A DNA stretch of 64,000 nucleotides from Enteractinococcus helveticum (GTDB taxonomy: Bacteria > Actinomycetota > Actinomycetes > Actinomycetales > Micrococcaceae). Below the pieces are notes generated by a model. The model did no database searches. It was not told where the DNA came from and saw only the letters and a program-made list of their open reading frames with translations. Position 1 is the first letter of the stretch. Every line of letters begins with the position of its first letter. The stretch covers positions 124,001-188,000 of the forward strand of contig NZ_LXEY01000018.1 in the NCBI RefSeq assembly GCF_001657475.1, written 5' to 3'. Positions 1 to 64,000 of this stretch are shown here, piece by piece. The translations under genes and the position numbers were made by a program.

Positions 1-627
1 ACACAAGGGTTCGGAACCCACACATTTCGGGTATCCGGTGATGGTTTCTGGCAGGTACACCGCGATGCCCCATCAACGCTGGTCGAAGCTGTCATGGACG
101 CGTTGGATCCACAACCAAGTCAAGTCATAGCGGATTTATACGCCGGTGCTGGACTATTCTCGAAGTTCCTTGCCGAGTCAGTTGGCAATGACGGTGTCGT
201 ACTGTCTGTTGAGGCTTCTCCTGGTGCTTCGCGTGATGCGCGGAAGAACCTGCACGACCAGAAGCAAGCTTATGTGATCAATGGTCTCACCGATCGCATC
301 ATTGGGTCTTGGCTGCAGCGCCCGAAGGCTGCGATGGCCAATGGTGGACTCGACGGTCGTCGAGTCGATGCCGTGGTCCTTGATCCACCGCGGGCAGGTG
401 CAGGTCGAGCCACGATTACGAGAATTCATCAACTCGCTGCTGAAAAGATCGTTTATGTCTCGTGTGACCCCGCATCGTTTGCGCGTGACACGAAATGGCT
501 TGTCGAACACGGGTGGGAAATTGAAGACAGTACGATTTACGACCTGTTCCCAGACACCTATCACATGGAGACGGTGACCACTTTTCGGCCATCGGCTACA
601 TTGAGACAATCGCGCGACCTCGGCTAA
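1..627 (+). CDS. TrmA/RlmD-type RNA m5U methyltransferase, 5' end cut off
   Basis: The reading frame is open from the first base, so only the C-terminal 208 residues are visible. They hold a complete class I SAM-dependent methyltransferase domain: SAM-binding motif I DLYAGAGLFS (about residues 45-54), the DPPRAGAG motif (about 128) and YVSCDPASFARD (about 152), which carries the catalytic cysteine of the TrmA/RumA uracil-5 methyltransferase family. The stretch VSGDGFWQVH upstream is also typical of this family. The enzyme should methylate a uridine in tRNA or 23S rRNA; the target cannot be told from this fragment. The N-terminal part, which would carry a TRAM domain if present, lies outside the window. 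Confidence 0.85.
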   Translation, partial: TQGFGTHTFRVSGDGFWQVHRDAPSTLVEAVMDALDPQPSQVIADLYAGAGLFSKFLAESVGNDGVVLSVEASPGASRDARKNLHDQKQAYVINGLTDRIIGSWLQRPKAAMANGGLDGRRVDAVVLDPPRAGAGRATITRIHQLAAEKIVYVSCDPASFARDTKWLVEHGWEIEDSTIYDLFPDTYHMETVTTFRPSATLRQSRDLG

Positions 628-649
628 GTCGCGTTAGAATAAAAGCCAC

Positions 650-683
650 ACCGCCCACGCATGCTGTGACCGGGCTGGGCGGT
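650..683 (+). terminator. Hairpin downstream of the methyltransferase gene
   Basis: ACCGCCCA (650-657) pairs perfectly with TGGGCGGT (676-683) around an 18-base loop. It follows the methyltransferase stop codon by 22 bases. There is no good T-run, so it is at best a weak terminator; it could also belong to the acnA leader. Confidence 0.35.
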
Positions 684-753
684 TCGCACCGGCAGTGCCC
701 CTGACGTGTCATTTGCATGCGTTGCGCGACACAGCTTACACAGGACAAAGAAT

Positions 754-780
754 CGCCCCTCGTGGGCGGGAAAAGAGGAG
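754..780 (+). promoter_or_regulatory. Small hairpin next to the acnA ribosome binding site
   Basis: CGCCC (754-758) pairs with GGGCG (764-768) and is followed by the strong Shine-Dalgarno AGAGGAG ending at 780, six bases before the GTG start of acnA. A short GC stem directly upstream of a strong site could modulate translation. This is inferred from position only. Confidence 0.3.
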
Positions 781-786
781 TCCACT

Positions 787-3492
787 GTGACTACAGTTGA
801 TAGCTTCGGTTCCAAAGGCGTCTTGGACGTCGATGGTGCTGAGTACGAAATTTTTCGACTCAATAAAGTCGAAGGTTCTGAGAAACTTCCGTTCTCGCTG
901 AAAGTTTTGCTTGAGAACCTGCTCCGCACAGAAGATGGTGAGAACATCACCAAGGAGCAGATTGAGTCTCTGGCCAAATGGGACCCGTCGGCTCAGCCAA
1001 ACACCGAAATCCAGTTCACTCCGGCCCGCGTGCTCATGCAGGACTTCACCGGTGTGCCCTGTGTTGTCGACTTGGCCACCATGCGCGAAGCCATTGTAGA
1101 TCTGGGTGGTGACGCTGAACTCGTCAATCCACTAGCACCGGCGGAACTCGTCATTGACCACTCGGTTCAAATTGACCATTTCGGTACCCCAGATGCCGTT
1201 GAGCGCAACGTCGAAATCGAATACCAACGCAACGGCGAACGCTACCAGTTCCTGCGCTGGGGCCAGACCGCATTTGACGACTTCAAAGTTGTTCCTCCTG
1301 GCATGGGTATTGTTCACCAGGTCAACATCGAATACTTGGCACGCACCGTCATGACTCGCGAAGTCGACGGCGTCCTGCGCGCCTACCCAGATACCTGTGT
1401 TGGTACTGACTCCCACACCACCATGGTCAACGGTCTCGGTGTTCTCGGCTGGGGCGTTGGCGGGATTGAAGCTGAAGCAGCAATGCTCGGCCAGCCAGTC
1501 TCGATGCTGGTACCGCGCGTTGTCGGTTTCAAACTGACTGGCGAAATCCCAGCAGGTGCCACCGCTACCGATGTGGTCCTGACCATCACCGAATTGCTGC
1601 GTGAACATGGCGTCGTCGGCAAATTCGTTGAGTTCTACGGCGAAGGTGTCACCTCGGTGCCCCTGGCAAACCGCGCGACCATCGGAAACATGTCGCCAGA
1701 ATTCGGCTCGACCGCTGCGATGTTCCCGATCGACCAGGTTACACTCGACTACCTGCGCCTGACCGGTCGTTCTGAAGAAGACATTCGCCTGGTTGAGGCC
1801 TACACCAAGGAACAGGGCCTGTGGCACGATCCGTCCAAGGAGATCGAATTCTCGGAATACATGGAACTGGATCTGTCCACCGTCGTCCCATCCATCTCGG
1901 GACCACGTCGTCCCCAGGATCGCATCATCCTGGACGACTCTAAAGACCAGTTCCGCAAAGACATCCACGATTTCGCAGACACCGATGAGGCCGGCAAGGG
2001 CCGCCCATCCCGCACCGCTGAGGTCGCCCTGAGCGACGGTCGCGAATTCGAACTGGATCACGGCAAAGTCGCGATCGCCTCGATCACCTCGTGCACTAAC
2101 ACCTCCAACCCATCGGTGATGATGGCTGCAGCTGTCCTAGCACGCAACGCCGTCGAGAAAGGCCTGAGCTCCAAACCTTGGGTCAAGACCTCGGTTGCAC
2201 CGGGTTCACGTGTGGTGACTGAATACTACGAAAAATCCGGTCTGATCCCACACTTGGAAGAACTGGGCTTCTCCATCGTTGGGTACGGTTGCACCACCTG
2301 TATCGGTAACTCAGGACCATTGGCACCCGAGATTTCCAAGGCGGTCAACGATAACGACCTGGCAGTAACTTCCGTGCTGTCCGGTAACCGTAACTTCGAA
2401 GGCCGTATCAACCCGGACGTCAAGATGAACTACTTGGCTTCACCGCCACTTGTTGTTGCCTACGCGCTGGCCGGCACCATGGACTTTGACTTCGAAAATG
2501 ATCCATTGGGCCAGGACTCCCAGGGCAACGATGTCTACCTAGCAGACATCTGGCCAGACCCAACTGAGGTCGAAGAAATCATCGGCAAGTCGATCGATAC
2601 TGAGATGTTCACCGAAGAATACTCGACGATCTTCGAAGGTGACCACCGCTGGAAGGGCCTCGATACCCCAGAAGGCAGCACCTTCGCTTGGGATCCAGAA
2701 TCCACCTATGTGCGCAAACCTCCGTACTTCGACGGCATGACGCTGCAGCCAGAACCTGTCCAGGACGTTACTGGAGCACGTGTTCTGCTGAAACTGGGCG
2801 ACTCGGTCACCACCGACCACATCTCCCCAGCCGGTGCTTTTAAGTCCGACACCCCTGCCGGTCAGTACCTGCTCGAGCACGGTGTAGCACGCAAGGACTT
2901 CAACTCCTACGGCTCCCGTCGCGGTAACCACGAAGTCATGATCCGCGGTACCTTCGCGAATATCCGCATCCGTAACCAGATGCTAGACGGCGTAGAAGGT
3001 GGGTTCACCCGCGACTTCACCCAAGAAGGCGGCCCACAGGCATACGTTTACGACGCAGCCATGAACTACCAGGAAGCCGGCACGCCGCTGGTTGTTCTGG
3101 GTGGTAAAGAATACGGTTCCGGTTCATCCCGTGACTGGGCAGCCAAGGGTACCGCCCTGCTCGGCGTCAAAGCCGTCATCACCGAATCATTCGAACGTAT
3201 TCACCGTTCGAACCTGATCGGTATGGGTGTGCTCCCACTGGAATTCCCAGCCGGTGAATCAGCCGACTCGCTGGGCCTTGACGGTACCGAAACCTTCGAC
3301 ATCTCGGGTGTTTCGGAACTCAACAACGGAACGACTCCAAAGACCGTACACGTCACTGCAACCAAGGAAGACGGCACCAAGGCCGAATTCGATGCAGTGG
3401 TTCGCATTGATACACCAGGTGAAGCGGACTACTACCGCAACGGTGGTATTTTGCAGTACGTCCTGCGTCAGATGGCCGCCAAGAACAAATAA
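787..3492 (+). CDS. acnA: Aconitate hydratase A
   Basis: This cytosolic TCA-cycle enzyme interconverts citrate and isocitrate through a 4Fe-4S cluster. The 901-residue length fits the AcnA/IRP type. The three cluster cysteines are visible: Cys436 in SCTNTSNP and Cys502 and Cys505 in [10 protein letters not shown]. Residues 1 to about 600 form the three catalytic domains and the rest is the swivelling C-terminal domain with [12 protein letters not shown]. The frame is open 27 codons further upstream, but GTG 787 has a strong AGAGGAG site and the residues before it do not resemble the family. The gene stands alone between a weak hairpin and a good terminator. Confidence 0.97.
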
Positions 3493-3534
3493 GCGGAACA
3501 CTCAGCTGACACGTCGAACCCTTTGACGTAACGA

Positions 3535-3567
3535 TGGCCCGGTACCCAGACGGTGGGTGCCGGGCCA
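3535..3567 (+). terminator. Terminator after acnA
   Basis: A 14-bp stem (3535-3548 with 3554-3567, one G-U pair) closes a five-base loop, 43 bases after the acnA stop. The T-run is short (TTA), but the stem is long and GC-rich. Confidence 0.7.
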
Positions 3568-3644
3568 TTACGCTGTATGATGCACCCGAAACCTCCCGGT
3601 AGTATCAATACTGCTATACACCCGTATCTATCTCTAGGATTCCT

Positions 3645-4148
3645 GTGAGCATTCTTCGTATGTACCACACTGCCGACGGCGCGCAACGCCCAACCCACTA
3701 CCGCGAAGCCTGGTGGGAAGAAGAAGCCGGTGAATTTGTGCTTCACCACGGATCAGTGGGTGACACCGGGACGACTACGGTCGAAAAAGTCGCCGATGCA
3801 GCCGAAGCTGATGTCCTGCTGGCATCTTTTGAACAACAGAACCTTACCGATCATTATGTGGATGTAGTCGATACTGAACACGAGACAGTGACGGTCAAAA
3901 TAAGATTTAAGGGGACAACCCCTACCCAGGTCGAAATGACCAATGCAGAAAAATTCACCATAGCGTATTCGGGACTGCTCGGCTGGAGAGGTCTGGGCAC
4001 CGTTGATGCATATCAAATGGCACCCGATGAACCGGCGTTTAGTATCGCAGTGCACACGGTGCACCGTAGCAAGGCGATGAAGCTTGCACAGGAAGCGCTT
4101 AAGAAGACTGACTTCCGAAGTGACCGGTTGCGGGTAGAACGGAGCTAA
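3645..4148 (+). CDS. Hypothetical protein, possible WGR-like N-terminal fold
   Basis: The 167-residue protein has no signal peptide or membrane segment. Residues 20-45 (AWWEEEAGEFVLHHGSVGDTG) recall the aromatic-rich beta hairpin and G-x-x-G turn of WGR domains, which bind nucleic acid next to PARP or other modules; this resemblance is by eye only. The C-terminal half is mixed alpha/beta with no recognised motif. The start is GTG 3645 behind TCTAGGA. It ends three bases before the aldo/keto reductase start, so the two are probably co-transcribed. I cannot assign a function. Confidence 0.7.
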   Translation: MSILRMYHTADGAQRPTHYREAWWEEEAGEFVLHHGSVGDTGTTTVEKVADAAEADVLLASFEQQNLTDHYVDVVDTEHETVTVKIRFKGTTPTQVEMTNAEKFTIAYSGLLGWRGLGTVDAYQMAPDEPAFSIAVHTVHRSKAMKLAQEALKKTDFRSDRLRVERS

Positions 4149-4151
4149 ACA

Positions 4152-5126
4152 ATGCAATATCGCCGTGTTGGCCATTCTGGACTGGTGGTCTCTGCCGTCG
4201 GTTTCGGCTGCAATAATTTGGGACGCTCACAATCTGCTACAGAAGAGCCCGAAGAAGCAATCCGAGTTGTCAACGCCGCCGTTGATGCCGGTATTACGTA
4301 TTTCGATACGGCTGATACCTATGGCAAGACTCCTGGCCTTTCCGAACAGTACCTCGGACAGGCTCTGGCTACGAGACGAGATCACGTGGTCATCAGCACG
4401 AAATTTGGGATGGACATGAAAGGCGCCAATGGACCAGACTTTGGTGCACGAGGATCCCGCAGCTATATCATCACGGCGGTTGATGCGTCTTTGCAGCGCC
4501 TCAAGACTGATTACATCGATTTACTGCAATATCACACCCCAGATCCGCTGACACCGATCGATGAGACGCTGGCTGCCCTTGACCATCTCATTACCGAGGG
4601 TAAAGTCCGCTACATTGGGCATTCAAACTTTGCTGGCTGGCAAATTGCACAGGCCGAATACGTCGCTCGAGAGTTGGGCACAGAACGGTTCATTTCTGCC
4701 CAAAACCACTACAACCTCATGGATCGCAGAGCGGAGTTGGAGGTTCTGCCTGCAGCACGGGCTTTTAACTTGGGGGTGTTCCCATATTTCCCCTTAAACA
4801 ATGGCCTATTGACCGGAAAATACAATCCCAGCGGAGGACCGGCTGGTGCCCGACTATCGTATGTTCGTCAACACATGGTCAAAAATGCTGACTGGGACCA
4901 GCTAACTCGCTATGCACAATTTGCCGAAGAACGCGGCATGAGTCCGGTCGATGTAGCATTTGGTTGGTTAGCGGCGCAAAATCCCGTGGCATCTGTGATT
5001 GCCGGAGCTACTCGAGTGGAGCAAGTTCAACAGAATGCGCGAGCTCTTGAATATCAGTTCACGGCGGATGACCTCGCGGAGTTAGACGAGATCTTTCCTG
5101 CCGTCGAGAAGATTGCCCTATTCTAA
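4152..5126 (+). CDS. Aldo/keto reductase
   Basis: A 324-residue NADPH-dependent oxidoreductase with the (alpha/beta)8 barrel of the AKR superfamily. The catalytic tetrad is complete: Asp52 and Tyr57 in FDTADTYG, Lys84 in STKFG and His128 in LQYHTPDP. The sequence of the first 60 residues matches the YajO/Tas-like, potassium-channel-beta-related branch. The substrate, some aldehyde or ketone, cannot be predicted. The ATG lies behind a CGGAG site and only three bases after the upstream hypothetical gene. Confidence 0.92.
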   Translation: MQYRRVGHSGLVVSAVGFGCNNLGRSQSATEEPEEAIRVVNAAVDAGITYFDTADTYGKTPGLSEQYLGQALATRRDHVVISTKFGMDMKGANGPDFGARGSRSYIITAVDASLQRLKTDYIDLLQYHTPDPLTPIDETLAALDHLITEGKVRYIGHSNFAGWQIAQAEYVARELGTERFISAQNHYNLMDRRAELEVLPAARAFNLGVFPYFPLNNGLLTGKYNPSGGPAGARLSYVRQHMVKNADWDQLTRYAQFAEERGMSPVDVAFGWLAAQNPVASVIAGATRVEQVQQNARALEYQFTADDLAELDEIFPAVEKIALF

Positions 5127-5150
5127 ATAGCTCGCGTCGTACGAAAGTAG

Positions 5151-5459
5151 TTGATCATCAGTACATTCTTCGACATCGCCATAAACATCGGGGCGATCGG
5201 GCTCGTAGCGATCATGGTTTGGTCGTTGTGGAGCCTGACGAAGGCACCCCTGAACGCAGTACAACGTCTATGGTGGGTGTTGGCCATCTTCATTTTGCCC
5301 GGTATCGGCTCCATCGCCTGGTGGTGGTGGATTAAACGCTATTATCCACGTCGGCATGCCGAGGATCCAACCTGGGACCCGGCAACGAAAGCCTCAAATC
5401 AGCAGGTTATGGGGCGTCCACGTCCGAGCCGAGGCCGTTATTCAAATCCGCGGGATTGA
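5151..5459 (+). CDS. Small membrane protein with PLDc_N-type domain
   Basis: The 102-residue protein starts with TTG (no ATG or GTG is available before the first helix). Residues 5-27 and about 40-60 form two membrane segments; the second contains LPGIGSIAWWWWIKR, the hallmark of the phospholipase D N-terminal (PLDc_N) domain also found alone in small actinobacterial membrane proteins. A polar tail rich in Arg and Pro follows. The biochemical role of stand-alone forms is unknown. It converges on the Rieske gene with a three-base gap. Confidence 0.75.
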   Translation: MIISTFFDIAINIGAIGLVAIMVWSLWSLTKAPLNAVQRLWWVLAIFILPGIGSIAWWWWIKRYYPRRHAEDPTWDPATKASNQQVMGRPRPSRGRYSNPRD

Positions 5460-5462
5460 GCG

Positions 5463-5906
5463 CTAGGCCGGTTCGACCTGAACGAGGATCCAGCCGTCTT
5501 CAATGGCTGTCTCATGTCGGGTTAACGGCCGTTGGGCAGGACCAGCGATCGCATCGCCCGTCAACTTGTCAAAATTCGAGGCGTGACATGGGCAAACAAA
5601 CGGAGATGAGGCGTCGTGGTCTTTAACACCTACGATGCAGCCTTGATGCGTGCAGACTGCGGAATAGGCATGCACAACATCCTGGCTTTCGCGATGTATC
5701 AACACCTGATTGGCCCCCACTGCCATCTGTACTGATTCGCCAGGTTGCAGATCGTCTAATGCCAGCGCTTTGGTCAAAGCTCCACCGGAGAAGGTGTCTT
5801 GTTCAGGGCCGGGTGAACACGCTGATAAGGCGACGGCTGCGGTTGCAGCGGCTCCAGTAGCAGCTAAAAATGTGCGACGGTTCGGTAGTTTTTTACAGCA
5901 GCTCAT
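5463..5906 (-). CDS. Tat-exported Rieske [2Fe-2S] lipoprotein
   Basis: A 147-residue exported iron-sulfur protein. The N-terminus has a twin-arginine motif (NRRTFLAA, residues 9-16), a hydrophobic stretch and a lipobox LSAC with Cys30, so it should cross the membrane folded via Tat and be lipid-anchored outside. The Rieske signature is complete: CTHQGC with Cys85, His87 and Cys90, and CPCH with Cys105, Cys107 and His108. ATG 5906 places the twin arginine at the start; an upstream extension of 39 codons overlaps the preceding gene and is unlikely. It follows ribonuclease D by 47 bases on the same strand. The redox partner is unknown; it is not beside cytochrome bc genes. Confidence 0.85.
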   Translation of the reverse strand: MSCCKKLPNRRTFLAATGAAATAAVALSACSPGPEQDTFSGGALTKALALDDLQPGESVQMAVGANQVLIHRESQDVVHAYSAVCTHQGCIVGVKDHDASSPFVCPCHASNFDKLTGDAIAGPAQRPLTRHETAIEDGWILVQVEPA

Positions 5907-5953
5907 ATCGTGTTCAATCCTGGTTTTAAAGCTGGATCTGATGGTGGACTGGA

Positions 5954-7126
5954 TTATTTGTCGAGGGGATCCGGGTCCAAAAGCGCAACTGTGATAACCG
6001 CTGAGGTTGCTTGCACTTGCCATGGACGAGCCCCGAGGTCCCGAAGGCGGCGTTCGATTGACTCCGGGGTGATCGGCTCAGGCGGACGCCAACATAACTC
6101 ACGAAGAGTCTCGGGCAATAGGAGATTTTCTAGTGGCATGCTCTGTTCTTCTGCGACCCTGGCAAGCCGTTTGCGACTTGTTTGCAGACGCCGCGCGGCC
6201 AGCGGGTCTTTTTCCCGCCATGCCTTGACCGCTGGGGGAGCCTGAGAAGAAATTCGTAGTGGCGGGACTTTATCAGGGTCCTGCGCAATTTTGATACCGT
6301 CTTGGATTGCTTGTAGCCAGCGACGAGCATCTTTAGCCGCAGCACGACGACGCATGCGGGGGATCTTCATGAGTTGGGGGACCGTTCGTGGCCTAGCCTT
6401 GGCTACTGCAATCAGGGTGCGGTCATTGAGGAGTTTCCCAGGTGGGAGATCACGAGACTGAGCAAGCTTTTCCCGTGTGGTCCACAGAGAACGAACAATA
6501 GCTAGCGCTCTACGATCGGTAATCTCGTGGATCCCTGAGGTCTTGCGCCAAGGATCTTTCCGTGGCGGTTTGAGCGGGCGCGTTAGTAGGGCATTGAACT
6601 CTTCATAGGCGATTTCAAGTTTGTGCTCGCTCTGGAGCTCATCAATCATTGCTTCACGCAGTTGGTGGAGCAGCTCAACGTCAAGTGCGGCGTAATTGCG
6701 CATGTCTTCAGTCAGTGGTCGTACAGACCAATCCGCTGCCGAATGCTCTTTGGCTAACGTGACGTTGAGTTTGCGCTCCAACAGGGCAGACAGACTTACA
6801 CGAGGATACCCGAGCAGTCGGCCAGCGAGTTCAGTGTCGAAGAGTTGATCAGGCCACAGACCCGCTTGCCGTAGCGAAGGTAAGTCTTGAATGGCCGCAT
6901 GTAGAATCCACTCGACTCCCGTCAAGGCTTGCTGTATTGGTTCAAGATCATCCAGGGCTTCAGAGTCAATGAGCCAAATCGTATCGCCATCGCGTTTGAG
7001 CTGAATCAGAAAAGCCCGTTGCCCATACCGGTAACCGCTGGCTCGCTCGGTGTCTACTGCAACAGGTCCGGTGCCAGAGCGGAGTTTGTCTGCAGCGTGC
7101 TGGAGCTGAGCCGGAGTGTCGATCAC
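5954..7126 (-). CDS. rnd: HRDC domain-containing ribonuclease D
   Basis: A 390-residue 3'-5' exoribonuclease likely to act on tRNA and other stable RNA 3' ends. The DEDDy exonuclease residues are present: Asp25 and Glu27 (AVDTERASG), Asp81 (AAIQDLPSL), Tyr145 and Asp149 (YAALDV). An HRDC helical domain follows (about 195-290). The first legal start is GTG 7126, given here. However, the same frame is open to 7240 and encodes a family-like extension (VLIDQPIAGIPSVIDTPAQL spans the GTG). At 7240 an ATT codon sits five bases after a perfect AAGGAAG site and two bases after the DUF3000 stop, so the real start may be ATT 7240. Confidence 0.88.
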   Translation of the reverse strand: MIDTPAQLQHAADKLRSGTGPVAVDTERASGYRYGQRAFLIQLKRDGDTIWLIDSEALDDLEPIQQALTGVEWILHAAIQDLPSLRQAGLWPDQLFDTELAGRLLGYPRVSLSALLERKLNVTLAKEHSAADWSVRPLTEDMRNYAALDVELLHQLREAMIDELQSEHKLEIAYEEFNALLTRPLKPPRKDPWRKTSGIHEITDRRALAIVRSLWTTREKLAQSRDLPPGKLLNDRTLIAVAKARPRTVPQLMKIPRMRRRAAAKDARRWLQAIQDGIKIAQDPDKVPPLRISSQAPPAVKAWREKDPLAARRLQTSRKRLARVAEEQSMPLENLLLPETLRELCWRPPEPITPESIERRLRDLGARPWQVQATSAVITVALLDPDPLDK

Positions 7127-7242
7127 TGATGGTATCCCGGCGATAGGTTGGTCGATGAGAACAGGGTCGAGAACCTGTGAGGTCTCAGCGGCGTGCTGAG
7201 ATTCCTCGGAATCGCCTGCCGTGAGATGCGTGCTAGAAATCG

Positions 7243-7836
7243 TTACTTCCTTCGATGTGGGCTAAACGGAATGACACCCTCGGTTACGGGTGGTAATCCG
7301 GCGAATGTGCAGACCATATCACTCCACGCAGTCAGATGCCGATCAAGATAGTCACCTTCTGGAGTCCAGGACGCACGTAGTTCTAAGTCTATCGTCTCGA
7401 TTTGCTGATCCAGCATGCCAAACCCTTGGGACAGCACTCGACTTGCGGTACCACCGGGTTGACGGTAGGTGGCTTCAGCGTCATCTAGAGCCTCAACCAT
7501 CCAAGTCCAAGCGACTTCTGAGACGAGCGGATCTTCTCCCAAATCCGACTCAAGGCGAGTTTTGATATACGTAACAATTCGGAAATTTCCGTCCCAGACT
7601 TCCGAATATTCAGGATTGTAGAGCATGATGAAGCGACCAACTGCTAGTGCTTCGCCGTTGCTGGCTGCCACATCAGCAGACATTGCCACCGCATACGGAG
7701 CAAGTTTTGCAGGCGCAGGAACCTCGTTGAGCTCGACCTCATCGCGCGTGTTGGCTTGACGCAACTGATCAAGGGCCACTCGAAATGTCTGCGGAGCGGC
7801 CTGCAAAGCTTGCGCATGAGACTGTCGTGGATTCAC
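7243..7836 (-). CDS. DUF3000 family protein
   Basis: A 197-residue cytoplasmic protein of a family confined to Actinobacteria; EVPAPAKLAPYAVAM (about residues 38-52) and the following beta-rich region are characteristic. Its function is not known. As in other actinobacteria it directly precedes the HRDC ribonuclease D gene, here with its TAA stop inside the downstream translation start region, which suggests translational coupling. The GTG start at 7836 has a GGGAG only one base away, so a start slightly downstream (TTG in QALQAA) is possible. Confidence 0.85.
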   Translation of the reverse strand: MNPRQSHAQALQAAPQTFRVALDQLRQANTRDEVELNEVPAPAKLAPYAVAMSADVAASNGEALAVGRFIMLYNPEYSEVWDGNFRIVTYIKTRLESDLGEDPLVSEVAWTWMVEALDDAEATYRQPGGTASRVLSQGFGMLDQQIETIDLELRASWTPEGDYLDRHLTAWSDMVCTFAGLPPVTEGVIPFSPHRRK

Positions 7837-7903
7837 ACTCCCAGATTAAACCCCCACTTGAAGGATTTTGTGGACGGCGCGCCGAAAACCTGCTACCGAG
7901 AAA

Positions 7904-8359
7904 TTAATCTTGCGATTTTGTCAAATTTAGGCTCAGGGAGTTGATGCAGTAGCGAAGGTCAGTTGGCGTATCGAAACCCTCGCCGGCAAAAACGTGTCCT
8001 AGATGTGAGTCACAATTGGCGCACCGTACTTCCACGCGTGTCATGCCTAGAGAATTGTCTTCGATATAGACGATACGTTCATTATCGGTTGGCGCATAGA
8101 ACGATGGCCAGCCACATCGGGCATCAAATTTGGTCGTTGAAGCAAATAGTTCCTGGCCGCAAGCCCGGCAGGAGTACACCCCAGCATCTTCAGCGTCCCA
8201 GTATTCGCCGGTGAAAGGACGCTCGGTCCCAGCTTGGCGTAGAACTTGGAAGGCTTCGGGGCTCAATCGCTGGCGCCATTGGTCTTCCGACAAGGATCGT
8301 GCTTGTTCAGCGGCTAGTGGCTCATTGGCTGACTGGGAGAAATCTGATGTGCTTGTCAT
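7904..8359 (-). CDS. msrB: Peptide-methionine (R)-S-oxide reductase
   Basis: A 151-residue repair enzyme that reduces methionine-R-sulfoxide in proteins using thioredoxin. The zinc site is complete (Cys64-x-x-Cys67 in CRAC and Cys113-x-x-Cys116 in CANC), the substrate-binding RCGWPSF is at 81-87, and the catalytic Cys138 lies in RYCINS. The resolving cysteine near the N-terminus is absent, as in many one-catalytic-cysteine forms. About 25 residues precede the usual MsrB core. It heads a minus-strand block with DUF3000 and ribonuclease D, and is divergent from the hydrolase gene at 8481. Confidence 0.95.
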   Translation of the reverse strand: MTSTSDFSQSANEPLAAEQARSLSEDQWRQRLSPEAFQVLRQAGTERPFTGEYWDAEDAGVYSCRACGQELFASTTKFDARCGWPSFYAPTDNERIVYIEDNSLGMTRVEVRCANCDSHLGHVFAGEGFDTPTDLRYCINSLSLNLTKSQD

Positions 8360-8480
8360 GTCGCCAATCTATCGTTGGTGACTGGCCAAATCTACTGTTT
8401 TGCCTCACTGCAAAACTCGCCATACGCAATCAGGCGAAACGGGTACGAGTGGCTGGCAAAAAACTGTACTTCACGTCAGA

Positions 8481-9791
8481 ATGTTAGGCATGGGTGACAA
8501 CAACCTGGGTAATTTTGTCCGAACGCCATTTTCCTACACCCAAAATCGTCGAACGAAACGTACCATTCGCTGGTCAGCCGTGGGAGCTATCACTGGGGCC
8601 CTGGCAGGCACTGTGCTAGCAGCGATTCCCACGCTTGCGTCCATTTTTGCTCGTACGGTGGTCACTCCGGAGCCACATCCGGCAGAAGATGTTCGCATCT
8701 ATCGGTATCGGCCTTCCACCGATGACAGGACTCCGGATCTCGTTGACCTTGCGATTACGAATCAGACCACCGTGCGCGGGCAATATGCCTTGGTCTTTCA
8801 CGAGAGCCAAGGGGTAGCTCGCATCGGTGAGGTCGTGTCAATCGATCGTAAGCAACAAATTGTCACGCGGCAGGTAGAAGAAATTTACAGTGGTGACCTG
8901 TCCCAAGCCGTACGCGGTCGCTGGGCGGGGTTCGTGTGGCCTACGCCGCGAGCAGCGGGTTACACGTCCCAAGATGTATGGATTCCGGTAGACAACGGTC
9001 TCGCCCCGGCATGGTTTATTCCGTCTAGTCGTCAAACGCAGTTCCATGATACGTGGATGATTACCGTTCACGGGCGAGGTTCTAAACGCAACGAAGGATT
9101 GCGGATGATGGGCATTGCTCAACGGATGGGTATGCCAGGATTATTAGTGTCTTACCGCAACGACGGTGAAGCACCGGATGCTCGGGACAAACGCTACGGG
9201 CTGGGGGCCACCGAGTGGCCGGACATTGAGGCTGCAATCTTATATGCACTCAATAACGGTGCAACATCTGTTGTCCTGGCTGGATACTCTATGGGGGCGG
9301 CGGTCAGCTTACAGCTAGCTCAACGCTCCTCACTGGCCCGTTACGTTCAAGGGCTTGTGCTGATCGGTCCGGTTATTGATTGGTTAGATGTGTTGCGTCA
9401 TCAAGCTCGGGTCAATCGACTGCCCCATCCGGCCGGCAAATTAGGGCGCTGGCTGATCGAATCACCCTGGGGACGCACCATCACAGGACTGGCAGCCCCG
9501 CTAGATTTTCGTCAGCTCGATTGGGTCAGCCGCTCCGGTGATATCACCCACCCCATCTTGATACTGCATTCCCAAGACGACGACTTTGTCCCGATTGGTC
9601 CGTCGGAAAAATTAGCGCATAAGAACCGTCGTCTTGTCAGCCTGATTCGATTCCAGCAGGCTCGTCACACGCGAGAGTGGAATGTTGATCCAGTACGGTT
9701 TGAATCAGCCGTATTGACCTGGTTGCATGTTTTACTCAATGGGATCTCCCCTTCGCGGCTCAGCCTGGCAGGCACAACACCTGCTGAATAA
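8481..9791 (+). CDS. Membrane-anchored alpha/beta hydrolase
   Basis: A 436-residue protein with one N-terminal membrane helix (about residues 30-52, SAVGAITGALAGTVLAAIP) and an extracytoplasmic alpha/beta-hydrolase domain. The nucleophile elbow is GYSMG with Ser270; the acid is probably in HSQDDDFVP and the histidine in QQARHTREW near the C-terminus. It is likely a serine esterase or peptidase of the BEM46/FrsA-like type; the substrate is unknown. The frame is open from TTG 8400, but ATG 8481 (or 8490) fits the onset of family-like sequence; neither has a strong ribosome binding site. Confidence 0.8.
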   Translation: MLGMGDNNLGNFVRTPFSYTQNRRTKRTIRWSAVGAITGALAGTVLAAIPTLASIFARTVVTPEPHPAEDVRIYRYRPSTDDRTPDLVDLAITNQTTVRGQYALVFHESQGVARIGEVVSIDRKQQIVTRQVEEIYSGDLSQAVRGRWAGFVWPTPRAAGYTSQDVWIPVDNGLAPAWFIPSSRQTQFHDTWMITVHGRGSKRNEGLRMMGIAQRMGMPGLLVSYRNDGEAPDARDKRYGLGATEWPDIEAAILYALNNGATSVVLAGYSMGAAVSLQLAQRSSLARYVQGLVLIGPVIDWLDVLRHQARVNRLPHPAGKLGRWLIESPWGRTITGLAAPLDFRQLDWVSRSGDITHPILILHSQDDDFVPIGPSEKLAHKNRRLVSLIRFQQARHTREWNVDPVRFESAVLTWLHVLLNGISPSRLSLAGTTPAE

Positions 9792-9869
9792 CGGCTAAAC
9801 CTCTATACTGGGAGGCATTCAATCTACCCCTGACGCCCGTTGTGTTAAACGGGAGAGGAGTTCACTACA

Positions 9870-10631
9870 GTGGCAGGTCACTCAAAATGGCATACAACGA
9901 AGCATAAGAAAGCCGCGCTGGACGCCAAACGCGCCAAAATGTATGCCACCCACATCAAGGCTATTGAAGTTGCTGCTCGGGCCGGTGGGGCCGACCTGGA
10001 CGGAAACCCTGCGCTAGAGGTGGCGGTTACCAAGGCCAAGAAACAATCTGTCCCCAATGACAATATCGATCGGGCTATTAAGCGCGGCGCCGGGTTGACC
10101 GGTGAAGTCGTTGACTATGTCGAAATCATGTATGAAGTTCGTGGTCCGGTAGGATCTGCGCTGCTCATCGAATGTCTGACCGATAACCGAAACCGTGCCG
10201 CGTCTGAAGTACGAGCCACCGTTACTCGTAATGGCGGACAAATGGCTGACCCTGGGTCCGTCGCCTTTATGTTTGAACGCCGTGGAGTGGTCCGAGTACC
10301 GGCAGAAAACAATGAAGAAGACGACGTCATGATGGCAGTTATCGAAGCTGGCGCCGAAGAAATCGTTCGCTCAGGTACGGCATTTGAAATTATTTCCGAT
10401 CCATCAGATGTACAAAGCGTCTCAAAAGCTCTTGATGATGCAGCCATCGAATACGAATCTGATGATGTGGAATTCTATGCGGAGATGAAAGTTGAACTGG
10501 ATGCGAAAGCAGCGAGCTCCTTCGTGCAACTTTGGGACGCCGTTGAAGAACTCGATGACGTGCAAAACGTTTATACCAACGTCGAAATCTCTGCTGAGGT
10601 GCTTGAAGAAATGGCAGCCCAGGACGCCTAA
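9870..10631 (+). CDS. yebC: YebC/PmpR family protein
   Basis: A 253-residue cytosolic protein with the family's opening [20 protein letters not shown]. YebC proteins have been described as transcription regulators and, more recently, as ribosome-associated factors helping translation of proline stretches; which applies here cannot be told. The three-domain length is normal. GTG 9870 follows GAGAGGAG with a rather long nine-base spacer. The stop codon is immediately followed by the ruvC start, which makes yebC the first gene of the Holliday-junction operon, as is usual in actinobacteria. Confidence 0.96.
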
Positions 10632-11273
10632 GTGACCAATCGACGTGTCCATACAAAAACAGCCGCCGGGATACTGCGTGTCATCGCCGTTGACCCGGGG
10701 CTGACGCGCTGCGGTATTGCAGTCGTCGACATCGCTGCGAATCGCAGCGCGCAGCTCGTTGATGTGACCGTGGTAGGAAGTCCAGGTACGGAATCTATAG
10801 GTCATCGGTTGTCAGTTATCGACCGAGCCATGGATGAATGGCTTGTGAAGTATCAGCCGGACCACCTTGCGGTCGAGCGAATGTTTGCCCAGCATAATAC
10901 CCCGACGGTGATGGGCACAGCCCAAGCCTCTGGTGTGGCTATTGCTGCGGCGGCTCGCAAAGACATTCCTACCGCACTATTGACGCCTTCTGAGGTCAAA
11001 GCTGCAGTGACCGGTTCGGGCAGTGCAGATAAGCAACAAGTTACTGCCATGGTGACTCGCATATTGAATCTCGAAACCCCTCCGAAGCCTGCCGATGCAG
11101 CTGATGCCATTGCGGTGGCTATTGCACACGCGTGGCGTGGGGGACTCTTTGGTCGAGGCCTAGACACGGGCAAACTAACCAGTCCAGCAAGAAAATCTAG
11201 ATTCGAGAACAAACCTGCGAATTTGACGCCTGCTCAGAAGCTGTGGCTGGCAGCTGAAAAACGAGCGAAATAG
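10632..11273 (+). CDS. ruvC: Holliday junction endodeoxyribonuclease RuvC
   Basis: The 213-residue resolvase cuts four-way DNA junctions that RuvAB has branch-migrated. The acidic catalytic residues are visible: Asp21 ([10 protein letters not shown]), Glu82 (AVERMF), Asp155 and Asp158 (ADAADAI). About 14 residues precede the usual core start and a 40-residue basic tail follows it. GTG 10632 begins on the base after the yebC stop; AGGA at 10621 serves as ribosome site. It is expressed with yebC; ruvA begins 81 bases later. Confidence 0.95.
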
Positions 11274-11354
11274 GCCTCGAGCCGCCGCCACGACCACAGT
11301 CAAGGCGTATAATCACGTGAAAATGATGGTGGATAGCCGTCAGAGGGAGAGCAT

Positions 11355-11987
11355 ATGATCTCGTCGCTAACCGGCGAAATCCAACATATTGGGACCGATA
11401 ATGCCGTGATACAGGTTGCCGGCGTCGGCTACGTTTTTTCGGCTAGTCCCAACACTCTGTCGGCACTACGGCTCGGCAGCGAAGTTACGGTTCAAACATT
11501 GCTGATGATCCGTGACGACAACCCAGTCCTTTTCGGATTTGGTACCGCCGATGAACGTGAGATCTTCGAGACGATGATGACCGTCTCAGGCATCGGGCCG
11601 CGAATCGCGTTAGCGGTGTTGTCCGTTTTTGACCCCGATGAGGTCCGACAGCACATCGATCAACAAGACGATAAAGCCTTTACCAAGGTTCCGGGCATCG
11701 GGCCGAAGTCTGCACGGCGGATCATACTTGAACTGTCTGGCAAACTTGTCCCACGGGATGAGCCAGATCAGCCTTCGACAACAACTAGCCGTAGTAAAGA
11801 GCCAGCATGGAAAGATCAAGTCCAACAGGCGCTTATTGGTCTTGGCTGGAACGAAAAAGATGCGCTGAAGGGTATTGCCAACGCGTTGGAAACGAATCCA
11901 GATCTGGCAGAATCCCCTGACGTTTCAGCTGCTCTGCGCGCAACCCTACAAAATCTTGGCGAAGGCCAAAGAAGGCAACGGCTCTAA
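11355..11987 (+). CDS. ruvA: Holliday junction branch migration protein RuvA
   Basis: A 210-residue DNA-binding subunit that forms tetramers on four-way junctions and loads RuvB. It has the N-terminal OB fold (1-64), two helix-hairpin-helix motifs (VSGIGPRIAL near 76 and VPGIGPKSARR near 112), an acidic linker and the RuvB-binding C-terminal domain (about 150-205). ATG 11355 follows GAGGGAGA. The stop is three bases before the ruvB ATG. Confidence 0.96.
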   Translation: MISSLTGEIQHIGTDNAVIQVAGVGYVFSASPNTLSALRLGSEVTVQTLLMIRDDNPVLFGFGTADEREIFETMMTVSGIGPRIALAVLSVFDPDEVRQHIDQQDDKAFTKVPGIGPKSARRIILELSGKLVPRDEPDQPSTTTSRSKEPAWKDQVQQALIGLGWNEKDALKGIANALETNPDLAESPDVSAALRATLQNLGEGQRRQRL

Positions 11988-11990
11988 TTC

Positions 11991-13157
11991 ATGACAGACT
12001 CAAGTTTCTCCCCGCACAATGAAGATCGGATCGTGACCGGTAACGCGTCCACCGAGGAACGCGAAGTCGAAGCCGCCTTGCGACCCAAAAACCTTGCGGA
12101 TTTCGTGGGGCAACACCGCGTTAGACAACAACTAGCTCTCGTGTTAGAAGCAGCCAAGCTCCGAGGCGCAACCGCAGATCACATTCTGTTGTCTGGTCCT
12201 CCCGGCTTGGGCAAAACGACGCTGTCGATGATTGTGGCCGAGGAAATGGGCGCACCGTTGCGAATCTCCTCTGGACCAGCGATCCAACACTCTGGTGACT
12301 TAGCCGCCATCTTGTCTTCGCTGACGGAAGGCGAAGTGCTCTTCCTGGATGAAATCCACCGCATGTCTCGACCAGCGGAAGAAATGCTCTATATGGCAAT
12401 GGAAGATTTCAGGGTCGATATTGTGGTGGGGAAAGGCGCAGGCGCGACGTCTATTCCACTTGAATTGCCCCCTTTTACCATTGTTGGCGCAACCACTCGA
12501 GCGGGCTTGCTGCCGGCTCCGTTGCGGGATCGTTTTGGCTTCACCGGACATTTAGACTTTTATTCGACCGAAGAGCTCGAAATGGTGATTCGTCGATCTG
12601 CGGCCATGCTGGATATGAGTCTGACCAATGAGGCGTTTACAGAGATTGCCTCCCGTTCTCGTGGCACCCCGAGAATCGCTAACAGGCTATTACGCAGGGT
12701 CCGCGACTGGGCGCTCGTCAATAGCTTGGCTTCAGTGGACGCACGCGCAGCGGCTTCTGCCTTAGAAATGTATGAAGTTGATTCTCGTGGGCTGGACCGA
12801 CTCGATAGGTCGGTGCTGGATGCCCTGTGCACGAAGTTCAATGGGGGACCGGTAGGGCTGTCAACGCTTGCCATCGCCGTCGGAGAAGAAATTGAAACTG
12901 TTGAGACCGTGGCAGAACCATATCTCGTACGGGAAGGTCTGTTAGGTCGGACTCCCCGGGGGCGGATCGCTATGCCGGCTGCGTGGGAACATCTTGGCCT
13001 TAAGCCTCCCGAGGATACTGCCTCAGAAAGTCTGTGGTCGCTGTTGCCGGAAGGTACGGCTCGTGAGCCAGAAGTTGATGGGCACCATGACGTACCAGAA
13101 AACTACATGCCGCAGGAAGATACAGAAGGAATGCTATTTTTTGATGACCGAGACTGA
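11991..13157 (+). CDS. ruvB: Holliday junction branch migration helicase RuvB
   Basis: The hexameric AAA+ motor of branch migration. Walker [11 protein letters not shown] is at 69-78, Walker [10 protein letters not shown] near 115, sensor 1 ATTRAGLL near 169, followed by the arginine finger region LRDRFGF and the winged-helix domain (about 265-335). At 388 residues it is some 40 longer than most RuvB proteins; the extra C-terminal tail (about 345-388) is acidic and low in complexity. It overlaps no gene; 170 bases separate it from yajC. Confidence 0.97.
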
Positions 13158-13252
13158 GTGACATAACATTCACCGGTTACCGCTGGGTAGCGACATGAAA
13201 TTCACGCTATTTAAGTCAGGCCATTAGGATAGGCTCAGACATTGTGTGTAAT

Positions 13253-13268
13253 TGCCGTAAGACCGGCA
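13253..13268 (+). terminator. Weak hairpin with T-run after ruvB
   Basis: TGCCG (13253-13257) pairs with CGGCA (13264-13268) and is followed by GTTTTCC. The stem is only five pairs, so termination here is doubtful, but it marks the boundary between the ruv and sec groups. Confidence 0.3.
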
Positions 13269-13327
13269 GTTTTCCGTGAGTGCATAGCCCTGCACTGTAT
13301 GACGACAAGATAGTTGGTAGATGATTA

Positions 13328-13786
13328 ATGACCCATAACGCTGAATTCGCCACCGTTATCGCACAAGCCGAAGGCGGCCAAGAAGGCGGTTCGAGCATGT
13401 TCATGCTCCTCATGTTGGCAGTACTTGGTTTGCTGTTCTTCATGATGATCCGCCGTAGCCGTAAAGCTATGAAAACTCAACAACAACAGCGCGCCTCGAT
13501 GGAACCCGGCATGCAGGTCATGACTACGTTCGGACTCTACGGAACCATCATCGAAGTTGATCGTGATGACAATAAAGCCGTCATCGAACTGTCTCCGGGA
13601 CACTTTGCGACTGTTCACCTTCAAGCGATCGGACAGGTCGTTGAGGAAACGAACGCTGAGGAACTTCCTGAATCTGATATCACCGTCGATGATATTCCAG
13701 ATTACCCAGAGCAAGCTTCGCCGGACACTCCAGATACCGATTACGGTTCAGAATACAAAGACCCGCGCGACGACCGCGACCGCTAA
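13328..13786 (+). CDS. yajC: Preprotein translocase subunit YajC
   Basis: A 152-residue accessory subunit of the Sec translocase, which associates with SecD and SecF. One membrane helix is visible at about 22-42 (MFMLLMLAVLGLLFFMMI), followed by the basic RRSRKAM and the conserved cytoplasmic domain with MQVMTTFGLYGTI. The acidic tail (from about 105) is longer than in enterobacteria. The ATG has only weak ribosome-site sequence (TTGGTAG). It lies 56 bases upstream of secD in the usual order. Confidence 0.93.
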   Translation: MTHNAEFATVIAQAEGGQEGGSSMFMLLMLAVLGLLFFMMIRRSRKAMKTQQQQRASMEPGMQVMTTFGLYGTIIEVDRDDNKAVIELSPGHFATVHLQAIGQVVEETNAEELPESDITVDDIPDYPEQASPDTPDTDYGSEYKDPRDDRDR

Positions 13787-13842
13787 GCCCGGCAGTAACA
13801 GTTCCTCCTTGTCAAATAACATATTGAAAGCCCGTTATATCC

Positions 13843-15582
13843 ATGGCGTCTAAGAACCCACAGTCCCGTGCTCGACGTTCGCTGGCATGGTTGACAGCAA
13901 TAATTGTTGGCCTGGGTGTCATCATGGGCATTGGCATTGCCACCAACAATTCCAATGGTCTACCGCTGCTGGCCCTAGATCTCGAGGGCGGTACCCAAAT
14001 GGTTCTGTCCCCAGAAACGTCGACGGGCGAAGCGGTTACCTCCGAACAAATGAACCAGGCCGTTGAAATTATTCGTCAACGTGTCGATGGTTCCGGTGTT
14101 TCAGAGGCCGAAATTAATACACAAGGTGACAACAATGTTGTTGTCTCTATGCCTGGCACTCCGGATGCCCAGACCCGCGAATTGATCCAGGCCTCAGCCA
14201 ACATGGAATTCCGGTCGGTTCTCACCTCCGGACCGTTCCAGGCCACTCCCGAAGAAGAACGCCTCGATATTTCTGAAATTCGAGAACCCGAGGCGACCCC
14301 TGAGAACGGCTCTGATCCGAATTGGATTACTCCCGAAGTCTATGACGAGTTCCAAAGCACAGACTGTACGGCCCCGGAAGCTGGACAGGTGCGTGACGAC
14401 CTACCGGCAGACGAGGCAGTTGTAGCGTGTGACTTCAGCACGCAAACCAAATACATTCTGGGACCCCTTGAAATTTCCGGCGACGAGATCGATTCCGCCG
14501 AGCACGGGATGGCTTCGACCCCAACAGGTGTTTCTTCCAATCAGTGGGTCGTAAACATCAGCTTTGAGGATGAGGGTGCGGAAAAGTTCCGTGAAATCAC
14601 CCAGCGACTGACTGGCATGAGTTCGCCGCAGAACCAGTTCGCGATTCTGCTCGATGGCCAGATTGTGTCTGCACCTGCCTCGCAGGCCGTCATTCTTGAC
14701 GGCCAAGCGCAGATTTCTGGCAACTTTACAGAAGAAACTGCAGCGCAGCTTGCTGAACAGCTCCAATATGGTTCGCTGCCTATCTCCTTTGAAGTTGAAT
14801 CAGAGCAACAGATTTCAGCCACGCTGGGTCAAGATCAGCTGTTCTGGGGACTGATCGCAGGTCTGATTGGTCTCGCACTGGTTGCGATTTATCAGTTCTT
14901 CCAATACCGTGCCCTCGGTCTGGTCACTCTGACATCCATCGTCATTATGGGCATTTTGACCTATCAAGCCATTGTCTTACTGGGCTGGTCTGATAACTAT
15001 CGCCTGTCACTGGCGGGGATCGCGGGTATCATCGTCTCGATTGGTCTGACCGCGGACTCGTTTATTGTGTATTTCGAACGTATTAAAGACGAAATGCGCA
15101 ACGGTAGACCGTTCGAGGCCGCCGTTAACTATGGGTGGGATCGAGCCAAACGAACCATTACCGTTTCCAAGCTGGTCAACATCCTTGCGTCAGTAGTGCT
15201 GTTCTTCGTGGCAGTAGGTAACGTTAGAGGATTTGCCTTCACTCTCGGACTGACCTCGATCGCCGACCTCATTGTGGTGTACATGTTCACCCACCCGGTC
15301 ATGCAACTGCTTGCCAAGACGAGATTCTTCGCATCAGGACACCCGATGTCGGGTATGGATCCGTCGCTTCTAGGCCAAAAACCCTTATATCAGGGGGCAG
15401 GACGAATTCGTGAGTTCCGTCCCGAACAAGAAGTCGTTGAAGTTCGGGCCAAGAAAAGCAAACGGTCTGGCAAAGAAGCTGCACGGCGTCAGACAATTGC
15501 CGAACGCCGTGCAGCAGAGCGTGAAGCAGCGCTGCAATCATCCAGAACATCAGATAGCGAGCCTGCACAGGAGGACTCATGA
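13843..15582 (+). CDS. secD: Protein translocase subunit SecD
   Basis: With SecF this membrane protein uses the proton gradient to pull exported proteins out of SecYEG. The 579-residue protein has a first membrane helix at about 13-34, the D1 signature LALDLEGGTQMVL (near 45), a large extracytoplasmic domain with an actinobacterial insertion (about 130-200), and five more helices from about 330 to 500 (including IVSIGLTADSFIVYFERIKDE). The charged tail after 530 is rich in Arg and Glu. ATG 13843; its stop overlaps the secF start by four bases. Confidence 0.95.
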   Translation: MASKNPQSRARRSLAWLTAIIVGLGVIMGIGIATNNSNGLPLLALDLEGGTQMVLSPETSTGEAVTSEQMNQAVEIIRQRVDGSGVSEAEINTQGDNNVVVSMPGTPDAQTRELIQASANMEFRSVLTSGPFQATPEEERLDISEIREPEATPENGSDPNWITPEVYDEFQSTDCTAPEAGQVRDDLPADEAVVACDFSTQTKYILGPLEISGDEIDSAEHGMASTPTGVSSNQWVVNISFEDEGAEKFREITQRLTGMSSPQNQFAILLDGQIVSAPASQAVILDGQAQISGNFTEETAAQLAEQLQYGSLPISFEVESEQQISATLGQDQLFWGLIAGLIGLALVAIYQFFQYRALGLVTLTSIVIMGILTYQAIVLLGWSDNYRLSLAGIAGIIVSIGLTADSFIVYFERIKDEMRNGRPFEAAVNYGWDRAKRTITVSKLVNILASVVLFFVAVGNVRGFAFTLGLTSIADLIVVYMFTHPVMQLLAKTRFFASGHPMSGMDPSLLGQKPLYQGAGRIREFRPEQEVVEVRAKKSKRSGKEAARRQTIAERRAAEREAALQSSRTSDSEPAQEDS

Positions 15583-16604
15583 GTCGCTTAGCAACCTGGG
15601 GTAACGAACTCTATGCGGGCAAAAAATCATACCCGTTTGTCCAGAAATGGAAAACCTGGTTTGTCGTTGCATTGATCCTTTTGGTCGTGGCCGGGGGCAT
15701 TACCGCACTTCGCGGGGGCTTCAACCTTGGTATCGAATTTCGCGGAGGTTCTGAATTCACCGTATCGGCCGTAGAAAATACTGATCCATCGATTGGTGAA
15801 CAAGCCGTCTCGGAAGTTCTGCCAGACGTCGAAGCTACAGCTACCACCATCGCGCCGGGAACAATCCGCGTTCAAACCGCTGAATTATCTGACGATCAAA
15901 CATTACAGGTCGCCACGAATCTTCAAGAAGGCTACAGCGTTGCTCCAGAACAGGTGACGTCGAACTTTGTCGGACCGACCTGGGGTGAGGCCGTATCGCA
16001 GCAGATGCTGATTGGCCTGATCGTGTTCCTGGTACTGGTCGCACTGTATTTAGCGATCTATTTCCGAACCTGGAAAATGTCAGCTGCGGCCATCGTTGGC
16101 CTGATGTATGTTGTCGCACTGACTGTTGGTATTTACGGGGCAGTGGGCTTTGAAGTAACGCCACCAGCTATTATCGGTTTTCTGTTGATTCTGTCCTATT
16201 CGCTGTATGACACCGTCGTGGTGTTCGATAAGATTCGCGAAAATACCCAAAACCTCGACGAGGACAGGAGGCGGACCTTTGATGAGCTGGTTAACCTAGC
16301 CGTCAACCAAACATTGGTTCGCTCGATTACGACCTCCATCGTGGGTATTTTGCCGGTGGGGTCCATCCTGTTCATCGGTGCAGGACTGCTTGGTGCAGGA
16401 ACACTTCGCGATATTTCATTGTCGATCTTCGTTGGCATCATCGTTGGCACTGTCGCCACACTGTTTATCCAGGCGCCACTGTATGCGCTGTTCCGGAGAA
16501 ACGAAGAAGCCATCCAAGACCGTGATGCCAGAATTCTACGTCGCCGGGGTTCACAAGAACCGCAGGGCGAGGATGTTGAAACTGCGGCGTCGTCGCAGAA
16601 GTAG
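15579..16604 (+). CDS. secF: Protein translocase subunit SecF
   Basis: The partner of SecD, 341 residues. Membrane helix 1 is at about 27-47, followed by GFNLGIEFRGGSEF (the SecF version of the D1 signature) and helices from about 143 to 310 with LILSYSLYDTVVVFDKIREN. ATGA overlaps the secD stop, indicating translational coupling, behind an AGGAGG site (15570-15575). A strong hairpin follows the gene and probably ends the yajC-secD-secF transcript. Confidence 0.95.
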   Translation: MSRLATWGNELYAGKKSYPFVQKWKTWFVVALILLVVAGGITALRGGFNLGIEFRGGSEFTVSAVENTDPSIGEQAVSEVLPDVEATATTIAPGTIRVQTAELSDDQTLQVATNLQEGYSVAPEQVTSNFVGPTWGEAVSQQMLIGLIVFLVLVALYLAIYFRTWKMSAAAIVGLMYVVALTVGIYGAVGFEVTPPAIIGFLLILSYSLYDTVVVFDKIRENTQNLDEDRRRTFDELVNLAVNQTLVRSITTSIVGILPVGSILFIGAGLLGAGTLRDISLSIFVGIIVGTVATLFIQAPLYALFRRNEEAIQDRDARILRRRGSQEPQGEDVETAASSQK

Positions 16605-16626
16605 TCGCTCCACGGCCGATTACCTG

Positions 16627-16670
16627 GTGTCCTATAGCCTCGAACCGGAGGTTATAGGACACTGTGGTTT
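16627..16670 (+). terminator. Terminator after secF
   Basis: A 15-base stem (16627-16641 with 16648-16662, one G-U pair) with a six-base loop, followed by TGTGGTTTT. It begins 22 bases after the secF stop and separates the sec genes from rel. Confidence 0.75.
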
Positions 16671-16700
16671 TAAGCTGATATGTTCGAATCCATCAATTAA

Positions 16701-16723
16701 GTGTCACCAAAGGTTTATGACAC
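16701..16723 (+). repeat. Inverted repeat upstream of rel
   Basis: GTGTCA (16701-16706) and TGACAC (16718-16723) form a perfect 6-bp inverted repeat with an 11-base centre, about 47 bases before the likely rel start. The geometry (17-bp centre to centre) would suit a dimeric regulator, but no factor can be named. Confidence 0.35.
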
Positions 16724-16769
16724 ACTAAGCTAGGTGACTAGATCGAAGTTCATGGTAAGGGGAGGGTTT

Positions 16770-19052
16770 GTGGCTTCATCACAACCAACATCACCTCAAG
16801 GTGGACAGCAGGGTCCCGATGCCCTGACTCCAGCGCGAGGTTTTGGTCGTTTCGCCCGTCTTACAGGACGAGGCTACTCGCCGCTGCTTGAACCCCTGAT
16901 CCGCACCCTAAAAGTTCGGAACCCCAAAGACGATATCGGACCAATCATCCGAGCTTTCAATGTGGCGAATTATCACCACCGTGAGCAGTACCGGAAATCG
17001 GGTGACCCGTACATTACCCATCCGGTAGCGGTAGCCACAATTCTTGCCGAACTCGGACTGACCGGTGAAACACTCATCGCAGCGCTGTTACACGATACGG
17101 TCGAAGACACCGAATACACGCTTGAGCAGCTCACGAAGGACTTCGGCCCAGATGTTGCACTGCTAGTTGATGGTGTCACAAAACTTGACCGGGTGGATTT
17201 CGGCTCTGCTGCAGAAGCAGAAACCGTTCGCAAAATGATTATTGCGATGGCCAAAGACGTCCGTGTGTTGATGATCAAACTTGCCGACCGGCTCCACAAT
17301 GCGCGCACATGGCGTTATGTTGCCCCCGAATCATCCGCTCGAAAAGCCAAAGAAACCCTGGAAATCTATGCTGCGCTGGCACATCGCCTGGGGTTGAATA
17401 CGATCAAGTGGGAGCTGGAAGACCTCTCATTTGCGGCACTGTCACCAAAAGTTTATGCAGAGATCGTTCGGCTCGTGGGGGAGCGGACGCCTCAACGCCA
17501 AAAGATCGTTGCCAATTTGACGGAACAAGTCGATAAGGAACTTCGCTCTGTCAAAATTAAAGCCACGGTGACTGGTCGATCGAAACATTATTACTCGATC
17601 TACCAAAAGATGCAGGAACAGGACAAAGAATTCAATGAAATCTACGACCTCCTGGGCATTCGCGTGCTCGTCGACTCGGTTCGTGATTGTTATGCCGTTT
17701 TAGGTGCGCTACACGCTCGGTGGTCACCGATTCCGGGGCGATTCAAAGACTACATTGCAATGCCGAAGTTCAACATGTACCAATCACTGCACACCACCGT
17801 GATCGGGCCAGGCGGCAAGCGTGTTGAAATCCAGATCAGAACCCATGAAATGCACCATCGAGCCGAATACGGCGTCGCTGCCCACTGGGTTTACAAACGC
17901 GGCGGAACGGCCGATGCCGAGACACCCGGGTGGCTCAAGACGGTTCTCGACTGGCAGCAAGACGCCTCGGATCCGAATGATTTTCTTGACTCCCTGCGTA
18001 CCGAAATCGGTTCAGCAGAAGTTTATGTTTTTACCCCGAAGGGGGAGATCAAAGCACTGCCGTCCGGCTCCACGCCTGTGGACTTTGCATACAGCGTTCA
18101 CACACAGGTCGGACACCGCACCGTTGGAGCACGCGTCAATGATCGTCTAGTGCCACTCAATACAGTGCTCAATCACGGGGATACCGTTGAGATCTTCACC
18201 GACAAAGGTGAAAATGCTGGCCCCTCACAGGACTGGCTTGGATTCGTACGATCAGGCCGAGCACGCAACCGCATACGCCACTGGTTCTCGAAGGAACGCA
18301 GGGATGAGGTTATAGAGCGAGGCAAGGAGCTCCTAACCAAAGAGGCTCGCAAACGCACCCTTCCACTGCAGCAGATGCTCAGTACTGATACGCTCACCAA
18401 GGTCGCAGAGCAACTCAACCACGAAGACATTCAGGGGCTCTACGTGGGTGTCGGCGATGGAACATTGTCACTAACAAATGTTTTGGACCGGATTGAACGT
18501 CTCCTGTCTCCGGAAGACGAAAAAGCGGAACCAGAACCTGACACGGTGTCGATCCCGACCATTCCACCGCCATCGCGACATACCGACTCTGGCATTGTTG
18601 TTCCTGGAGCCGGCGACGTAATGGCTAAACTGGCACGGTGCTGTGCGCCAGTGCCGCCGGATAGCATCATCGGGTTTGTGACCAGAGGCTCAGGGATCTC
18701 GGTTCATCGCAAGGATTGTTTGAATATCGTCAATACCAACGAACAAGATCGGCTCATTGAGGTGGAGTGGGCTCCGACTTCCGATACGACCTTCAACGTT
18801 GATATTCTCGTGCTGGCATTAGACCGCAAGCAGCTGTTGTCAGACTTAACTGCGGTACTGGCTGACCATCATGTCAACATTCTCAGCGCCAATGTGAAAA
18901 CTCGTCGCGATCGCGTGGCTGAGACGAGCTTCGTCTTTGAAATGGGCGACACCGATCATCTTGAGCATCTTATGAACGCAGTGCGTCAAGTTGATGGCGT
19001 TTATGATGTCTATCGGCGTTCTGATCGCAGCAAAAACTCCGCCGCGACCTAA
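16770..19052 (+). CDS. rel: Bifunctional (p)ppGpp synthetase/hydrolase Rel
   Basis: The stringent-response enzyme makes and degrades (p)ppGpp. The domain order is complete in 760 residues: HD hydrolase (LLHDTVEDTEYT with His108-Asp109), synthetase domain with EYGVAAHWVYKRG, TGS domain (VYVFTPKGEIKALPSGSTPVDFAY, near 415), zinc-finger region with CCAPVPPD and a C-terminal ACT domain. The frame is open from GTG 16734, but GTG 16770 has an excellent AAGGGGAGG site four bases upstream, so I choose it. The last four bases overlap the convergent gene at 19049. A 90-base non-coding stretch with an inverted repeat precedes it. Confidence 0.95.
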   Translation: MASSQPTSPQGGQQGPDALTPARGFGRFARLTGRGYSPLLEPLIRTLKVRNPKDDIGPIIRAFNVANYHHREQYRKSGDPYITHPVAVATILAELGLTGETLIAALLHDTVEDTEYTLEQLTKDFGPDVALLVDGVTKLDRVDFGSAAEAETVRKMIIAMAKDVRVLMIKLADRLHNARTWRYVAPESSARKAKETLEIYAALAHRLGLNTIKWELEDLSFAALSPKVYAEIVRLVGERTPQRQKIVANLTEQVDKELRSVKIKATVTGRSKHYYSIYQKMQEQDKEFNEIYDLLGIRVLVDSVRDCYAVLGALHARWSPIPGRFKDYIAMPKFNMYQSLHTTVIGPGGKRVEIQIRTHEMHHRAEYGVAAHWVYKRGGTADAETPGWLKTVLDWQQDASDPNDFLDSLRTEIGSAEVYVFTPKGEIKALPSGSTPVDFAYSVHTQVGHRTVGARVNDRLVPLNTVLNHGDTVEIFTDKGENAGPSQDWLGFVRSGRARNRIRHWFSKERRDEVIERGKELLTKEARKRTLPLQQMLSTDTLTKVAEQLNHEDIQGLYVGVGDGTLSLTNVLDRIERLLSPEDEKAEPEPDTVSIPTIPPPSRHTDSGIVVPGAGDVMAKLARCCAPVPPDSIIGFVTRGSGISVHRKDCLNIVNTNEQDRLIEVEWAPTSDTTFNVDILVLALDRKQLLSDLTAVLADHHVNILSANVKTRRDRVAETSFVFEMGDTDHLEHLMNAVRQVDGVYDVYRRSDRSKNSAAT

Positions 19053-19690
19053 ACTACCATCCGATGAATACTCTGGTATTGGCGCACGAGGGATTCGAAA
19101 AGTTGCTGCGCGGTCCCTATATCGGGTAAGGCACTGTGGGCATCGAAACGTTGCCTCAACGAGTCAATATTAACTCTATCGAGGAGTTCATACGCTCGAT
19201 CTTGGTGTCGTTGTGTGCCACCGATTCGCAACAGATCCATGATGGTCAATTCTGGTGCTGTGACGACAACACCGCCGATGATTTGCAGGTCCTCGTCTGA
19301 GATATCCGAGCGTTCCAAGTAATCTGACTGTCGAATGGCTGACGACATGATTCGCGATCTCTTCCTCTGGCGTGTTGTGCAAGCGGTTGCTGCCTCGAAG
19401 AATTCTGGTGCCTGACCACCTAAATGAATCCATGCTGCGGTCAGTAAGGTTGCAGTCCAGCTGCCAGAGATGAGACGTTCGCCAATCATCCGTACACTTT
19501 TAGCTCGCTGTGATGCCGTATCCGGCAGGTCAATATCTACGTAAAATGGTCCAAATTGTGGGCGGAGCATACCATGATACGCCATGGCAGACAGCTCTGA
19601 TGCGTTATACGGATTGTTGGGTACATAGAGGTGGTATTCGTTCGTAATCGAAAAGGGTGCATCATTGTGTGAAGTAGTCATGAGACTCAT
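19049..19690 (-). CDS. Hypothetical protein, AbiEi antitoxin-like
   Basis: A 213-residue soluble protein. The stretch GGVVVTAPELTIMDLLR (about 140-156) resembles the VTSPARTAVDLAR block of AbiEi-family proteins (type IV toxin-antitoxin antitoxins and their many stand-alone relatives). No DUF559 nuclease domain follows and no AbiEii-like nucleotidyltransferase toxin gene is adjacent, so a working toxin-antitoxin pair is not supported. The start may be ATG 19690 or ATG 19681; both lie just downstream of the terminator of the preceding gene and neither has a ribosome binding site. It converges on rel with a four-base overlap. Confidence 0.7.
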   Translation of the reverse strand: MSLMTTSHNDAPFSITNEYHLYVPNNPYNASELSAMAYHGMLRPQFGPFYVDIDLPDTASQRAKSVRMIGERLISGSWTATLLTAAWIHLGGQAPEFFEAATACTTRQRKRSRIMSSAIRQSDYLERSDISDEDLQIIGGVVVTAPELTIMDLLRIGGTQRHQDRAYELLDRVNIDSLRQRFDAHSALPDIGTAQQLFESLVRQYQSIHRMVV

Positions 19691-19695
19691 GATGA

Positions 19696-19736
19696 CAAAA
19701 AACAGCTCCGGCCGACGGCGTGTCGACCGGAGCTGT
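19696..19736 (-). terminator. Rho-independent terminator of the DUF349 gene
   Basis: A 15-bp stem (19702-19716 with 19722-19736, one G-U pair) with a five-base loop is followed on the minus strand by six T residues (19696-19701). It is the best terminator in the window and it ends five bases before the start codon of the next minus-strand gene. Confidence 0.9.
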
Positions 19737-19766
19737 GGATAACTTCGCCTGTGTGGCTAGCTGGGG

Positions 19767-21128
19767 TTATTCACCAGCAGCCTGAACTACTTCTAACCAT
19801 TGGCGGCGTGCCTCGAGCGCCTCTTGGACAGAAGCGATTTTCTTCTGATCTCCGGACTGTTCGGCTGCAGCTAGGTCAGCTTCTAATTGAGCAATCGTGT
19901 CTTCCAACTGTGACAAGGCAGAATCGGTACGCGCCTTGGTTTCTGGATCCGTCTTGCGCCAGTGTTCTTCTTCGAGATCGGTCAGATTCCGTTCGAGCTT
20001 GGTCATGGCTGCTTCCATGCGGCTCATGTCTTTGCGCGGCACACGTCCAGCTTCATCCCAACGCGCGCGGAGGTCTTTCATAGTGGCGCGTGCTGATTCA
20101 AGATTCTTGAAAGGGAGGTGCTGTTCAGCATCTTTGAGAATCTGTTCTTTGACTGCAAGGTTTGCTTCGTATTCACGATCCAATTCAGCATTCGCGGCAT
20201 CACGAGCATTGAAGAAGACATCCTGTGCGGCCCGGAATCGTGCCCATAGTGCATCGTCATCTTTTCGAGAGGCACGCGGCGACTTTTTCCACTCGGTCAT
20301 TAGGTCCCGGTACTGGATCGTCGTGGGACCCCAGTCGGTGGAATTCTGCAAGGCTTCAGCACGAGCGATCAAGTCTTCTTTGACCTTCTTTGCTTCCGCA
20401 TTTCGTGCGTCTAATTGAGAAAAGAATGCTCGACGATTCTTTTCAAACGTATTGCGAGCTGAACGGAAACGCTTCCACAACTCGTCTTCCGTAGCTCGAG
20501 GCAAGCGTGGCCCAGTTTTTTGAACGGTACGCCATTGGTCGAACAGTTCACGCATTCTCGCGGTGGACTGTTTCCACTGGGTCTTGTCAGGATCTTGGCC
20601 AGAGACTTCTTCGGCCTCAGCGACGATCTTTTCGCGAGCAGCCTGCTGTTCGGCGATGGCCTGCTCGCGCTGAGCCTGCAATTTGGCCTGTCGTTCCACG
20701 AGATCATTGCGTAGTTGCCTCGATAGGTCACGAAGTTTCGCCATATCGCCGACCAGCTGTCGGGCAGCAATCGTTTCATCGATCTGATCAAGAGTCTTCT
20801 GCAACTCCTGATTCGACACATCAGTGTCAAGGCGCTGTTTGAGTAACTGCAGCTGCGTCATAACGTCGTCATACTTACGAACGTAGTAGGCAAGCGCGTC
20901 CTCTGTTGAAGCTTCTGGCACCTGACCAACTTCGACCTTTTCTTCGCCATCGAGAAGGGTTACAACCCCGTCGTCAGATACCTCAGCAAACTGCTTGGCT
21001 TCCCCAAGATCAGAGGTGTAGGCAGGCGTTGGTGCCACCGGTGCAACCGGCGGGACTTCAGCTGGGGTAACAGCGCTTGGTTTAGGAGCTACTGGTTTTG
21101 GGGCGTCGGGTTGTTGACTCGTTGTCAC
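19767..21128 (-). CDS. DUF349 domain-containing protein
   Basis: A 453-residue, mostly alpha-helical and highly charged protein with several DUF349 repeats (about 130-390), each with a W-x-x-x-x-R or F-R-x-A signature such as LFDQWRTVQKTG, LWKRFRSARNTF, LMTEWKKSPRAS and LWARFRAAQDVF. The N-terminus is rich in Pro, Ala and Lys. DUF349 proteins are common in actinobacteria beside rel and hisS; their role is not established. The GTG start at 21128 has GGAAGAAAG upstream. It is divergent from hisS, and a strong terminator follows it. Confidence 0.88.
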   Translation of the reverse strand: MTTSQQPDAPKPVAPKPSAVTPAEVPPVAPVAPTPAYTSDLGEAKQFAEVSDDGVVTLLDGEEKVEVGQVPEASTEDALAYYVRKYDDVMTQLQLLKQRLDTDVSNQELQKTLDQIDETIAARQLVGDMAKLRDLSRQLRNDLVERQAKLQAQREQAIAEQQAAREKIVAEAEEVSGQDPDKTQWKQSTARMRELFDQWRTVQKTGPRLPRATEDELWKRFRSARNTFEKNRRAFFSQLDARNAEAKKVKEDLIARAEALQNSTDWGPTTIQYRDLMTEWKKSPRASRKDDDALWARFRAAQDVFFNARDAANAELDREYEANLAVKEQILKDAEQHLPFKNLESARATMKDLRARWDEAGRVPRKDMSRMEAAMTKLERNLTDLEEEHWRKTDPETKARTDSALSQLEDTIAQLEADLAAAEQSGDQKKIASVQEALEARRQWLEVVQAAGE

Positions 21129-21298
21129 CGCTATAACTTTCTTCCGTAGGTGGAGATCCCGTCAGCCATCGGATGACTGTGATGAGATGGTCACTGATAG
21201 CTTACGCGAAACGCATACAATGGCAGAGTACTTTAAATAGGATGCGTAAGTCTGCGCATTGCACTACCCACCATAGAACTCTTGGAGATCACACCGCT

Positions 21299-22657
21299 AT
21301 GTCCCGTAAGACTTCACTTTCTGGATTCCACGAATGGCTGCCTGAAGAGCGTCTCGTAGAACTCCATGTGCTCAATACACTGGCAGAAGTCTTCGAACTC
21401 CACGGCTTTTCCAATATTGAAACACGGGCTGTCGAAACGCTGGGGACGCTCCTGCGCAAAGGGGAAATCGACAAAGAGGTGTATACGGTTTCGCGCATTC
21501 ATGAAACGGATGCCCCAGATCCTGCAGATACTTCGCGTTTGGCATTGCACTTTGACCTGACAGTACCGTTTGCCCGCTACGTGATAGAAAATGCCGGTCA
21601 CCTAAACTTCCCGTTCCGTCGTTACCAGATCCAAAAAGTCTGGCGCGGTGAACGCCCCCAGGAGGGTCGTGCACGGGAATTCACCCAGGCAGATATCGAT
21701 GTTGTCGGGGACGGCGCACTGGACTTCCGCCACGACATCGACGTCGCTTTGGTGATGGCCGAAGCACTATCCAAACTGCCGATCGGTCAATTCATTATCC
21801 GGATCAATAACCGCAAGCTAGCTGAAGGCTTTTACCGCGGTATCGGTCTTGATGACACCGCCGGAGTGTTACGCAATATCGACAAGCTAGAAAAGATCGG
21901 TGCCGAGGAAGTTTCAAAGGCCCTTCAGGAAGAATTAGGCGCTAGCGCGGAACAGGCTGAATTGGCTCTGGCGCTTGCTCAGATTCGTACTGAGGACTCC
22001 TCGTTCGCCGACCAGGTCCGCGCACTGGGCGTGGAGGATGAGCTGCTTGAAGAAGGCATCCAAGAGCTTGCAGAAGTTATCGACCAACTGCATAAGCGCG
22101 TTCCCGGAACCGCGGTGGCGGATCTGTCGATTGCTCGCGGCCTGGATTACTACACCGGCACCGTGTATGAGACGAACCTGGTGGGCCATGAGCAACTGGG
22201 CTCGATCTGTTCCGGTGGCCGATATGATGCACTGGCAACGAAAGGTAAGCGCAGCTTCCCGGGCGTCGGGCTATCAATCGGTGTCACACGATTGATCACA
22301 CGAATGTTTTCTCAAGATATGGTTGAGGCAACGCGCAAAGTTCCTACCGCAGTCTATGTCGCACTGACCTCAGATGAAGATTGGTCAGCGGCTCAAGACG
22401 TGGCCCAGCAGCTACGCTCTCGAGGAATCAATACCGAAGTGGCCACCAAGGCTGAGAAGTTTGGCAAACAAATTCGGCATGCTGATCGTCGGGGCATCCC
22501 GTATGTCTGGTTTACCAACTTTGACAACGGCCAGACCATTCACGAGGTCAAAGACATTCGTACCGGGGAACAGGTAGCAGCAGACCCCACCGCCTGGATG
22601 CCACCTGCAGAAGATCTTCAAGCCATGATTCTCAACACCGTTCAGCACAACGACTGA
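21299..22657 (+). CDS. hisS: Histidine-tRNA ligase
   Basis: A class II synthetase of 452 residues charging tRNA-His. Motif 2 lies in [19 protein letters not shown] and is followed by [11 protein letters not shown]; the histidine-specific [13 protein letters not shown] and motif 3 region SGGRYDAL are present, then the anticodon-binding domain (about 350-445). The frame is open to 21173, but the upstream codons do not resemble the family, and ATG 21299 follows TTGGAGATC. The 170-base divergent space to the DUF349 gene must hold promoters for both; a TACAAT at 21216-21221 could be a -10 for hisS. Confidence 0.96.
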
Positions 22658-22734
22658 TTGCGCTGAACGGTAGACTAGCTTCGAATATCACAGAATTTCA
22701 ATCAACACGTAGAACTCAAAAGGGGAAACACAAC

Positions 22735-24546
22735 GTGCTTCGCACCCATCAACTCGGCAAACTCAACGCCGAACACATTGGCCAAACCGTGACCGTGGCA
22801 GGCTGGGTGGCTCGCCGTCGCGACCATGGTGGTGTAGCTTTCATCGACCTGCGTGATGCCTCCGGTATCGCACAAATCGTAGTGCACGATGAATCCCAGT
22901 TCGATCACCTGCGCAACGAATACGTCCTGCAGGTTACCGCTGAGGTAAAGGCGCGTCCTGAAGGTTCGGAGAACGCAAATATTGCATCGGGCGATGTTGA
23001 GCTCTACGCCTCTGAAGTCACCGTGCTCAACACCGCAGCAGCGCTTCCATTCCAAATCGATGAGCACGTTGAAGTCGGCGAAGAAGTTCGCCTCAAGCAT
23101 CGCTACCTAGACTTGCGTCGTCCTGAGCCAGCTCGCATTATGCGCTTGCGTTCGGAAGTTAACCGCATTGCCCGCAACCTGCTGGCGGACCATGACTTCA
23201 TCGAAGTTGAAACGCCAACGCTGACTCGTTCTACGCCAGAAGGCGCGCGCGACTTCCTGGTCCCAGCACGTTTGGAACCGGGCTCCTGGTATGCCTTGCC
23301 ACAGTCGCCACAGCTGTTCAAACAGCTACTACAGGTCGGTGGCATTGAGCGCTACTACCAAATCGCACGCTGCTATCGTGACGAAGACTTCCGCGCAGAC
23401 CGCCAGCCAGAGTTCACCCAGATGGATATCGAAGCATCCTTTGTCGAACAAGACGACATCATCGAACTCGCTGAAAACCTGCTGACGGAGATTTGGAAAC
23501 TCATCGGCGTGGAAATCTCCACACCGATTCCACGGATCACCTACAAAGATGCCATGGAAAAATACGGCACAGACAAACCAGATCTGCGATTCGGTCTGGA
23601 ACTGACCGACATGACCGAATACTTCAAAGACACCCCGTTCCGGGTATTCCAAAACGAATACGTCGGTGCAGTCGTGATGCCAGGTGGAGGCGCACAGCCT
23701 CGTCGTCAGCTGGATGCATGGCAGGAATGGGCAAAACAGCGCGGTGCCCACGGCCTGGCCTATGTGCTGTACAAAGAAGACGGCGAAATGACCGGCCCAG
23801 TGTCCAAGAACATCACGGAAGCAGAACTTGCCGGTCTGGCTGAAAAAGTTGGTGCGAACCCTGGCGATGCGATCTTCTTTGCTGCCGGTGATCCTGCCGC
23901 TTCACGCGCCCTGCTGGGTGCAGCCCGTGTTGAAATTGGTCACCGCGTTGGGCTAATCAAAAACAACTCTGAAGTACCAGCAGAAGAACAAGACTGGTCC
24001 TTTGTGTGGGTCGTTGATGCCCCGCTGTTTGAACCTGCTGCCCTGGCTGAAGCCGAAGGTGACGTCGCAGTCGGCGATGGTGCCTGGACTGCTGTACACC
24101 ACGCGTTCACTTCGCCAAAACCTGAATACCTCGACACCTTTGACACCAACCCGGGTGAAGCGTTGGCCTACGCCTACGACATCGTCATCAATGGCAACGA
24201 AATCGGTGGCGGGTCAATTCGTATTCACAACCAGGAAATCCAAAAGCGGGTCTTCAAGGTCATGGGTATCTCCGAAGAAGACGCCCAAGAGAAGTTTGGC
24301 TTCCTGCTAGACGCCTTCCAATACGGTGCTCCACCACACGGTGGTATCGCCTTTGGATGGGACCGCATGATCTCATTGCTTGCTGGAACGGATTCCATCC
24401 GTGAAGTCATCGCCTTCCCGAAGACCGGCAACGGCCACGACCCACTCACCGACGCACCCGCTCCAATTCCCGATGAGCAGCGTGCCGAGACCGGTGTGGA
24501 CTTTGTACCAGAAGAAGACGACATGACAGAAGAAGTCAACGCCTAA
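22735..24546 (+). CDS. aspS: Aspartate-tRNA ligase
   Basis: A class II synthetase of 603 residues. It has the N-terminal OB anticodon-binding domain (1-105), motif 1 with [12 protein letters not shown], motif 2 with [20 protein letters not shown] (near 217), the bacterial GAD insertion (about 290-420) and motif 3 FGWDRM near the end. Whether it also charges tRNA-Asn (a non-discriminating type) cannot be decided here, because gatCAB and asnS are not visible. GTG 22735 lies behind AAAAGGGGAAA. It follows hisS by 77 bases and ends in a terminator. Confidence 0.97.
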
Positions 24547-24565
24547 CAACTGCTTTGACCTTGAT

Positions 24566-24605
24566 CAAAACGCCGGTCGGACTTGCGGGTCTGATCGGCG
24601 TTTTG
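24566..24605 (+). terminator. Terminator after aspS
   Basis: CAAAACGCCG (24566-24575) pairs with CGGCGTTTTG (24596-24605); the inner bases can extend the stem with G-U pairs. The 3' arm itself supplies the T-run. It lies 19 bases after the aspS stop. Confidence 0.8.
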
Positions 24606-24692
24606 TTGCAAAATCGAAACGACTGTCTTGTTGTCGTCACTTTGACTGAGTATTCGGCATGTTTCGGACACCTAGAATCTGCAAGCGCATGG

Positions 24693-24719
24693 TTATCAGG
24701 GGTACCTTGAGCCTAGAAT
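24693..24719 (+). promoter_or_regulatory. Putative promoter of the HIRAN-domain gene
   Basis: TAGAAT at 24714-24719 fits a sigma-70-type -10 box and lies seven bases before the ATG at 24727. A poor -35 candidate TTATCA (24693-24698) is 15 bases upstream. The position would give a leaderless or nearly leaderless transcript. Confidence 0.4.
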
Positions 24720-24726
24720 TTAAGCC

Positions 24727-25275
24727 ATGACACTGTTCTTACTAGTGATTGCGATTGTCATTATCATCTACCTGCTGCGCACGCGAAACAAACAGCAGGG
24801 TTATGATCTCGCCAGTGAAAACCGGTCGATTGCAGAAGTGCGCCGCCGCGGATCGAGGCAAAGTTGGAACGATGGGACGACTGGCGTAACCGCTCATTAC
24901 CGACCGGCACCCAACGTAGCCGTTGATCTCCGAGATGACGCCGACAGAGTGTTCCGTGTCGTAGCCACCAGCCACTGGGTGGAAGCTGACACCATGGGGC
25001 GATATGCCGCTGATTATTTCTTCTTACACCGCGAGCCAGATAATGAATATGATGCCAACGCGGTGGCGGTCTACGGGGGAGATCGAAAATTTGGATACCT
25101 CGAGGCAGCCGCAGCAGCAGAGTACGCGCCACTATTTGATCAAGTGGGCTCAGATTTCATCGTCGCTCGCGACCAAACCTACTACGGCGGAGATCAATTT
25201 AGACTCCCGCACGTCCCGATCCTTCGCAAAATAATCGACGACGGTCCTCCGCCCTACTGGAACTCAGGGCCCTAG
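24727..25275 (+). CDS. Membrane-anchored HIRAN-domain protein
   Basis: A 182-residue protein with an N-terminal membrane helix (residues 2-18, all hydrophobic) and a C-terminal HIRAN-like domain (about 78-165). The domain is recognised by LHREPDNEYDANAVAVYGG followed by FGYL and an alanine-rich helix, which match the HIRAN signature of R-E-x-x-N-x-x-D-x-x-A-[VI] plus G-Y-[LI]. HIRAN domains bind 3' ends or damaged DNA in helicases such as HLTF, but many bacterial copies stand alone. What a membrane-bound copy recognises is unknown. It has no ribosome binding site. Confidence 0.75.
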   Translation: MTLFLLVIAIVIIIYLLRTRNKQQGYDLASENRSIAEVRRRGSRQSWNDGTTGVTAHYRPAPNVAVDLRDDADRVFRVVATSHWVEADTMGRYAADYFFLHREPDNEYDANAVAVYGGDRKFGYLEAAAAAEYAPLFDQVGSDFIVARDQTYYGGDQFRLPHVPILRKIIDDGPPPYWNSGP

Positions 25276-25314
25276 CTACTCACGAACAGTGGTCAGGTCA
25301 CACCGCGAGTGGGA

Positions 25315-25767
25315 TCACGCGCGGCGCGGAGCAGCCAATTCATCCGAATCAATAACCAAAGTAAACGGGCCACTGTTGACCAGGGCAACATCCATCATGG
25401 CACCAAATTCACCGGTTGCTACGTCCAAGCCCTGGTTACGAAGTTGCTCCACGAAATACTCATACAGCGGCTCCGACTGCTCCGGCCGGGCAGCCTTCGA
25501 CCACGATGGGCGACGTCCTTTGCGCACATCCGCATAGAGGGTGAACTGCGAAACCACCAGGACCGGTGCGTTGAGCTCAAGCGCAGACTGTTCGTCGCCG
25601 AGAATTCGCAGGTTCACGATCTTTTGTACTAGCGCATCGGCTTGTTCTGGGCCATCATCAACGGTGACCCCCAATAAAACCATCAGCCCAGGGCCTGAAA
25701 TCTCACCGACTGTACGTTCCTCGACGGTGACACTTGCTGACGAAACGACTTGAATAACTGCACGCAT
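25315..25767 (-). CDS. dtd: D-aminoacyl-tRNA deacylase
   Basis: A 150-residue proofreading enzyme that removes D-amino acids, and glycine, from mischarged tRNA. The two signature motifs are present: SQFTLYADVRKGRRPS (about 80-95) and the cross-subunit Gly-cisPro motif in NSGPFTL (about 133-139). ATG 25767 gives the canonical MRAVIQ start; the open frame beyond it overlaps the divergent rarA gene and is not coding. It is one of several translation-quality genes in this part of the window. Confidence 0.93.
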   Translation of the reverse strand: MRAVIQVVSSASVTVEERTVGEISGPGLMVLLGVTVDDGPEQADALVQKIVNLRILGDEQSALELNAPVLVVSQFTLYADVRKGRRPSWSKAARPEQSEPLYEYFVEQLRNQGLDVATGEFGAMMDVALVNSGPFTLVIDSDELAAPRRA

Positions 25768-25823
25768 GGCTTCAAGTGTAGTTGCGGATATCATCAGTCC
25801 GTTGCAATCACTAGAGTAGAGGC

Positions 25824-27296
25824 GTGCAAGATTTGTTCTCCTCGGCCCATGATGATGACGACGACCGTACGACGACCACCGGTAGAGCCTCTGCTGGTGC
25901 CCCCTTGGCTGTGCGGATGCGTCCAAGGACCCTGGATGAGATCGTCGGCCAGCAGCATCTGCTGACGCCAGGTTCACCGCTACGAAAACTCACAGAAACT
26001 ACCGGTGCCAAGAACATCGGCCCGACTTCCATCATCTTGTATGGTCCGCCAGGCACCGGTAAAACCACGCTCGCCCATGTCATTTCGCAGGCCCCGGACC
26101 GAAAGTTCGTCGAGCTGTCGGCCATCTCAGCCGGAGTTAAAGACGTTCGTCAGGTCATGGACCAGGCTCTCGATAATCGCGACCTTTACGGTCGGACCAC
26201 CATCCTATTTCTGGACGAAATTCACCGTTTCAACAAAGCACAACAGGATGCCCTGTTACCCGGTGTCGAAAATGGCTGGGTGATTTTAGTTGCTGCCACC
26301 ACCGAGAACCCATCATTTTCTGTCGTGGCACCATTACTGTCACGGTCCATCATGCTGACTCTTGAACCGTTGACCGATGAAGATATCGACTTACTCATCG
26401 AGCGAGCATTAGTCGATGAGCGTGGGCTCAATAACACCGTAGAGCTTGATGACGAAGCTTCGGATTACTTGATTCGGATGGCTCAGGGCGACGCACGCCG
26501 GGCATTGACAACCCTGGAGGCCGCCGCCGGAGTGGCCGTAGATCAACACGGTACCGGCAGCGGTCCGGCTGGCATTACCGTCGAGCACGCGGCCCAGGCG
26601 ATGGACCAGGCGGTGCTGCGCTACGACAAAGATGGTGATCAGCACTACGACGTTATTTCCGCGTTTATCAAATCCATCCGTGGCTCGGACGTTGATGCCG
26701 CTTTGCATTATTTGGCGCGCATGATTCATGCCGGGGAGGACCCGAGATATATTGCCCGGCGTCTTATCGTTCACGCTTCGGAAGACGTGGGTATGGCCGA
26801 CCCCACGGCTTTGCAAACGGCTATTGCCGCGGCGCAAGCCGTTCAACTCATTGGGATGCCAGAAGGACGTATTCCATTAGCTCAGGCAGTGGTGCATTTG
26901 GCAACCGCGCCGAAATCCAATGCGTCCTATATGGCTATTGATGCCGCTTTAGCGGATGTAAAGTCAGGTCGTGCGGGGACTGTTCCGAAACCATTACGCG
27001 ATGCCCACTATCCCGGAGCTAAAGCGCTCGGCCACGGGGTGGGCTATAAATACCCACATTCATACCCACACGCGATCACCGACCAGCAATACTTGCCCGA
27101 TGAACTCCAGGGACGCGAGTATTACCAGCCCACCGGCAACGGCCGAGAACAGATGCTGGGGGAGCGGGTCGACCGACTCCGTGCCATATTACGGAACCAA
27201 CCCATGCCCCAACCTCAGCCGGCACCTGAGGCAGAACCCAAAACATCTGAGCAGCAGGAACCCAAGTCGGCAAAGGACAACGTTGCTGACGATTAG
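25824..27296 (+). CDS. rarA: Replication-associated recombination protein A
   Basis: A 490-residue AAA+ ATPase of the RarA/MgsA/WRNIP1 family, acting at stalled replication forks. Walker [10 protein letters not shown] is at 74-82, Walker [19 protein letters not shown] near 132, sensor 1 [10 protein letters not shown] near 158; the tetramerisation and C-terminal domains follow ([31 protein letters not shown]). The first 25 residues, with an acidic run and threonines, are variable. GTG 25824 gives the family start MQDLF. The C-terminus (about 450-490) is rich in Pro, Gln and Glu. Confidence 0.95.
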
Positions 27297-27518
27297 GGGT
27301 CAAGCTCATGAGTCTGCTAAACTTGCCCCTTGTCTGGCACGTTTCTGCAGTTTTTGGAGAAACGGTAGTAATGACGGTTGGCGGTATAACCCTCAGCTCT
27401 CTGGAAAACAACGACATCAGAGGCCAGGATTCACAAACAGCAATAGCTAGTCGGCTCTGTCCTGTGAGTGATAACAAAACCAAACGATTCCGCATGACAA
27501 GAAAAGGAAGCCACCATT

Positions 27519-28145
27519 ATGGCTAAAGGTCTTCGTACCCGCCGCACAGTGCGCCACTCGCGTGCACTCGGTATTGCCCTGACTCCAAAAGCTGAAAAGT
27601 ACATGGAGCGCCGCCCATACGGTCCAGGACAGCACGGCCGTGCCCGTCGTCGTCAGGATTCTGACTACTCGGTACGTCTGAAAGAAAAGCAGCGTCTGCG
27701 GGCTATCTACAACATCCGTGAAGCCCAGATGGTGCGCTACTTCAAAGAAGCACGCCGCCGCTCGGGTCTGGCCGGTGAAAACCTGGTCGAAATGCTGGAA
27801 TCACGTCTGGATGCCCTGGTACTGCGTGCCGGTTTTGCCCGCACCATCGCACAGGCCCGCCAGCTGGTTGTTCACCAGCACATCCTGGTTGACGGTCAGC
27901 GTGTTGACCGCCCATCATTCCAGGTCAAACCAGGCCAGCTGATTCACGTTGCACAGCGTAGCGAAACCATGGTCCCATTCCAGATCGCTGCCACCGGTGC
28001 ACACCAGGAAGTCCTGCCAGACGTTCCAGGCTACCTGGAAGTAGAAATCGACAAACTGCGCGCCACCTTGGCTCGTGAACCAAAACGCGCTGACATCCCA
28101 GTGTCGATTCAAGAACAGCTGGTTGTCGAGCACTACTCGCGCTAA
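27519..28145 (+). CDS. rpsD: 30S ribosomal protein S4
   Basis: A 208-residue primary 16S rRNA binding protein. It has the actinobacterial S4 N-terminus (RRTVRHSRALGIALTPKAEKYMERRPYG, no zinc cysteines) and an S4 RNA-binding domain (about 98-160) with SRLDALVLRAGFARTIAQARQLVVHQHILV. Codon use is strongly biased, as expected for a ribosomal gene. ATG 27519 follows AAGGAAG. The 222 bases between rarA and rpsD contain no convincing gene; they probably hold the rpsD promoter and leader. A terminator follows. Confidence 0.97.
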   Translation: MAKGLRTRRTVRHSRALGIALTPKAEKYMERRPYGPGQHGRARRRQDSDYSVRLKEKQRLRAIYNIREAQMVRYFKEARRRSGLAGENLVEMLESRLDALVLRAGFARTIAQARQLVVHQHILVDGQRVDRPSFQVKPGQLIHVAQRSETMVPFQIAATGAHQEVLPDVPGYLEVEIDKLRATLAREPKRADIPVSIQEQLVVEHYSR

Positions 28146-28167
28146 GCCTAGTATTCAATTAACATTC

Positions 28168-28209
28168 CCGGCTCGGTGTCCCTTGCTTTTTGACAAGGCA
28201 CCGGGCCGG
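28168..28209 (+). terminator. Terminator after rpsD
   Basis: CCGGCTCGG (28168-28176) pairs with CCGGGCCGG (28201-28209), with a second helix CCTTG/CAAGG inside around a loop containing five T residues. It begins 22 bases after the rpsD stop; the T-run after it is broken (GTTGTTT). Confidence 0.65.
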
Positions 28210-28302
28210 AGTTGTTTCCCTACAAATCATGTCTTCAAAATCTAATAGGCTTACCAGATTGGTAGAGTAGGGACGATCCAGAATCAGAAAGGGACTGCGG
28301 TT

Positions 28303-28626
28303 GTGAAACGAGTTTTACTTGTGGGAGTCGGAGCGGCACTCGGGTGGTACGGTCACTCGAAATTATCTAAGGGCCGAGACGAAGCCGCCATCCGGGCAGA
28401 AGAAGCCCTACGCACCTCGCTGGCACCGGAAAATATCGGACGCAGCATCGGTGAAGGCGCCGCCCAAATTATCGTGGAATCCACCAAAGCGTTCTTCACC
28501 ACCGTACGAGACCAAATCCCCGCGCTGAACAAAGCAGAACCCGCCCCACCGATTGTCGAAAACCTCAACGGGGTTGAGCCACTGCAAGGCGAAGTAACGA
28601 ATGTAGCCTCGGTACGGGCCGAGTAA
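28303..28626 (+). CDS. Small membrane-associated protein (DUF6167-like)
   Basis: A 107-residue protein starting at GTG 28303. A short hydrophobic segment (residues 3-16, RVLLVGVGAALGWY) is followed by a charged helical region and a proline-rich tail. Small proteins of this form, assigned to DUF6167 in streptomycetes, lie between rpsD and alaS in many actinobacteria, so position supports the assignment as much as sequence does. Function unknown. It precedes alaS by 71 bases and is probably co-transcribed with it. Confidence 0.65.
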   Translation: MKRVLLVGVGAALGWYGHSKLSKGRDEAAIRAEEALRTSLAPENIGRSIGEGAAQIIVESTKAFFTTVRDQIPALNKAEPAPPIVENLNGVEPLQGEVTNVASVRAE

Positions 28627-28697
28627 TCCCTAACTCTAAGAACTATTCAATCAAACCGGTAGCGTCACCGGTTTCTAGCTCGTGATGGAAAACAGTT

Positions 28698-31385
28698 ATG
28701 CAAACTCATGAAATTGCCCGCCGCTGGACTGCGTTCTTTGAAAAGAAAGCTCACACCGTAGTTCCCTCGGCGTCGTTGGTCTCCCCAGATCCATCGCTGC
28801 TGTTCACCGTCGCCGGCATGGTCCCGTTCATCCCATACTTCCTTGGCCAGCAGACCCCTCCGTATCAGCGTGCGGTCTCAGTCCAGAAATGTATTCGTAC
28901 CGCTGATATTGAAGAAGTGGGCAAAACCGCTCGTCACGGTACGTTTTTCCAAATGGCGGGCAACTTCTCCTTTGGGGACTACTTCAAACACGACGCCATC
29001 ACCATGGCCTGGGAACTGCTCACCACCTCGCAAGAGGACGGCGGCTACGGTCTGGATCCCGAGCGTCTCTGGGTCACCGTGTACCAAGAAGATGATGAAG
29101 CCTATGAAATCTGGCGCGACGTCGTCAAAATCCCCGCCGAACGAATTCAACGCATGGGCAATGAAGATAACTACTGGCACACCGGCCAACCCGGTCCAGG
29201 CGGCCCATGTTCCGAAATCTACTACGATCGTGGCCCCGAATACGGTTCCGAGGGCGGCCCTGCAGTCGATGACACTCGCTACCTAGAGATCTGGAACCTC
29301 GTGTTCATGCAGTACCAACTGGGTGAGGTGCGCAGCCAAGCAGACTTCAATATTGTGGGCGAATTGGCCAATAAGAATATCGATACCGGTTTGGGTATGG
29401 AACGTTTGGCCATGATCCTGCAGGACGTCGAAAACATGTACGAGACTGACCAGGTTCGTCCTGTTCTGGACCGTGCAGCAGAACTTGCTGGCGTCAGCTA
29501 TACATCGACCGAAGATCCTAAAGATCCACAATTTGCTAACGATATGCGGCTGCGCTACATCGCCGACCACGTACGTTCAGCTCTGATGCTCATCAGCGAC
29601 GGCGTCATCCCGGGCAACGAAGGCGGCGGCTACGTCTTGCGCCGTTTGATTCGTCGCGCCGTTCGCGCGATGCGCTTGATGGGCGTGAACACTGCAGTGC
29701 TGCCCGAATTACTGCCGATCTCGCGTGATGCCATGCGCGGCTCGTATCCAGAAGTCGCCGAAGACTTCGAACGGATCTCACGCATTGCCTATGCCGAAGA
29801 ACGCGCGTTCCTGCGTACGATCGCAGCCGGTACCACGCGGTTAGAATCCTCCGTTGCACAAGCACGCGACGCCGGAACCCCACTGTCTGGGGATGCGGCG
29901 TTTGAACTGCATGACACTTACGGTTTTCCCATTGACCTCACGCTGGAAATGGCTGAAGAAGTCGGGGTTGCCGTTGACCAAGACAAGTTCATGGAACTGA
30001 TGCAGGAACAACGCGAACGGGCCCGGAAGGATGCTAAGTCCAAGAAAACGGGTCACGCTGACACCAGCCTGTACTATGAAGCCCACGCCGGTGAAGACAC
30101 GGTATTTACCGGATACACCGAGCACACCACACAATCGCGAATTCGCTCCCTGTTGGTTAACGGTCAGCAGGCACCAGTTGCTGAACAAGGCCAACACATC
30201 GAATTGGTACTGGACGCGACACCGTTTTATGCCGAAGCCGGCGGCCAAGCCGCGGATTCTGGATTGATCACCGGTGACGGCTTTGTCATCGAGATCACCG
30301 ATGTCCAGTCACCTATCAAAGGCCTGTCGGTTCACCAGGGCATTATTCGTGAGGGCGAAGCAGCACTGGGGGCAGAAGCCGTGGCAGCGATTAATCTGCA
30401 GCGACGTTTGGACGCCCAGAAAGCTCACTCCGCGACGCACATCGTTCATGCGGCACTGCACCAGATTCTCGGACCGGAAGCCGTGCAGGCCGGCTCGTTC
30501 AATAAAGAGGGCTACCTGCGCTTTGACTTCCGGTGGCAAGATGCGTTGTCCGATGCCGCACGTCGTGAAGTTGAAGAACTTTCCAACATTGCTATCCGGG
30601 ATAACTTCCCGGTCTACACCGTGGAAACTAGCTTGCAAGAAGCTAAAGACATGGGGGCTATGAGCCTGTTCGGAGAAAAGTATGGCGACCGCGTTCGGGT
30701 TGTCGAAATCGATGGTGCCTGGTCGCGTGAGCTGTGTGGTGGCACCCACGTTTCAGCCACGGCCGAGATCGGCACACTGGCGCTGCTCACTGAGCAGTCA
30801 GTGGGCTCAGGGAACCGACGAGTCGAAGCGCTGGTTGGACTCGATGCTTTCGAACACTTCGCTGCCGAACGGACGCTGGTCAATCAGCTGTCTTCCATGC
30901 TGAAAGCACCGACAGCTGAAATCCCGGGCCGCGTTGAGCAAACCCTGACCCGTCTGCGCGAGCTAGAAAAAGAGCTTGCAGCACTTCGTGCACAACAAAT
31001 GCTTGCACAAGCAGCAAAACTTGTGGATGAGGCAGAAACCGTTGGAAACGTGACCTTGCTTGCCCAGAATCTGGGCGAGGTTTCCAGTGCCGATGACCTA
31101 CGCGCCACGGTGATGGATCTACGCGATCGCCTGGCCAAGGCGGGTCATCAGAACATTGTCGTGGCATTAATTGGTGTGGCAAATAATCGCCCACTGGTGG
31201 TCATTGCGGTCAATGAAAGTGCACAGGATCTGGGACTGAAAGCAGGTAACCTAGTCAAGGCTGCATCACAAGTCTTAGGTGGTGGCGGCGGTGGCAAGCC
31301 AGACCTTGCTCAAGGCGGGGGACAGGATGCTGCCAAGATTACCGAGGCGCTGACAGCACTTCGCCAGGCAGTGGAAACTGCATAA
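28698..31385 (+). CDS. alaS: Alanine-tRNA ligase
   Basis: A class II synthetase of 895 residues with all modules: catalytic core (1 to about 250, with FTVAGMVPFIPYFLG and AGNFSFGDYFKHDA), tRNA-binding domain, editing domain with the zinc ligands HSATHIVHAAL (near 575) and CGGTHV (near 680), and the C-Ala domain with the glycine-rich GGGGGGKPDLAQGGG near the end. ATG 28698. It is followed 36 bases later by ruvX, the usual neighbour in actinobacteria. Confidence 0.98.
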   Translation: MQTHEIARRWTAFFEKKAHTVVPSASLVSPDPSLLFTVAGMVPFIPYFLGQQTPPYQRAVSVQKCIRTADIEEVGKTARHGTFFQMAGNFSFGDYFKHDAITMAWELLTTSQEDGGYGLDPERLWVTVYQEDDEAYEIWRDVVKIPAERIQRMGNEDNYWHTGQPGPGGPCSEIYYDRGPEYGSEGGPAVDDTRYLEIWNLVFMQYQLGEVRSQADFNIVGELANKNIDTGLGMERLAMILQDVENMYETDQVRPVLDRAAELAGVSYTSTEDPKDPQFANDMRLRYIADHVRSALMLISDGVIPGNEGGGYVLRRLIRRAVRAMRLMGVNTAVLPELLPISRDAMRGSYPEVAEDFERISRIAYAEERAFLRTIAAGTTRLESSVAQARDAGTPLSGDAAFELHDTYGFPIDLTLEMAEEVGVAVDQDKFMELMQEQRERARKDAKSKKTGHADTSLYYEAHAGEDTVFTGYTEHTTQSRIRSLLVNGQQAPVAEQGQHIELVLDATPFYAEAGGQAADSGLITGDGFVIEITDVQSPIKGLSVHQGIIREGEAALGAEAVAAINLQRRLDAQKAHSATHIVHAALHQILGPEAVQAGSFNKEGYLRFDFRWQDALSDAARREVEELSNIAIRDNFPVYTVETSLQEAKDMGAMSLFGEKYGDRVRVVEIDGAWSRELCGGTHVSATAEIGTLALLTEQSVGSGNRRVEALVGLDAFEHFAAERTLVNQLSSMLKAPTAEIPGRVEQTLTRLRELEKELAALRAQQMLAQAAKLVDEAETVGNVTLLAQNLGEVSSADDLRATVMDLRDRLAKAGHQNIVVALIGVANNRPLVVIAVNESAQDLGLKAGNLVKAASQVLGGGGGGKPDLAQGGGQDAAKITEALTALRQAVETA

Positions 31386-31421
31386 CGAAACCGACAACGA
31401 AACGCTGATTAGAACTATTCA

Positions 31422-31943
31422 ATGACAGATACACGCGACAATGAGCCGGTAAGAGGCTCTCGTCTGGGAGTGGATGTCGGACGTGCCCGTGTGGGCCTTG
31501 CGGCAACCGATCCGGCTGGCATTATGGCCAGCCCGGTGGCCACATTGACGAGAGACCCCAAGAATTTTCGTGACCTGCATGCAATCGTTGATGAAGCGAT
31601 TCAACGAAATGCTGTTCGCGTCTACGTCGGGGATCCAATTAACCTGAAGGGCCAAAAGACTGCGTCGACTCAGGACGCTCATACTTTTGCCCAACAGCTG
31701 GCAAAGATGCTTGCTGAAGCAGAACTGTCCACCCAGGTTCGGCTCATTGATGAACGGCTGTCTACGGTGAGTGCGACACAGCAACTTCGCCAGGCCGGTG
31801 TGTCATCGCGTAATCAGCGTTCTGTGATCGATCAGCTTGCCGCCGTGGCCATTCTGGAACATGCCATGGTGCTGGAGAAAAATACCGGGGTTAACACCGG
31901 CGTCCTAGTCAGCCTAGACGAGGAGGGTGAAGTTGACGGATAA
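31422..31943 (+). CDS. ruvX: Putative pre-16S rRNA nuclease / resolvase RuvX (YqgF)
   Basis: A 173-residue protein with the RNase H-like YqgF fold: LGVDVGRARVGLAATDP (about 16-32) with the first catalytic Asp, VYVGDPINLKG (near 68), LIDERLSTVSA (near 107) and an Asp near SVIDQLAAVAILEHA (about 136). YqgF proteins process the 5' end of 16S rRNA; the Holliday-resolvase name is older. The ATG at 31422 has no strong ribosome site. Its 3' end overlaps the mltG start by 11 bases. Confidence 0.93.
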   Translation: MTDTRDNEPVRGSRLGVDVGRARVGLAATDPAGIMASPVATLTRDPKNFRDLHAIVDEAIQRNAVRVYVGDPINLKGQKTASTQDAHTFAQQLAKMLAEAELSTQVRLIDERLSTVSATQQLRQAGVSSRNQRSVIDQLAAVAILEHAMVLEKNTGVNTGVLVSLDEEGEVDG

Positions 31944-33516
31944 CAATCTGCCAGAAGAATCTTCCGAACCACAGTTCCGTTCCCGCCGAGAGCGTCGGGA
32001 ATATGAACGTGCGCGGCACGAAGCCCGGCAGATGACAGGCGAGCTCACGGTCACCCAGGAGTATTCAGAGGAGCACCTCCCAGAAGCCGAAGCGTCACTG
32101 TCTGAAGCTGAAACGTCCGAAGCTGAAGCGGAGTTTCGTCCGCAACCGTTAGCTGCTGACGGCCCTGGCGGTCTCCAAGATGCCCCCAGTCGTCCGGTCA
32201 ATTACTCCCCAGCTCAGTCAGCAGAAGAGCCTGAGAGGCTTTTCTATGACTCCATCCGTTACGACAATGCTCCAACGGCACTGCCACAACTTCCCGAAGA
32301 TACCCGCGCATATCCCGAACTTTCCGGTAATGTCGACCCTGACATCGAAGAACAGCCCGGTGAGAAGACGGCCGATGACAACCCGCTAGGTTACATGCTG
32401 GTTGGTGACGGTATGCAGTTGCCGGAGATCGACGAGGAAGAAGTGAAGACACGGAAAACTCGTAAACGTCGCCGGACCATCATCATGCTCACCAGCTTTG
32501 GGGTGTTTTTGGGTCTTCTTGCGATCGTCGGCATTGGGGTAGGCCAACTGGTGGGTTGGAATAATAAAGACTTCCCTGGCCCAGGTGGCGAAGAAATCGC
32601 CTTTGAGGTCAACCCGGGCGAAGGCCCCATCGTCATCGGCAATCGCCTGGTGGAAGAAAACATCGTAGCCTCCACCCGAGCATTCCGTGACGCGGTCGAA
32701 GCAACCGACACCACAGCACAAATCCAACCCGGTGAATATACCCTGCGCTATGAGATGCCGGCCCGAGATGCAGCCGAAGTGTTACTGGGGGTTGGGATTC
32801 CGGGCATGAACTATGTTCACGTCAACTCCGGCCACCGGATTGATGATGTCTTCGCACACATTGCCGAGCGAACTGACTACAGCGTCGAAGAAATTGAAGA
32901 GGCAGCAGATCCAGCCAACTTCGATGTTCCCGCAGAAGCCTCCACCCTGGAGGGGTATATTGCGGTCGGGGAGTACCATTTCCCGCTGGGCGCCTCCATC
33001 CAAGAAATCTTAGAAATCATGATCGAACCGACCATGGAAGAATTCGATCGCTTAGGCGTGACTGAAGGAGCCGAACAGCACCGGCTCGTAACAGTTGCAT
33101 CAATCGTCGAGGCCGAAGCACGGCCTGAAGATTACGCCACGGTGGCCGGCATCATTGAAAACCGTCTGGATCAGTCCAATCCAGAAACTGCAGGATTCTT
33201 ACAAATCGATGCCACCGTTATCTACGGTATGGGCGTGCGGCAGCTACAATTTACTGCCGAAGACCGCCACGACGCATCCAATGAGTACAACACCTACGCC
33301 CACCGCGGATTGCCACCGGGACCGATTGGTGCACCTTCAATCGCAGCACTCGACGCCGCGGCAGCCCCTCAGGATTCGGATTACTACTACTGGATCACCA
33401 CCAATATTGAGACTGGTGAAACGAAGTTCTCCTCAACCTACGCGCAGCACCAGGAGTACCAGGAAGAATATCGGGCCTACTGTGACGATAACGTTGAGAT
33501 CTGTGGTCGTGGATAG
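31933..33516 (+). CDS. mltG: Endolytic peptidoglycan transglycosylase MltG
   Basis: This membrane enzyme cuts nascent glycan strands and sets their length. The first 175 residues are cytoplasmic, acidic and low in complexity; one membrane helix is at about 178-205 (LTSFGVFLGLLAIVGIGVG), then an extracytoplasmic LysM-like domain and the YceG domain with the catalytic glutamate in VTVASIVEAEA and the HRGLPPGPIGAPS motif. I choose TTG 31933: an AGGAGG at 31921-31926 is six bases upstream, whereas GTG 31927 directly abuts that site. The product is then 527 residues. It is translationally coupled to ruvX. Confidence 0.92.
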   Translation: MTDNNLPEESSEPQFRSRRERREYERARHEARQMTGELTVTQEYSEEHLPEAEASLSEAETSEAEAEFRPQPLAADGPGGLQDAPSRPVNYSPAQSAEEPERLFYDSIRYDNAPTALPQLPEDTRAYPELSGNVDPDIEEQPGEKTADDNPLGYMLVGDGMQLPEIDEEEVKTRKTRKRRRTIIMLTSFGVFLGLLAIVGIGVGQLVGWNNKDFPGPGGEEIAFEVNPGEGPIVIGNRLVEENIVASTRAFRDAVEATDTTAQIQPGEYTLRYEMPARDAAEVLLGVGIPGMNYVHVNSGHRIDDVFAHIAERTDYSVEEIEEAADPANFDVPAEASTLEGYIAVGEYHFPLGASIQEILEIMIEPTMEEFDRLGVTEGAEQHRLVTVASIVEAEARPEDYATVAGIIENRLDQSNPETAGFLQIDATVIYGMGVRQLQFTAEDRHDASNEYNTYAHRGLPPGPIGAPSIAALDAAAAPQDSDYYYWITTNIETGETKFSSTYAQHQEYQEEYRAYCDDNVEICGRG

Positions 33517-33527
33517 CCAGAGGACAC

Positions 33528-34406
33528 ATGACTGATCAGACATATCACGCAGCCGTGCTCGGCTCACCAATTGCGCATTCCAAGTCCCCAGCGATGCACC
33601 AAGCTGCCTACCAGTACTTGCAAGCACCCATCGATTACGACCGGTTCGAGGTGGCAGTGAACCAGGCAGCGGAATTTTTCGCTTCACTGGACCAACGTTT
33701 CGGTTCACGACGTCGTCTTGCGGGATTTTCCGTGACGATGCCCCTCAAAGCCGTTCTGGTACCCCACATGGATCACCTCTCGACTCGAGTGCAACGCCTT
33801 GGTGTGCTCAACACCGTGGTATTTGATGAACACGGTGCAGCTTACGGCTACAACACGGACGTCGACGGCGTCCGGCTGGCATTAGCCCAGGCCGGGTTCA
33901 CCAGTGCTGCTGGCGGCTCAATGGGTATCCTTGGAGCCGGCGGCACAGCCACGGCGGCTGTGGCGGCTGCAGCAGATATGGGTCTGACGCAAGTTGTGCT
34001 GTATGTGCGCAACCCACAACGGGCCCAAGATGCGCTCGAGGTCGCTGAGCACTTTGGGCTGGAAGCTCGGGTCGAACGGTTAGAGACCTTCGTCCAGCAA
34101 GTGGTCCACCATGCGGCCGTCGTGGCCACTTTGCCGGCGCACGCGGCAGATGCGCTGGCCACTGAACTACCATCGGCAGGGCTGCCACCGCTGCTTGATG
34201 TGATCTATGATCCCTGGCCCACGGCGTTGGCCGCGGCCTGGCAAACAACCGGTGCACGGGTGGCATCTGGACTCGACATGCTGCTGTATCAGGGCGTGGA
34301 GCAAGCCAAATTATTTACCCAAAAAGTGGTTGTCAACCCAGAAACTATTGACTGGGATACCGCAACACAACACATGGCGGCAGCACTAGCTCTTGACGTG
34401 AGCTAA
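33528..34406 (+). CDS. aroE: Shikimate dehydrogenase
   Basis: The 292-residue NADPH-dependent enzyme reduces 3-dehydroshikimate to shikimate. Key sites are visible: shikimate binding in GSPIAHSKSPAMH (about 12-24), catalytic Lys in FSVTMPLKA (about 73), Asp in YNTDVDGV (about 110) and the nucleotide-binding loop GAGGTATAA (about 136). ATG 33528 lies 11 bases after mltG. With aroC and aroKB it forms a shikimate-pathway cluster in the usual actinobacterial position after alaS-ruvX-mltG. Confidence 0.94.
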   Translation: MTDQTYHAAVLGSPIAHSKSPAMHQAAYQYLQAPIDYDRFEVAVNQAAEFFASLDQRFGSRRRLAGFSVTMPLKAVLVPHMDHLSTRVQRLGVLNTVVFDEHGAAYGYNTDVDGVRLALAQAGFTSAAGGSMGILGAGGTATAAVAAAADMGLTQVVLYVRNPQRAQDALEVAEHFGLEARVERLETFVQQVVHHAAVVATLPAHAADALATELPSAGLPPLLDVIYDPWPTALAAAWQTTGARVASGLDMLLYQGVEQAKLFTQKVVVNPETIDWDTATQHMAAALALDVS

Positions 34407-34476
34407 TGTGCAACCGCACTGACAAACATCGACATGAAGCAAGCGCAACTGCGCAGAGCATGAAAGAATCGGGCCT

Positions 34477-35709
34477 ATGATGCGTTGGTTAACAGCAGGG
34501 GAGTCGCACGGCTCCGGACTCGTAGGAATTATTGAAGGCCTACCGGCGGGGATTGAAAACACAACCGCCGATATCCAAGAAGCCCTTATGCGGCGCCGTT
34601 TAGGATACGGCCGCGGAGCGCGAATGAAATTTGAAAAAGACGAAGTCACCATCATCGGTGGTGTTCGTCACGGTGTGACCCTCGGCTCGCCCATTGCCAT
34701 CCACATCGCCAACACCGAATGGCCAAAGTGGGAAAAGGTAATGAACCCTGATCCCGTTGATCCTGCAGAACTTGAGGGCCTGGCCCGCAACGCCAAACTC
34801 ACCCGCCCTCGCCCGGGCCACGCCGATATGGCCGGCATGCAAAAATACGGCTTCGATGAAGCCCGCCCACTGCTGGAGCGCGCCTCGGCCCGCGAAACAG
34901 CAACTCGTGTGGCCCTGGGTCGGGTAGCCCAGCACTTCTTAGCTCAGCTGGGGATTACCACCGTGTCGCACACCGTGCGTATGGGAGAGGTAGCCATACC
35001 AGACGGCTATGAATTTCCCACCGCCGAAGACGTCGAATCACTGGACGCCGATCCACTGCGCTGCATTGATCCAGAGGTCTCGGCCAAGATGGTCGAAGTT
35101 GTCGATGTGACCAAGAAATCTGGAGAAACCCTGGGCGGAGTGGTCGAAGTTCTCGTACACAATGCACCGGTTGGACTGGGCTCCCACATCCACTGGGATC
35201 GTCGTCTGGATTCAAAACTGGCTGGCGCGCTGATGGGCATCCAAGCCATGAAGGGTGTTGAGGTCGGCGATGGTTTCGACATTGCCACCCGGGTTGGTTC
35301 AGATGCCCATGATGAAATTGTGCGCAACCCTGATGGCTCAGTTGCCCGCACCACCCACCGCGCCGGTGGGATTGAAGCCGGCATGTCTACCGGAGAACCC
35401 ATCCGTGTGCGCGTGGCCATGAAACCGATTGCTACCGTGCCGCGTGCGCTTCAGACAGTTGATGTCGCAACCGGACAGGCCACGAAGGCCCACCACCAGC
35501 GTTCCGATGTCACGGCGGTCCCAGCCTCTGGTGTCGTCGCCGAGGCCATGGTGGCACTGGTGATCGCCGGTGAAGTGCTCGAGAAATTTGGTGGCGACTC
35601 CGTTGCCGAAACCAAACGCAACATGGACAGCTTCATTGCAAATATTGCTCGTTTGCCCGAACCAACCTCGGATGACGCCGTCGATGATCACCTGGGTGAC
35701 CCGCTATAA
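34477..35709 (+). CDS. aroC: Chorismate synthase
   Basis: The 410-residue FMN-dependent enzyme makes chorismate from EPSP. The family signatures are present: [19 protein letters not shown] (5-23), [15 protein letters not shown] (about 108) with the preceding conserved histidine motif, and [14 protein letters not shown] (about 134). ATG 34477 begins 70 bases after aroE. The stop is two bases before the aroKB ATG. Confidence 0.97.
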
Positions 35710-35711
35710 CC

Positions 35712-37376
35712 ATGCCAGCACCTAGCCTTCCGATCATCCTGATCGGACCCATGGGATCGGGTAAAACCACCGTGGGCAGACACCTTGCACAGCGCCTTGA
35801 AGCCAACTATGTAGATACTGATGATCTGTTTGTGGCCGAACACGGCCACATCGGCCAGTTCTTTACAGCCCACGGTGAAACAACATTTCGTGACAACGAA
35901 CAGCAGGTCATTGCCCAAGCCCTTGCCCGCGATGATCTAGGCGTCATTTCATTGGGCGGGGGAGCCATCATTCGGCTGGCTAACCGCGAAATTATCCGTG
36001 AGCGTGGTTACGTTGTATTCCTCGACGTCAGCGAATCAAAAGCACTCAATCGGCTCGGCGATGCCAGTGATCGGCCCGTGTTGGCAGGCGATGCAGCAGG
36101 TAATTGGTCGCGGATCCGGGCCGAACGGCTCGACTACTTCACCCAGTCAGCACATCAAGTGGTGGATACCACTGGACTGGACGTTGACGCTGTGGCGACT
36201 AAGATCGTCCAAGGATATCAATCATTTTTGTCAAGGGATTCGACCGCAGTTATGACCGAAAACACTACAAGCGCCACCACTGAACAGCCCACGATCATCA
36301 AGGTCGCTGGCGGCTCAGCAAACGAAGTCAACGGCGGTTACGACGTCGTTATTGGCCGCGGCCTGCTGACCCAGCTTCCAGACATTCTCGGGCCTCAAAC
36401 CCACCGGGTGGCCATCATCCTGCCGCGTGCGCTGCGCGCGACCGGGGACGTTGTGAAGTCATCGCTGGATGAGGCCGGTTTCAATGCGATCCTGGTGGAA
36501 ATCCCGGATTCAGAAGAAGGCAAACACATCGAAGTTGCCTCCTTCTGCTGGCAAGTCCTGGGACAAAGTGACTTCACTCGCTCAGATGCCATTGTCTCCG
36601 TCGGTGGGGGAGCAGTCTCCGACCTTGCAGGATTCGTTGCCGCAACCTGGTTGCGTGGCGTGCGCGTCGTGCACATGCCCACCACCCTGTTGGGCATGGT
36701 GGACGCTTCCGTCGGAGGAAAAACTGGTATTAACACCGCCGAGGGCAAAAACCTGGTGGGCGCATTCCACCCACCGGCTGGCGTACTAGCTGATCTCGAT
36801 ACACTGTTGACCCTGCCAAAAAACGAGGTCATCTCCGGACTGGCTGAAGTCGTGAAATGCGGTTTCATCGCCGATGCGACGATCTTGGACCTGATCGAAG
36901 ACAACATCTCGCAGGTTTCCAACCCGCACGCGCCGGTATTGCGTGAACTCATCGAACGCGCTATCCAGGTCAAAGCCGATGTCGTAAGCCAAGACCTCAA
37001 AGAATCCAACCTGCGTCAGATGCTCAACTACGGGCACACGCTGGGTCACGCGATCGAATTGGCGGAACGCTACCAGTACCGTCACGGCGCAGCCGTCGCC
37101 GTCGGCATGGTCTTTGCCGCAGAACTTGCACGCTCGGTCGGCCGCCTCGATGATGCTACAGTGGACCGCCATCGCAGCATCCTCGAGGGCATCGGTCTGC
37201 CAACCAGCTATGTAGGAGACCGCTGGGCGACCCTATTGGATGGGATTCGTCGTGACAAGAAAAACCGCGGCGAACAGCTGCGCTTTGTGATCCTCGAAGA
37301 TCAAGGCAAACCAGTCATCTACGATGTGCCCGATGAATCCTTGCTGTTTGCCGCATACCAGGAGATCGCCGAGTAA
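35712..37376 (+). CDS. aroKB: Bifunctional shikimate kinase / 3-dehydroquinate synthase
   Basis: A single 554-residue frame joins two shikimate-pathway enzymes that are usually separate. Residues 1 to about 170 are shikimate kinase: Walker A GPMGSGKTT (12-20), DTDD (about 36) and GGGAI (about 79). After a linker rich in Thr and Ser (about 175-195), residues 196-554 form 3-dehydroquinate synthase: GGGAVSDLAGFVAATW, MVDASVGGKTG, and metal-binding His in NYGHTLGHAIE. No stop lies between them. Met181 (ATG 36252) has AAGGGA 13 bases upstream, so a free AroB could also be made. The gene starts two bases after aroC. Confidence 0.93.
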   Translation: MPAPSLPIILIGPMGSGKTTVGRHLAQRLEANYVDTDDLFVAEHGHIGQFFTAHGETTFRDNEQQVIAQALARDDLGVISLGGGAIIRLANREIIRERGYVVFLDVSESKALNRLGDASDRPVLAGDAAGNWSRIRAERLDYFTQSAHQVVDTTGLDVDAVATKIVQGYQSFLSRDSTAVMTENTTSATTEQPTIIKVAGGSANEVNGGYDVVIGRGLLTQLPDILGPQTHRVAIILPRALRATGDVVKSSLDEAGFNAILVEIPDSEEGKHIEVASFCWQVLGQSDFTRSDAIVSVGGGAVSDLAGFVAATWLRGVRVVHMPTTLLGMVDASVGGKTGINTAEGKNLVGAFHPPAGVLADLDTLLTLPKNEVISGLAEVVKCGFIADATILDLIEDNISQVSNPHAPVLRELIERAIQVKADVVSQDLKESNLRQMLNYGHTLGHAIELAERYQYRHGAAVAVGMVFAAELARSVGRLDDATVDRHRSILEGIGLPTSYVGDRWATLLDGIRRDKKNRGEQLRFVILEDQGKPVIYDVPDESLLFAAYQEIAE

Positions 37377-37492
37377 CCACTCGAAAATTTCCCCGGTCGT
37401 CTACACTAGAGAAGGCCGGGTTCTGCGAACCTGCCTACAATCTGCCAGAATAGATACCCGACTTTCAAGACTTATACGGAGAAATCACCACC

Positions 37493-38062
37493 ATGGTCAT
37501 GCTCACCAGTAACGATATTAGAAACGGTTCCGTCGTCGTCGTCGACGGCCAACTCTGGCAGGTACAGGAATTCCAGCACGTCAAGCCCGGTAAAGGTGGT
37601 GCTTTTGTGCGCACCAAAATCAAAAACCTGACCTCCAACAAGATCGTGGACAAGACCTGGAACGCTGGCGCCAAGCTGGAATTTGCAACCGTGGATCGCT
37701 CCGAATACCAGTACCTCTACCGTGACGGCGATGACTTCGTGTTCATGGACCTGAAGACCTTTGACCAGATCATGGTCCCATCATCCGTGGTGGGCGACGC
37801 TGCGAACTTCCTGCTGGAAAACGAAAACGCCCAGATTGCGATGTCTGATGGCGCGCCACTGTACTTAGAGCTGCCACCAACCGTGGTACTGGAAGTCACC
37901 TATACCGAACCGGGTCTGCAGGGGGATCGCTCCTCGGGCGGTACCAAACCAGCAACGGTCGAAACCGGCCTGGAAATTCAGGTTCCACTATTTGTCGATG
38001 AAGGCACAAAAGTCCGCGTGGACACCAAGAATGGTGAATACCAGGGCCGGGCCACTGAGTAA
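37493..38062 (+). CDS. efp: Elongation factor P
   Basis: A 189-residue translation factor that relieves ribosomes stalled at polyproline. The three beta-barrel domains are complete; the tip of domain I carries Lys in KPGKGGAF, the actinobacterial PGKGG loop in which the lysine is generally thought to act unmodified. The C-terminal signature with YQGRATE is present. ATG 37493 (or ATG 37499) follows GGAGAAATC. Upstream 116 bases contain a CCCGGTC/GGCCGGG inverted repeat that may end the aro transcript. nusB follows 24 bases later. Confidence 0.96.
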
Positions 38063-38086
38063 TCATTGGCGCGGAGTATAACTACA

Positions 38087-38530
38087 TTGACAAAGAACGC
38101 AAAAGACCAGCCACGTAAGATCGGTTCCCGAGGACGGGCCCGACGTCGTGCCCTTGAAATCCTGTTCGAAGCCGAACATCGAAACACCACACCGCTGTCG
38201 GCGCTGCAACGTCGACGCGAATTCACCGACCAAACAATCAACCCGTATACGGCACAAATCATTGACGGGGTAATTACCCACCAGGAGCAGATCGACGAAC
38301 TGCTGGCACAGTACGCCCACGGTTGGACCATGGAACGCATGCTAGCCATGGACAAGTCCATACTGCGGTTGGGCGCCTGGGAACTGTTGTTCAACGACGA
38401 AATGCCCGACGCCGCAGCGGTCAACGAAGCAGTCAATATGGCTCGGGAGTATTCCAACGATGACTCCCCGGGCTATGTCAATGGTGTTCTTGGACGCTTA
38501 CAAGACCTCAAACCCACGTTGTTCCTGTAA
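38087..38530 (+). CDS. nusB: Transcription antitermination protein NusB
   Basis: A 147-residue all-helical protein that, with S10 (NusE), binds boxA RNA in rRNA operons. The family's opening RRRALEILFEAEHR (about 19-32) and the ending NEAVNMAREYSNDDSPGYVNGVLG are clear. No ATG or GTG is available; TTG 38087 has CGGAG (38071-38075) upstream and is preferred over TTG 38066, which overlaps the efp stop. It probably shares a transcript with efp. Confidence 0.94.
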   Translation: MTKNAKDQPRKIGSRGRARRRALEILFEAEHRNTTPLSALQRRREFTDQTINPYTAQIIDGVITHQEQIDELLAQYAHGWTMERMLAMDKSILRLGAWELLFNDEMPDAAAVNEAVNMAREYSNDDSPGYVNGVLGRLQDLKPTLFL

Positions 38531-38616
38531 ACATCATGGATGTGACGCACACCGGTGCTACAGTTACATCCAGTGAAACTGACGGGAACACCACATACCC
38601 GCAGATCCTTTAAAAT

Positions 38617-38640
38617 CCGTCCTGTGAGGCGGGAAAGGAG
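38617..38640 (+). promoter_or_regulatory. PyrR-binding hairpin overlapping the pyrR ribosome site
   Basis: CCGTC (38617-38621) pairs with GGCGG (38628-38632) around the loop CTGTGA, and the Shine-Dalgarno AAGGAG (38635-38640) follows two bases later. A GUGAG-containing loop directly before the ribosome site is the arrangement known for actinobacterial PyrR targets, where UMP-bound PyrR blocks translation of the pyr operon. The match is by eye; the upstream 90 bases hold no second gene. Confidence 0.65.
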
Positions 38641-38646
38641 ACAATC

Positions 38647-39231
38647 GTGGTGCAAGAACCCGTGCGCAAAGCACGCACCGTGATGTCCGAATCGGATATA
38701 AATCGGGTCCTCACCCGCATCGCCCACGAGATCCTCGAGGGCAACCGCGGCGTTGAGAACCTGCTCATTTTAGGCATCCCACGCCGCGGTGTCCCGCTGG
38801 CCAATCGCCTGGCGGCCAAACTGGCAGAAATTGACCCAGCCTTCATCATCGAAGAACGCAGCGGGCAACTCGACATCACCCTCTACCGGGACGATCTGGC
38901 CCGCGCCGGATCGCGAGTACCCGCATCCACCATCATCCCGCCAGCCGGTGTTGATGACGCCGTGGTCGTACTCGTAGACGACGTCCTGTATTCCGGACGC
39001 ACCATCCGCGCAGCCCTGGATGCACTGTCTGCCATCGGGCGGCCACACACCGTGCGCCTAGCGGTCTTGGTTGACCGAGGGCATCGCCAGCTGCCCTTAC
39101 GTGCCGACTATGTGGGCAAGAACCTACCAACGGCGTCATCCGAACACGTCCGGGTCCATCTGGCCGAAATTGACGGCGACGAAGACTACTACACCACTGA
39201 CCAAGTACAAATCGTGGATGTGATGGACTAA
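38647..39231 (+). CDS. pyrR: Pyrimidine operon regulator / uracil phosphoribosyltransferase PyrR
   Basis: A 194-residue RNA-binding regulator with phosphoribosyltransferase fold. The PRPP-binding motif [18 protein letters not shown] (about 108-125), the hood region with [10 protein letters not shown] and [13 protein letters not shown] are typical. It should bind the hairpin just upstream when UMP is high. GTG 38647 (or GTG 38650) follows AAAGGAG. Its stop overlaps the pyrB start by one base. Confidence 0.95.
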
Positions 39232-40181
39232 TGCGACACCTACTGGCAACCAGAGACTTGTCCTATGACAACGCGCTAGCAATCCTCGACACCGCCCAGG
39301 AAATGGCCACGGTCTCGGATCGCTCCATCAAAAAGCTCCCGACCCTTCGCGGCCAGACCGTCGTCAACCTGTTCTTTGAAGACTCAACCCGCACCCGCAC
39401 CTCCTTTGAAGCCGCAGCCAAGCGCCTGTCGGCTGACGTATTGAACTTCGCGGTCAAAACCTCATCGGTGTCCAAGGGGGAGTCCCTGAAGGATACCGTC
39501 CAAACCCTTGAAGCCATCGGTGGCGATGCGATCGTTATGCGCCACTGGGCCTCCGGCGCCGCCCAACAGCTCGCGAATTTCGGTTGGTCATCATCGGCGG
39601 TCATTAACGCCGGCGATGGCACCCACGAACACCCAACCCAAGCGCTGCTGGATGCGTTCACCCTACGCAACCGTCTGTATGGTACCGAAGCCACCGGCAA
39701 AGACCTCAACGGCCTGCACGTGGTGATCGTCGGCGACATCCTGCACTCCCGGGTGGCGCGTTCAAATGTGTGGTTACTGCACACCCTGGGGGCCAAAGTC
39801 TCATTGTCCGGGCCACCGACCCTCATGCCGGTGGGTGTCAACACCTGGCCGGTTGACGTCAACTACGACCTCGATGCTCTGCTGGCACAACGTGTCGACG
39901 CCGTCATGATGTTGCGCGTTCAAGCCGAGCGCATGGCCGGAGCCTTTTTCCCCTCACCAGCCGAATACACTCGCGGCTGGGGGCTGACCAACGACCGGTA
40001 TCAGACCATTGCCGGAACCGACACGCTGATCATGCACCCGGGGCCCATGAACCGCGGGTTAGAGATTTCCGCGGCAGCCGCCGATTCAGCACAAAACACC
40101 GCACTTGAACAAGTTGCCAATGGCGTCTCTGTGCGCATGGCAGTCCTCTACCTGCTCCTGGCAGGCCAACTAGGGCAATGA
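39231..40181 (+). CDS. pyrB: Aspartate carbamoyltransferase catalytic subunit
   Basis: The 316-residue enzyme condenses carbamoyl phosphate with aspartate. The carbamoyl-phosphate site [14 protein letters not shown] (about 47-60), [10 protein letters not shown] (about 133) and the C-terminal HPGPMNRG (about 265) are complete. No regulatory subunit (pyrI) is present, as usual in actinobacteria. The ATG shares its first base with the pyrR stop, so the two are translationally coupled. Confidence 0.97.
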
Positions 40182-40192
40182 AAGGCCAATTA

Positions 40193-41518
40193 ATGACTCA
40201 TACCTATGTGATTACCGGTGGCACCACCCCCGACGGCGTGCAGACCGACGTGGCCATTGACGCCAACGGCAGCATTGCCCAACTTGGCCAACAACTTGCC
40301 ACCGACGGCGCCGAGGTAATCGACGCTACCGGCAAGATTGTGCTGCCCGGACTTGTAGACCTGCACACCCACCTCCGCGAGCCCGGCAACGACGACGCCG
40401 AAACCGTAGAAACCGGTACCCGAGCCGCAGCCAAAGGCGGATTCACCGCCGTTCATGCGATGGCCAACTCCAACCCGGTGGCCGACACCGCCGGTGTCGT
40501 AGAACAAGTGCACCGACTCGGTCGCGCTTCTGGCTGGACCGACGTCTACCCGGTGGGGGCCGTAACCGTAGGCCTGAAAGGCGAACAGCTGGCCGAAATC
40601 TCCGCCATGCACGATTCGGCCGCCAAGGTCACCATGTTCTCCGATGACGGCATGTGCGTCTGGGATCCCGTGTTGATGCGCAGAGCCTTGGAATACGTGA
40701 AATCCTTCGACGGATTCATCGCCCAACACGCCCAAGAACCGCGCCTGACCGAGGGCGCACAGATGAATGAATCTGCACTCTCATCGGAGCTCGGCCTGGC
40801 AGGCTGGCCCGCCGTCGCCGAAGAATCCATCATCGCCCGAGACGTATTGCTGGCCCAGCACGTAAATTCTCGTGTACATATTTGCCACGTCTCCACCGCA
40901 GGATCGGTTGAGCTGATCCGCTGGGCCAAATCCCAAGGCATCAACGTCACCGCCGAAGTCACCCCGCACCACTTATTACTCACCGAGGACTACGTCAAAA
41001 CCTATGACCCGGTCTATAAAGTGAACCCTCCACTGCGCAAAGACTCCGACGTCCACGCGCTGCGCCAAGGCCTGGCCGATGGCACGATTGACACGGTTGG
41101 CACCGATCACGCACCACACACCGCAGAGACCAAACAATGCGAGTGGGTCGTAGCAGCCATGGGCATGACCGGACTGGAAACCGCACTGCCCGTCATTCAG
41201 CACACCATGATCGACACCGGCCTGCTCGACTGGCATGCGGTTGCACGTGTGATGTCGGTCAATCCGGCACGCATTTACCGCCATGCCGACCAGGGCCAAC
41301 TCACAGACACCGGTAGTCTGGTACAGGGCGCAGTGGCGAACCTGGCCATCTACGACCCAAGCCACACCTTTGTGGTCAACCCGGCCCAGCACGCTTCAAA
41401 ATCCGCCAACTCGCCGTATAAAGACATGGAGCTGTCCGGACAAGTAACCGACGTGTTCTATCGCGGACACCGCGTCGTTGCCGAGGCCGAGCTGACCACA
41501 CCGTACCAACACAGCTAA
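40193..41518 (+). CDS. pyrC: Dihydroorotase
   Basis: A 441-residue class I amidohydrolase that cyclises carbamoyl-aspartate. The metal-binding DLHTHLREPG is at about 60-69, further histidines are in HVSTAGS and TPHHLLL, and the late metal Asp is in GTDHAPHT (about 306). Two starts are possible: ATG 40178, which overlaps pyrB by four bases, and ATG 40193, which has AAAGG (40181-40185) upstream and matches the family start; I prefer the second. Confidence 0.96.
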   Translation: MTHTYVITGGTTPDGVQTDVAIDANGSIAQLGQQLATDGAEVIDATGKIVLPGLVDLHTHLREPGNDDAETVETGTRAAAKGGFTAVHAMANSNPVADTAGVVEQVHRLGRASGWTDVYPVGAVTVGLKGEQLAEISAMHDSAAKVTMFSDDGMCVWDPVLMRRALEYVKSFDGFIAQHAQEPRLTEGAQMNESALSSELGLAGWPAVAEESIIARDVLLAQHVNSRVHICHVSTAGSVELIRWAKSQGINVTAEVTPHHLLLTEDYVKTYDPVYKVNPPLRKDSDVHALRQGLADGTIDTVGTDHAPHTAETKQCEWVVAAMGMTGLETALPVIQHTMIDTGLLDWHAVARVMSVNPARIYRHADQGQLTDTGSLVQGAVANLAIYDPSHTFVVNPAQHASKSANSPYKDMELSGQVTDVFYRGHRVVAEAELTTPYQHS

Positions 41519-41534
41519 TAAGGAAGCGCCAGTT

Positions 41535-42044
41535 TTGGACGAGACAACATTTATTGTCACCCTGACCTCAGCCATTGTTGTGCTGATGATCCTCGGGATC
41601 ATCTTCGGACGTCGCAACCGCACCAAACGACAACAATACGTCCCTATACCGCATGAGGTTCCTGCAGCACTGTTGGAAAAACAACCACAAACCGCTGTAG
41701 AAGGCACCTATGTCTCGACCGTGTTGGGCCAAGAACTCCTAGAACGCGTGACCGCCCACCGCCTGGGCAACCCCGCCGAAGCACAAATCGAAGTGCATCA
41801 CGACGGCGTTGCTCTGCTGCGCGCTGGTGAACCCAATATCTTCATCCCCACCGCAGACCTCGTCACGGTCTCCACGGTTTCGGGCATCGCCGGCAAATTC
41901 GTTGAAAAAGACGGAATCCTGGCCATCACCTGGAACCTCGGCGACGTCGAAGTCACCACCGGACTGCGCATCGAATCCATCACCGCACATCAACAACTTC
42001 TCACCGCACTAGAACAACTTACGAACGGAAGGCAGACCGCATGA
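41535..42044 (+). CDS. Membrane protein with PH-like domain in the pyr operon
   Basis: A 169-residue protein with one N-terminal membrane helix (about 6-27, IVTLTSAIVVLMILGIIFG), a basic stop-transfer patch RRNRTKR, and a soluble cytoplasmic domain of mainly beta strands (about 50-165). It occupies the place of mycobacterial Rv1382 and of the PH-like domain proteins between pyrC and carA in streptomycetes, so the link with pyrimidine synthesis is conserved though its role is unknown. TTG 41535 follows AAGGAAG. The stop overlaps the carA ATG by four bases. Confidence 0.85.
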   Translation: MDETTFIVTLTSAIVVLMILGIIFGRRNRTKRQQYVPIPHEVPAALLEKQPQTAVEGTYVSTVLGQELLERVTAHRLGNPAEAQIEVHHDGVALLRAGEPNIFIPTADLVTVSTVSGIAGKFVEKDGILAITWNLGDVEVTTGLRIESITAHQQLLTALEQLTNGRQTA

Positions 42045-43165
42045 GCGCATCAGCCAAACTTGTCCTGGCAGATGGCACCATCTACGCCGGCACCACCTAT
42101 GCAGCAACCGGTACCGTCTTTGGGCAGCTGGTCTTTGACACCACCATGACCGGTTATCAGCACAGTCTGACCAACCCAGCCAATGCACACACGCTGATGG
42201 TCTTGACCTTCCCGCACATCGGTAACGTCGGTGTCAATGACGCCGAAGCCGAATCAAACGCGTATTGGCCAGCCGGCGTGATCATCCGCGAACCGGCCCG
42301 GATACGGTCCAACTGGCAGTCAGAACGTGACCTGGACGCTGATCTCACCGCCGCCGGTGTGGTCGGCATCGCCGGAATCGACACGCGAGCACTCACCCGA
42401 CGCATCGCTGGCGCCGGGCAAGTGGCCGCCGGGATATTTGCCGGTGACGACGCCCAAGCCGCCGACGCCGAGCTGGTCGCCCAAGTCCAGAACTGGTCAC
42501 AACCTGCCACCGAACAACTCCTGGCTGAAGTCACCACCGGCACCGCCTACGAGGTCGCCGCCGATACACCGCAACACACCGTCGCGCTGATCGACCTGGG
42601 CGTGCGCCGTTCCACCATCAATCAGCTGGTGCAGCGTGGCAACACCGTCAAGGTGCTACCGGCAAGCGCCACCGCTGACGATATCGTGGCAGCCAAGGTT
42701 GACGGCGTGGTCTTCTCCTCTGGCCCAGGTAACCCAGCAGAAGCCACCGCACAAATCGACCTTGCCACCGCCCTGCTGGATGCCAAGACCCCACTATTGG
42801 GTATCGGGCTAGGCCACCAGATTATCGCTCGGGCACTGGGATATGACACCGCATTGCTAGCCCAGGCCCAGCGTGGTCCCAATCAGCCGGTCTATGATGT
42901 GGCCTCCGGGCAGAGCATCATCACCTCCCAGAACCACCAGTACGCCGTCGTCGCCCCGCAAGGCACCGCTACCGCACCGAACGCCACCTACGGCGAGGTG
43001 ACCGTGACCCAGTACAGCCTCAACGACCAATCAGTCGAAGCGCTACGCGCCGAGGCGCTGCCGGTGGTCACCGTGCAGTACTACCCAGAAAACACCGCCA
43101 TTACCGTAACCGAAGCACACCCGGTCTTCGATACGTTCGCAGTCCTGATGGCCACCGGAAAATAA
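42041..43165 (+). CDS. carA: Carbamoyl-phosphate synthase small subunit with degenerate glutaminase site
   Basis: The 374-residue protein aligns over its full length with CarA: N-terminal domain (1-150) with FDTTMTGYQ and GVVGIAGIDTRALTRR, then a class I glutamine amidotransferase domain (about 178-370). That domain should release ammonia from glutamine, but the triad is broken. The nucleophile motif G-I-C-L-G-H-Q reads GIGLGHQ (Gly256), and V-Q-Y-H-P-E reads VQYYPE (Tyr348); only Glu350 remains. By alignment with E. coli CarA, Ser47 is Ala47, Lys202 is Arg189, and the K-x-x-x-G-H-[RH]-G segment is ALLAQAQRG. The frame is undamaged and coupled to both neighbours. The protein probably still folds and supports CarB structurally. 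Confidence 0.9.
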   Translation: MSASAKLVLADGTIYAGTTYAATGTVFGQLVFDTTMTGYQHSLTNPANAHTLMVLTFPHIGNVGVNDAEAESNAYWPAGVIIREPARIRSNWQSERDLDADLTAAGVVGIAGIDTRALTRRIAGAGQVAAGIFAGDDAQAADAELVAQVQNWSQPATEQLLAEVTTGTAYEVAADTPQHTVALIDLGVRRSTINQLVQRGNTVKVLPASATADDIVAAKVDGVVFSSGPGNPAEATAQIDLATALLDAKTPLLGIGLGHQIIARALGYDTALLAQAQRGPNQPVYDVASGQSIITSQNHQYAVVAPQGTATAPNATYGEVTVTQYSLNDQSVEALRAEALPVVTVQYYPENTAITVTEAHPVFDTFAVLMATGK

Positions 43166-43185
43166 GACTTTAGGAAACACCAGAT

Positions 43186-46100
43186 ATGCCAAAACGCACA
43201 GATCTCAAATCCGTATTAGTCATCGGCTCCGGTCCCATCGTGATCGGCCAGGCCGCCGAATTCGACTACTCAGGAACCCAAGCCATCCGGGTGCTCAAAG
43301 AAGAAGGCATCCGCGTGGTGCTGGTCAACTCCAACCCGGCCACCATCATGACCGACCCGGAAATGGCCGATGCAACCTACGTTGAGCCCATCACCGCCGA
43401 CGTCGTCGAGAAAATCATCGCAGCCGAGCGCCCCGATGCGATCCTGCCGACCCTGGGCGGGCAAACCGCACTGAACACCGCTATCCAACTGGATGAACGC
43501 GGCGTATTAGAAAAATACGACGTCGAACTCATCGGCGCCAACATTGCCGCGATCGAATTGGGCGAAGACCGCGAACAGTTCAAAGGTGTTGTTGAACGTT
43601 GCGGTGCCGAATCTGCCCGCTCCGTGATTGTTCACTCCATGGATGAGGCCCTGGAAGCCTCCAAGGAACTGGGCTACCCAATGGTCGTGCGCCCATCATT
43701 CACCATGGGTGGACTCGGCTCGGGCATGGCCTATAACGAAGCCGACCTGCACCGCATCGCCGGCGCTGGCATCCAGTACTCTCCAACCTCCGAAGTCTTA
43801 TTAGAAGAATCCATCCTGGGGTGGAAAGAATACGAATTCGAAATGATGCGCGACAGTGCTGACAACGTCATCGCATTGTGCTCGATCGAAAACTTCGACC
43901 CGGTGGGCGTGCACACCGGAGATGCCATCACCGTGGCACCAGCTGTGACCCTAACGGATACTGAATTCGCCAAGATGCGCGACATCTCCATCAAGATCAT
44001 CCGTGAAGTCGGCGTGGCCACCGGTGGCTGTAACATTCAGTTCGCCGTCAATCCCGAAGACGGCCGCATCGTCGTCATCGAAATGAACCCCCGCGTCTCG
44101 CGGTCCTCGGCACTTGCTTCCAAAGCCACCGGGTACCCTATCGCCAAAATCGCGACCAAACTGTCGCTGGGCTACACCCTGGATGAGGTGCTCAACGACG
44201 TCACCGGCACCACAACCGCCGCGTTTGAACCGGCACTGGACTATGTGGTCGTCAAAGTCCCGCGCTTTGCGTTTGAGAAATTCCCGGCCGCTGATGCCAC
44301 CCTGACCACGACCATGAAGGCCGTGGGCGAGGTCATGTCCTTTGGCCGCAACTTCTCCGAGGCCCTGCAAAAGGCGCTGCGCTCTTTGGAACAGACCAAC
44401 GACGCCGAACTGGATTTCACCGTGCCAGACGCCGCAGAAGTTGCCCAGCTACTGGAAGCCGCGAAAACTGCCACGACATCGCGTCTAGGCCAGATCCAGC
44501 GTGCACTGCTTGGGGGAGCGACCCCACAGGAGATCTTTGACATCACCATGATCGATCCGTGGTTCATTGATCAGTTGGTGTTGATCAATGAAGTGGCCAC
44601 CGATATTCGCAACGGCGATGAACTGACCAAAGACCTGCTGATTCACGCCAAACGCCATGGCTTTTCCGATCAACAAATCGGCCAGCTGCGACATATGGAC
44701 GAGGCCGTCGTCCGCGGCGTCCGCCACGCGCTGGGCGTGCGTCCGGTCTATAAATCCGTTGACACTGCCGCCGGTGAACACCTCGCTCAGGCGCCGTACC
44801 ACTACTCGTCCTACGACGGCACCGAAACCGAAATCACCGAACACACCCGACCAACCGCGATCATCCTGGGCTCGGGACCAAACCGCATTGGTCAGGGTGT
44901 GGAGTTCGACTACTCGTGTGTGCACGCGACCATGGCCATGCAACAGGCCGGCTATGACACCGTATTGGTCAACTGTAACCCGGAAACGGTTTCGACCGAC
45001 TCGGATATGTCCGATCGTCTGTACTTCGAACCCTTGACACTGGAAGACGTGCTGGAAATCATCCACGCCGAAGAACAAACCGGTCCGGTCGAAGGAGTCT
45101 TTGTCCAGCTCGGTGGGCAGACGCCGTTGAAGCTGGCCCAAGATCTCGCCGATGCTGGCGTGACTATTCTGGGTACCTCACCGGAAGCCATTGATCTGGC
45201 CGAACACCGCGGCCTGTTCTCCCAGGTGCTACAAGAAGCCGGACTGACCGCACCAAAGAACGGCACCGCGGTTTCTTTTGAAGATGCCAAGGCCGTTGCC
45301 GATGAAATCGGCTACCCGGTGCTGGTGCGTCCATCCTATGTGCTGGGCGGCCGCGGTATGGAAATCGTCTACGACGAAGCCCAGCTGGAGTCCTACATTG
45401 AAAACTCCACGGCAGAAATCACCGCCGAACACCCGGTGCTGGTTGACCGGTTCCTCGACGACGCCATCGAGATCGACGTCGATGCCCTGTATGACGGCCA
45501 TGAACTGTTCATGGGCGGCATTATGGAACACATCGAAGAAGCCGGGGTGCACTCTGGTGACTCCGCGTGTGTCCTGCCCCCAACCACACTGGCACCCGAT
45601 GTGTTGGCCCGGGTGCGTGAAGCAACCGAAGCCATCGCCAAGGGCGTGGGCGTGCGCGGTTTGATCAACATCCAATTCGCGCTGGCCGCTGATATCCTCT
45701 ACGTCATCGAGGCCAACCCGCGTGCATCTCGGACCGTGCCATTCGTTTCGAAAGCCACCGGTGTGGCACTGGCGAAAGCTGCAGCCAAGATTGGTGTCGG
45801 ATCTACCATCGCTCAACTGCGTGAAACCGGGGATCTGCCGGCCACCCACGACGGCTGGTCGCTGCCGCTTGGCGCGCCGATCGCCGTCAAAGAAGCCGTT
45901 TTGCCATTCACCCGCTTCCGCACGCCCGAAGGCCGCGTTGTGGACTCCCTGCTGGGACCAGAAATGCGTTCGACCGGTGAGGTCATGGGCATCGATAAGT
46001 ACTTCGACACCGCCTATGCCAAATCTCAAGACGCCGTTGGCGGCCGTTTGCCAACCGGTGGACGCGTGTTCGTGTCGGTAGCCAACCGCGATAAACGTGG

Positions 46101-46494
46101 CATCGTGGCCCACGCCAAACGTCTGACTGATATGGGCTTTGAGCTCGTGTCAACCGGTGGAACAGCTGATGTGCTGGCTCGCAACGGCATTACCACAGAG
46201 ATCGTGGACAAGATCACCAGTGATGTTGAAACCACCGGTGAAACGATCCTGGACCAATTAGAAGACGGTCGCGTAGATCTGGTGATCAACACCCCATCGG
46301 GTTCTGACGCCCGTGGTGACGGTTACGAGATCCGAGCCGCTGCGAACTCGCTTGGTGTGCCACTGGTGACCACCTTGGCCGCGGTCGGTACCGCGCTGCA
46401 GGCCATCCAGGCACAGCGTGAGTACTCCTGGGACGTCACCAGCTTGCAAGAACATGATCGCCGTTTGGCCGAAGTCATCAAGAACCAGCAGTAG
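43186..46494 (+). CDS. carB: Carbamoyl-phosphate synthase large subunit
   Basis: A 1102-residue enzyme making carbamoyl phosphate from bicarbonate, ammonia and two ATP. The two homologous ATP-grasp halves (about 1-400 and 550-940) both look intact, with [19 protein letters not shown] and [38 protein letters not shown] and [19 protein letters not shown]. The allosteric MGS-like domain with [11 protein letters not shown] is at the C-terminus. Normal length. Because the partner CarA seems unable to hydrolyse glutamine, this subunit is predicted to use free ammonia. ATG 43186 follows TTAGGAAAC, 20 bases after carA; pyrF follows six bases later. Confidence 0.97.
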
Positions 46495-46500
46495 GAAGCC

Positions 46501-47343
46501 ATGTCACAGCCATTTGGAAGTCGTCTTGCCCAAGCCATGGACCACCACGGTCCACTGTGTTTGGGTATCGACCCACACCGCCAGTTGTTGAACGCCTGGG
46601 GTCTCAATGACGACCCGGCTGGGCTGGCAACCTTTTCTAAAATCGTCATCGAAGCCGCATCCGAAACCACCGGAGTCGCTGCCCTGAAACCACAGGTCGC
46701 ACTCTATGAGCGGTTCGGCTCGGCGGGCTTCGCGGTATTGGAAGAGACACTGCAGTTGGCACGTGAAGCAAACATCCTCACGATCGCCGACGCCAAACGC
46801 GGCGATATCGGATCCACCATGGAAGGGTACGCACAAGCGTGGCTTGCTGACGGGTCAGCATTAGCCGCTGACGCGGTGACCCTGACGGCATACTTGGGCT
46901 ATGAATCGTTGCGTCCGGCAATCGATCTAGCCTTATCCCATGACAGGGGTGTGTTCGTCCTGGCCTTGACCTCGAATCCCGAAGGGGCATCTGTTCAACA
47001 TCTTGGTCCCCAAGGTGACTCCGTTGCCAAGAGAATTGTCGATGCCACAGCGCAAGATAATGCAACGGTCACAGGCCTTGGATCCATCGGATTAGTCATT
47101 GGCGCAACCGTTATAGACGATGCCAAAGCACTCAATATTGATCTGGTTAGGGCAAACGCGCCCATTCTTGCACCAGGGTACGGGGCTCAAGGCGCACAGG
47201 CAGCAGATATGCGGGAGGGCTTCGGCGAGGCTTGGAAGAACGTCCTAGTCAACTCGTCACGTGGCATCTTGCAACACGGGCCCGAAGTAGCGGACCTTAA
47301 GTCGGCTATAGACGACGCCCGCAAAGACATCAATGTGAAGTAG
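46501..47343 (+). CDS. pyrF: Orotidine 5'-phosphate decarboxylase (type 2)
   Basis: A 280-residue enzyme making UMP, the last step of the pathway. It is of the longer type 2 (mycobacterial) class: CLGIDPHRQLLNAWG near the start, KPQVALYERFGSAGF (about 63), and the catalytic DAKRGDIGSTMEGYAQAW (about 97-114) with the Lys-Asp pair. ATG 46501 begins six bases after the carB stop behind TAGGAAGCC. pyrD and pyrE are not in the window. Confidence 0.96.
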   Translation: MSQPFGSRLAQAMDHHGPLCLGIDPHRQLLNAWGLNDDPAGLATFSKIVIEAASETTGVAALKPQVALYERFGSAGFAVLEETLQLAREANILTIADAKRGDIGSTMEGYAQAWLADGSALAADAVTLTAYLGYESLRPAIDLALSHDRGVFVLALTSNPEGASVQHLGPQGDSVAKRIVDATAQDNATVTGLGSIGLVIGATVIDDAKALNIDLVRANAPILAPGYGAQGAQAADMREGFGEAWKNVLVNSSRGILQHGPEVADLKSAIDDARKDINVK

Positions 47344-47452
47344 AATACATTTCACTAGGTAGAACAGGTCAAACACCCTGGTGGTTACAGACCTCCTGGG
47401 GTGCGACTGTCCTCACCGTTACGCTAGAAACGGGCACGAAAGGGCAAAGCCA

Positions 47453-47767
47453 ATGGTTCTCAAAGATTTGACACCCGCCGAACGTCAAGCCGCTCGACAA
47501 AAAGCGCTCGATGCCAGGACGACACGGGCAAAAGTCAAAGCGGACTTCGCTGATGGAAAGCTGACACTGGCAGAGGTTTTTGAACGATCTGACACAGACG
47601 AGGCTGTCGCCCGGATGCGTACCATCGACCTTCTCACCGCCATAAAAGGTATTGGTGAGATCCGTGCCCAAAGCATTATGGAACAGTGCGAGATTTCTTT
47701 GAATCGGCGTCTGCGCGGTCTTGGTCACCGGCAGCGTCACGCACTCATCGATGCCCTAGGCCGGTAG
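47453..47767 (+). CDS. mihF: Actinobacterial integration host factor MihF
   Basis: A 104-residue basic DNA-binding protein found only in actinobacteria, needed in mycobacteriophage L5 integration and implicated in nucleoid structure. It has the typical start LKDLTPAERQAARQKAL, a helical arm and a helix-two-turn-helix segment near LLTAIKGIGEIRAQSIMEQ. An upstream in-frame extension exists, but ATG 47453 behind AAAGGG matches the family start. It lies between pyrF and gmk, its standard location. The 109 bases upstream probably carry its promoter. Confidence 0.93.
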   Translation: MVLKDLTPAERQAARQKALDARTTRAKVKADFADGKLTLAEVFERSDTDEAVARMRTIDLLTAIKGIGEIRAQSIMEQCEISLNRRLRGLGHRQRHALIDALGR

Positions 47768-47785
47768 AAAAAATCCCACATAAAT

Positions 47786-47811
47786 CGGCGGTCTCTTTTG
47801 TGAGATCGCCG
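47786..47811 (+). terminator. Terminator after mihF
   Basis: A 10-bp stem (47786-47795 with 47802-47811, one G-U pair) with loop TTTTGT, followed by GTTGTTG, 18 bases after the mihF stop. A run of six A precedes it (47768-47773), so it may also act on the minus strand. Confidence 0.6.
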
Positions 47812-47878
47812 GTTGTTGCGCTAATCTACACGTATCGCATTAGAGCGCAATCCACCCAGAAACACCACGAGGAACATC

Positions 47879-48514
47879 TTGCCTGATCAGACGCCACCGG
47901 TCATTCCCGGGCCCCGAGATTTGACCTTGCGTCCTGAACACGCAGGAACACGACCTGCCGTAACCGTGTTAGCCGGTCCAACCGCCGTCGGCAAAGGCAC
48001 CGTGAGTCAATACATCCGGGAGCACTACCCACAGGTCTGTCTTTCCGTGTCAGCTACCACCCGGGAGCCGCGTCCCGGTGAAATTGATGGTGTGCACTAC
48101 TCATTTGTGTCCCATCAACAATTTGACGAACTCGTTGAACAAGGCAAGATGTTGGAATGGGCACAAGTCCACGGCCAGAATAAATACGGCACGCCCCGTT
48201 CCATGGTCGAAAATGCCTTAGCAAAAGGACAACACGTCCTGTTGGAAATCGATCTACAGGGGGCTCGCCAAGTGCGACAGACCCTGCCAGAAGCTACTTT
48301 CGTGTTTCTGGCACCACCCAGCTGGGAAGAATTAGTGCGCCGCCTCGTTGGACGCGGCACCGAATCAGCCGAGGAACAGCAGCGCAGATTAGAAACCGCT
48401 AAACTAGAACTTGCTGCAGAACCAGAATTTGACGCCGTGATTGTCAACGATACAGTTGGACAAGCATCTGCCAGGCTGGTAGAAGTCATGCAATTGACTA
48501 CACCGCAGCAGTAG
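47879..48514 (+). CDS. gmk: Guanylate kinase
   Basis: A 211-residue enzyme phosphorylating GMP to GDP. P-loop [10 protein letters not shown] is at about 33-42; the GMP-binding [21 protein letters not shown] (about 57-77) and [12 protein letters not shown] (about 120) are clear. A proline-rich N-terminal extension of about 25 residues precedes the core. The start is TTG 47881-frame codon at 47879 with GAGGA upstream; no ATG is available. It links nucleotide supply with the adjacent rpoZ, as in most actinobacteria. Confidence 0.95.
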
Positions 48515-48542
48515 CCGCGGCAAAAAACAAATACATCCACAA

Positions 48543-48561
48543 TCTCCGGTCGCTCCGGAGA
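48543..48561 (+). promoter_or_regulatory. Hairpin upstream of rpoZ
   Basis: TCTCCGG (48543-48549) pairs perfectly with CCGGAGA (48555-48561) around TCGCT, followed by AATTTATT and the rpoZ ribosome site GGAGAG (48570-48575). It could be a weak terminator for gmk or an attenuator in the rpoZ leader. Confidence 0.45.
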
Positions 48562-48578
48562 AATTTATTGGAGAGTCA

Positions 48579-48950
48579 GTGACTGAACAAAAAATTGAAG
48601 GTATCGTCAACCCATCGCTCGATGAGCTCATCGACAAGGTTGACTCCAAATACGCTCTGGTGCTTTTCGCTGCACAGCGCGCCCGCCAGATCAACGCCTA
48701 CTACTCCCAGCTGCATGAAGGGCTCTTCGAATACGTTGGCCCACTCGTGGACACCGAGCTCAACGAAAAGCCCCTGTCGATTGCACTACGTGAAATCGAT
48801 GACGGGCTGCTAGAAATGAAGCCGGTTGAAGAAGTCCGTGCTGCAGCCGCTGATGAACTGGCCGAAGAATTCCCAACCTTCGAATTGCCAGCCAACGAAG
48901 ACGATCCCTTCGCACTGCCAGAAGAACCTGCAGCCGGCTCCGAGGACTAA
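48579..48950 (+). CDS. rpoZ: RNA polymerase omega subunit
   Basis: A 123-residue subunit that helps assemble RNA polymerase and forms part of a ppGpp site in some bacteria. The core contains [28 protein letters not shown] (about 13-40) and the tail is acidic, as in actinobacteria. GTG 48579 follows GGAGAG. It lies 64 bases after gmk and 33 before coaBC in the conserved order gmk-rpoZ-coaBC-metK-priA. Confidence 0.94.
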
Positions 48951-48983
48951 CACCACATACCCAGAGGCTTGAAGAGGGGATCC

Positions 48984-50204
48984 ATGCGGATTGTACTAGG
49001 CGTTACCGGCGGTATCGCCGCATATAAGGCTGCACTCCTACTGCGACTTATGACCGAAGACGGCCATGAGGTCCACGTGGTCCCCACCGATTCGGCCCTG
49101 AAATTCGTTGGCAAGCCTACTTGGGAGGCCCTATCGGGCCAACCGGTGTACAACGATACGTTCGAAGCCGTCGAAGACGTCAACCACGTGCTGCAGGGAC
49201 GTAGAGCCGATGTAGTCGTGCTTGCGCCAGCAACAGCCAATTCAATCGCCAAAGCTGCCGCAGGTCTAGCTGAAGATCTCCTGGGCAATATCCTGCTGAC
49301 GGCCACAGTTCCGGTTGTCATGGCTCCGGCCATGCACACCGAAATGTGGGAAAATCCTGCCACTAAAGCCAACGTGGCGACACTGCGCTCGCGCGGTGTG
49401 CACGTTATAGAACCAGCCGTTGGGCGTCTGACCGGCGTTGATACCGGCAAGGGACGCTTTCCTGATCCCGAAGACATTTGGGCCCAGACACAACAGATCG
49501 TTGCCCAAGCTCAGACCGGGGACCAACTTGCTGGCAGATCAGTTGTGATCAGTGCCGGCGGGACCCGCGAAGCGCTTGACCCCGTGCGGTATTTGGGGAA
49601 TCGGTCCTCCGGTAAACAAGGTGTAGCACTGGCAAAGGCTGCTGCTGCACAGGGTGCACAGGTCACGCTGATTGCCGGGGCCATGGATGTCCAGGCGCCG
49701 ACTCACCCCAATATCACCGTCGTGCGTATTGAGTCCACGCGGGAGTTGCTGGACGCCGTACTGGAACATGCTCAACATCAGGATGCTCTGATTATGGCGG
49801 CGGCTGTTGCTGATTTCCGACCGGCCAGTGCCACCAACGAGAAGATTAAAAAACAAGACGACGCTTCGGCTCCAACGATTGTTCTTGAACAAACCGAAGA
49901 TGTCTTACGTACCAGCGTAGAACAACGTGCCGCAGGTCAACCGCTGCCACGAGTCATCGTAGGATTTGCTGCTGAAACCGGCGACGAGACGACCAGCCCA
50001 CTGGAATACGGGCGTGCCAAGCTGCAACGCAAGGGTTGCGAAATACTGGTCGTCAATGAAGTCGGTGTTGGCAAAGTCTTTGGCCAAAACGACAACGACG
50101 TCACCATACTGTTTGCCAACGGACGCGAAGAGCTCTCCGTTCAAGGCAGCAAAGATGTGGTGGCCGAAGCGATTATTGAACAGCTTGCTGTCGCATTGGC
50201 ATAG
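48984..50204 (+). CDS. coaBC: Bifunctional phosphopantothenoylcysteine decarboxylase/phosphopantothenate-cysteine ligase
   Basis: A 406-residue bifunctional enzyme of coenzyme A synthesis. The CoaC flavoprotein half (1 to about 180) begins MRIVLGVTGGIAAYKA and contains PAMHTEMWENPAT, with the conserved substrate-clamping His and Asn. The CoaB half (about 185-400) begins at VVISAGGTREALDPVRYLGNRSSGKQG and contains AAVADFRP and a lysine-rich flexible loop. ATG 48984 has GAGGGG five bases upstream; the open frame from TTG 48969 is not needed. Confidence 0.95.
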   Translation: MRIVLGVTGGIAAYKAALLLRLMTEDGHEVHVVPTDSALKFVGKPTWEALSGQPVYNDTFEAVEDVNHVLQGRRADVVVLAPATANSIAKAAAGLAEDLLGNILLTATVPVVMAPAMHTEMWENPATKANVATLRSRGVHVIEPAVGRLTGVDTGKGRFPDPEDIWAQTQQIVAQAQTGDQLAGRSVVISAGGTREALDPVRYLGNRSSGKQGVALAKAAAAQGAQVTLIAGAMDVQAPTHPNITVVRIESTRELLDAVLEHAQHQDALIMAAAVADFRPASATNEKIKKQDDASAPTIVLEQTEDVLRTSVEQRAAGQPLPRVIVGFAAETGDETTSPLEYGRAKLQRKGCEILVVNEVGVGKVFGQNDNDVTILFANGREELSVQGSKDVVAEAIIEQLAVALA

Positions 50205-50230
50205 AGTTTTACGATCCGTGAACTGTAGCC

Positions 50231-50258
50231 TTGTCGAGGCTGTCTGAGGGGGTAAACT
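50231..50258 (+). promoter_or_regulatory. Putative metK promoter giving a leaderless transcript
   Basis: TTGTCG (50231-50236) and TAAACT (50253-50258) are separated by 16 bases and resemble -35 and -10 boxes. Transcription would then begin close to 50265-50267, the GTG of metK. The nearest Shine-Dalgarno-like run (GAGGGGG) is 14 bases from the GTG and lies inside the spacer, so a leaderless start explains the layout better. Confidence 0.45.
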
Positions 50259-50266
50259 CTCATACT

Positions 50267-51517
50267 GTGACTGCTAAAGATACTTCTTCCATGTATGAGC
50301 CCTACGAGGGCATCGGCGACGGCCAACTTCGGTTATTTACCTCTGAATCCGTGACCGCCGGCCACCCCGATAAAATTTGTGACCAGATCTCCGATGCGGT
50401 GCTTGATGCCATCATCGCGCAAGACTCCAACGCCAAGGTTGCAGTCGAGACCCTGGTGACTACCGGACTGGTCCAGGTCGCCGGGGAGGTCAATACTTCC
50501 GCATACGTTGAAATCCCAGATATCGTGCGCCAGACCATCTTGGACATCGGCTACAATTCCTCAGCTAACGGCTTTGACGGTGCCACCTGCGGTGTCAACA
50601 TTTCTATCGGACAGCAGTCATCCGACATTCACCACGGTGTCTCCACATCGCTGGAAGCCCGTGACGGCTCCGTCGATGAAATCGACAAACAAGGTGCCGG
50701 CGACCAAGGCATCATGTTCGGCTATGCCTCCAATGAAACCCCGGCACTCATGCCCGCCCCGATCTACCTGGCCCACCGGCTGTCCGAACGCCTTACCACC
50801 GTGCGTCAACAGGACAACTCACCGATGCCATACCTGTTGCCAGATGGCAAAACTCAGGTCACCATTGGCTACGATGAACACCACGTGCCACAGTCCGTTG
50901 AAACCGTGGTCTTATCCACCCAACACCTAGCCGATGTTTCTCAGGAACAGCTCCACGCCGATGTGATCGAACATGTTATCAGACCTGTGCTGGTCAATTT
51001 TGGTCTGAATTCTGACAACGCTGAATTCATCATTAACCCCTCCGGTCCATTTGTTATCGGTGGACCAGTTGGTGACGCTGGCCTGACCGGCCGGAAGATC
51101 ATCGTTGACACCTACGGTGGCATGGCTCGCCACGGTGGTGGTGCCTTCTCGGGTAAAGACCCATCGAAGGTTGACCGCTCGGCCGCATATGCCACCCGCT
51201 GGGTTGCTAAGAACATCGTTGCAGCAGGTTTAGCCGCCCGCGCTGAAGTCCAGGTCGCCTACGCGATCGGCAAGGCCCGTCCAGTTGGCCTGTACGTGGA
51301 TACTTTCGGCACCGAAAAAGTCAGCCACGAACAAATCGTCAACGCCATCAACGAAGTCTTTGACCTGCGCCCAGCAGCCATCGTCCAAGACCTCCAGTTG
51401 CTGCGCCCCATCTACCAAGCCACCGCCGCCAACGGTCACTTCGGTCGCGAACTGCCAGATTTCACCTGGGAACGCACCGACAAAGTCGATCAGTTGCGTG
51501 CCGCGGTAGGCTGGTGA
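50267..51517 (+). CDS. metK: S-adenosylmethionine synthetase
   Basis: A 416-residue enzyme joining methionine and ATP to SAM. Family signatures: [26 protein letters not shown] (about 22-47), the hexapeptide-type [11 protein letters not shown] (about 143-153) and [19 protein letters not shown] (about 287-305). The start is taken as GTG 50267; ATG 50291 is an alternative and the open frame back to 50231 overlaps the likely promoter. No SAM riboswitch was recognised in the 62-base upstream gap. priA follows one base after the stop. Confidence 0.96.
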
Positions 51518-51518
51518 T

Positions 51519-53603
51519 GTGCCACAAACAGATGCTTTATTCGACCTACCGGAACACCGGGCGACCCTACCGCCGGCACCTGATGGGTGGCCAAAACAAC
51601 CGGTAGCCAAAATCCTGCTCGAAGCACCGGTACTGCATCTGGACCGGCACTTCGACTACCTGATCCCCAAAGAACTCGATGCTGCAGCCCAACCTGGGGT
51701 TCGAGTAAAAGTCCGGTTTGGGCACCAGCAGCTCTTCGGGTGGCTCATCCGGCGCACCGACACCATTGAGACCGCAGCGCGTCTGACGACCATCAAAACG
51801 GTTGTCTCCGCACTGCCCGTACTCGAAGCCAAGGTGTTTGAGCTGGCACAACAGATCGCGCAACACTATGGATCCATTACCGCCGATGTGTTGCGCGTCG
51901 TGGTGCCTCGTCGTGTCGCCGGGGTGGAACGCGAAATCGCAGAGCAAATAGCAGATCACAGCATCCCGGCACCGCCGCCCATCCCCGAAGCCAAAGAAGC
52001 ACCGCTCACCGATAGCGGTGCACCAGATTTCCGGTGGGATCTACTCGACGGTGCCGAACAACTCTTCACCCCAGAACACCACGGCCACTATGCACTCACG
52101 CTACCCAGCGCTCATGGGAGCTGGGATGCGATGGGTGTCCTTGCTGATGCCGCACATCGACTGGCCGCCAGCCAACAAAACACGCTCATTGTCGTACCAG
52201 ACCATAAACACCTCTCCAGGCTGCAACGTCACCTTGAGGATCGGATCGGGTCGCGTGCTTTTGTCATGCTCAGCGGCGAACAGGGCAATACCGCCCGCTA
52301 CCGGTCGTTTTTGAAAATCCTGACCGGCCAACACCGAGTAGTGATCGGTACCCGCTCGGCCATCTGGGCCCCCCTGGAACACATCGACGCGATCGTGGTG
52401 TGGGAGCCCACCAGCGAGCATCTCATTGAACCGCGCACGCCGTATTTCCATGTCCACACCGTGGCACGGTTCCGCGCGTCCCAACACGGAGCTCGGCTGG
52501 TGCTGGCCTCCACCTCACGAGCGCTGGAAATTCAACACCTGGTTGCCAACGGACAACTCCAACAAATCGGTGCGGATCGACCAACACGCAAAGCTCTTGC
52601 GCCCAGGGTCGTGGCTACTGCTGACTCATTTCATGCCGAGCGCGACCCACTGGCCCAGATCGCCCGCATCCCACACCTGGCGCACCAAACAGCCCGTGAA
52701 GCCCTCGATGGCAAACACGGACGCCCCGGACCCGTCCTAGTACAAGTCGCTCGCGCAGGCTTTATCCCCGGACTATTCTGTACCAACTGCGGTGAATCAG
52801 CCCGGTGTCGACACTGCACTGGCCCACTTGGATTCACCGATCGGTTTGCCGTCGAACGCCACGAGGCGACCTGCCGTTGGTGCGGCATCAAAGAACGCCA
52901 TTTTGCCTGCACCAACTGCGGTGGTCGACAGCTGCGTGCCGGAGCTCGCGGCGTACGCCGTACTGCGGATGAATTGGGGCGCGCTTTTCCCATGACACCT
53001 GTGATGTCATCCTCGGCTGACCACATGCTTGTCACCGTGGGGGAGCAGCCGGCCATTGTTATTGCCACCCCAGGTGCCGAACCGGTCGCCACCGACGGTT
53101 ATGCCGCAGCACTCCTGCTCGACGGCGATGCACAACTCCAGCGAGAAGGACTCAATGTCCCAGAGCAGGTGCTTGGCCACTGGATGCGAGCCGCAACGTT
53201 AGTGCGGCCTTCCACCCAAGGTGGCACCGTCGTCGTGACAGCAGAATATGACGACGCCGTGGCAGCACTTGTTCAAATGAATCCCATTGCCTGGGCCACC
53301 CGTCAACTGGCACAACGTCAACAATTGGGTCTACCTCCTGCCATGCGTGTGGCCGAGTTGATCGGACCATCCCATGAGGTACAGAAAACGATTCGGAATA
53401 CTCCGCTGCCGTACCAATCGGAAGAGTCTCCGTGGATCGGGCCGGTGCCGGTGGATGAAGCTACGCATCGAGCGCTGTTATTCTTCCCGGATCATGTCGC
53501 AGAACAGGTCGTGGGAGCACTAAAAACGACTCGTGCACAACTTTCGGCGCGCGGGGAGACAACCTCCGTGCGCTTGCGCATAGATCCCACCGATGTGCTG
53601 TAA
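51519..53603 (+). CDS. priA: PriA-like replication restart protein without helicase motifs
   Basis: A 694-residue homologue of primosomal protein N'. The N-terminal DNA-binding domain (about 30-125, with HFDYLIPKEL and VRVKVRFG) and the zinc-binding cysteines (CTNC, CRHC, CRWCG, CTNCGG, about 425-475) are kept. The ATPase motifs are not: the position of Walker A reads LPSAHGSW and the DEAH position reads VVWEPTSEH. This loss is usual for actinobacterial PriA, so the protein probably loads replication factors without unwinding DNA. GTG 51519 follows metK by one base. Confidence 0.9.
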   Translation: MPQTDALFDLPEHRATLPPAPDGWPKQPVAKILLEAPVLHLDRHFDYLIPKELDAAAQPGVRVKVRFGHQQLFGWLIRRTDTIETAARLTTIKTVVSALPVLEAKVFELAQQIAQHYGSITADVLRVVVPRRVAGVEREIAEQIADHSIPAPPPIPEAKEAPLTDSGAPDFRWDLLDGAEQLFTPEHHGHYALTLPSAHGSWDAMGVLADAAHRLAASQQNTLIVVPDHKHLSRLQRHLEDRIGSRAFVMLSGEQGNTARYRSFLKILTGQHRVVIGTRSAIWAPLEHIDAIVVWEPTSEHLIEPRTPYFHVHTVARFRASQHGARLVLASTSRALEIQHLVANGQLQQIGADRPTRKALAPRVVATADSFHAERDPLAQIARIPHLAHQTAREALDGKHGRPGPVLVQVARAGFIPGLFCTNCGESARCRHCTGPLGFTDRFAVERHEATCRWCGIKERHFACTNCGGRQLRAGARGVRRTADELGRAFPMTPVMSSSADHMLVTVGEQPAIVIATPGAEPVATDGYAAALLLDGDAQLQREGLNVPEQVLGHWMRAATLVRPSTQGGTVVVTAEYDDAVAALVQMNPIAWATRQLAQRQQLGLPPAMRVAELIGPSHEVQKTIRNTPLPYQSEESPWIGPVPVDEATHRALLFFPDHVAEQVVGALKTTRAQLSARGETTSVRLRIDPTDVL

Positions 53604-53620
53604 GCCATTGGTGGAACGGG

Positions 53621-53646
53621 GCGCTCATAAGCCTCAGGCCGAGCGC
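53621..53646 (+). terminator. Possible terminator after priA
   Basis: GCGCTC (53621-53626) pairs with GAGCGC (53641-53646), with an inner GCCT/AGGC helix. It begins 17 bases after priA but has no T-run. The following stretch to 53818 holds no convincing gene; a short open plus-strand run ends at 53794. Confidence 0.4.
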
Positions 53647-53818
53647 TCTGGCTTCTCAACAGAGGACTGCGCCGTGGGATGCAGCGCTGACCAGTCACAC
53701 TAGATCGTCGACCTGTCCAATGAATTCCCTCTTCTTGATGAACCGCCCAATATTGTCGATTTGGCCCATATCGACATGCTCCAGGCGATGTGAAGCGCAA
53801 CCAAGGTCACAGGGGTTT

Positions 53819-54859
53819 TCAGGAGTCTTCGGTATTTTCAATCTGATCGAACGCTGCCGAGAGTTCATCCTCACCCGGTAAACCTTTTTTCTCATCCGTT
53901 GGTAAGGACTCATAGGTGTAGGTTGCCACTGCCATGGGCGAGTCTGACCGGCTGAGGGCATAGCGGACGCTGTGGTCGTTTTTGCTGCCGCAGATGAGGA
54001 TGCCAACCGTCTGGTTATGTGCTTCGCGTTTGAGCTGATCATCGACGACTGCTACATAGAAATTCAGCTTGCCCGCATATTCGGGCTGGAATTTGCCGGT
54101 TTTGAGTTCGATGACGAAGTAGCGCAGCTGTTCGACATGAAAGAACAACAAATCGATGTAGTAGTCGTCCCCACCGACTTCGATGTGGACTTGGCGTCCT
54201 ACGAACGCAAAACCAGGTCCCAGCTCACGCAAAGTCTCAACGATTCGATCGGTCAGCGCTTGTTCGACATCCCGTTCGGCGACTTCGCCAGACAAACCCA
54301 GAAACTCGAAAGCATATGGGTCTTTGGCCACTTGCTGTGTCAGCTCGGATTCGGCAGCGGGTAGGCGTTGAGGGAAATTCGACGGCGCGGCACCGGTGCA
54401 CTCGATCGTATTGTTTTTGATCATGTTCAGCAACACATTGCGTGACCACCCGTATTCCACGGCTGCAGCCGCATACCACCGCCGTGCTTCATGGCTTAAA
54501 GGCTTGTCTAACAGGGTCCGAATGTGGCCCCAGGGTCATTGCGCCACAGGCTGTGGCGCAATTTGTTCCACGTTCCAATGCCGCGCAAAAGTGGTCATGT
54601 ATTGAAGGTTGCGAGGCGAGAAGCCCCGCATATCAGGGAACTCGGCCCGTAGGTCTTCGGCGAGCCGTGCGATGACTTTGCTGCCCCAGCCCTGTGCTTC
54701 TTGCCGCTGCAGAATCTCTTTGCCGATGGATCAATACAGTTGGATCAGTTCGGTATTAATTGTGCGCCGAGCCTGGAGCTGGGCTTGGTGTACACGCTGT
54801 TTGAGCGCTTCAAGAGTCTGGCGGTAGTCGTTGGGAAGAGCAAGATCTGCAGAAGCCAT
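53819..54859 (-). pseudogene. Broken yhcG (DUF1016, PDDEXK nuclease) gene
   Basis: One minus-strand frame from ATG 54859 (start MASADLALPN, then a DUF1016 N-terminal domain) runs through to 53819 but is interrupted by two in-frame TGA codons. The first replaces the tryptophan expected in L-Y-W-S-I-G-K (near 54730); the second lies just before PWGHIRTLLDK (near 54535). The C-terminal part, open from 54460, is a full PDDEXK nuclease domain with YYIDLLFFH and FVIELKTGKFQPEYAGKLN. Intact YhcG-like proteins are putative nucleases often carried near restriction or mobile genes. Since all frame-keeping sequence survives, decay looks recent. Confidence 0.8.
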
Positions 54860-54970
54860 GTTCTTATTCTCCAGCCTGGCCTTATCGTCCATGCGCGTAT
54901 GTCGTAGTACCGGTCTGGGTAATGGCCGCGCCACCATGAACCAATGGGAACATGACAGCCGAACTACCTG

Positions 54971-55535
54971 TCAGATTCCCGAGGTGTCCCTCTTGGCTCG
55001 TCTGCCGTGGCGTTTCACAGCTTCGTTCATCAGCACGAGCATCATGATGAGCAAGCCCACACCGGCTATCGGTACCAGGTCAAGTGGCAGAGTAGCAAAG
55101 CTGCCAAACTCACCGGAGGATTGCCCGTCGGGTAACAGCTCTTCGAAGTACGCCAGAACCCGATCTTTATCCTTCGGGGCAAATTTCCGACCACCATCTG
55201 GCCGCGGGGCATTTGTCACGATTTCTACAACGGCGGACCTCAGCGGTGTGGGTGCGAACAAATTGCAGATTCGCCTCCACGTAGCCGGCCACCTTGGCAC
55301 TAACTGTAGGCGCCACGGATAGCCGTGTTTCAATGGCTGATCCTGCACGAGTGTAGACATCGAGGACCACGTGTTGCAGTAAATCGTCTTTGCCATCGAA
55401 GTAATAGAGCACGACACCTTTGCTCACTTGGGCTCGGCGTGCGATTTCTGCTAGTGAAGCCCCCGAGTAACCCACCTCCGACAACGTGTCGATGGCACAG
55501 CCAATGATCTATGATCGTCGAACTGATTCAGTGAA
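54971..55535 (-). pseudogene. Broken TetR-family regulator gene
   Basis: On the minus strand a TetR helix-turn-helix is clear: IDTLSEVGYSGASLAEIARR then VSKGVVLYYFDGKDDLL. The frame carries a TAG at 55509-55511, where Q is expected before I-I-x-x-A-I-D-T-L, and shifts frame near 55230-55240, after HTAEVR; the ligand-binding half continues in another frame as VVEIVTNAPRPDGGRKFAP. That frame does not end like a TetR protein: its last 30 residues contain LVPIAGVGLLIMMLVLM, a membrane helix, then a basic tail ending at 54971, as if fused by deletion to the end of a membrane-protein gene. Confidence 0.7.
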
Positions 55536-55601
55536 TGTCGGAGCTTTATTAGAAGGTTCTAACCGTATGACCAAATCCGGCACGAGAGGTCAGAGTCGAC
55601 A

Positions 55602-55622
55602 AGAAAAATGTGATATTTTTCT
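55602..55622 (+). repeat. AT-rich perfect hairpin in an otherwise empty stretch
   Basis: AGAAAAAT (55602-55609) and ATTTTTCT (55615-55622) form a perfect 8-bp inverted repeat around GTGAT. It could end transcription in either direction or be an operator left from the tetR gene. The remainder of 55536-55807 shows no gene, RNA or repeat that I can recognise. Confidence 0.45.
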
Positions 55623-55807
55623 CCAACTCTGATGAGTTGTTGGGCAAATATGTGGCCAGGTAGTGAGGGGGACAGTCGCCTTGGTGCATCGTGGGGTGGT
55701 GACAGCGCTCGCAGAAGACAGCGTACATCTAGTGATCTGCAGATGCGTTAGAAGGGGCCGACAGTCGGTAGGTACGGATGCGTCTGACGTGCTGGGATGG
55801 CAGCTGT

Positions 55808-56710
55808 TTATCTAGATAGTTCAAGTGCGTCAACAACTTCAGCGACGCGTGCTCGTTGACTGTGCGACAGGCCTTGGATCGGCAATGGCAAACTCTGGTA
55901 CGGCACCAGACCCAGGTATTCGGCGATTGCTGCGGTCACGCGCAGGCTTCCACCGAATCCTGTAAATAGGTTCCATAACGGGGTCAGGCGTTGAGCTTCT
56001 TGCAGCGCGTCGTCGTTTCGGTGTTGTTGTATGGCTCTTGTGATGGCCAGTGCGAGATCGGGTAGCGTCCCGCCAATCACTGAATACCATGCATCACAGC
56101 CCGCAGTGAGACCATTGGCTGCAAACGCGTCGCCTGACACCCCAATGGTGACGTGATCAGGAATGATGGCTCGTATCGCGGTGACATGCTCGCGTGCTTT
56201 CGCCGGTTCGGCTGGTACTCCAGGGATCCTGAGTGATGCGATGCCCGGCAACGCTGCGATACGTGCGTAGAGCTCGGTGCTGAACGTGAAATGCGTGGTC
56301 CCAGGATTGTCGTAGACGATGATGGGCGAATCGGTATGTTGTGTCACCGTGTCAAAGAGCTCCAAGACATCGTGTTCGGTCAGTGGCTGGTAGGTCATCG
56401 GAGCCAAGAGCAAGCCAGCGACTCCGGCACGTTGTGCGCTGTCAATATTCGTAAGGATCTGCGATGTCCGAAGCGCCCCAATGCCAACGAACACCGGTGT
56501 GGTTCCTGCGTGTTCGACTGCTAAGTGCGCGATGCGATCACGTTCATGGGCAGTCAGATAGGCGTAGGAGCCAGTGGATCCAAGGACGGTGATGGAATCG
56601 ACGCCTGCTGTAGATAATCGCTGTATCAAGCCGACAAAAGCAGCCTCGTGGATCTCGTAATCTGCTAGTGGGGTGAGTGGGAATGCGCTGAGACCAGTAA
56701 ATAATGACAT
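55808..56710 (-). CDS. DapA-family (dihydrodipicolinate synthase-like) protein lacking the Schiff-base lysine
   Basis: A 300-residue TIM-barrel protein of the DHDPS/N-acetylneuraminate lyase family: substrate loop VLGSTGSYAYLT (about 42-53) and catalytic Tyr133 in VYDNPGTT. The lysine that forms the Schiff base, expected in I-x-x-[IL]-K after the LPGI segment, is Arg161 (codon AGG at 56228-56230) in SLRIPGV; the rest of that segment is kept. Aldolase or lyase chemistry by the usual route is therefore doubtful. It is not the housekeeping dapA by context: it has no lysine genes around it, and is divergent from the oxidoreductase at 56873. Confidence 0.88.
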   Translation of the reverse strand: MSLFTGLSAFPLTPLADYEIHEAAFVGLIQRLSTAGVDSITVLGSTGSYAYLTAHERDRIAHLAVEHAGTTPVFVGIGALRTSQILTNIDSAQRAGVAGLLLAPMTYQPLTEHDVLELFDTVTQHTDSPIIVYDNPGTTHFTFSTELYARIAALPGIASLRIPGVPAEPAKAREHVTAIRAIIPDHVTIGVSGDAFAANGLTAGCDAWYSVIGGTLPDLALAITRAIQQHRNDDALQEAQRLTPLWNLFTGFGGSLRVTAAIAEYLGLVPYQSLPLPIQGLSHSQRARVAEVVDALELSR

Positions 56711-56872
56711 GTGGATTTCCTCGTGGGGTCAGGCCTGAGAAGTTCTGTCGACTCAATCTACCGTCTACATAGGCACCTGTAGCCGTTTGCCATGGGGTTG
56801 CGAGGTTTTGATCTGCCATGCCATGGCGTATCGTTGGGCTGACTAATCTGAAGAGCGATCACTGGGGGTTCC

Positions 56873-57928
56873 ATGAGGATTCCGACAACGATGCGAGCAG
56901 CCGTGATCCACGACCACGGCGGGTACGAAGTCCTCGAGGTCAAAGACGTCGACGTGCCATCCGTACAGCCCGGCGAGGTCCTCATCGAAGTTCGTTCTGC
57001 CGCATTGAATAATACCGACCTGTGGACCAGACAAGGTGCATACGGTAGCCCCGAGAATCCCAACGCCTTGTCAGGCTGGCGGGGACCCATAACCTTCCCA
57101 CGCATTCAAGGCGCCGACGTCGCCGGACGGGTGGTTGCAGTCGGTAGCGCTCAAGATGAACAGCTCATCGGCGCCAGAGTGGTCATTGATCCGGCAATCT
57201 ATGACACTGCCAGCCCAGATGCCAACCCTGTGGGCCTGATGGGTAGCGAGCGCGATGGCGGATATGCCCAATATGTCACCGCACCAACCGCACGAGTCCA
57301 CGACATGACAGATGCCCCGTTGACCGACGACCAGTTGGCAACGCTGCCCACCGCCTACGGCACGGCCCTGGGCATGATGGAGCGTGGAAGAGTACAAGCG
57401 GGGCAGACCGTCTTAGTCTCGGGCGCTTCCGGCGGTGTAGGACTGGGGCTGGTGCAACTGGCTCGCGCTCGCGGTGCTCGCGTATTGGCCATCAGCAGTG
57501 GTTCAAAACGTAAAGCTGTCCAACAGGCCGGTGCGCATGAAGTCCTCGACAGGGCGTATAGCATCGTCGAACAGGTCCACGCTGTGGCACCACAGGGTAT
57601 CGATATTGGACTTGATGTGGTCGCCGGTGACCTGCTCCGTGATGGCTTGCCGCTGCTCAAGGAAAGTGGCCGGTGGGTCGTGTCGGGAGCACTGGGCGGT
57701 TACGATGTGCGCTTTGATGTCCGTCGTCTGTATTTACACAATGCACAGCTCATCGGATCCTCCATGCACACGCCAACACACTTTGACTTATTGATGCAGC
57801 TGGCTCGTAGCGGTGCCGTTGATCCCGTGATTGCAGCTGCCTATTCGCTGGACGACGTGCATCAAGCGCAGCAGACGCTGGAACGCCGGACGCACGTAGG
57901 CAAAATCGTGTTACATCCGTGGCCATAA
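56873..57928 (+). CDS. Quinone oxidoreductase-like medium-chain dehydrogenase
   Basis: A 351-residue NADPH-dependent MDR-superfamily protein. The GroES-like N-terminal domain (about 5-140) has VLIEVRSAALNNTDLWTRQG and GADVAGRVVAVG; the Rossmann domain has VSGASGGVGLGLVQLA (about 182-197). The catalytic zinc cysteine of true alcohol dehydrogenases is missing, since NNTD stands where C is expected, so a zinc-free quinone or enone reductase is more likely. ATG 56873 has TGGGGG upstream. The 162-base gap to the divergent DapA-family gene should hold both promoters. Confidence 0.9.
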   Translation: MRIPTTMRAAVIHDHGGYEVLEVKDVDVPSVQPGEVLIEVRSAALNNTDLWTRQGAYGSPENPNALSGWRGPITFPRIQGADVAGRVVAVGSAQDEQLIGARVVIDPAIYDTASPDANPVGLMGSERDGGYAQYVTAPTARVHDMTDAPLTDDQLATLPTAYGTALGMMERGRVQAGQTVLVSGASGGVGLGLVQLARARGARVLAISSGSKRKAVQQAGAHEVLDRAYSIVEQVHAVAPQGIDIGLDVVAGDLLRDGLPLLKESGRWVVSGALGGYDVRFDVRRLYLHNAQLIGSSMHTPTHFDLLMQLARSGAVDPVIAAAYSLDDVHQAQQTLERRTHVGKIVLHPWP

Positions 57929-58002
57929 CATCCTAGAGAATCCGGCAGGTTACACAACATCGCCTGTCAGCTAGGCTAGGAGACAAGCTGCGGAGGTGAC
58001 CT

Positions 58003-58332
58003 ATGCGACGCCGTATCATGATCGGGCTAGGCATTCTAGTAGCCCTGGCCGGATTGCTGGTCGTGATGCTCATGGGCATAGCGCGCGGATGGAATCTGGG
58101 CGGTATCGTCTGGATGGTGCTGAGCTGTCTGTTCATTATTGGGCTCACGGTGCGCTGTATCCGTGCGGCACCCGGACGGCGCATGCGCGAGACCTTCGGC
58201 CCGATCGTGGATGCCGGGGATGTCTACCAGAAGCATCTGATGGGGCGCCCGACAGCACAAGAAAGTCTCTACGAAGCATCCAAGTTGATCCCGCGCGATA
58301 AATACAGTTCTGAAGAAAGGCCAGAACGGTGA
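58003..58332 (+). CDS. Small membrane protein, function unknown
   Basis: A 109-residue protein with two membrane helices (about 5-26 and 33-51), separated by a short loop, and a basic, hydrophilic C-terminal half with RRMRETFGPIVDAGDVYQKHL. No family recognised. ATG 58003 follows an excellent GGAGGTGA site. It converges on the hydrolase gene with a seven-base gap, so both transcripts probably overlap. Confidence 0.75.
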   Translation: MRRRIMIGLGILVALAGLLVVMLMGIARGWNLGGIVWMVLSCLFIIGLTVRCIRAAPGRRMRETFGPIVDAGDVYQKHLMGRPTAQESLYEASKLIPRDKYSSEERPER

Positions 58333-58339
58333 GCCGCTA

Positions 58340-59296
58340 CTAAGCATCCGTCAGGCGAGACACCATCAACACTGCCACGGCACCCGACCGTTCGTAATGC
58401 ATCAGGTGTCCGGTGTGCTGCAAAACGTACGTTTCGACGTCGTCGGTGGCCAACACCTCGGCCAGGACTGATATATCCTGCGGGGATGACAGCTCGTCGT
58501 CGGCGCCACCAATCATGGTCACCGGCACACACAAGCGATCAGCGAAATCAGCCACCGTGTGCGTGATGGAGGCCTGATAAGCCTCCAACAGCGTTGCCGG
58601 GGAGTCAAAGCCGGAGAAGTATGCCTGGTGCTGATCATGGGTATAAGCCAACACGCGAGGATCATCGGTTTTGGTCATGAACGCGCCGGTGGCCCACACA
58701 ATAAGCTTATTTCCCAGCAGGCGACGCCCCACCGCTGACGGCAACGCCGCACAGAGCCGATAAAACCCATCGGTCACCAGCGTTGCGGCACGGTCCACCG
58801 GTGTTCCAGCGTCCAGGGCTGGTTTGGCAATCGGATTCAATAACACCAGGTGCGGGTAATCCACCGCGTCGGCAGCCACCGCGGCGGCTGCAGTGACTGA
58901 CCCAAAAGAGTGGCCCACCAGGATAGGGGAGGTCATAGACTTGGCGATCTGGTTGACGATGTGCCCATAGTGTTCAACGCTGTGGGGGGCATCAGGCATC
59001 GCGCCCGAAACACCAAACCCCGGCAGATCAGGCACCCAGACCTCATATGGGGTCAACCCATCGACAATCAGCTCCAGCCCGTGGTGATCGCCGCGGAACC
59101 CATGCACCGCCAGTAACTGCGGTGCACCAGGCGGCCCGGGGTATTTGAACACGGCCACCTCAAAGGGCACCCCTGAGACCGGGTCGGTGACCGTCACCCC
59201 GAATCGCTGAGGATCCCGCTGGACGTGTCCGGTTAATACGGCGCGGTCACGAACTAAAAACCGCGGTCGCAACCGGGCGGCAATCCCATCACTCAT
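58340..59296 (-). CDS. Alpha/beta hydrolase
   Basis: A 318-residue cytoplasmic serine hydrolase. The oxyanion region is LLAVHGFRGDHHG (about 61-73), the nucleophile elbow VGHSFGS has Ser130, and the histidine is probably His297 in TGHLMHYE near the C-terminus. MIGGADDELSSP (about 258-269) likely supplies the acid. This is the lipase/epoxide-hydrolase-like alpha/beta fold; the substrate cannot be predicted. It is divergent from glpK with a 79-base gap. ATG 59296. Confidence 0.88.
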   Translation of the reverse strand: MSDGIAARLRPRFLVRDRAVLTGHVQRDPQRFGVTVTDPVSGVPFEVAVFKYPGPPGAPQLLAVHGFRGDHHGLELIVDGLTPYEVWVPDLPGFGVSGAMPDAPHSVEHYGHIVNQIAKSMTSPILVGHSFGSVTAAAAVAADAVDYPHLVLLNPIAKPALDAGTPVDRAATLVTDGFYRLCAALPSAVGRRLLGNKLIVWATGAFMTKTDDPRVLAYTHDQHQAYFSGFDSPATLLEAYQASITHTVADFADRLCVPVTMIGGADDELSSPQDISVLAEVLATDDVETYVLQHTGHLMHYERSGAVAVLMVSRLTDA

Positions 59297-59375
59297 AGCG
59301 ACCAGTCTATAGATTCAGCACACGACATCGCTGCACGAGTGACCTAGGGCGCAGCAATGTGGTTAAGTAACGCTT

Positions 59376-60908
59376 ATGGTTGCAGCATCAACACCGACGA
59401 TCATCATGGCCCTTGATCTGGGCACCACCTCCACCCGGGTGGCCCTGTACGACGCCGAGGGCAACACCGTCACCATCGTGGCCCGCGAACACCAACAGTA
59501 TTTCCCGCAGCCCGGCTGGGTGGAACACGACGCCACCGAGATCTGGGCCAATATCCGCGAGCTGTCGGCGCTCGCATTAGCCCGCGCCCACCTGACCGCC
59601 GCCGATATCGCTGCAATCGGAATTACCAACCAGCGCGAAACCATTGTCGCCTGGGATGCCACCACCTCGGTGCCCGTGCACCGGGCGATCGTGTGGCAGG
59701 ATGCTCGCACCGATGCCCACATCGAACACCTGATCGCAAACGGCCACAACTCCGCGATGCAGCAAGCCACCGGGCTGAACCTGTCAGCCTATTTCTCGGC
59801 GCCCAAAATGGCCTGGTTATTAGCAAATAACGACGACGCTGCCCGCTTAGCCCAAGCGGGCACCCTGCGCTTTGGCACGATTGATTCCTGGATCATTTGG
59901 AACCTGACCGGTGGGACCGTGCACGCCACGGACATTACCAACGCCTCACGCACCTCGCTGATGAATATCCACACCGGGGCCTGGGACTACCAGCTGGGCC
60001 GCGTGTTCGGCATCGAGCCCAAGATACTGGAATCTGCCCTGCCACAGATCCACCCCTCGGTCCACGATTATGGCACCGTGACCCCGGGCCTGGCCGTTGC
60101 AGGGGTGCCGATCACCGGCGTACTGGGCGACCAGCAGGCGGCAAGCTTTGGTCAAACCATCTTCTCGGCCGGTGAGGCCAAGAACACCTACGGCACCGGG
60201 TGTTTTCTGCTGTATAACACCGGCCACGAACCAGTGTTATCGTCGTCGGGATTACTGACCACGGTTGCCTACCAACTGCCGGGCCAAGACCCCGTCTACG
60301 CGCTGGAAGGTTCGGTGGCCCAGGCCGGTTCGGTCGTCCAGTGGCTGCGCGACCAGCTGGGCATTATCCAGCACTCGGCAGATATCGAAGCCCTGGCCAA
60401 TAGCGTCGAAGACCACGGGGGAGTGTACTTCGTACCGGCATTCTCGGGCCTTTTTGCACCGTGGTGGCGCCCGGATGCCTCCGGAACAATCATCGGGCTG
60501 ACCAGTTATGCCACCGCCGGCCACATCGCCCGCGCCGCCCTGGACGCCACCGCGTATCAAACTCTCGACGTGGTAGCGGCCGTGGAAGCCGACACCGGAG
60601 CAACACTGCGCCGCCTGAATGTTGACGGCGGTATGAGCATTAACGATCAGCTGATGCAATTCCAAGCCGACATTCTCGACGTCGAGATCCACCGCAACGC
60701 CGATGTGGAAACCACCGCCCGCGGCGCTGCTTATGCAGCCGGTCTGGGTGCCGGCATTTGGGCCTCAACCCAGCAGCTTCGCGCCCTGTGGCAGTCCGGT
60801 GGCCACTGGAGCCCACATATTGACCCGGATAAACGCGCCCGATTGATCTCCGGCTGGCACGCTGCAATTGACCACGCGATTGGGTGGCCAGTTGAACAAC
60901 CGGGTTAG
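59376..60908 (+). CDS. glpK: Glycerol kinase
   Basis: A 510-residue FGGY-family kinase converting glycerol to glycerol-3-phosphate. ATP-binding ALDLGTTSTRVALYD is at about 12-26; glycerol-binding NQRETIVAWD is at about 86-95; GVLGDQQAASFGQ (about 248) and the second FGGY signature region LNVDGGMSINDQLMQFQADI (about 412) are present. No glpF or glpD is adjacent. ATG 59376 is 79 bases from the divergent hydrolase and has no clear ribosome site (GTTAAGTAACGCTT precedes it), so the leader may be short. Confidence 0.94.
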   Translation: MVAASTPTIIMALDLGTTSTRVALYDAEGNTVTIVAREHQQYFPQPGWVEHDATEIWANIRELSALALARAHLTAADIAAIGITNQRETIVAWDATTSVPVHRAIVWQDARTDAHIEHLIANGHNSAMQQATGLNLSAYFSAPKMAWLLANNDDAARLAQAGTLRFGTIDSWIIWNLTGGTVHATDITNASRTSLMNIHTGAWDYQLGRVFGIEPKILESALPQIHPSVHDYGTVTPGLAVAGVPITGVLGDQQAASFGQTIFSAGEAKNTYGTGCFLLYNTGHEPVLSSSGLLTTVAYQLPGQDPVYALEGSVAQAGSVVQWLRDQLGIIQHSADIEALANSVEDHGGVYFVPAFSGLFAPWWRPDASGTIIGLTSYATAGHIARAALDATAYQTLDVVAAVEADTGATLRRLNVDGGMSINDQLMQFQADILDVEIHRNADVETTARGAAYAAGLGAGIWASTQQLRALWQSGGHWSPHIDPDKRARLISGWHAAIDHAIGWPVEQPG

Positions 60909-60912
60909 AATA

Positions 60913-60927
60913 CTAGTCTTAGACTAG
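60913..60927 (+). terminator. Palindrome between glpK and leuS
   Basis: CTAGTC (60913-60918) and GACTAG (60922-60927) form a perfect 6-bp stem with loop TTA, followed by ATTTGACCTTTT. It starts four bases after the glpK stop. It may be a weak terminator or an operator for leuS. Confidence 0.45.
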
Positions 60928-60961
60928 ATTTGACCTTTTGACCGAGTGTAGACAGGACATC

Positions 60962-63454
60962 GTGACGAACACATCGAAGCAAGCCGCAACCGAGCGTGAA
61001 GAATATTCGTTTGCAGCCATCGAGAAGCGCTGGGCCGGCTATTGGGAAAAGAACAAGACTTTCAAAGCCGCCGACGACGGTAAACGCCCCCGCCGCTACG
61101 TGCTGGATATGTTCCCCTACCCCTCTGGTGACCTACACATGGGCCACGCTGAGGCATTTGCCATGGGCGACGTCGTCTCCCGCTACTGGATGCTGCGCGG
61201 CTACGATGTGTTGCACCCCATTGGCTGGGACTCCTTTGGTCTGCCCGCCGAAAACGCCGCGATTGCCCGCGATGCCCACCCGGCCGAATGGACCTATAAC
61301 AACATCGCCACGCAGCGCTCCTCGTTCGAACGCTATGCGATTTCAGTCGACTGGGACACCATCCTGCACACCTCTGATCCCGAATATTACAAGTGGACTC
61401 AGTGGCTATTTCTGAAGTTTTATGAACGCGGCTTAACCTACCGCAAAAAATCCCAGGTCAACTGGTGCCCCAAAGACCAAACCGTGCTGGCTAACGAGCA
61501 GGTTGTTGACGGCGCGTGCGAACGCTGTGGCACCGAAGTGACCAAGAAGGCCCTGGAACAGTGGTACTTCAAGATCACCGACTACGCCGAACGCCTGCTG
61601 CAAGACATGGACGCGTTGGAAGGCCAGTGGCCAGAGCGCGTGCTGAACATGCAGCGCAACTGGATTGGTAAATCCACCGGCGCGACCGTGACCTTTGCGA
61701 TCGAAGACGGCCCCGAGATTGAGGTCTACACGACCCGTCCGGACACGCTGTACGGGGCAACTTTCATGGTGGTGGCCGCCGATGCTGATCTGGCCGAAGA
61801 ACTGGTCACCGAAGACCACGCCGAAGCCCTGGCCAGCTATCGCGAAGAACTCAAACACGTTTCCGATATCGACCGCCAGTCAGCTGACCGACCAAAGACC
61901 GGCGTCTTTTTGGGTCGCTACGGCATCAACCCGCTCTCCGGTGAACGCGTCCCCGTCTGGGCCTCCGATTATGTACTGGCCGACTACGGTACCGGTGCGA
62001 TCATGGCGGTTCCTGCCCACGATCAGCGCGACATGGACTTTGCCCGTGCCATGGACCTACCGGTACGCACGGTGGTTGATACCGGTGAAGACAACCCCGA
62101 AGACACCGGGCTTGCCACCACCGAGACCGGCACCAACATCAACTCTGGCCAACTGGATGGCCTGTCCGGACAAGCCGCGATCGACAAAGCTATCGAGCTG
62201 CTGGCTGCCAAAGGCACCGGCGAAGCCTCGGTCAACTACCGCCTGCGTGACTGGCTGCTATCTCGCCAGCGTTTCTGGGGGACCCCCATTCCGATCATCC
62301 ACTGTGATGACTGTGGCCTGGTCCCCGTGCCTGCCGACCAACTGCCAGTCCAGCTGCCAACCGACCTACACGGTCAACAGTTGGCGCCCAAGGGCAAATC
62401 GCCACTGGAAGCTGCCGAAGACTGGGTCAACGTCGAATGCCCGACCTGTGGCCGTGCCGCCACCCGTGACACCGACACCATGGACACCTTCGTGGACTCA
62501 TCCTGGTACTACATGCGCTTTACCGACTCCAATAACAGCGAACAAGTCTGGGACCGCGACCGCCTGGATCGCTGGGCGCCAGTGGACCAATACGTCGGCG
62601 GTGTTGAACACGCGATCCTGCACCTGCTCTACTCGCGCTTCTTCACCAAAGCCCTCTACGACATGGGACTGGTCAGCTTCACCGAACCATTCGCACGATT
62701 GCTCAACCAGGGCCAAGTGCTCAACGGCGGCAAAGCGATGTCCAAATCACTCGGTAACGGTGTCGATTTAGGTGTACAACTCGATGAATTCGGGGTCGAC
62801 GCCATCCGACTGACCATGGTATTTGCCTCACCACCAGAAGACGACATCGACTGGGCCGACGTCGCACCCGGCGCCTCCCTGAAATTCCTGGCCCGTGCTT
62901 GGCGTCTGGCCCAAGAAGTTCAGTACGCTGACTCAGCAGCCGGCACCGACCCATCCACCGGGGCATTAGCACTGCGCCAGACCACCCATAAGATCGTCCA
63001 CGAAGCCCAGGGCCTGTTGGACGACCAGAAGTTCAACGTGGTCATTGCCCGCACCATGGAATTGGTCAACGCCACCCGTAAGGAAATCGACAATGGTGCC
63101 GGGGCCGCCGATCCGGCAGTACGTGAGGCAGCCGAAGTAGTTGCCCAATTGCTGTCACTGGTGGCTCCATACACCGCCGAAGACATGTGGGCCATGCTGG
63201 GCCATGAACCATCAGTGTCCCGGTCGACCTGGCTCAACGTCGATGAATCCCTGCTGGTCGAAGACAAGATCACCGTCATCGCCCAAGTCCAAGGCAAATT
63301 GCGCGACCGCTTCGAAGTCCCCGCCGATATTTCCGAACAGGACCTGGAAACCATGGCACGCGACTCACAAAATGTGCAGCGCGCCATCGGCGATCAACAG
63401 ATTCGCAAAGTCATTGTGGTCAAAGGCAAGCTCGTGAACTTCGTGGTGGGCTAA
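60962..63454 (+). CDS. leuS: Leucine-tRNA ligase
   Basis: A class I synthetase of 830 residues. The HIGH motif appears as [11 protein letters not shown] (about 52-62) and KMSKS as KAMSKS (591-596). Between them lie the zinc-like insertion with CPKD and CERCGTEV and the CP1 editing domain with [16 protein letters not shown]. The anticodon-binding helical domain and a short C-terminal domain end the protein. GTG 60962 has AGGA upstream; the TTG eight codons earlier (60938) is an alternative. degV follows seven bases later. Confidence 0.97.
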
Positions 63455-63461
63455 CCCCACC

Positions 63462-64000
63462 ATGACCGAAATTGCCCCGTGGATCGCCCGACTGACCGTT
63501 CGCTCGCGTGAAGTACGCAGCGAAGCGGTCGGTTGGGCACGCTACATCAAACCGCAGCGACGCGACCGGGTGGCCATTGTCACCGACACCTCAGCAGCCC
63601 TACCCGATGAAGTCCACAAATTACCCAACGGATCAGAGCTATTTATCATCCCCATTCCGGTGATGATCGGTGATCAGATTTATAACGAGGACGACGACAC
63701 GCTTCACCACGATCTGTCCATCGCCCTGGCATCCGGCACCGCACTGCGTACTTCGCGCCCGTCACCAGGCCAATTCTCTGCCCTGTATAAACACATCGCA
63801 GAACAAGGCTATGGCCACATTCTGTCGATCCACCTGTCGTCAAAATTATCCGGCACTACGGACGCCGCACGCGTGGCTGCTCAGACCTCGTCGATTCCTG
63901 TGACAGTCCTGGATTCGCATAACGCTGGCCTATCGTTGGGAAATGCTGTGCTGGACGTGCTGATCCGCACCCGATTAGGTCTCTCACCGCAATACCTAGC
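63462..64000 (+). CDS. DegV-family protein, 3' end cut off
   Basis: The frame is open from ATG 63462 to the window end (179 complete codons). After an N-terminal lead of about 35 residues comes the DegV start VAIVTDTSAALPDEV, then IPIPVMIGDQIYNE, RTSRPSPGQFSALY and ILSIHLSSKLSGTTDAAR, the fatty-acid-binding signatures of the family. DegV (FakB-like) proteins bind fatty acids for the acyl-phosphate kinase FakA; the usual fakA partner, if any, is outside the window. It follows leuS by seven bases. Confidence 0.88.
   Translation, partial: MTEIAPWIARLTVRSREVRSEAVGWARYIKPQRRDRVAIVTDTSAALPDEVHKLPNGSELFIIPIPVMIGDQIYNEDDDTLHHDLSIALASGTALRTSRPSPGQFSALYKHIAEQGYGHILSIHLSSKLSGTTDAARVAAQTSSIPVTVLDSHNAGLSLGNAVLDVLIRTRLGLSPQYL

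Follow-up and report, generated by a model that had tools for sequence, protein, structure and literature searches.

A small subunit of carbamoyl-phosphate synthetase without its glutaminase residues, and a predicted turn to ammonia, in Enteractinococcus and Yaniella

Throughout the genus Enteractinococcus/Yaniella (hereafter the genus), the small subunit of carbamoyl-phosphate synthetase (CPS), CarA, lacks residues of the known Cys-His mechanism of glutamine hydrolysis, is maintained by selection and is accompanied by an ordinary large subunit, CarB. It is likely that this CPS is ammonia-dependent, with a small subunit that is unable to hydrolyse glutamine and is kept as a structural component, as part of a lineage-wide switch. 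This reading is inferred from sequence, as the activity of the complex, its Km for ammonia and the intracellular ammonia have not been measured. The case comes from a stretch of 64,000 nucleotides of Enteractinococcus helveticum, here called the window, whose features are collected in Table 1 with those of other loci.

CarA and its operon

The carA gene of the window encodes 374 amino acids from ATG to stop. Its product matches the TIGR01368 profile over its full length with 327 bits (cut-off 307.35), keeps the domain signatures of PF00988 (N-terminal, CarB-contacting) and PF00117, and can be aligned from end to end with the solved small subunit of E. coli (E about 1e-60). Gly256 lies in the motif GIGLGHQ and Tyr348 in VQYYPE. 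CarA residues are otherwise numbered as in E. coli CarA; the E. coli CarA and CarB sequences served for numbering, and the key CarA columns match the database alignment. Glu355 and Gln273 are retained in all CarA compared (8 from the genus and 34 from outgroups), and the outgroup-conserved G313 (G in 34/34) is replaced by A, E, H or Q in all eight proteins of the genus. The carB gene adjoins carA, so that paired small and large subunits are present, and the two genes are not fused. Thus, among the criteria for a glutamine-hydrolysing CPS small subunit, the profile match and the adjacent carB are met while Cys269 and His353 are not (Glu355 is kept).

Most of what a reading made from the sequence alone had claimed was confirmed. 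In particular, it had proposed that the nucleophile Cys is replaced by Gly256, the catalytic His by Tyr348 and Lys202 by Arg189, that the conserved G-H-[RH]-G segment is changed, that the frame is unbroken and coupled by four bases to the upstream gene, and that carB and the pyr operon are normal, and all of these points held upon alignment to E. coli CarA and comparison across the genus (Table 1). It had also judged sequencing error unlikely, and indeed the same changes in eight separate genomes exclude it. Its Ala47 at the position of Ser47 is true of the window CarA but failed as a shared change: Ser is still found in four of the eight genus members, and this substitution was rejected as an element of the common loss. 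An AlphaFold model of CarA (7 close sequences) was poor, with a mean pLDDT of 57, and was left unused.

Table 1. Coordinates of the features discussed; plain positions refer to the window, prefixed ones to the locus so labelled
Feature	Position	Strand	Basis
carA, CPS small subunit with non-catalytic GATase domain	42041..43165	+	TIGR01368, PF00988 + PF00117, unbroken frame
Gly256 codon, nucleophile position (E. coli Cys269)	42806..42808	+	Gly in 8/8 genus, Cys in 34/34 outgroup
Tyr348 codon, catalytic His position (E. coli His353)	43082..43084	+	Tyr in 8/8 genus, His in 34/34 outgroup
Arg189 codon, position of E. coli Lys202	42605..42607	+	Arg in 8/8 genus, Lys in 34/34 outgroup
QAQRGPNQPV, changed version of the FGHHGGNHPV segment	42863..42892	+	alignments to E. 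coli CarA and inside the genus
carB, ordinary large (synthetase) subunit	43186..46494	+	TIGR01369 1388 bits; normal place in Micrococcaceae tree; dN/dS 0.015-0.028
Bacterial PH-domain-like gene between pyrC and carA, 4-base overlap with carA	41535..42044	+	PF25362 8.7e-31
pyrR, pyrB, pyrC of the pyr operon	38647..41518	+	ORFs; PF00156, PF02729/PF00185, PF01979
pyrF	46501..47343	+	PF00215
GuaA, window's genome, glutaminase Cys and His lost	L104:4407-5996	+	
PurQ, window's genome, glutaminase Cys and His lost	L120:1387-2121	-	
PabAB, window's genome, PabA part without glutaminase Cys and His	L103:2816-4789	-	
N-acetylglutaminylglutamine amidotransferase (osmolyte synthesis), N-terminal catalytic Cys replaced in G000 and G001	L137:199-1974	-	

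Distribution, origin and selection

No second carA, intact or otherwise, was found by a search of the window's genome. The genus provides eight full-length carA genes, including those of Enteractinococcus coprophilus, Yaniella halotolerans and several Yaniella MAGs among the named records; a ninth genome is 71% complete and its carA is split at contig ends, which leaves it outside the eight. All eight carry both GIGLGHQ and VQYYPE, and the remaining genus proteins are 68-87% identical to the window CarA. Conversely, Cys and His are both present in 34/34 CarA of other Micrococcaceae and Micrococcales genera, and across 197 Micrococcaceae genomes, searched with the codon motif of GIGLGHQ, the Gly motif in CarA is confined to Enteractinococcus/Yaniella. 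Stray matches of the codon motif in two genomes (G160, G165) yielded no frame of an amidotransferase and were attributed to chance. Since the loss is found in 8/8 CarA inside the genus and in 0/34 outside, it is old and fixed.

The comparison with relatives assigns the loss to the stem branch of the genus, inside which there is no close relative with an intact triad. In the CarA tree the genus forms a single clade on a very long stem, with 2.1 and 1.0 changes per column on either side of the midpoint root (about 3 to the outgroups), whereas in the tree of CarB (first 460 residues) it falls inside the Micrococcaceae as the sister of genome G024, with a stem of 0.23. CarA therefore underwent fast change, and the operon was not acquired from elsewhere. 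Positions that are near-invariant in the outgroups have been lost at 25 of 88 sites in the GATase domain of CarA versus 7 of 53 in its N-terminal domain, and at 8 of 260 in the first part of CarB. Inside the genus, dN/dS is 0.085-0.145 for CarA (about 0.09-0.15, far below 1) and 0.109 for its GATase domain, the corresponding values for CarB being those given in Table 1. CarA is thus under purifying selection in the genus. A pseudogene was rejected on the grounds of these values and of a frame that is unbroken in all eight full-length copies, with no sign of relaxed selection. All in all, CarA is best regarded as a protein that has probably lost one former function while still being selected for another.

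An independent case is represented by G038, a complete genome from another family of the same order, Micrococcales. Its carA (L096:3016-3447) comprises about 136 codons and encodes the N-terminal domain only, the whole glutaminase domain having been deleted; carB overlaps the short carA, no other carA is present in the complete genome, and GuaA is intact. As far as activity can be inferred from sequence, Micrococcales have likely abandoned the glutaminase activity of CPS on at least two occasions, in the genus and, by deletion, in G038, and CarA is therefore kept for something besides that activity.

Other amidotransferases of the genus

That the loss extends to the whole genus, and that other amidotransferases have lost their glutaminase sites too, goes beyond what the sequence-only reading had claimed. 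The starting point was a search of class-I amidotransferases across the genus, which led to GuaA. Its site is lost in 9/9 genomes, the nucleophile being Gly or Ser and both His and Glu being replaced, as indicated by alignment to solved GMP synthetases. The GATase domain of GuaA, at 109 bits, falls short of the cut-off of 172 (228 bits in the sister genome G024), and the synthetase domain scores 458 bits (464 in G024). In PurQ, GICNGFQ has become GLGNGFQ in all nine genomes (GVGNGFQ in one copy), and in the 8 complete copies Ser or Asn takes the place of the catalytic His. Cys, His and Glu are also gone from the PabA portion of a fused PabAB, as read in five genomes, one of whose proteins was aligned with the solved enzyme. 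As GuaA and TrpG/PabA are both intact in G024, at least the losses in CarA, GuaA and PabA occurred on the stem of the genus.

Among class-II enzymes, the N-acetylglutaminylglutamine amidotransferase begins with MLTAIAG or MLSAIAG in G000 and G001 and has no N-terminal Cys there, while in G003 and G005 the Cys may persist if translation begins one codon later; the loss is thus a partial case. An AsnB-like protein of G003 and G005 starts with MSAIV.

Other members have been spared. HisH keeps its Cys and the VQFHPE motif, gamma-glutamyl hydrolase types and a GICLGAQ protein also stay intact among the class-I GATases, and the N-terminal Cys is preserved in PurF. With 3-5 copies of glutamine synthetase per genome, glutamine is made, and loss of the synthetases as a cause was rejected. 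These findings count against the proposed switch, as the glutamine synthetases and the cysteines kept by HisH and PurF imply that some enzymes still use glutamine. In PurF (L153:727-2145, minus strand), the genus shows odd residues close to the glutamine site, the HNGN region reading FNGA or MNGA.

Ammonia as the predicted donor, its rivals and the missing enzymes

The sequence checks support the earlier claim of an ammonia-dependent CPS with CarA as a structural subunit, the activity itself being inferred. In this reading, CarB would take free NH3 directly, and CarA would have been retained for the sake of CarB, which would depend on it to assemble, to stay stable or to gate the ammonia path, by analogy with vertebrate CPS I. 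The change would be lineage-wide and would have occurred on the Enteractinococcus/Yaniella stem, where the glutaminase sites of GuaA, PurQ and PabA were lost and GlmS and PyrG dropped out. Its putative driver is abundant NH3 in ammonia-rich, alkaline habitats, where direct use of NH3 would spare the ATP spent by glutamine synthetase, and it is to such a life that the parallel losses may be due. The species of the window, evidently as strain UASWS1574, was obtained when bacteria were selected for high tolerance of ammonia, and growth of the genus spans pH 7-11 (PMC4966478). Alkaline soybean fermentations that generate ammonia are a reported source of Yaniella (PMC10056180), which, according to literature listings, also turns up in work on washed-rind cheese and on broiler litter. 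As is generally known, a CPS or GMP synthetase whose glutaminase is dead can still work with ammonia. That several unrelated amidotransferases have undergone such losses in a coordinated way suggests that, where ammonia is abundant, a cell can do without glutamine as the general donor of amide nitrogen.

Ammonia-dependent CPS is textbook knowledge for vertebrates; no description of an ammonia-dependent bacterial CPS bearing CarA was found in the literature searched. Vertebrate CPS I (CPS1), whose triad is incomplete, relies on free ammonia alone (PMC7657897), and the CarA of the genus similarly retains a GATase domain without a complete triad. However, CPS1 is a mitochondrial urea-cycle enzyme, made as a single fused chain and activated by N-acetylglutamate, whereas CarA is a separate subunit encoded in a bacterial pyr operon; moreover, the loss in the genus arose independently and was shared by other amidotransferases. 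With carA and carB unfused, the enzyme is not classed as a member of CPS I, though by analogy, its activity with NH3 being inferred, it probably works like one. With the bacterial glutamine-hydrolysing CarAB (CPS II; E. coli 1BXR/1C30) it shares the full-length CarA alignment, the same operon and a normal CarB, but it differs in the genus-wide replacement of Cys269, His353 and Lys202, and glutamine hydrolysis is predicted to be absent.

Among the rival explanations, the one that survives best, albeit as an unlikely one, is resistance to glutamine-mimicking antibiotics (DON, azaserine, acivicin) that hit these cysteines, ammonia use being a consequence rather than the driver. CarA, GuaA, PurQ and PabA, together with the missing PyrG and GlmS, do resemble the known targets of such compounds. 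This view is weakened because HisH and PurF, which are also hit by them, keep their cysteines, and the losses, far from being limited to the cysteine, also affect His, Glu and binding residues. Less credible still is another glutaminase acting in trans, a possibility also raised by the sequence-only reading, in which a class-I amidotransferase would dock on CarA/CarB or free ammonia nearby, leaving the complex glutamine-fed. The genus does retain the intact class-I GATases listed above, but these resemble members of their own families, no other amidotransferase gene adjoins carAB among the ORFs and domain matches around the operon, and the losses in GuaA, PurQ and PabA would require a common donor for all; the idea thus has no support, though it is not excluded. 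Finally, a CarA decaying towards loss, with CPS made dispensable by uptake of arginine and pyrimidines, would fit the strong divergence from relatives and the missing GATase domain of G038 but is all but ruled out by the unbroken frames, a dN/dS near 0.1 (about 0.02 for CarB) and the complete pyr operon around carA.

The ammonia-dependent reading can be extended to a bolder one, which is slightly less likely than not: in an entire free-living genus, free ammonia would have replaced glutamine in most nucleotide and cofactor aminations, at least four glutaminase sites would have been lost on a single stem branch, and CTP and glucosamine-6-phosphate would be made without CTP synthase and GlmS. 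CTP synthase (PF06418) has no match in 9/9 genus genomes and is matched in all 14 control genomes. The stretch tlyA-nadK-recN-(pyrG)-nudix-xerD-parA-scpA-scpB, in which the usual place of pyrG is that of M. tuberculosis, occurs in five genus genomes (read at L160:10890-11540, L161, L162, L163 and L167) but lacks pyrG there. CTP synthase itself accepts ammonia, so that ammonia use leaves the loss of the whole pyrG unexplained and raises the question of how CTP is formed in a free-living bacterium that lacks the enzyme; if the bolder reading is true, CTP would need an undescribed route or a strict dependence on external cytidine. GlmS, in turn, has no full match in any of the nine genomes, and NagB is found in eight of them. 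NagB may form glucosamine-6-phosphate from fructose-6-phosphate and ammonia in place of GlmS, the direction of the reaction being inferred; like the case of CarA, this would replace glutamine by ammonia in an essential amination, but its membership in the same switch is only inferred, and NagB is common in relatives too. Searches of the literature on CTP-synthase-less bacteria and on GlmS/NagB returned nothing on Enteractinococcus/Yaniella. In the genomes read, NagB adjoins ECF transporter genes. The NUDIX gene between recN and xerD (L160:10906-11530, G000:C18) seems interrupted in the window's genome, with no single open frame, and is intact in four other genomes of the genus.
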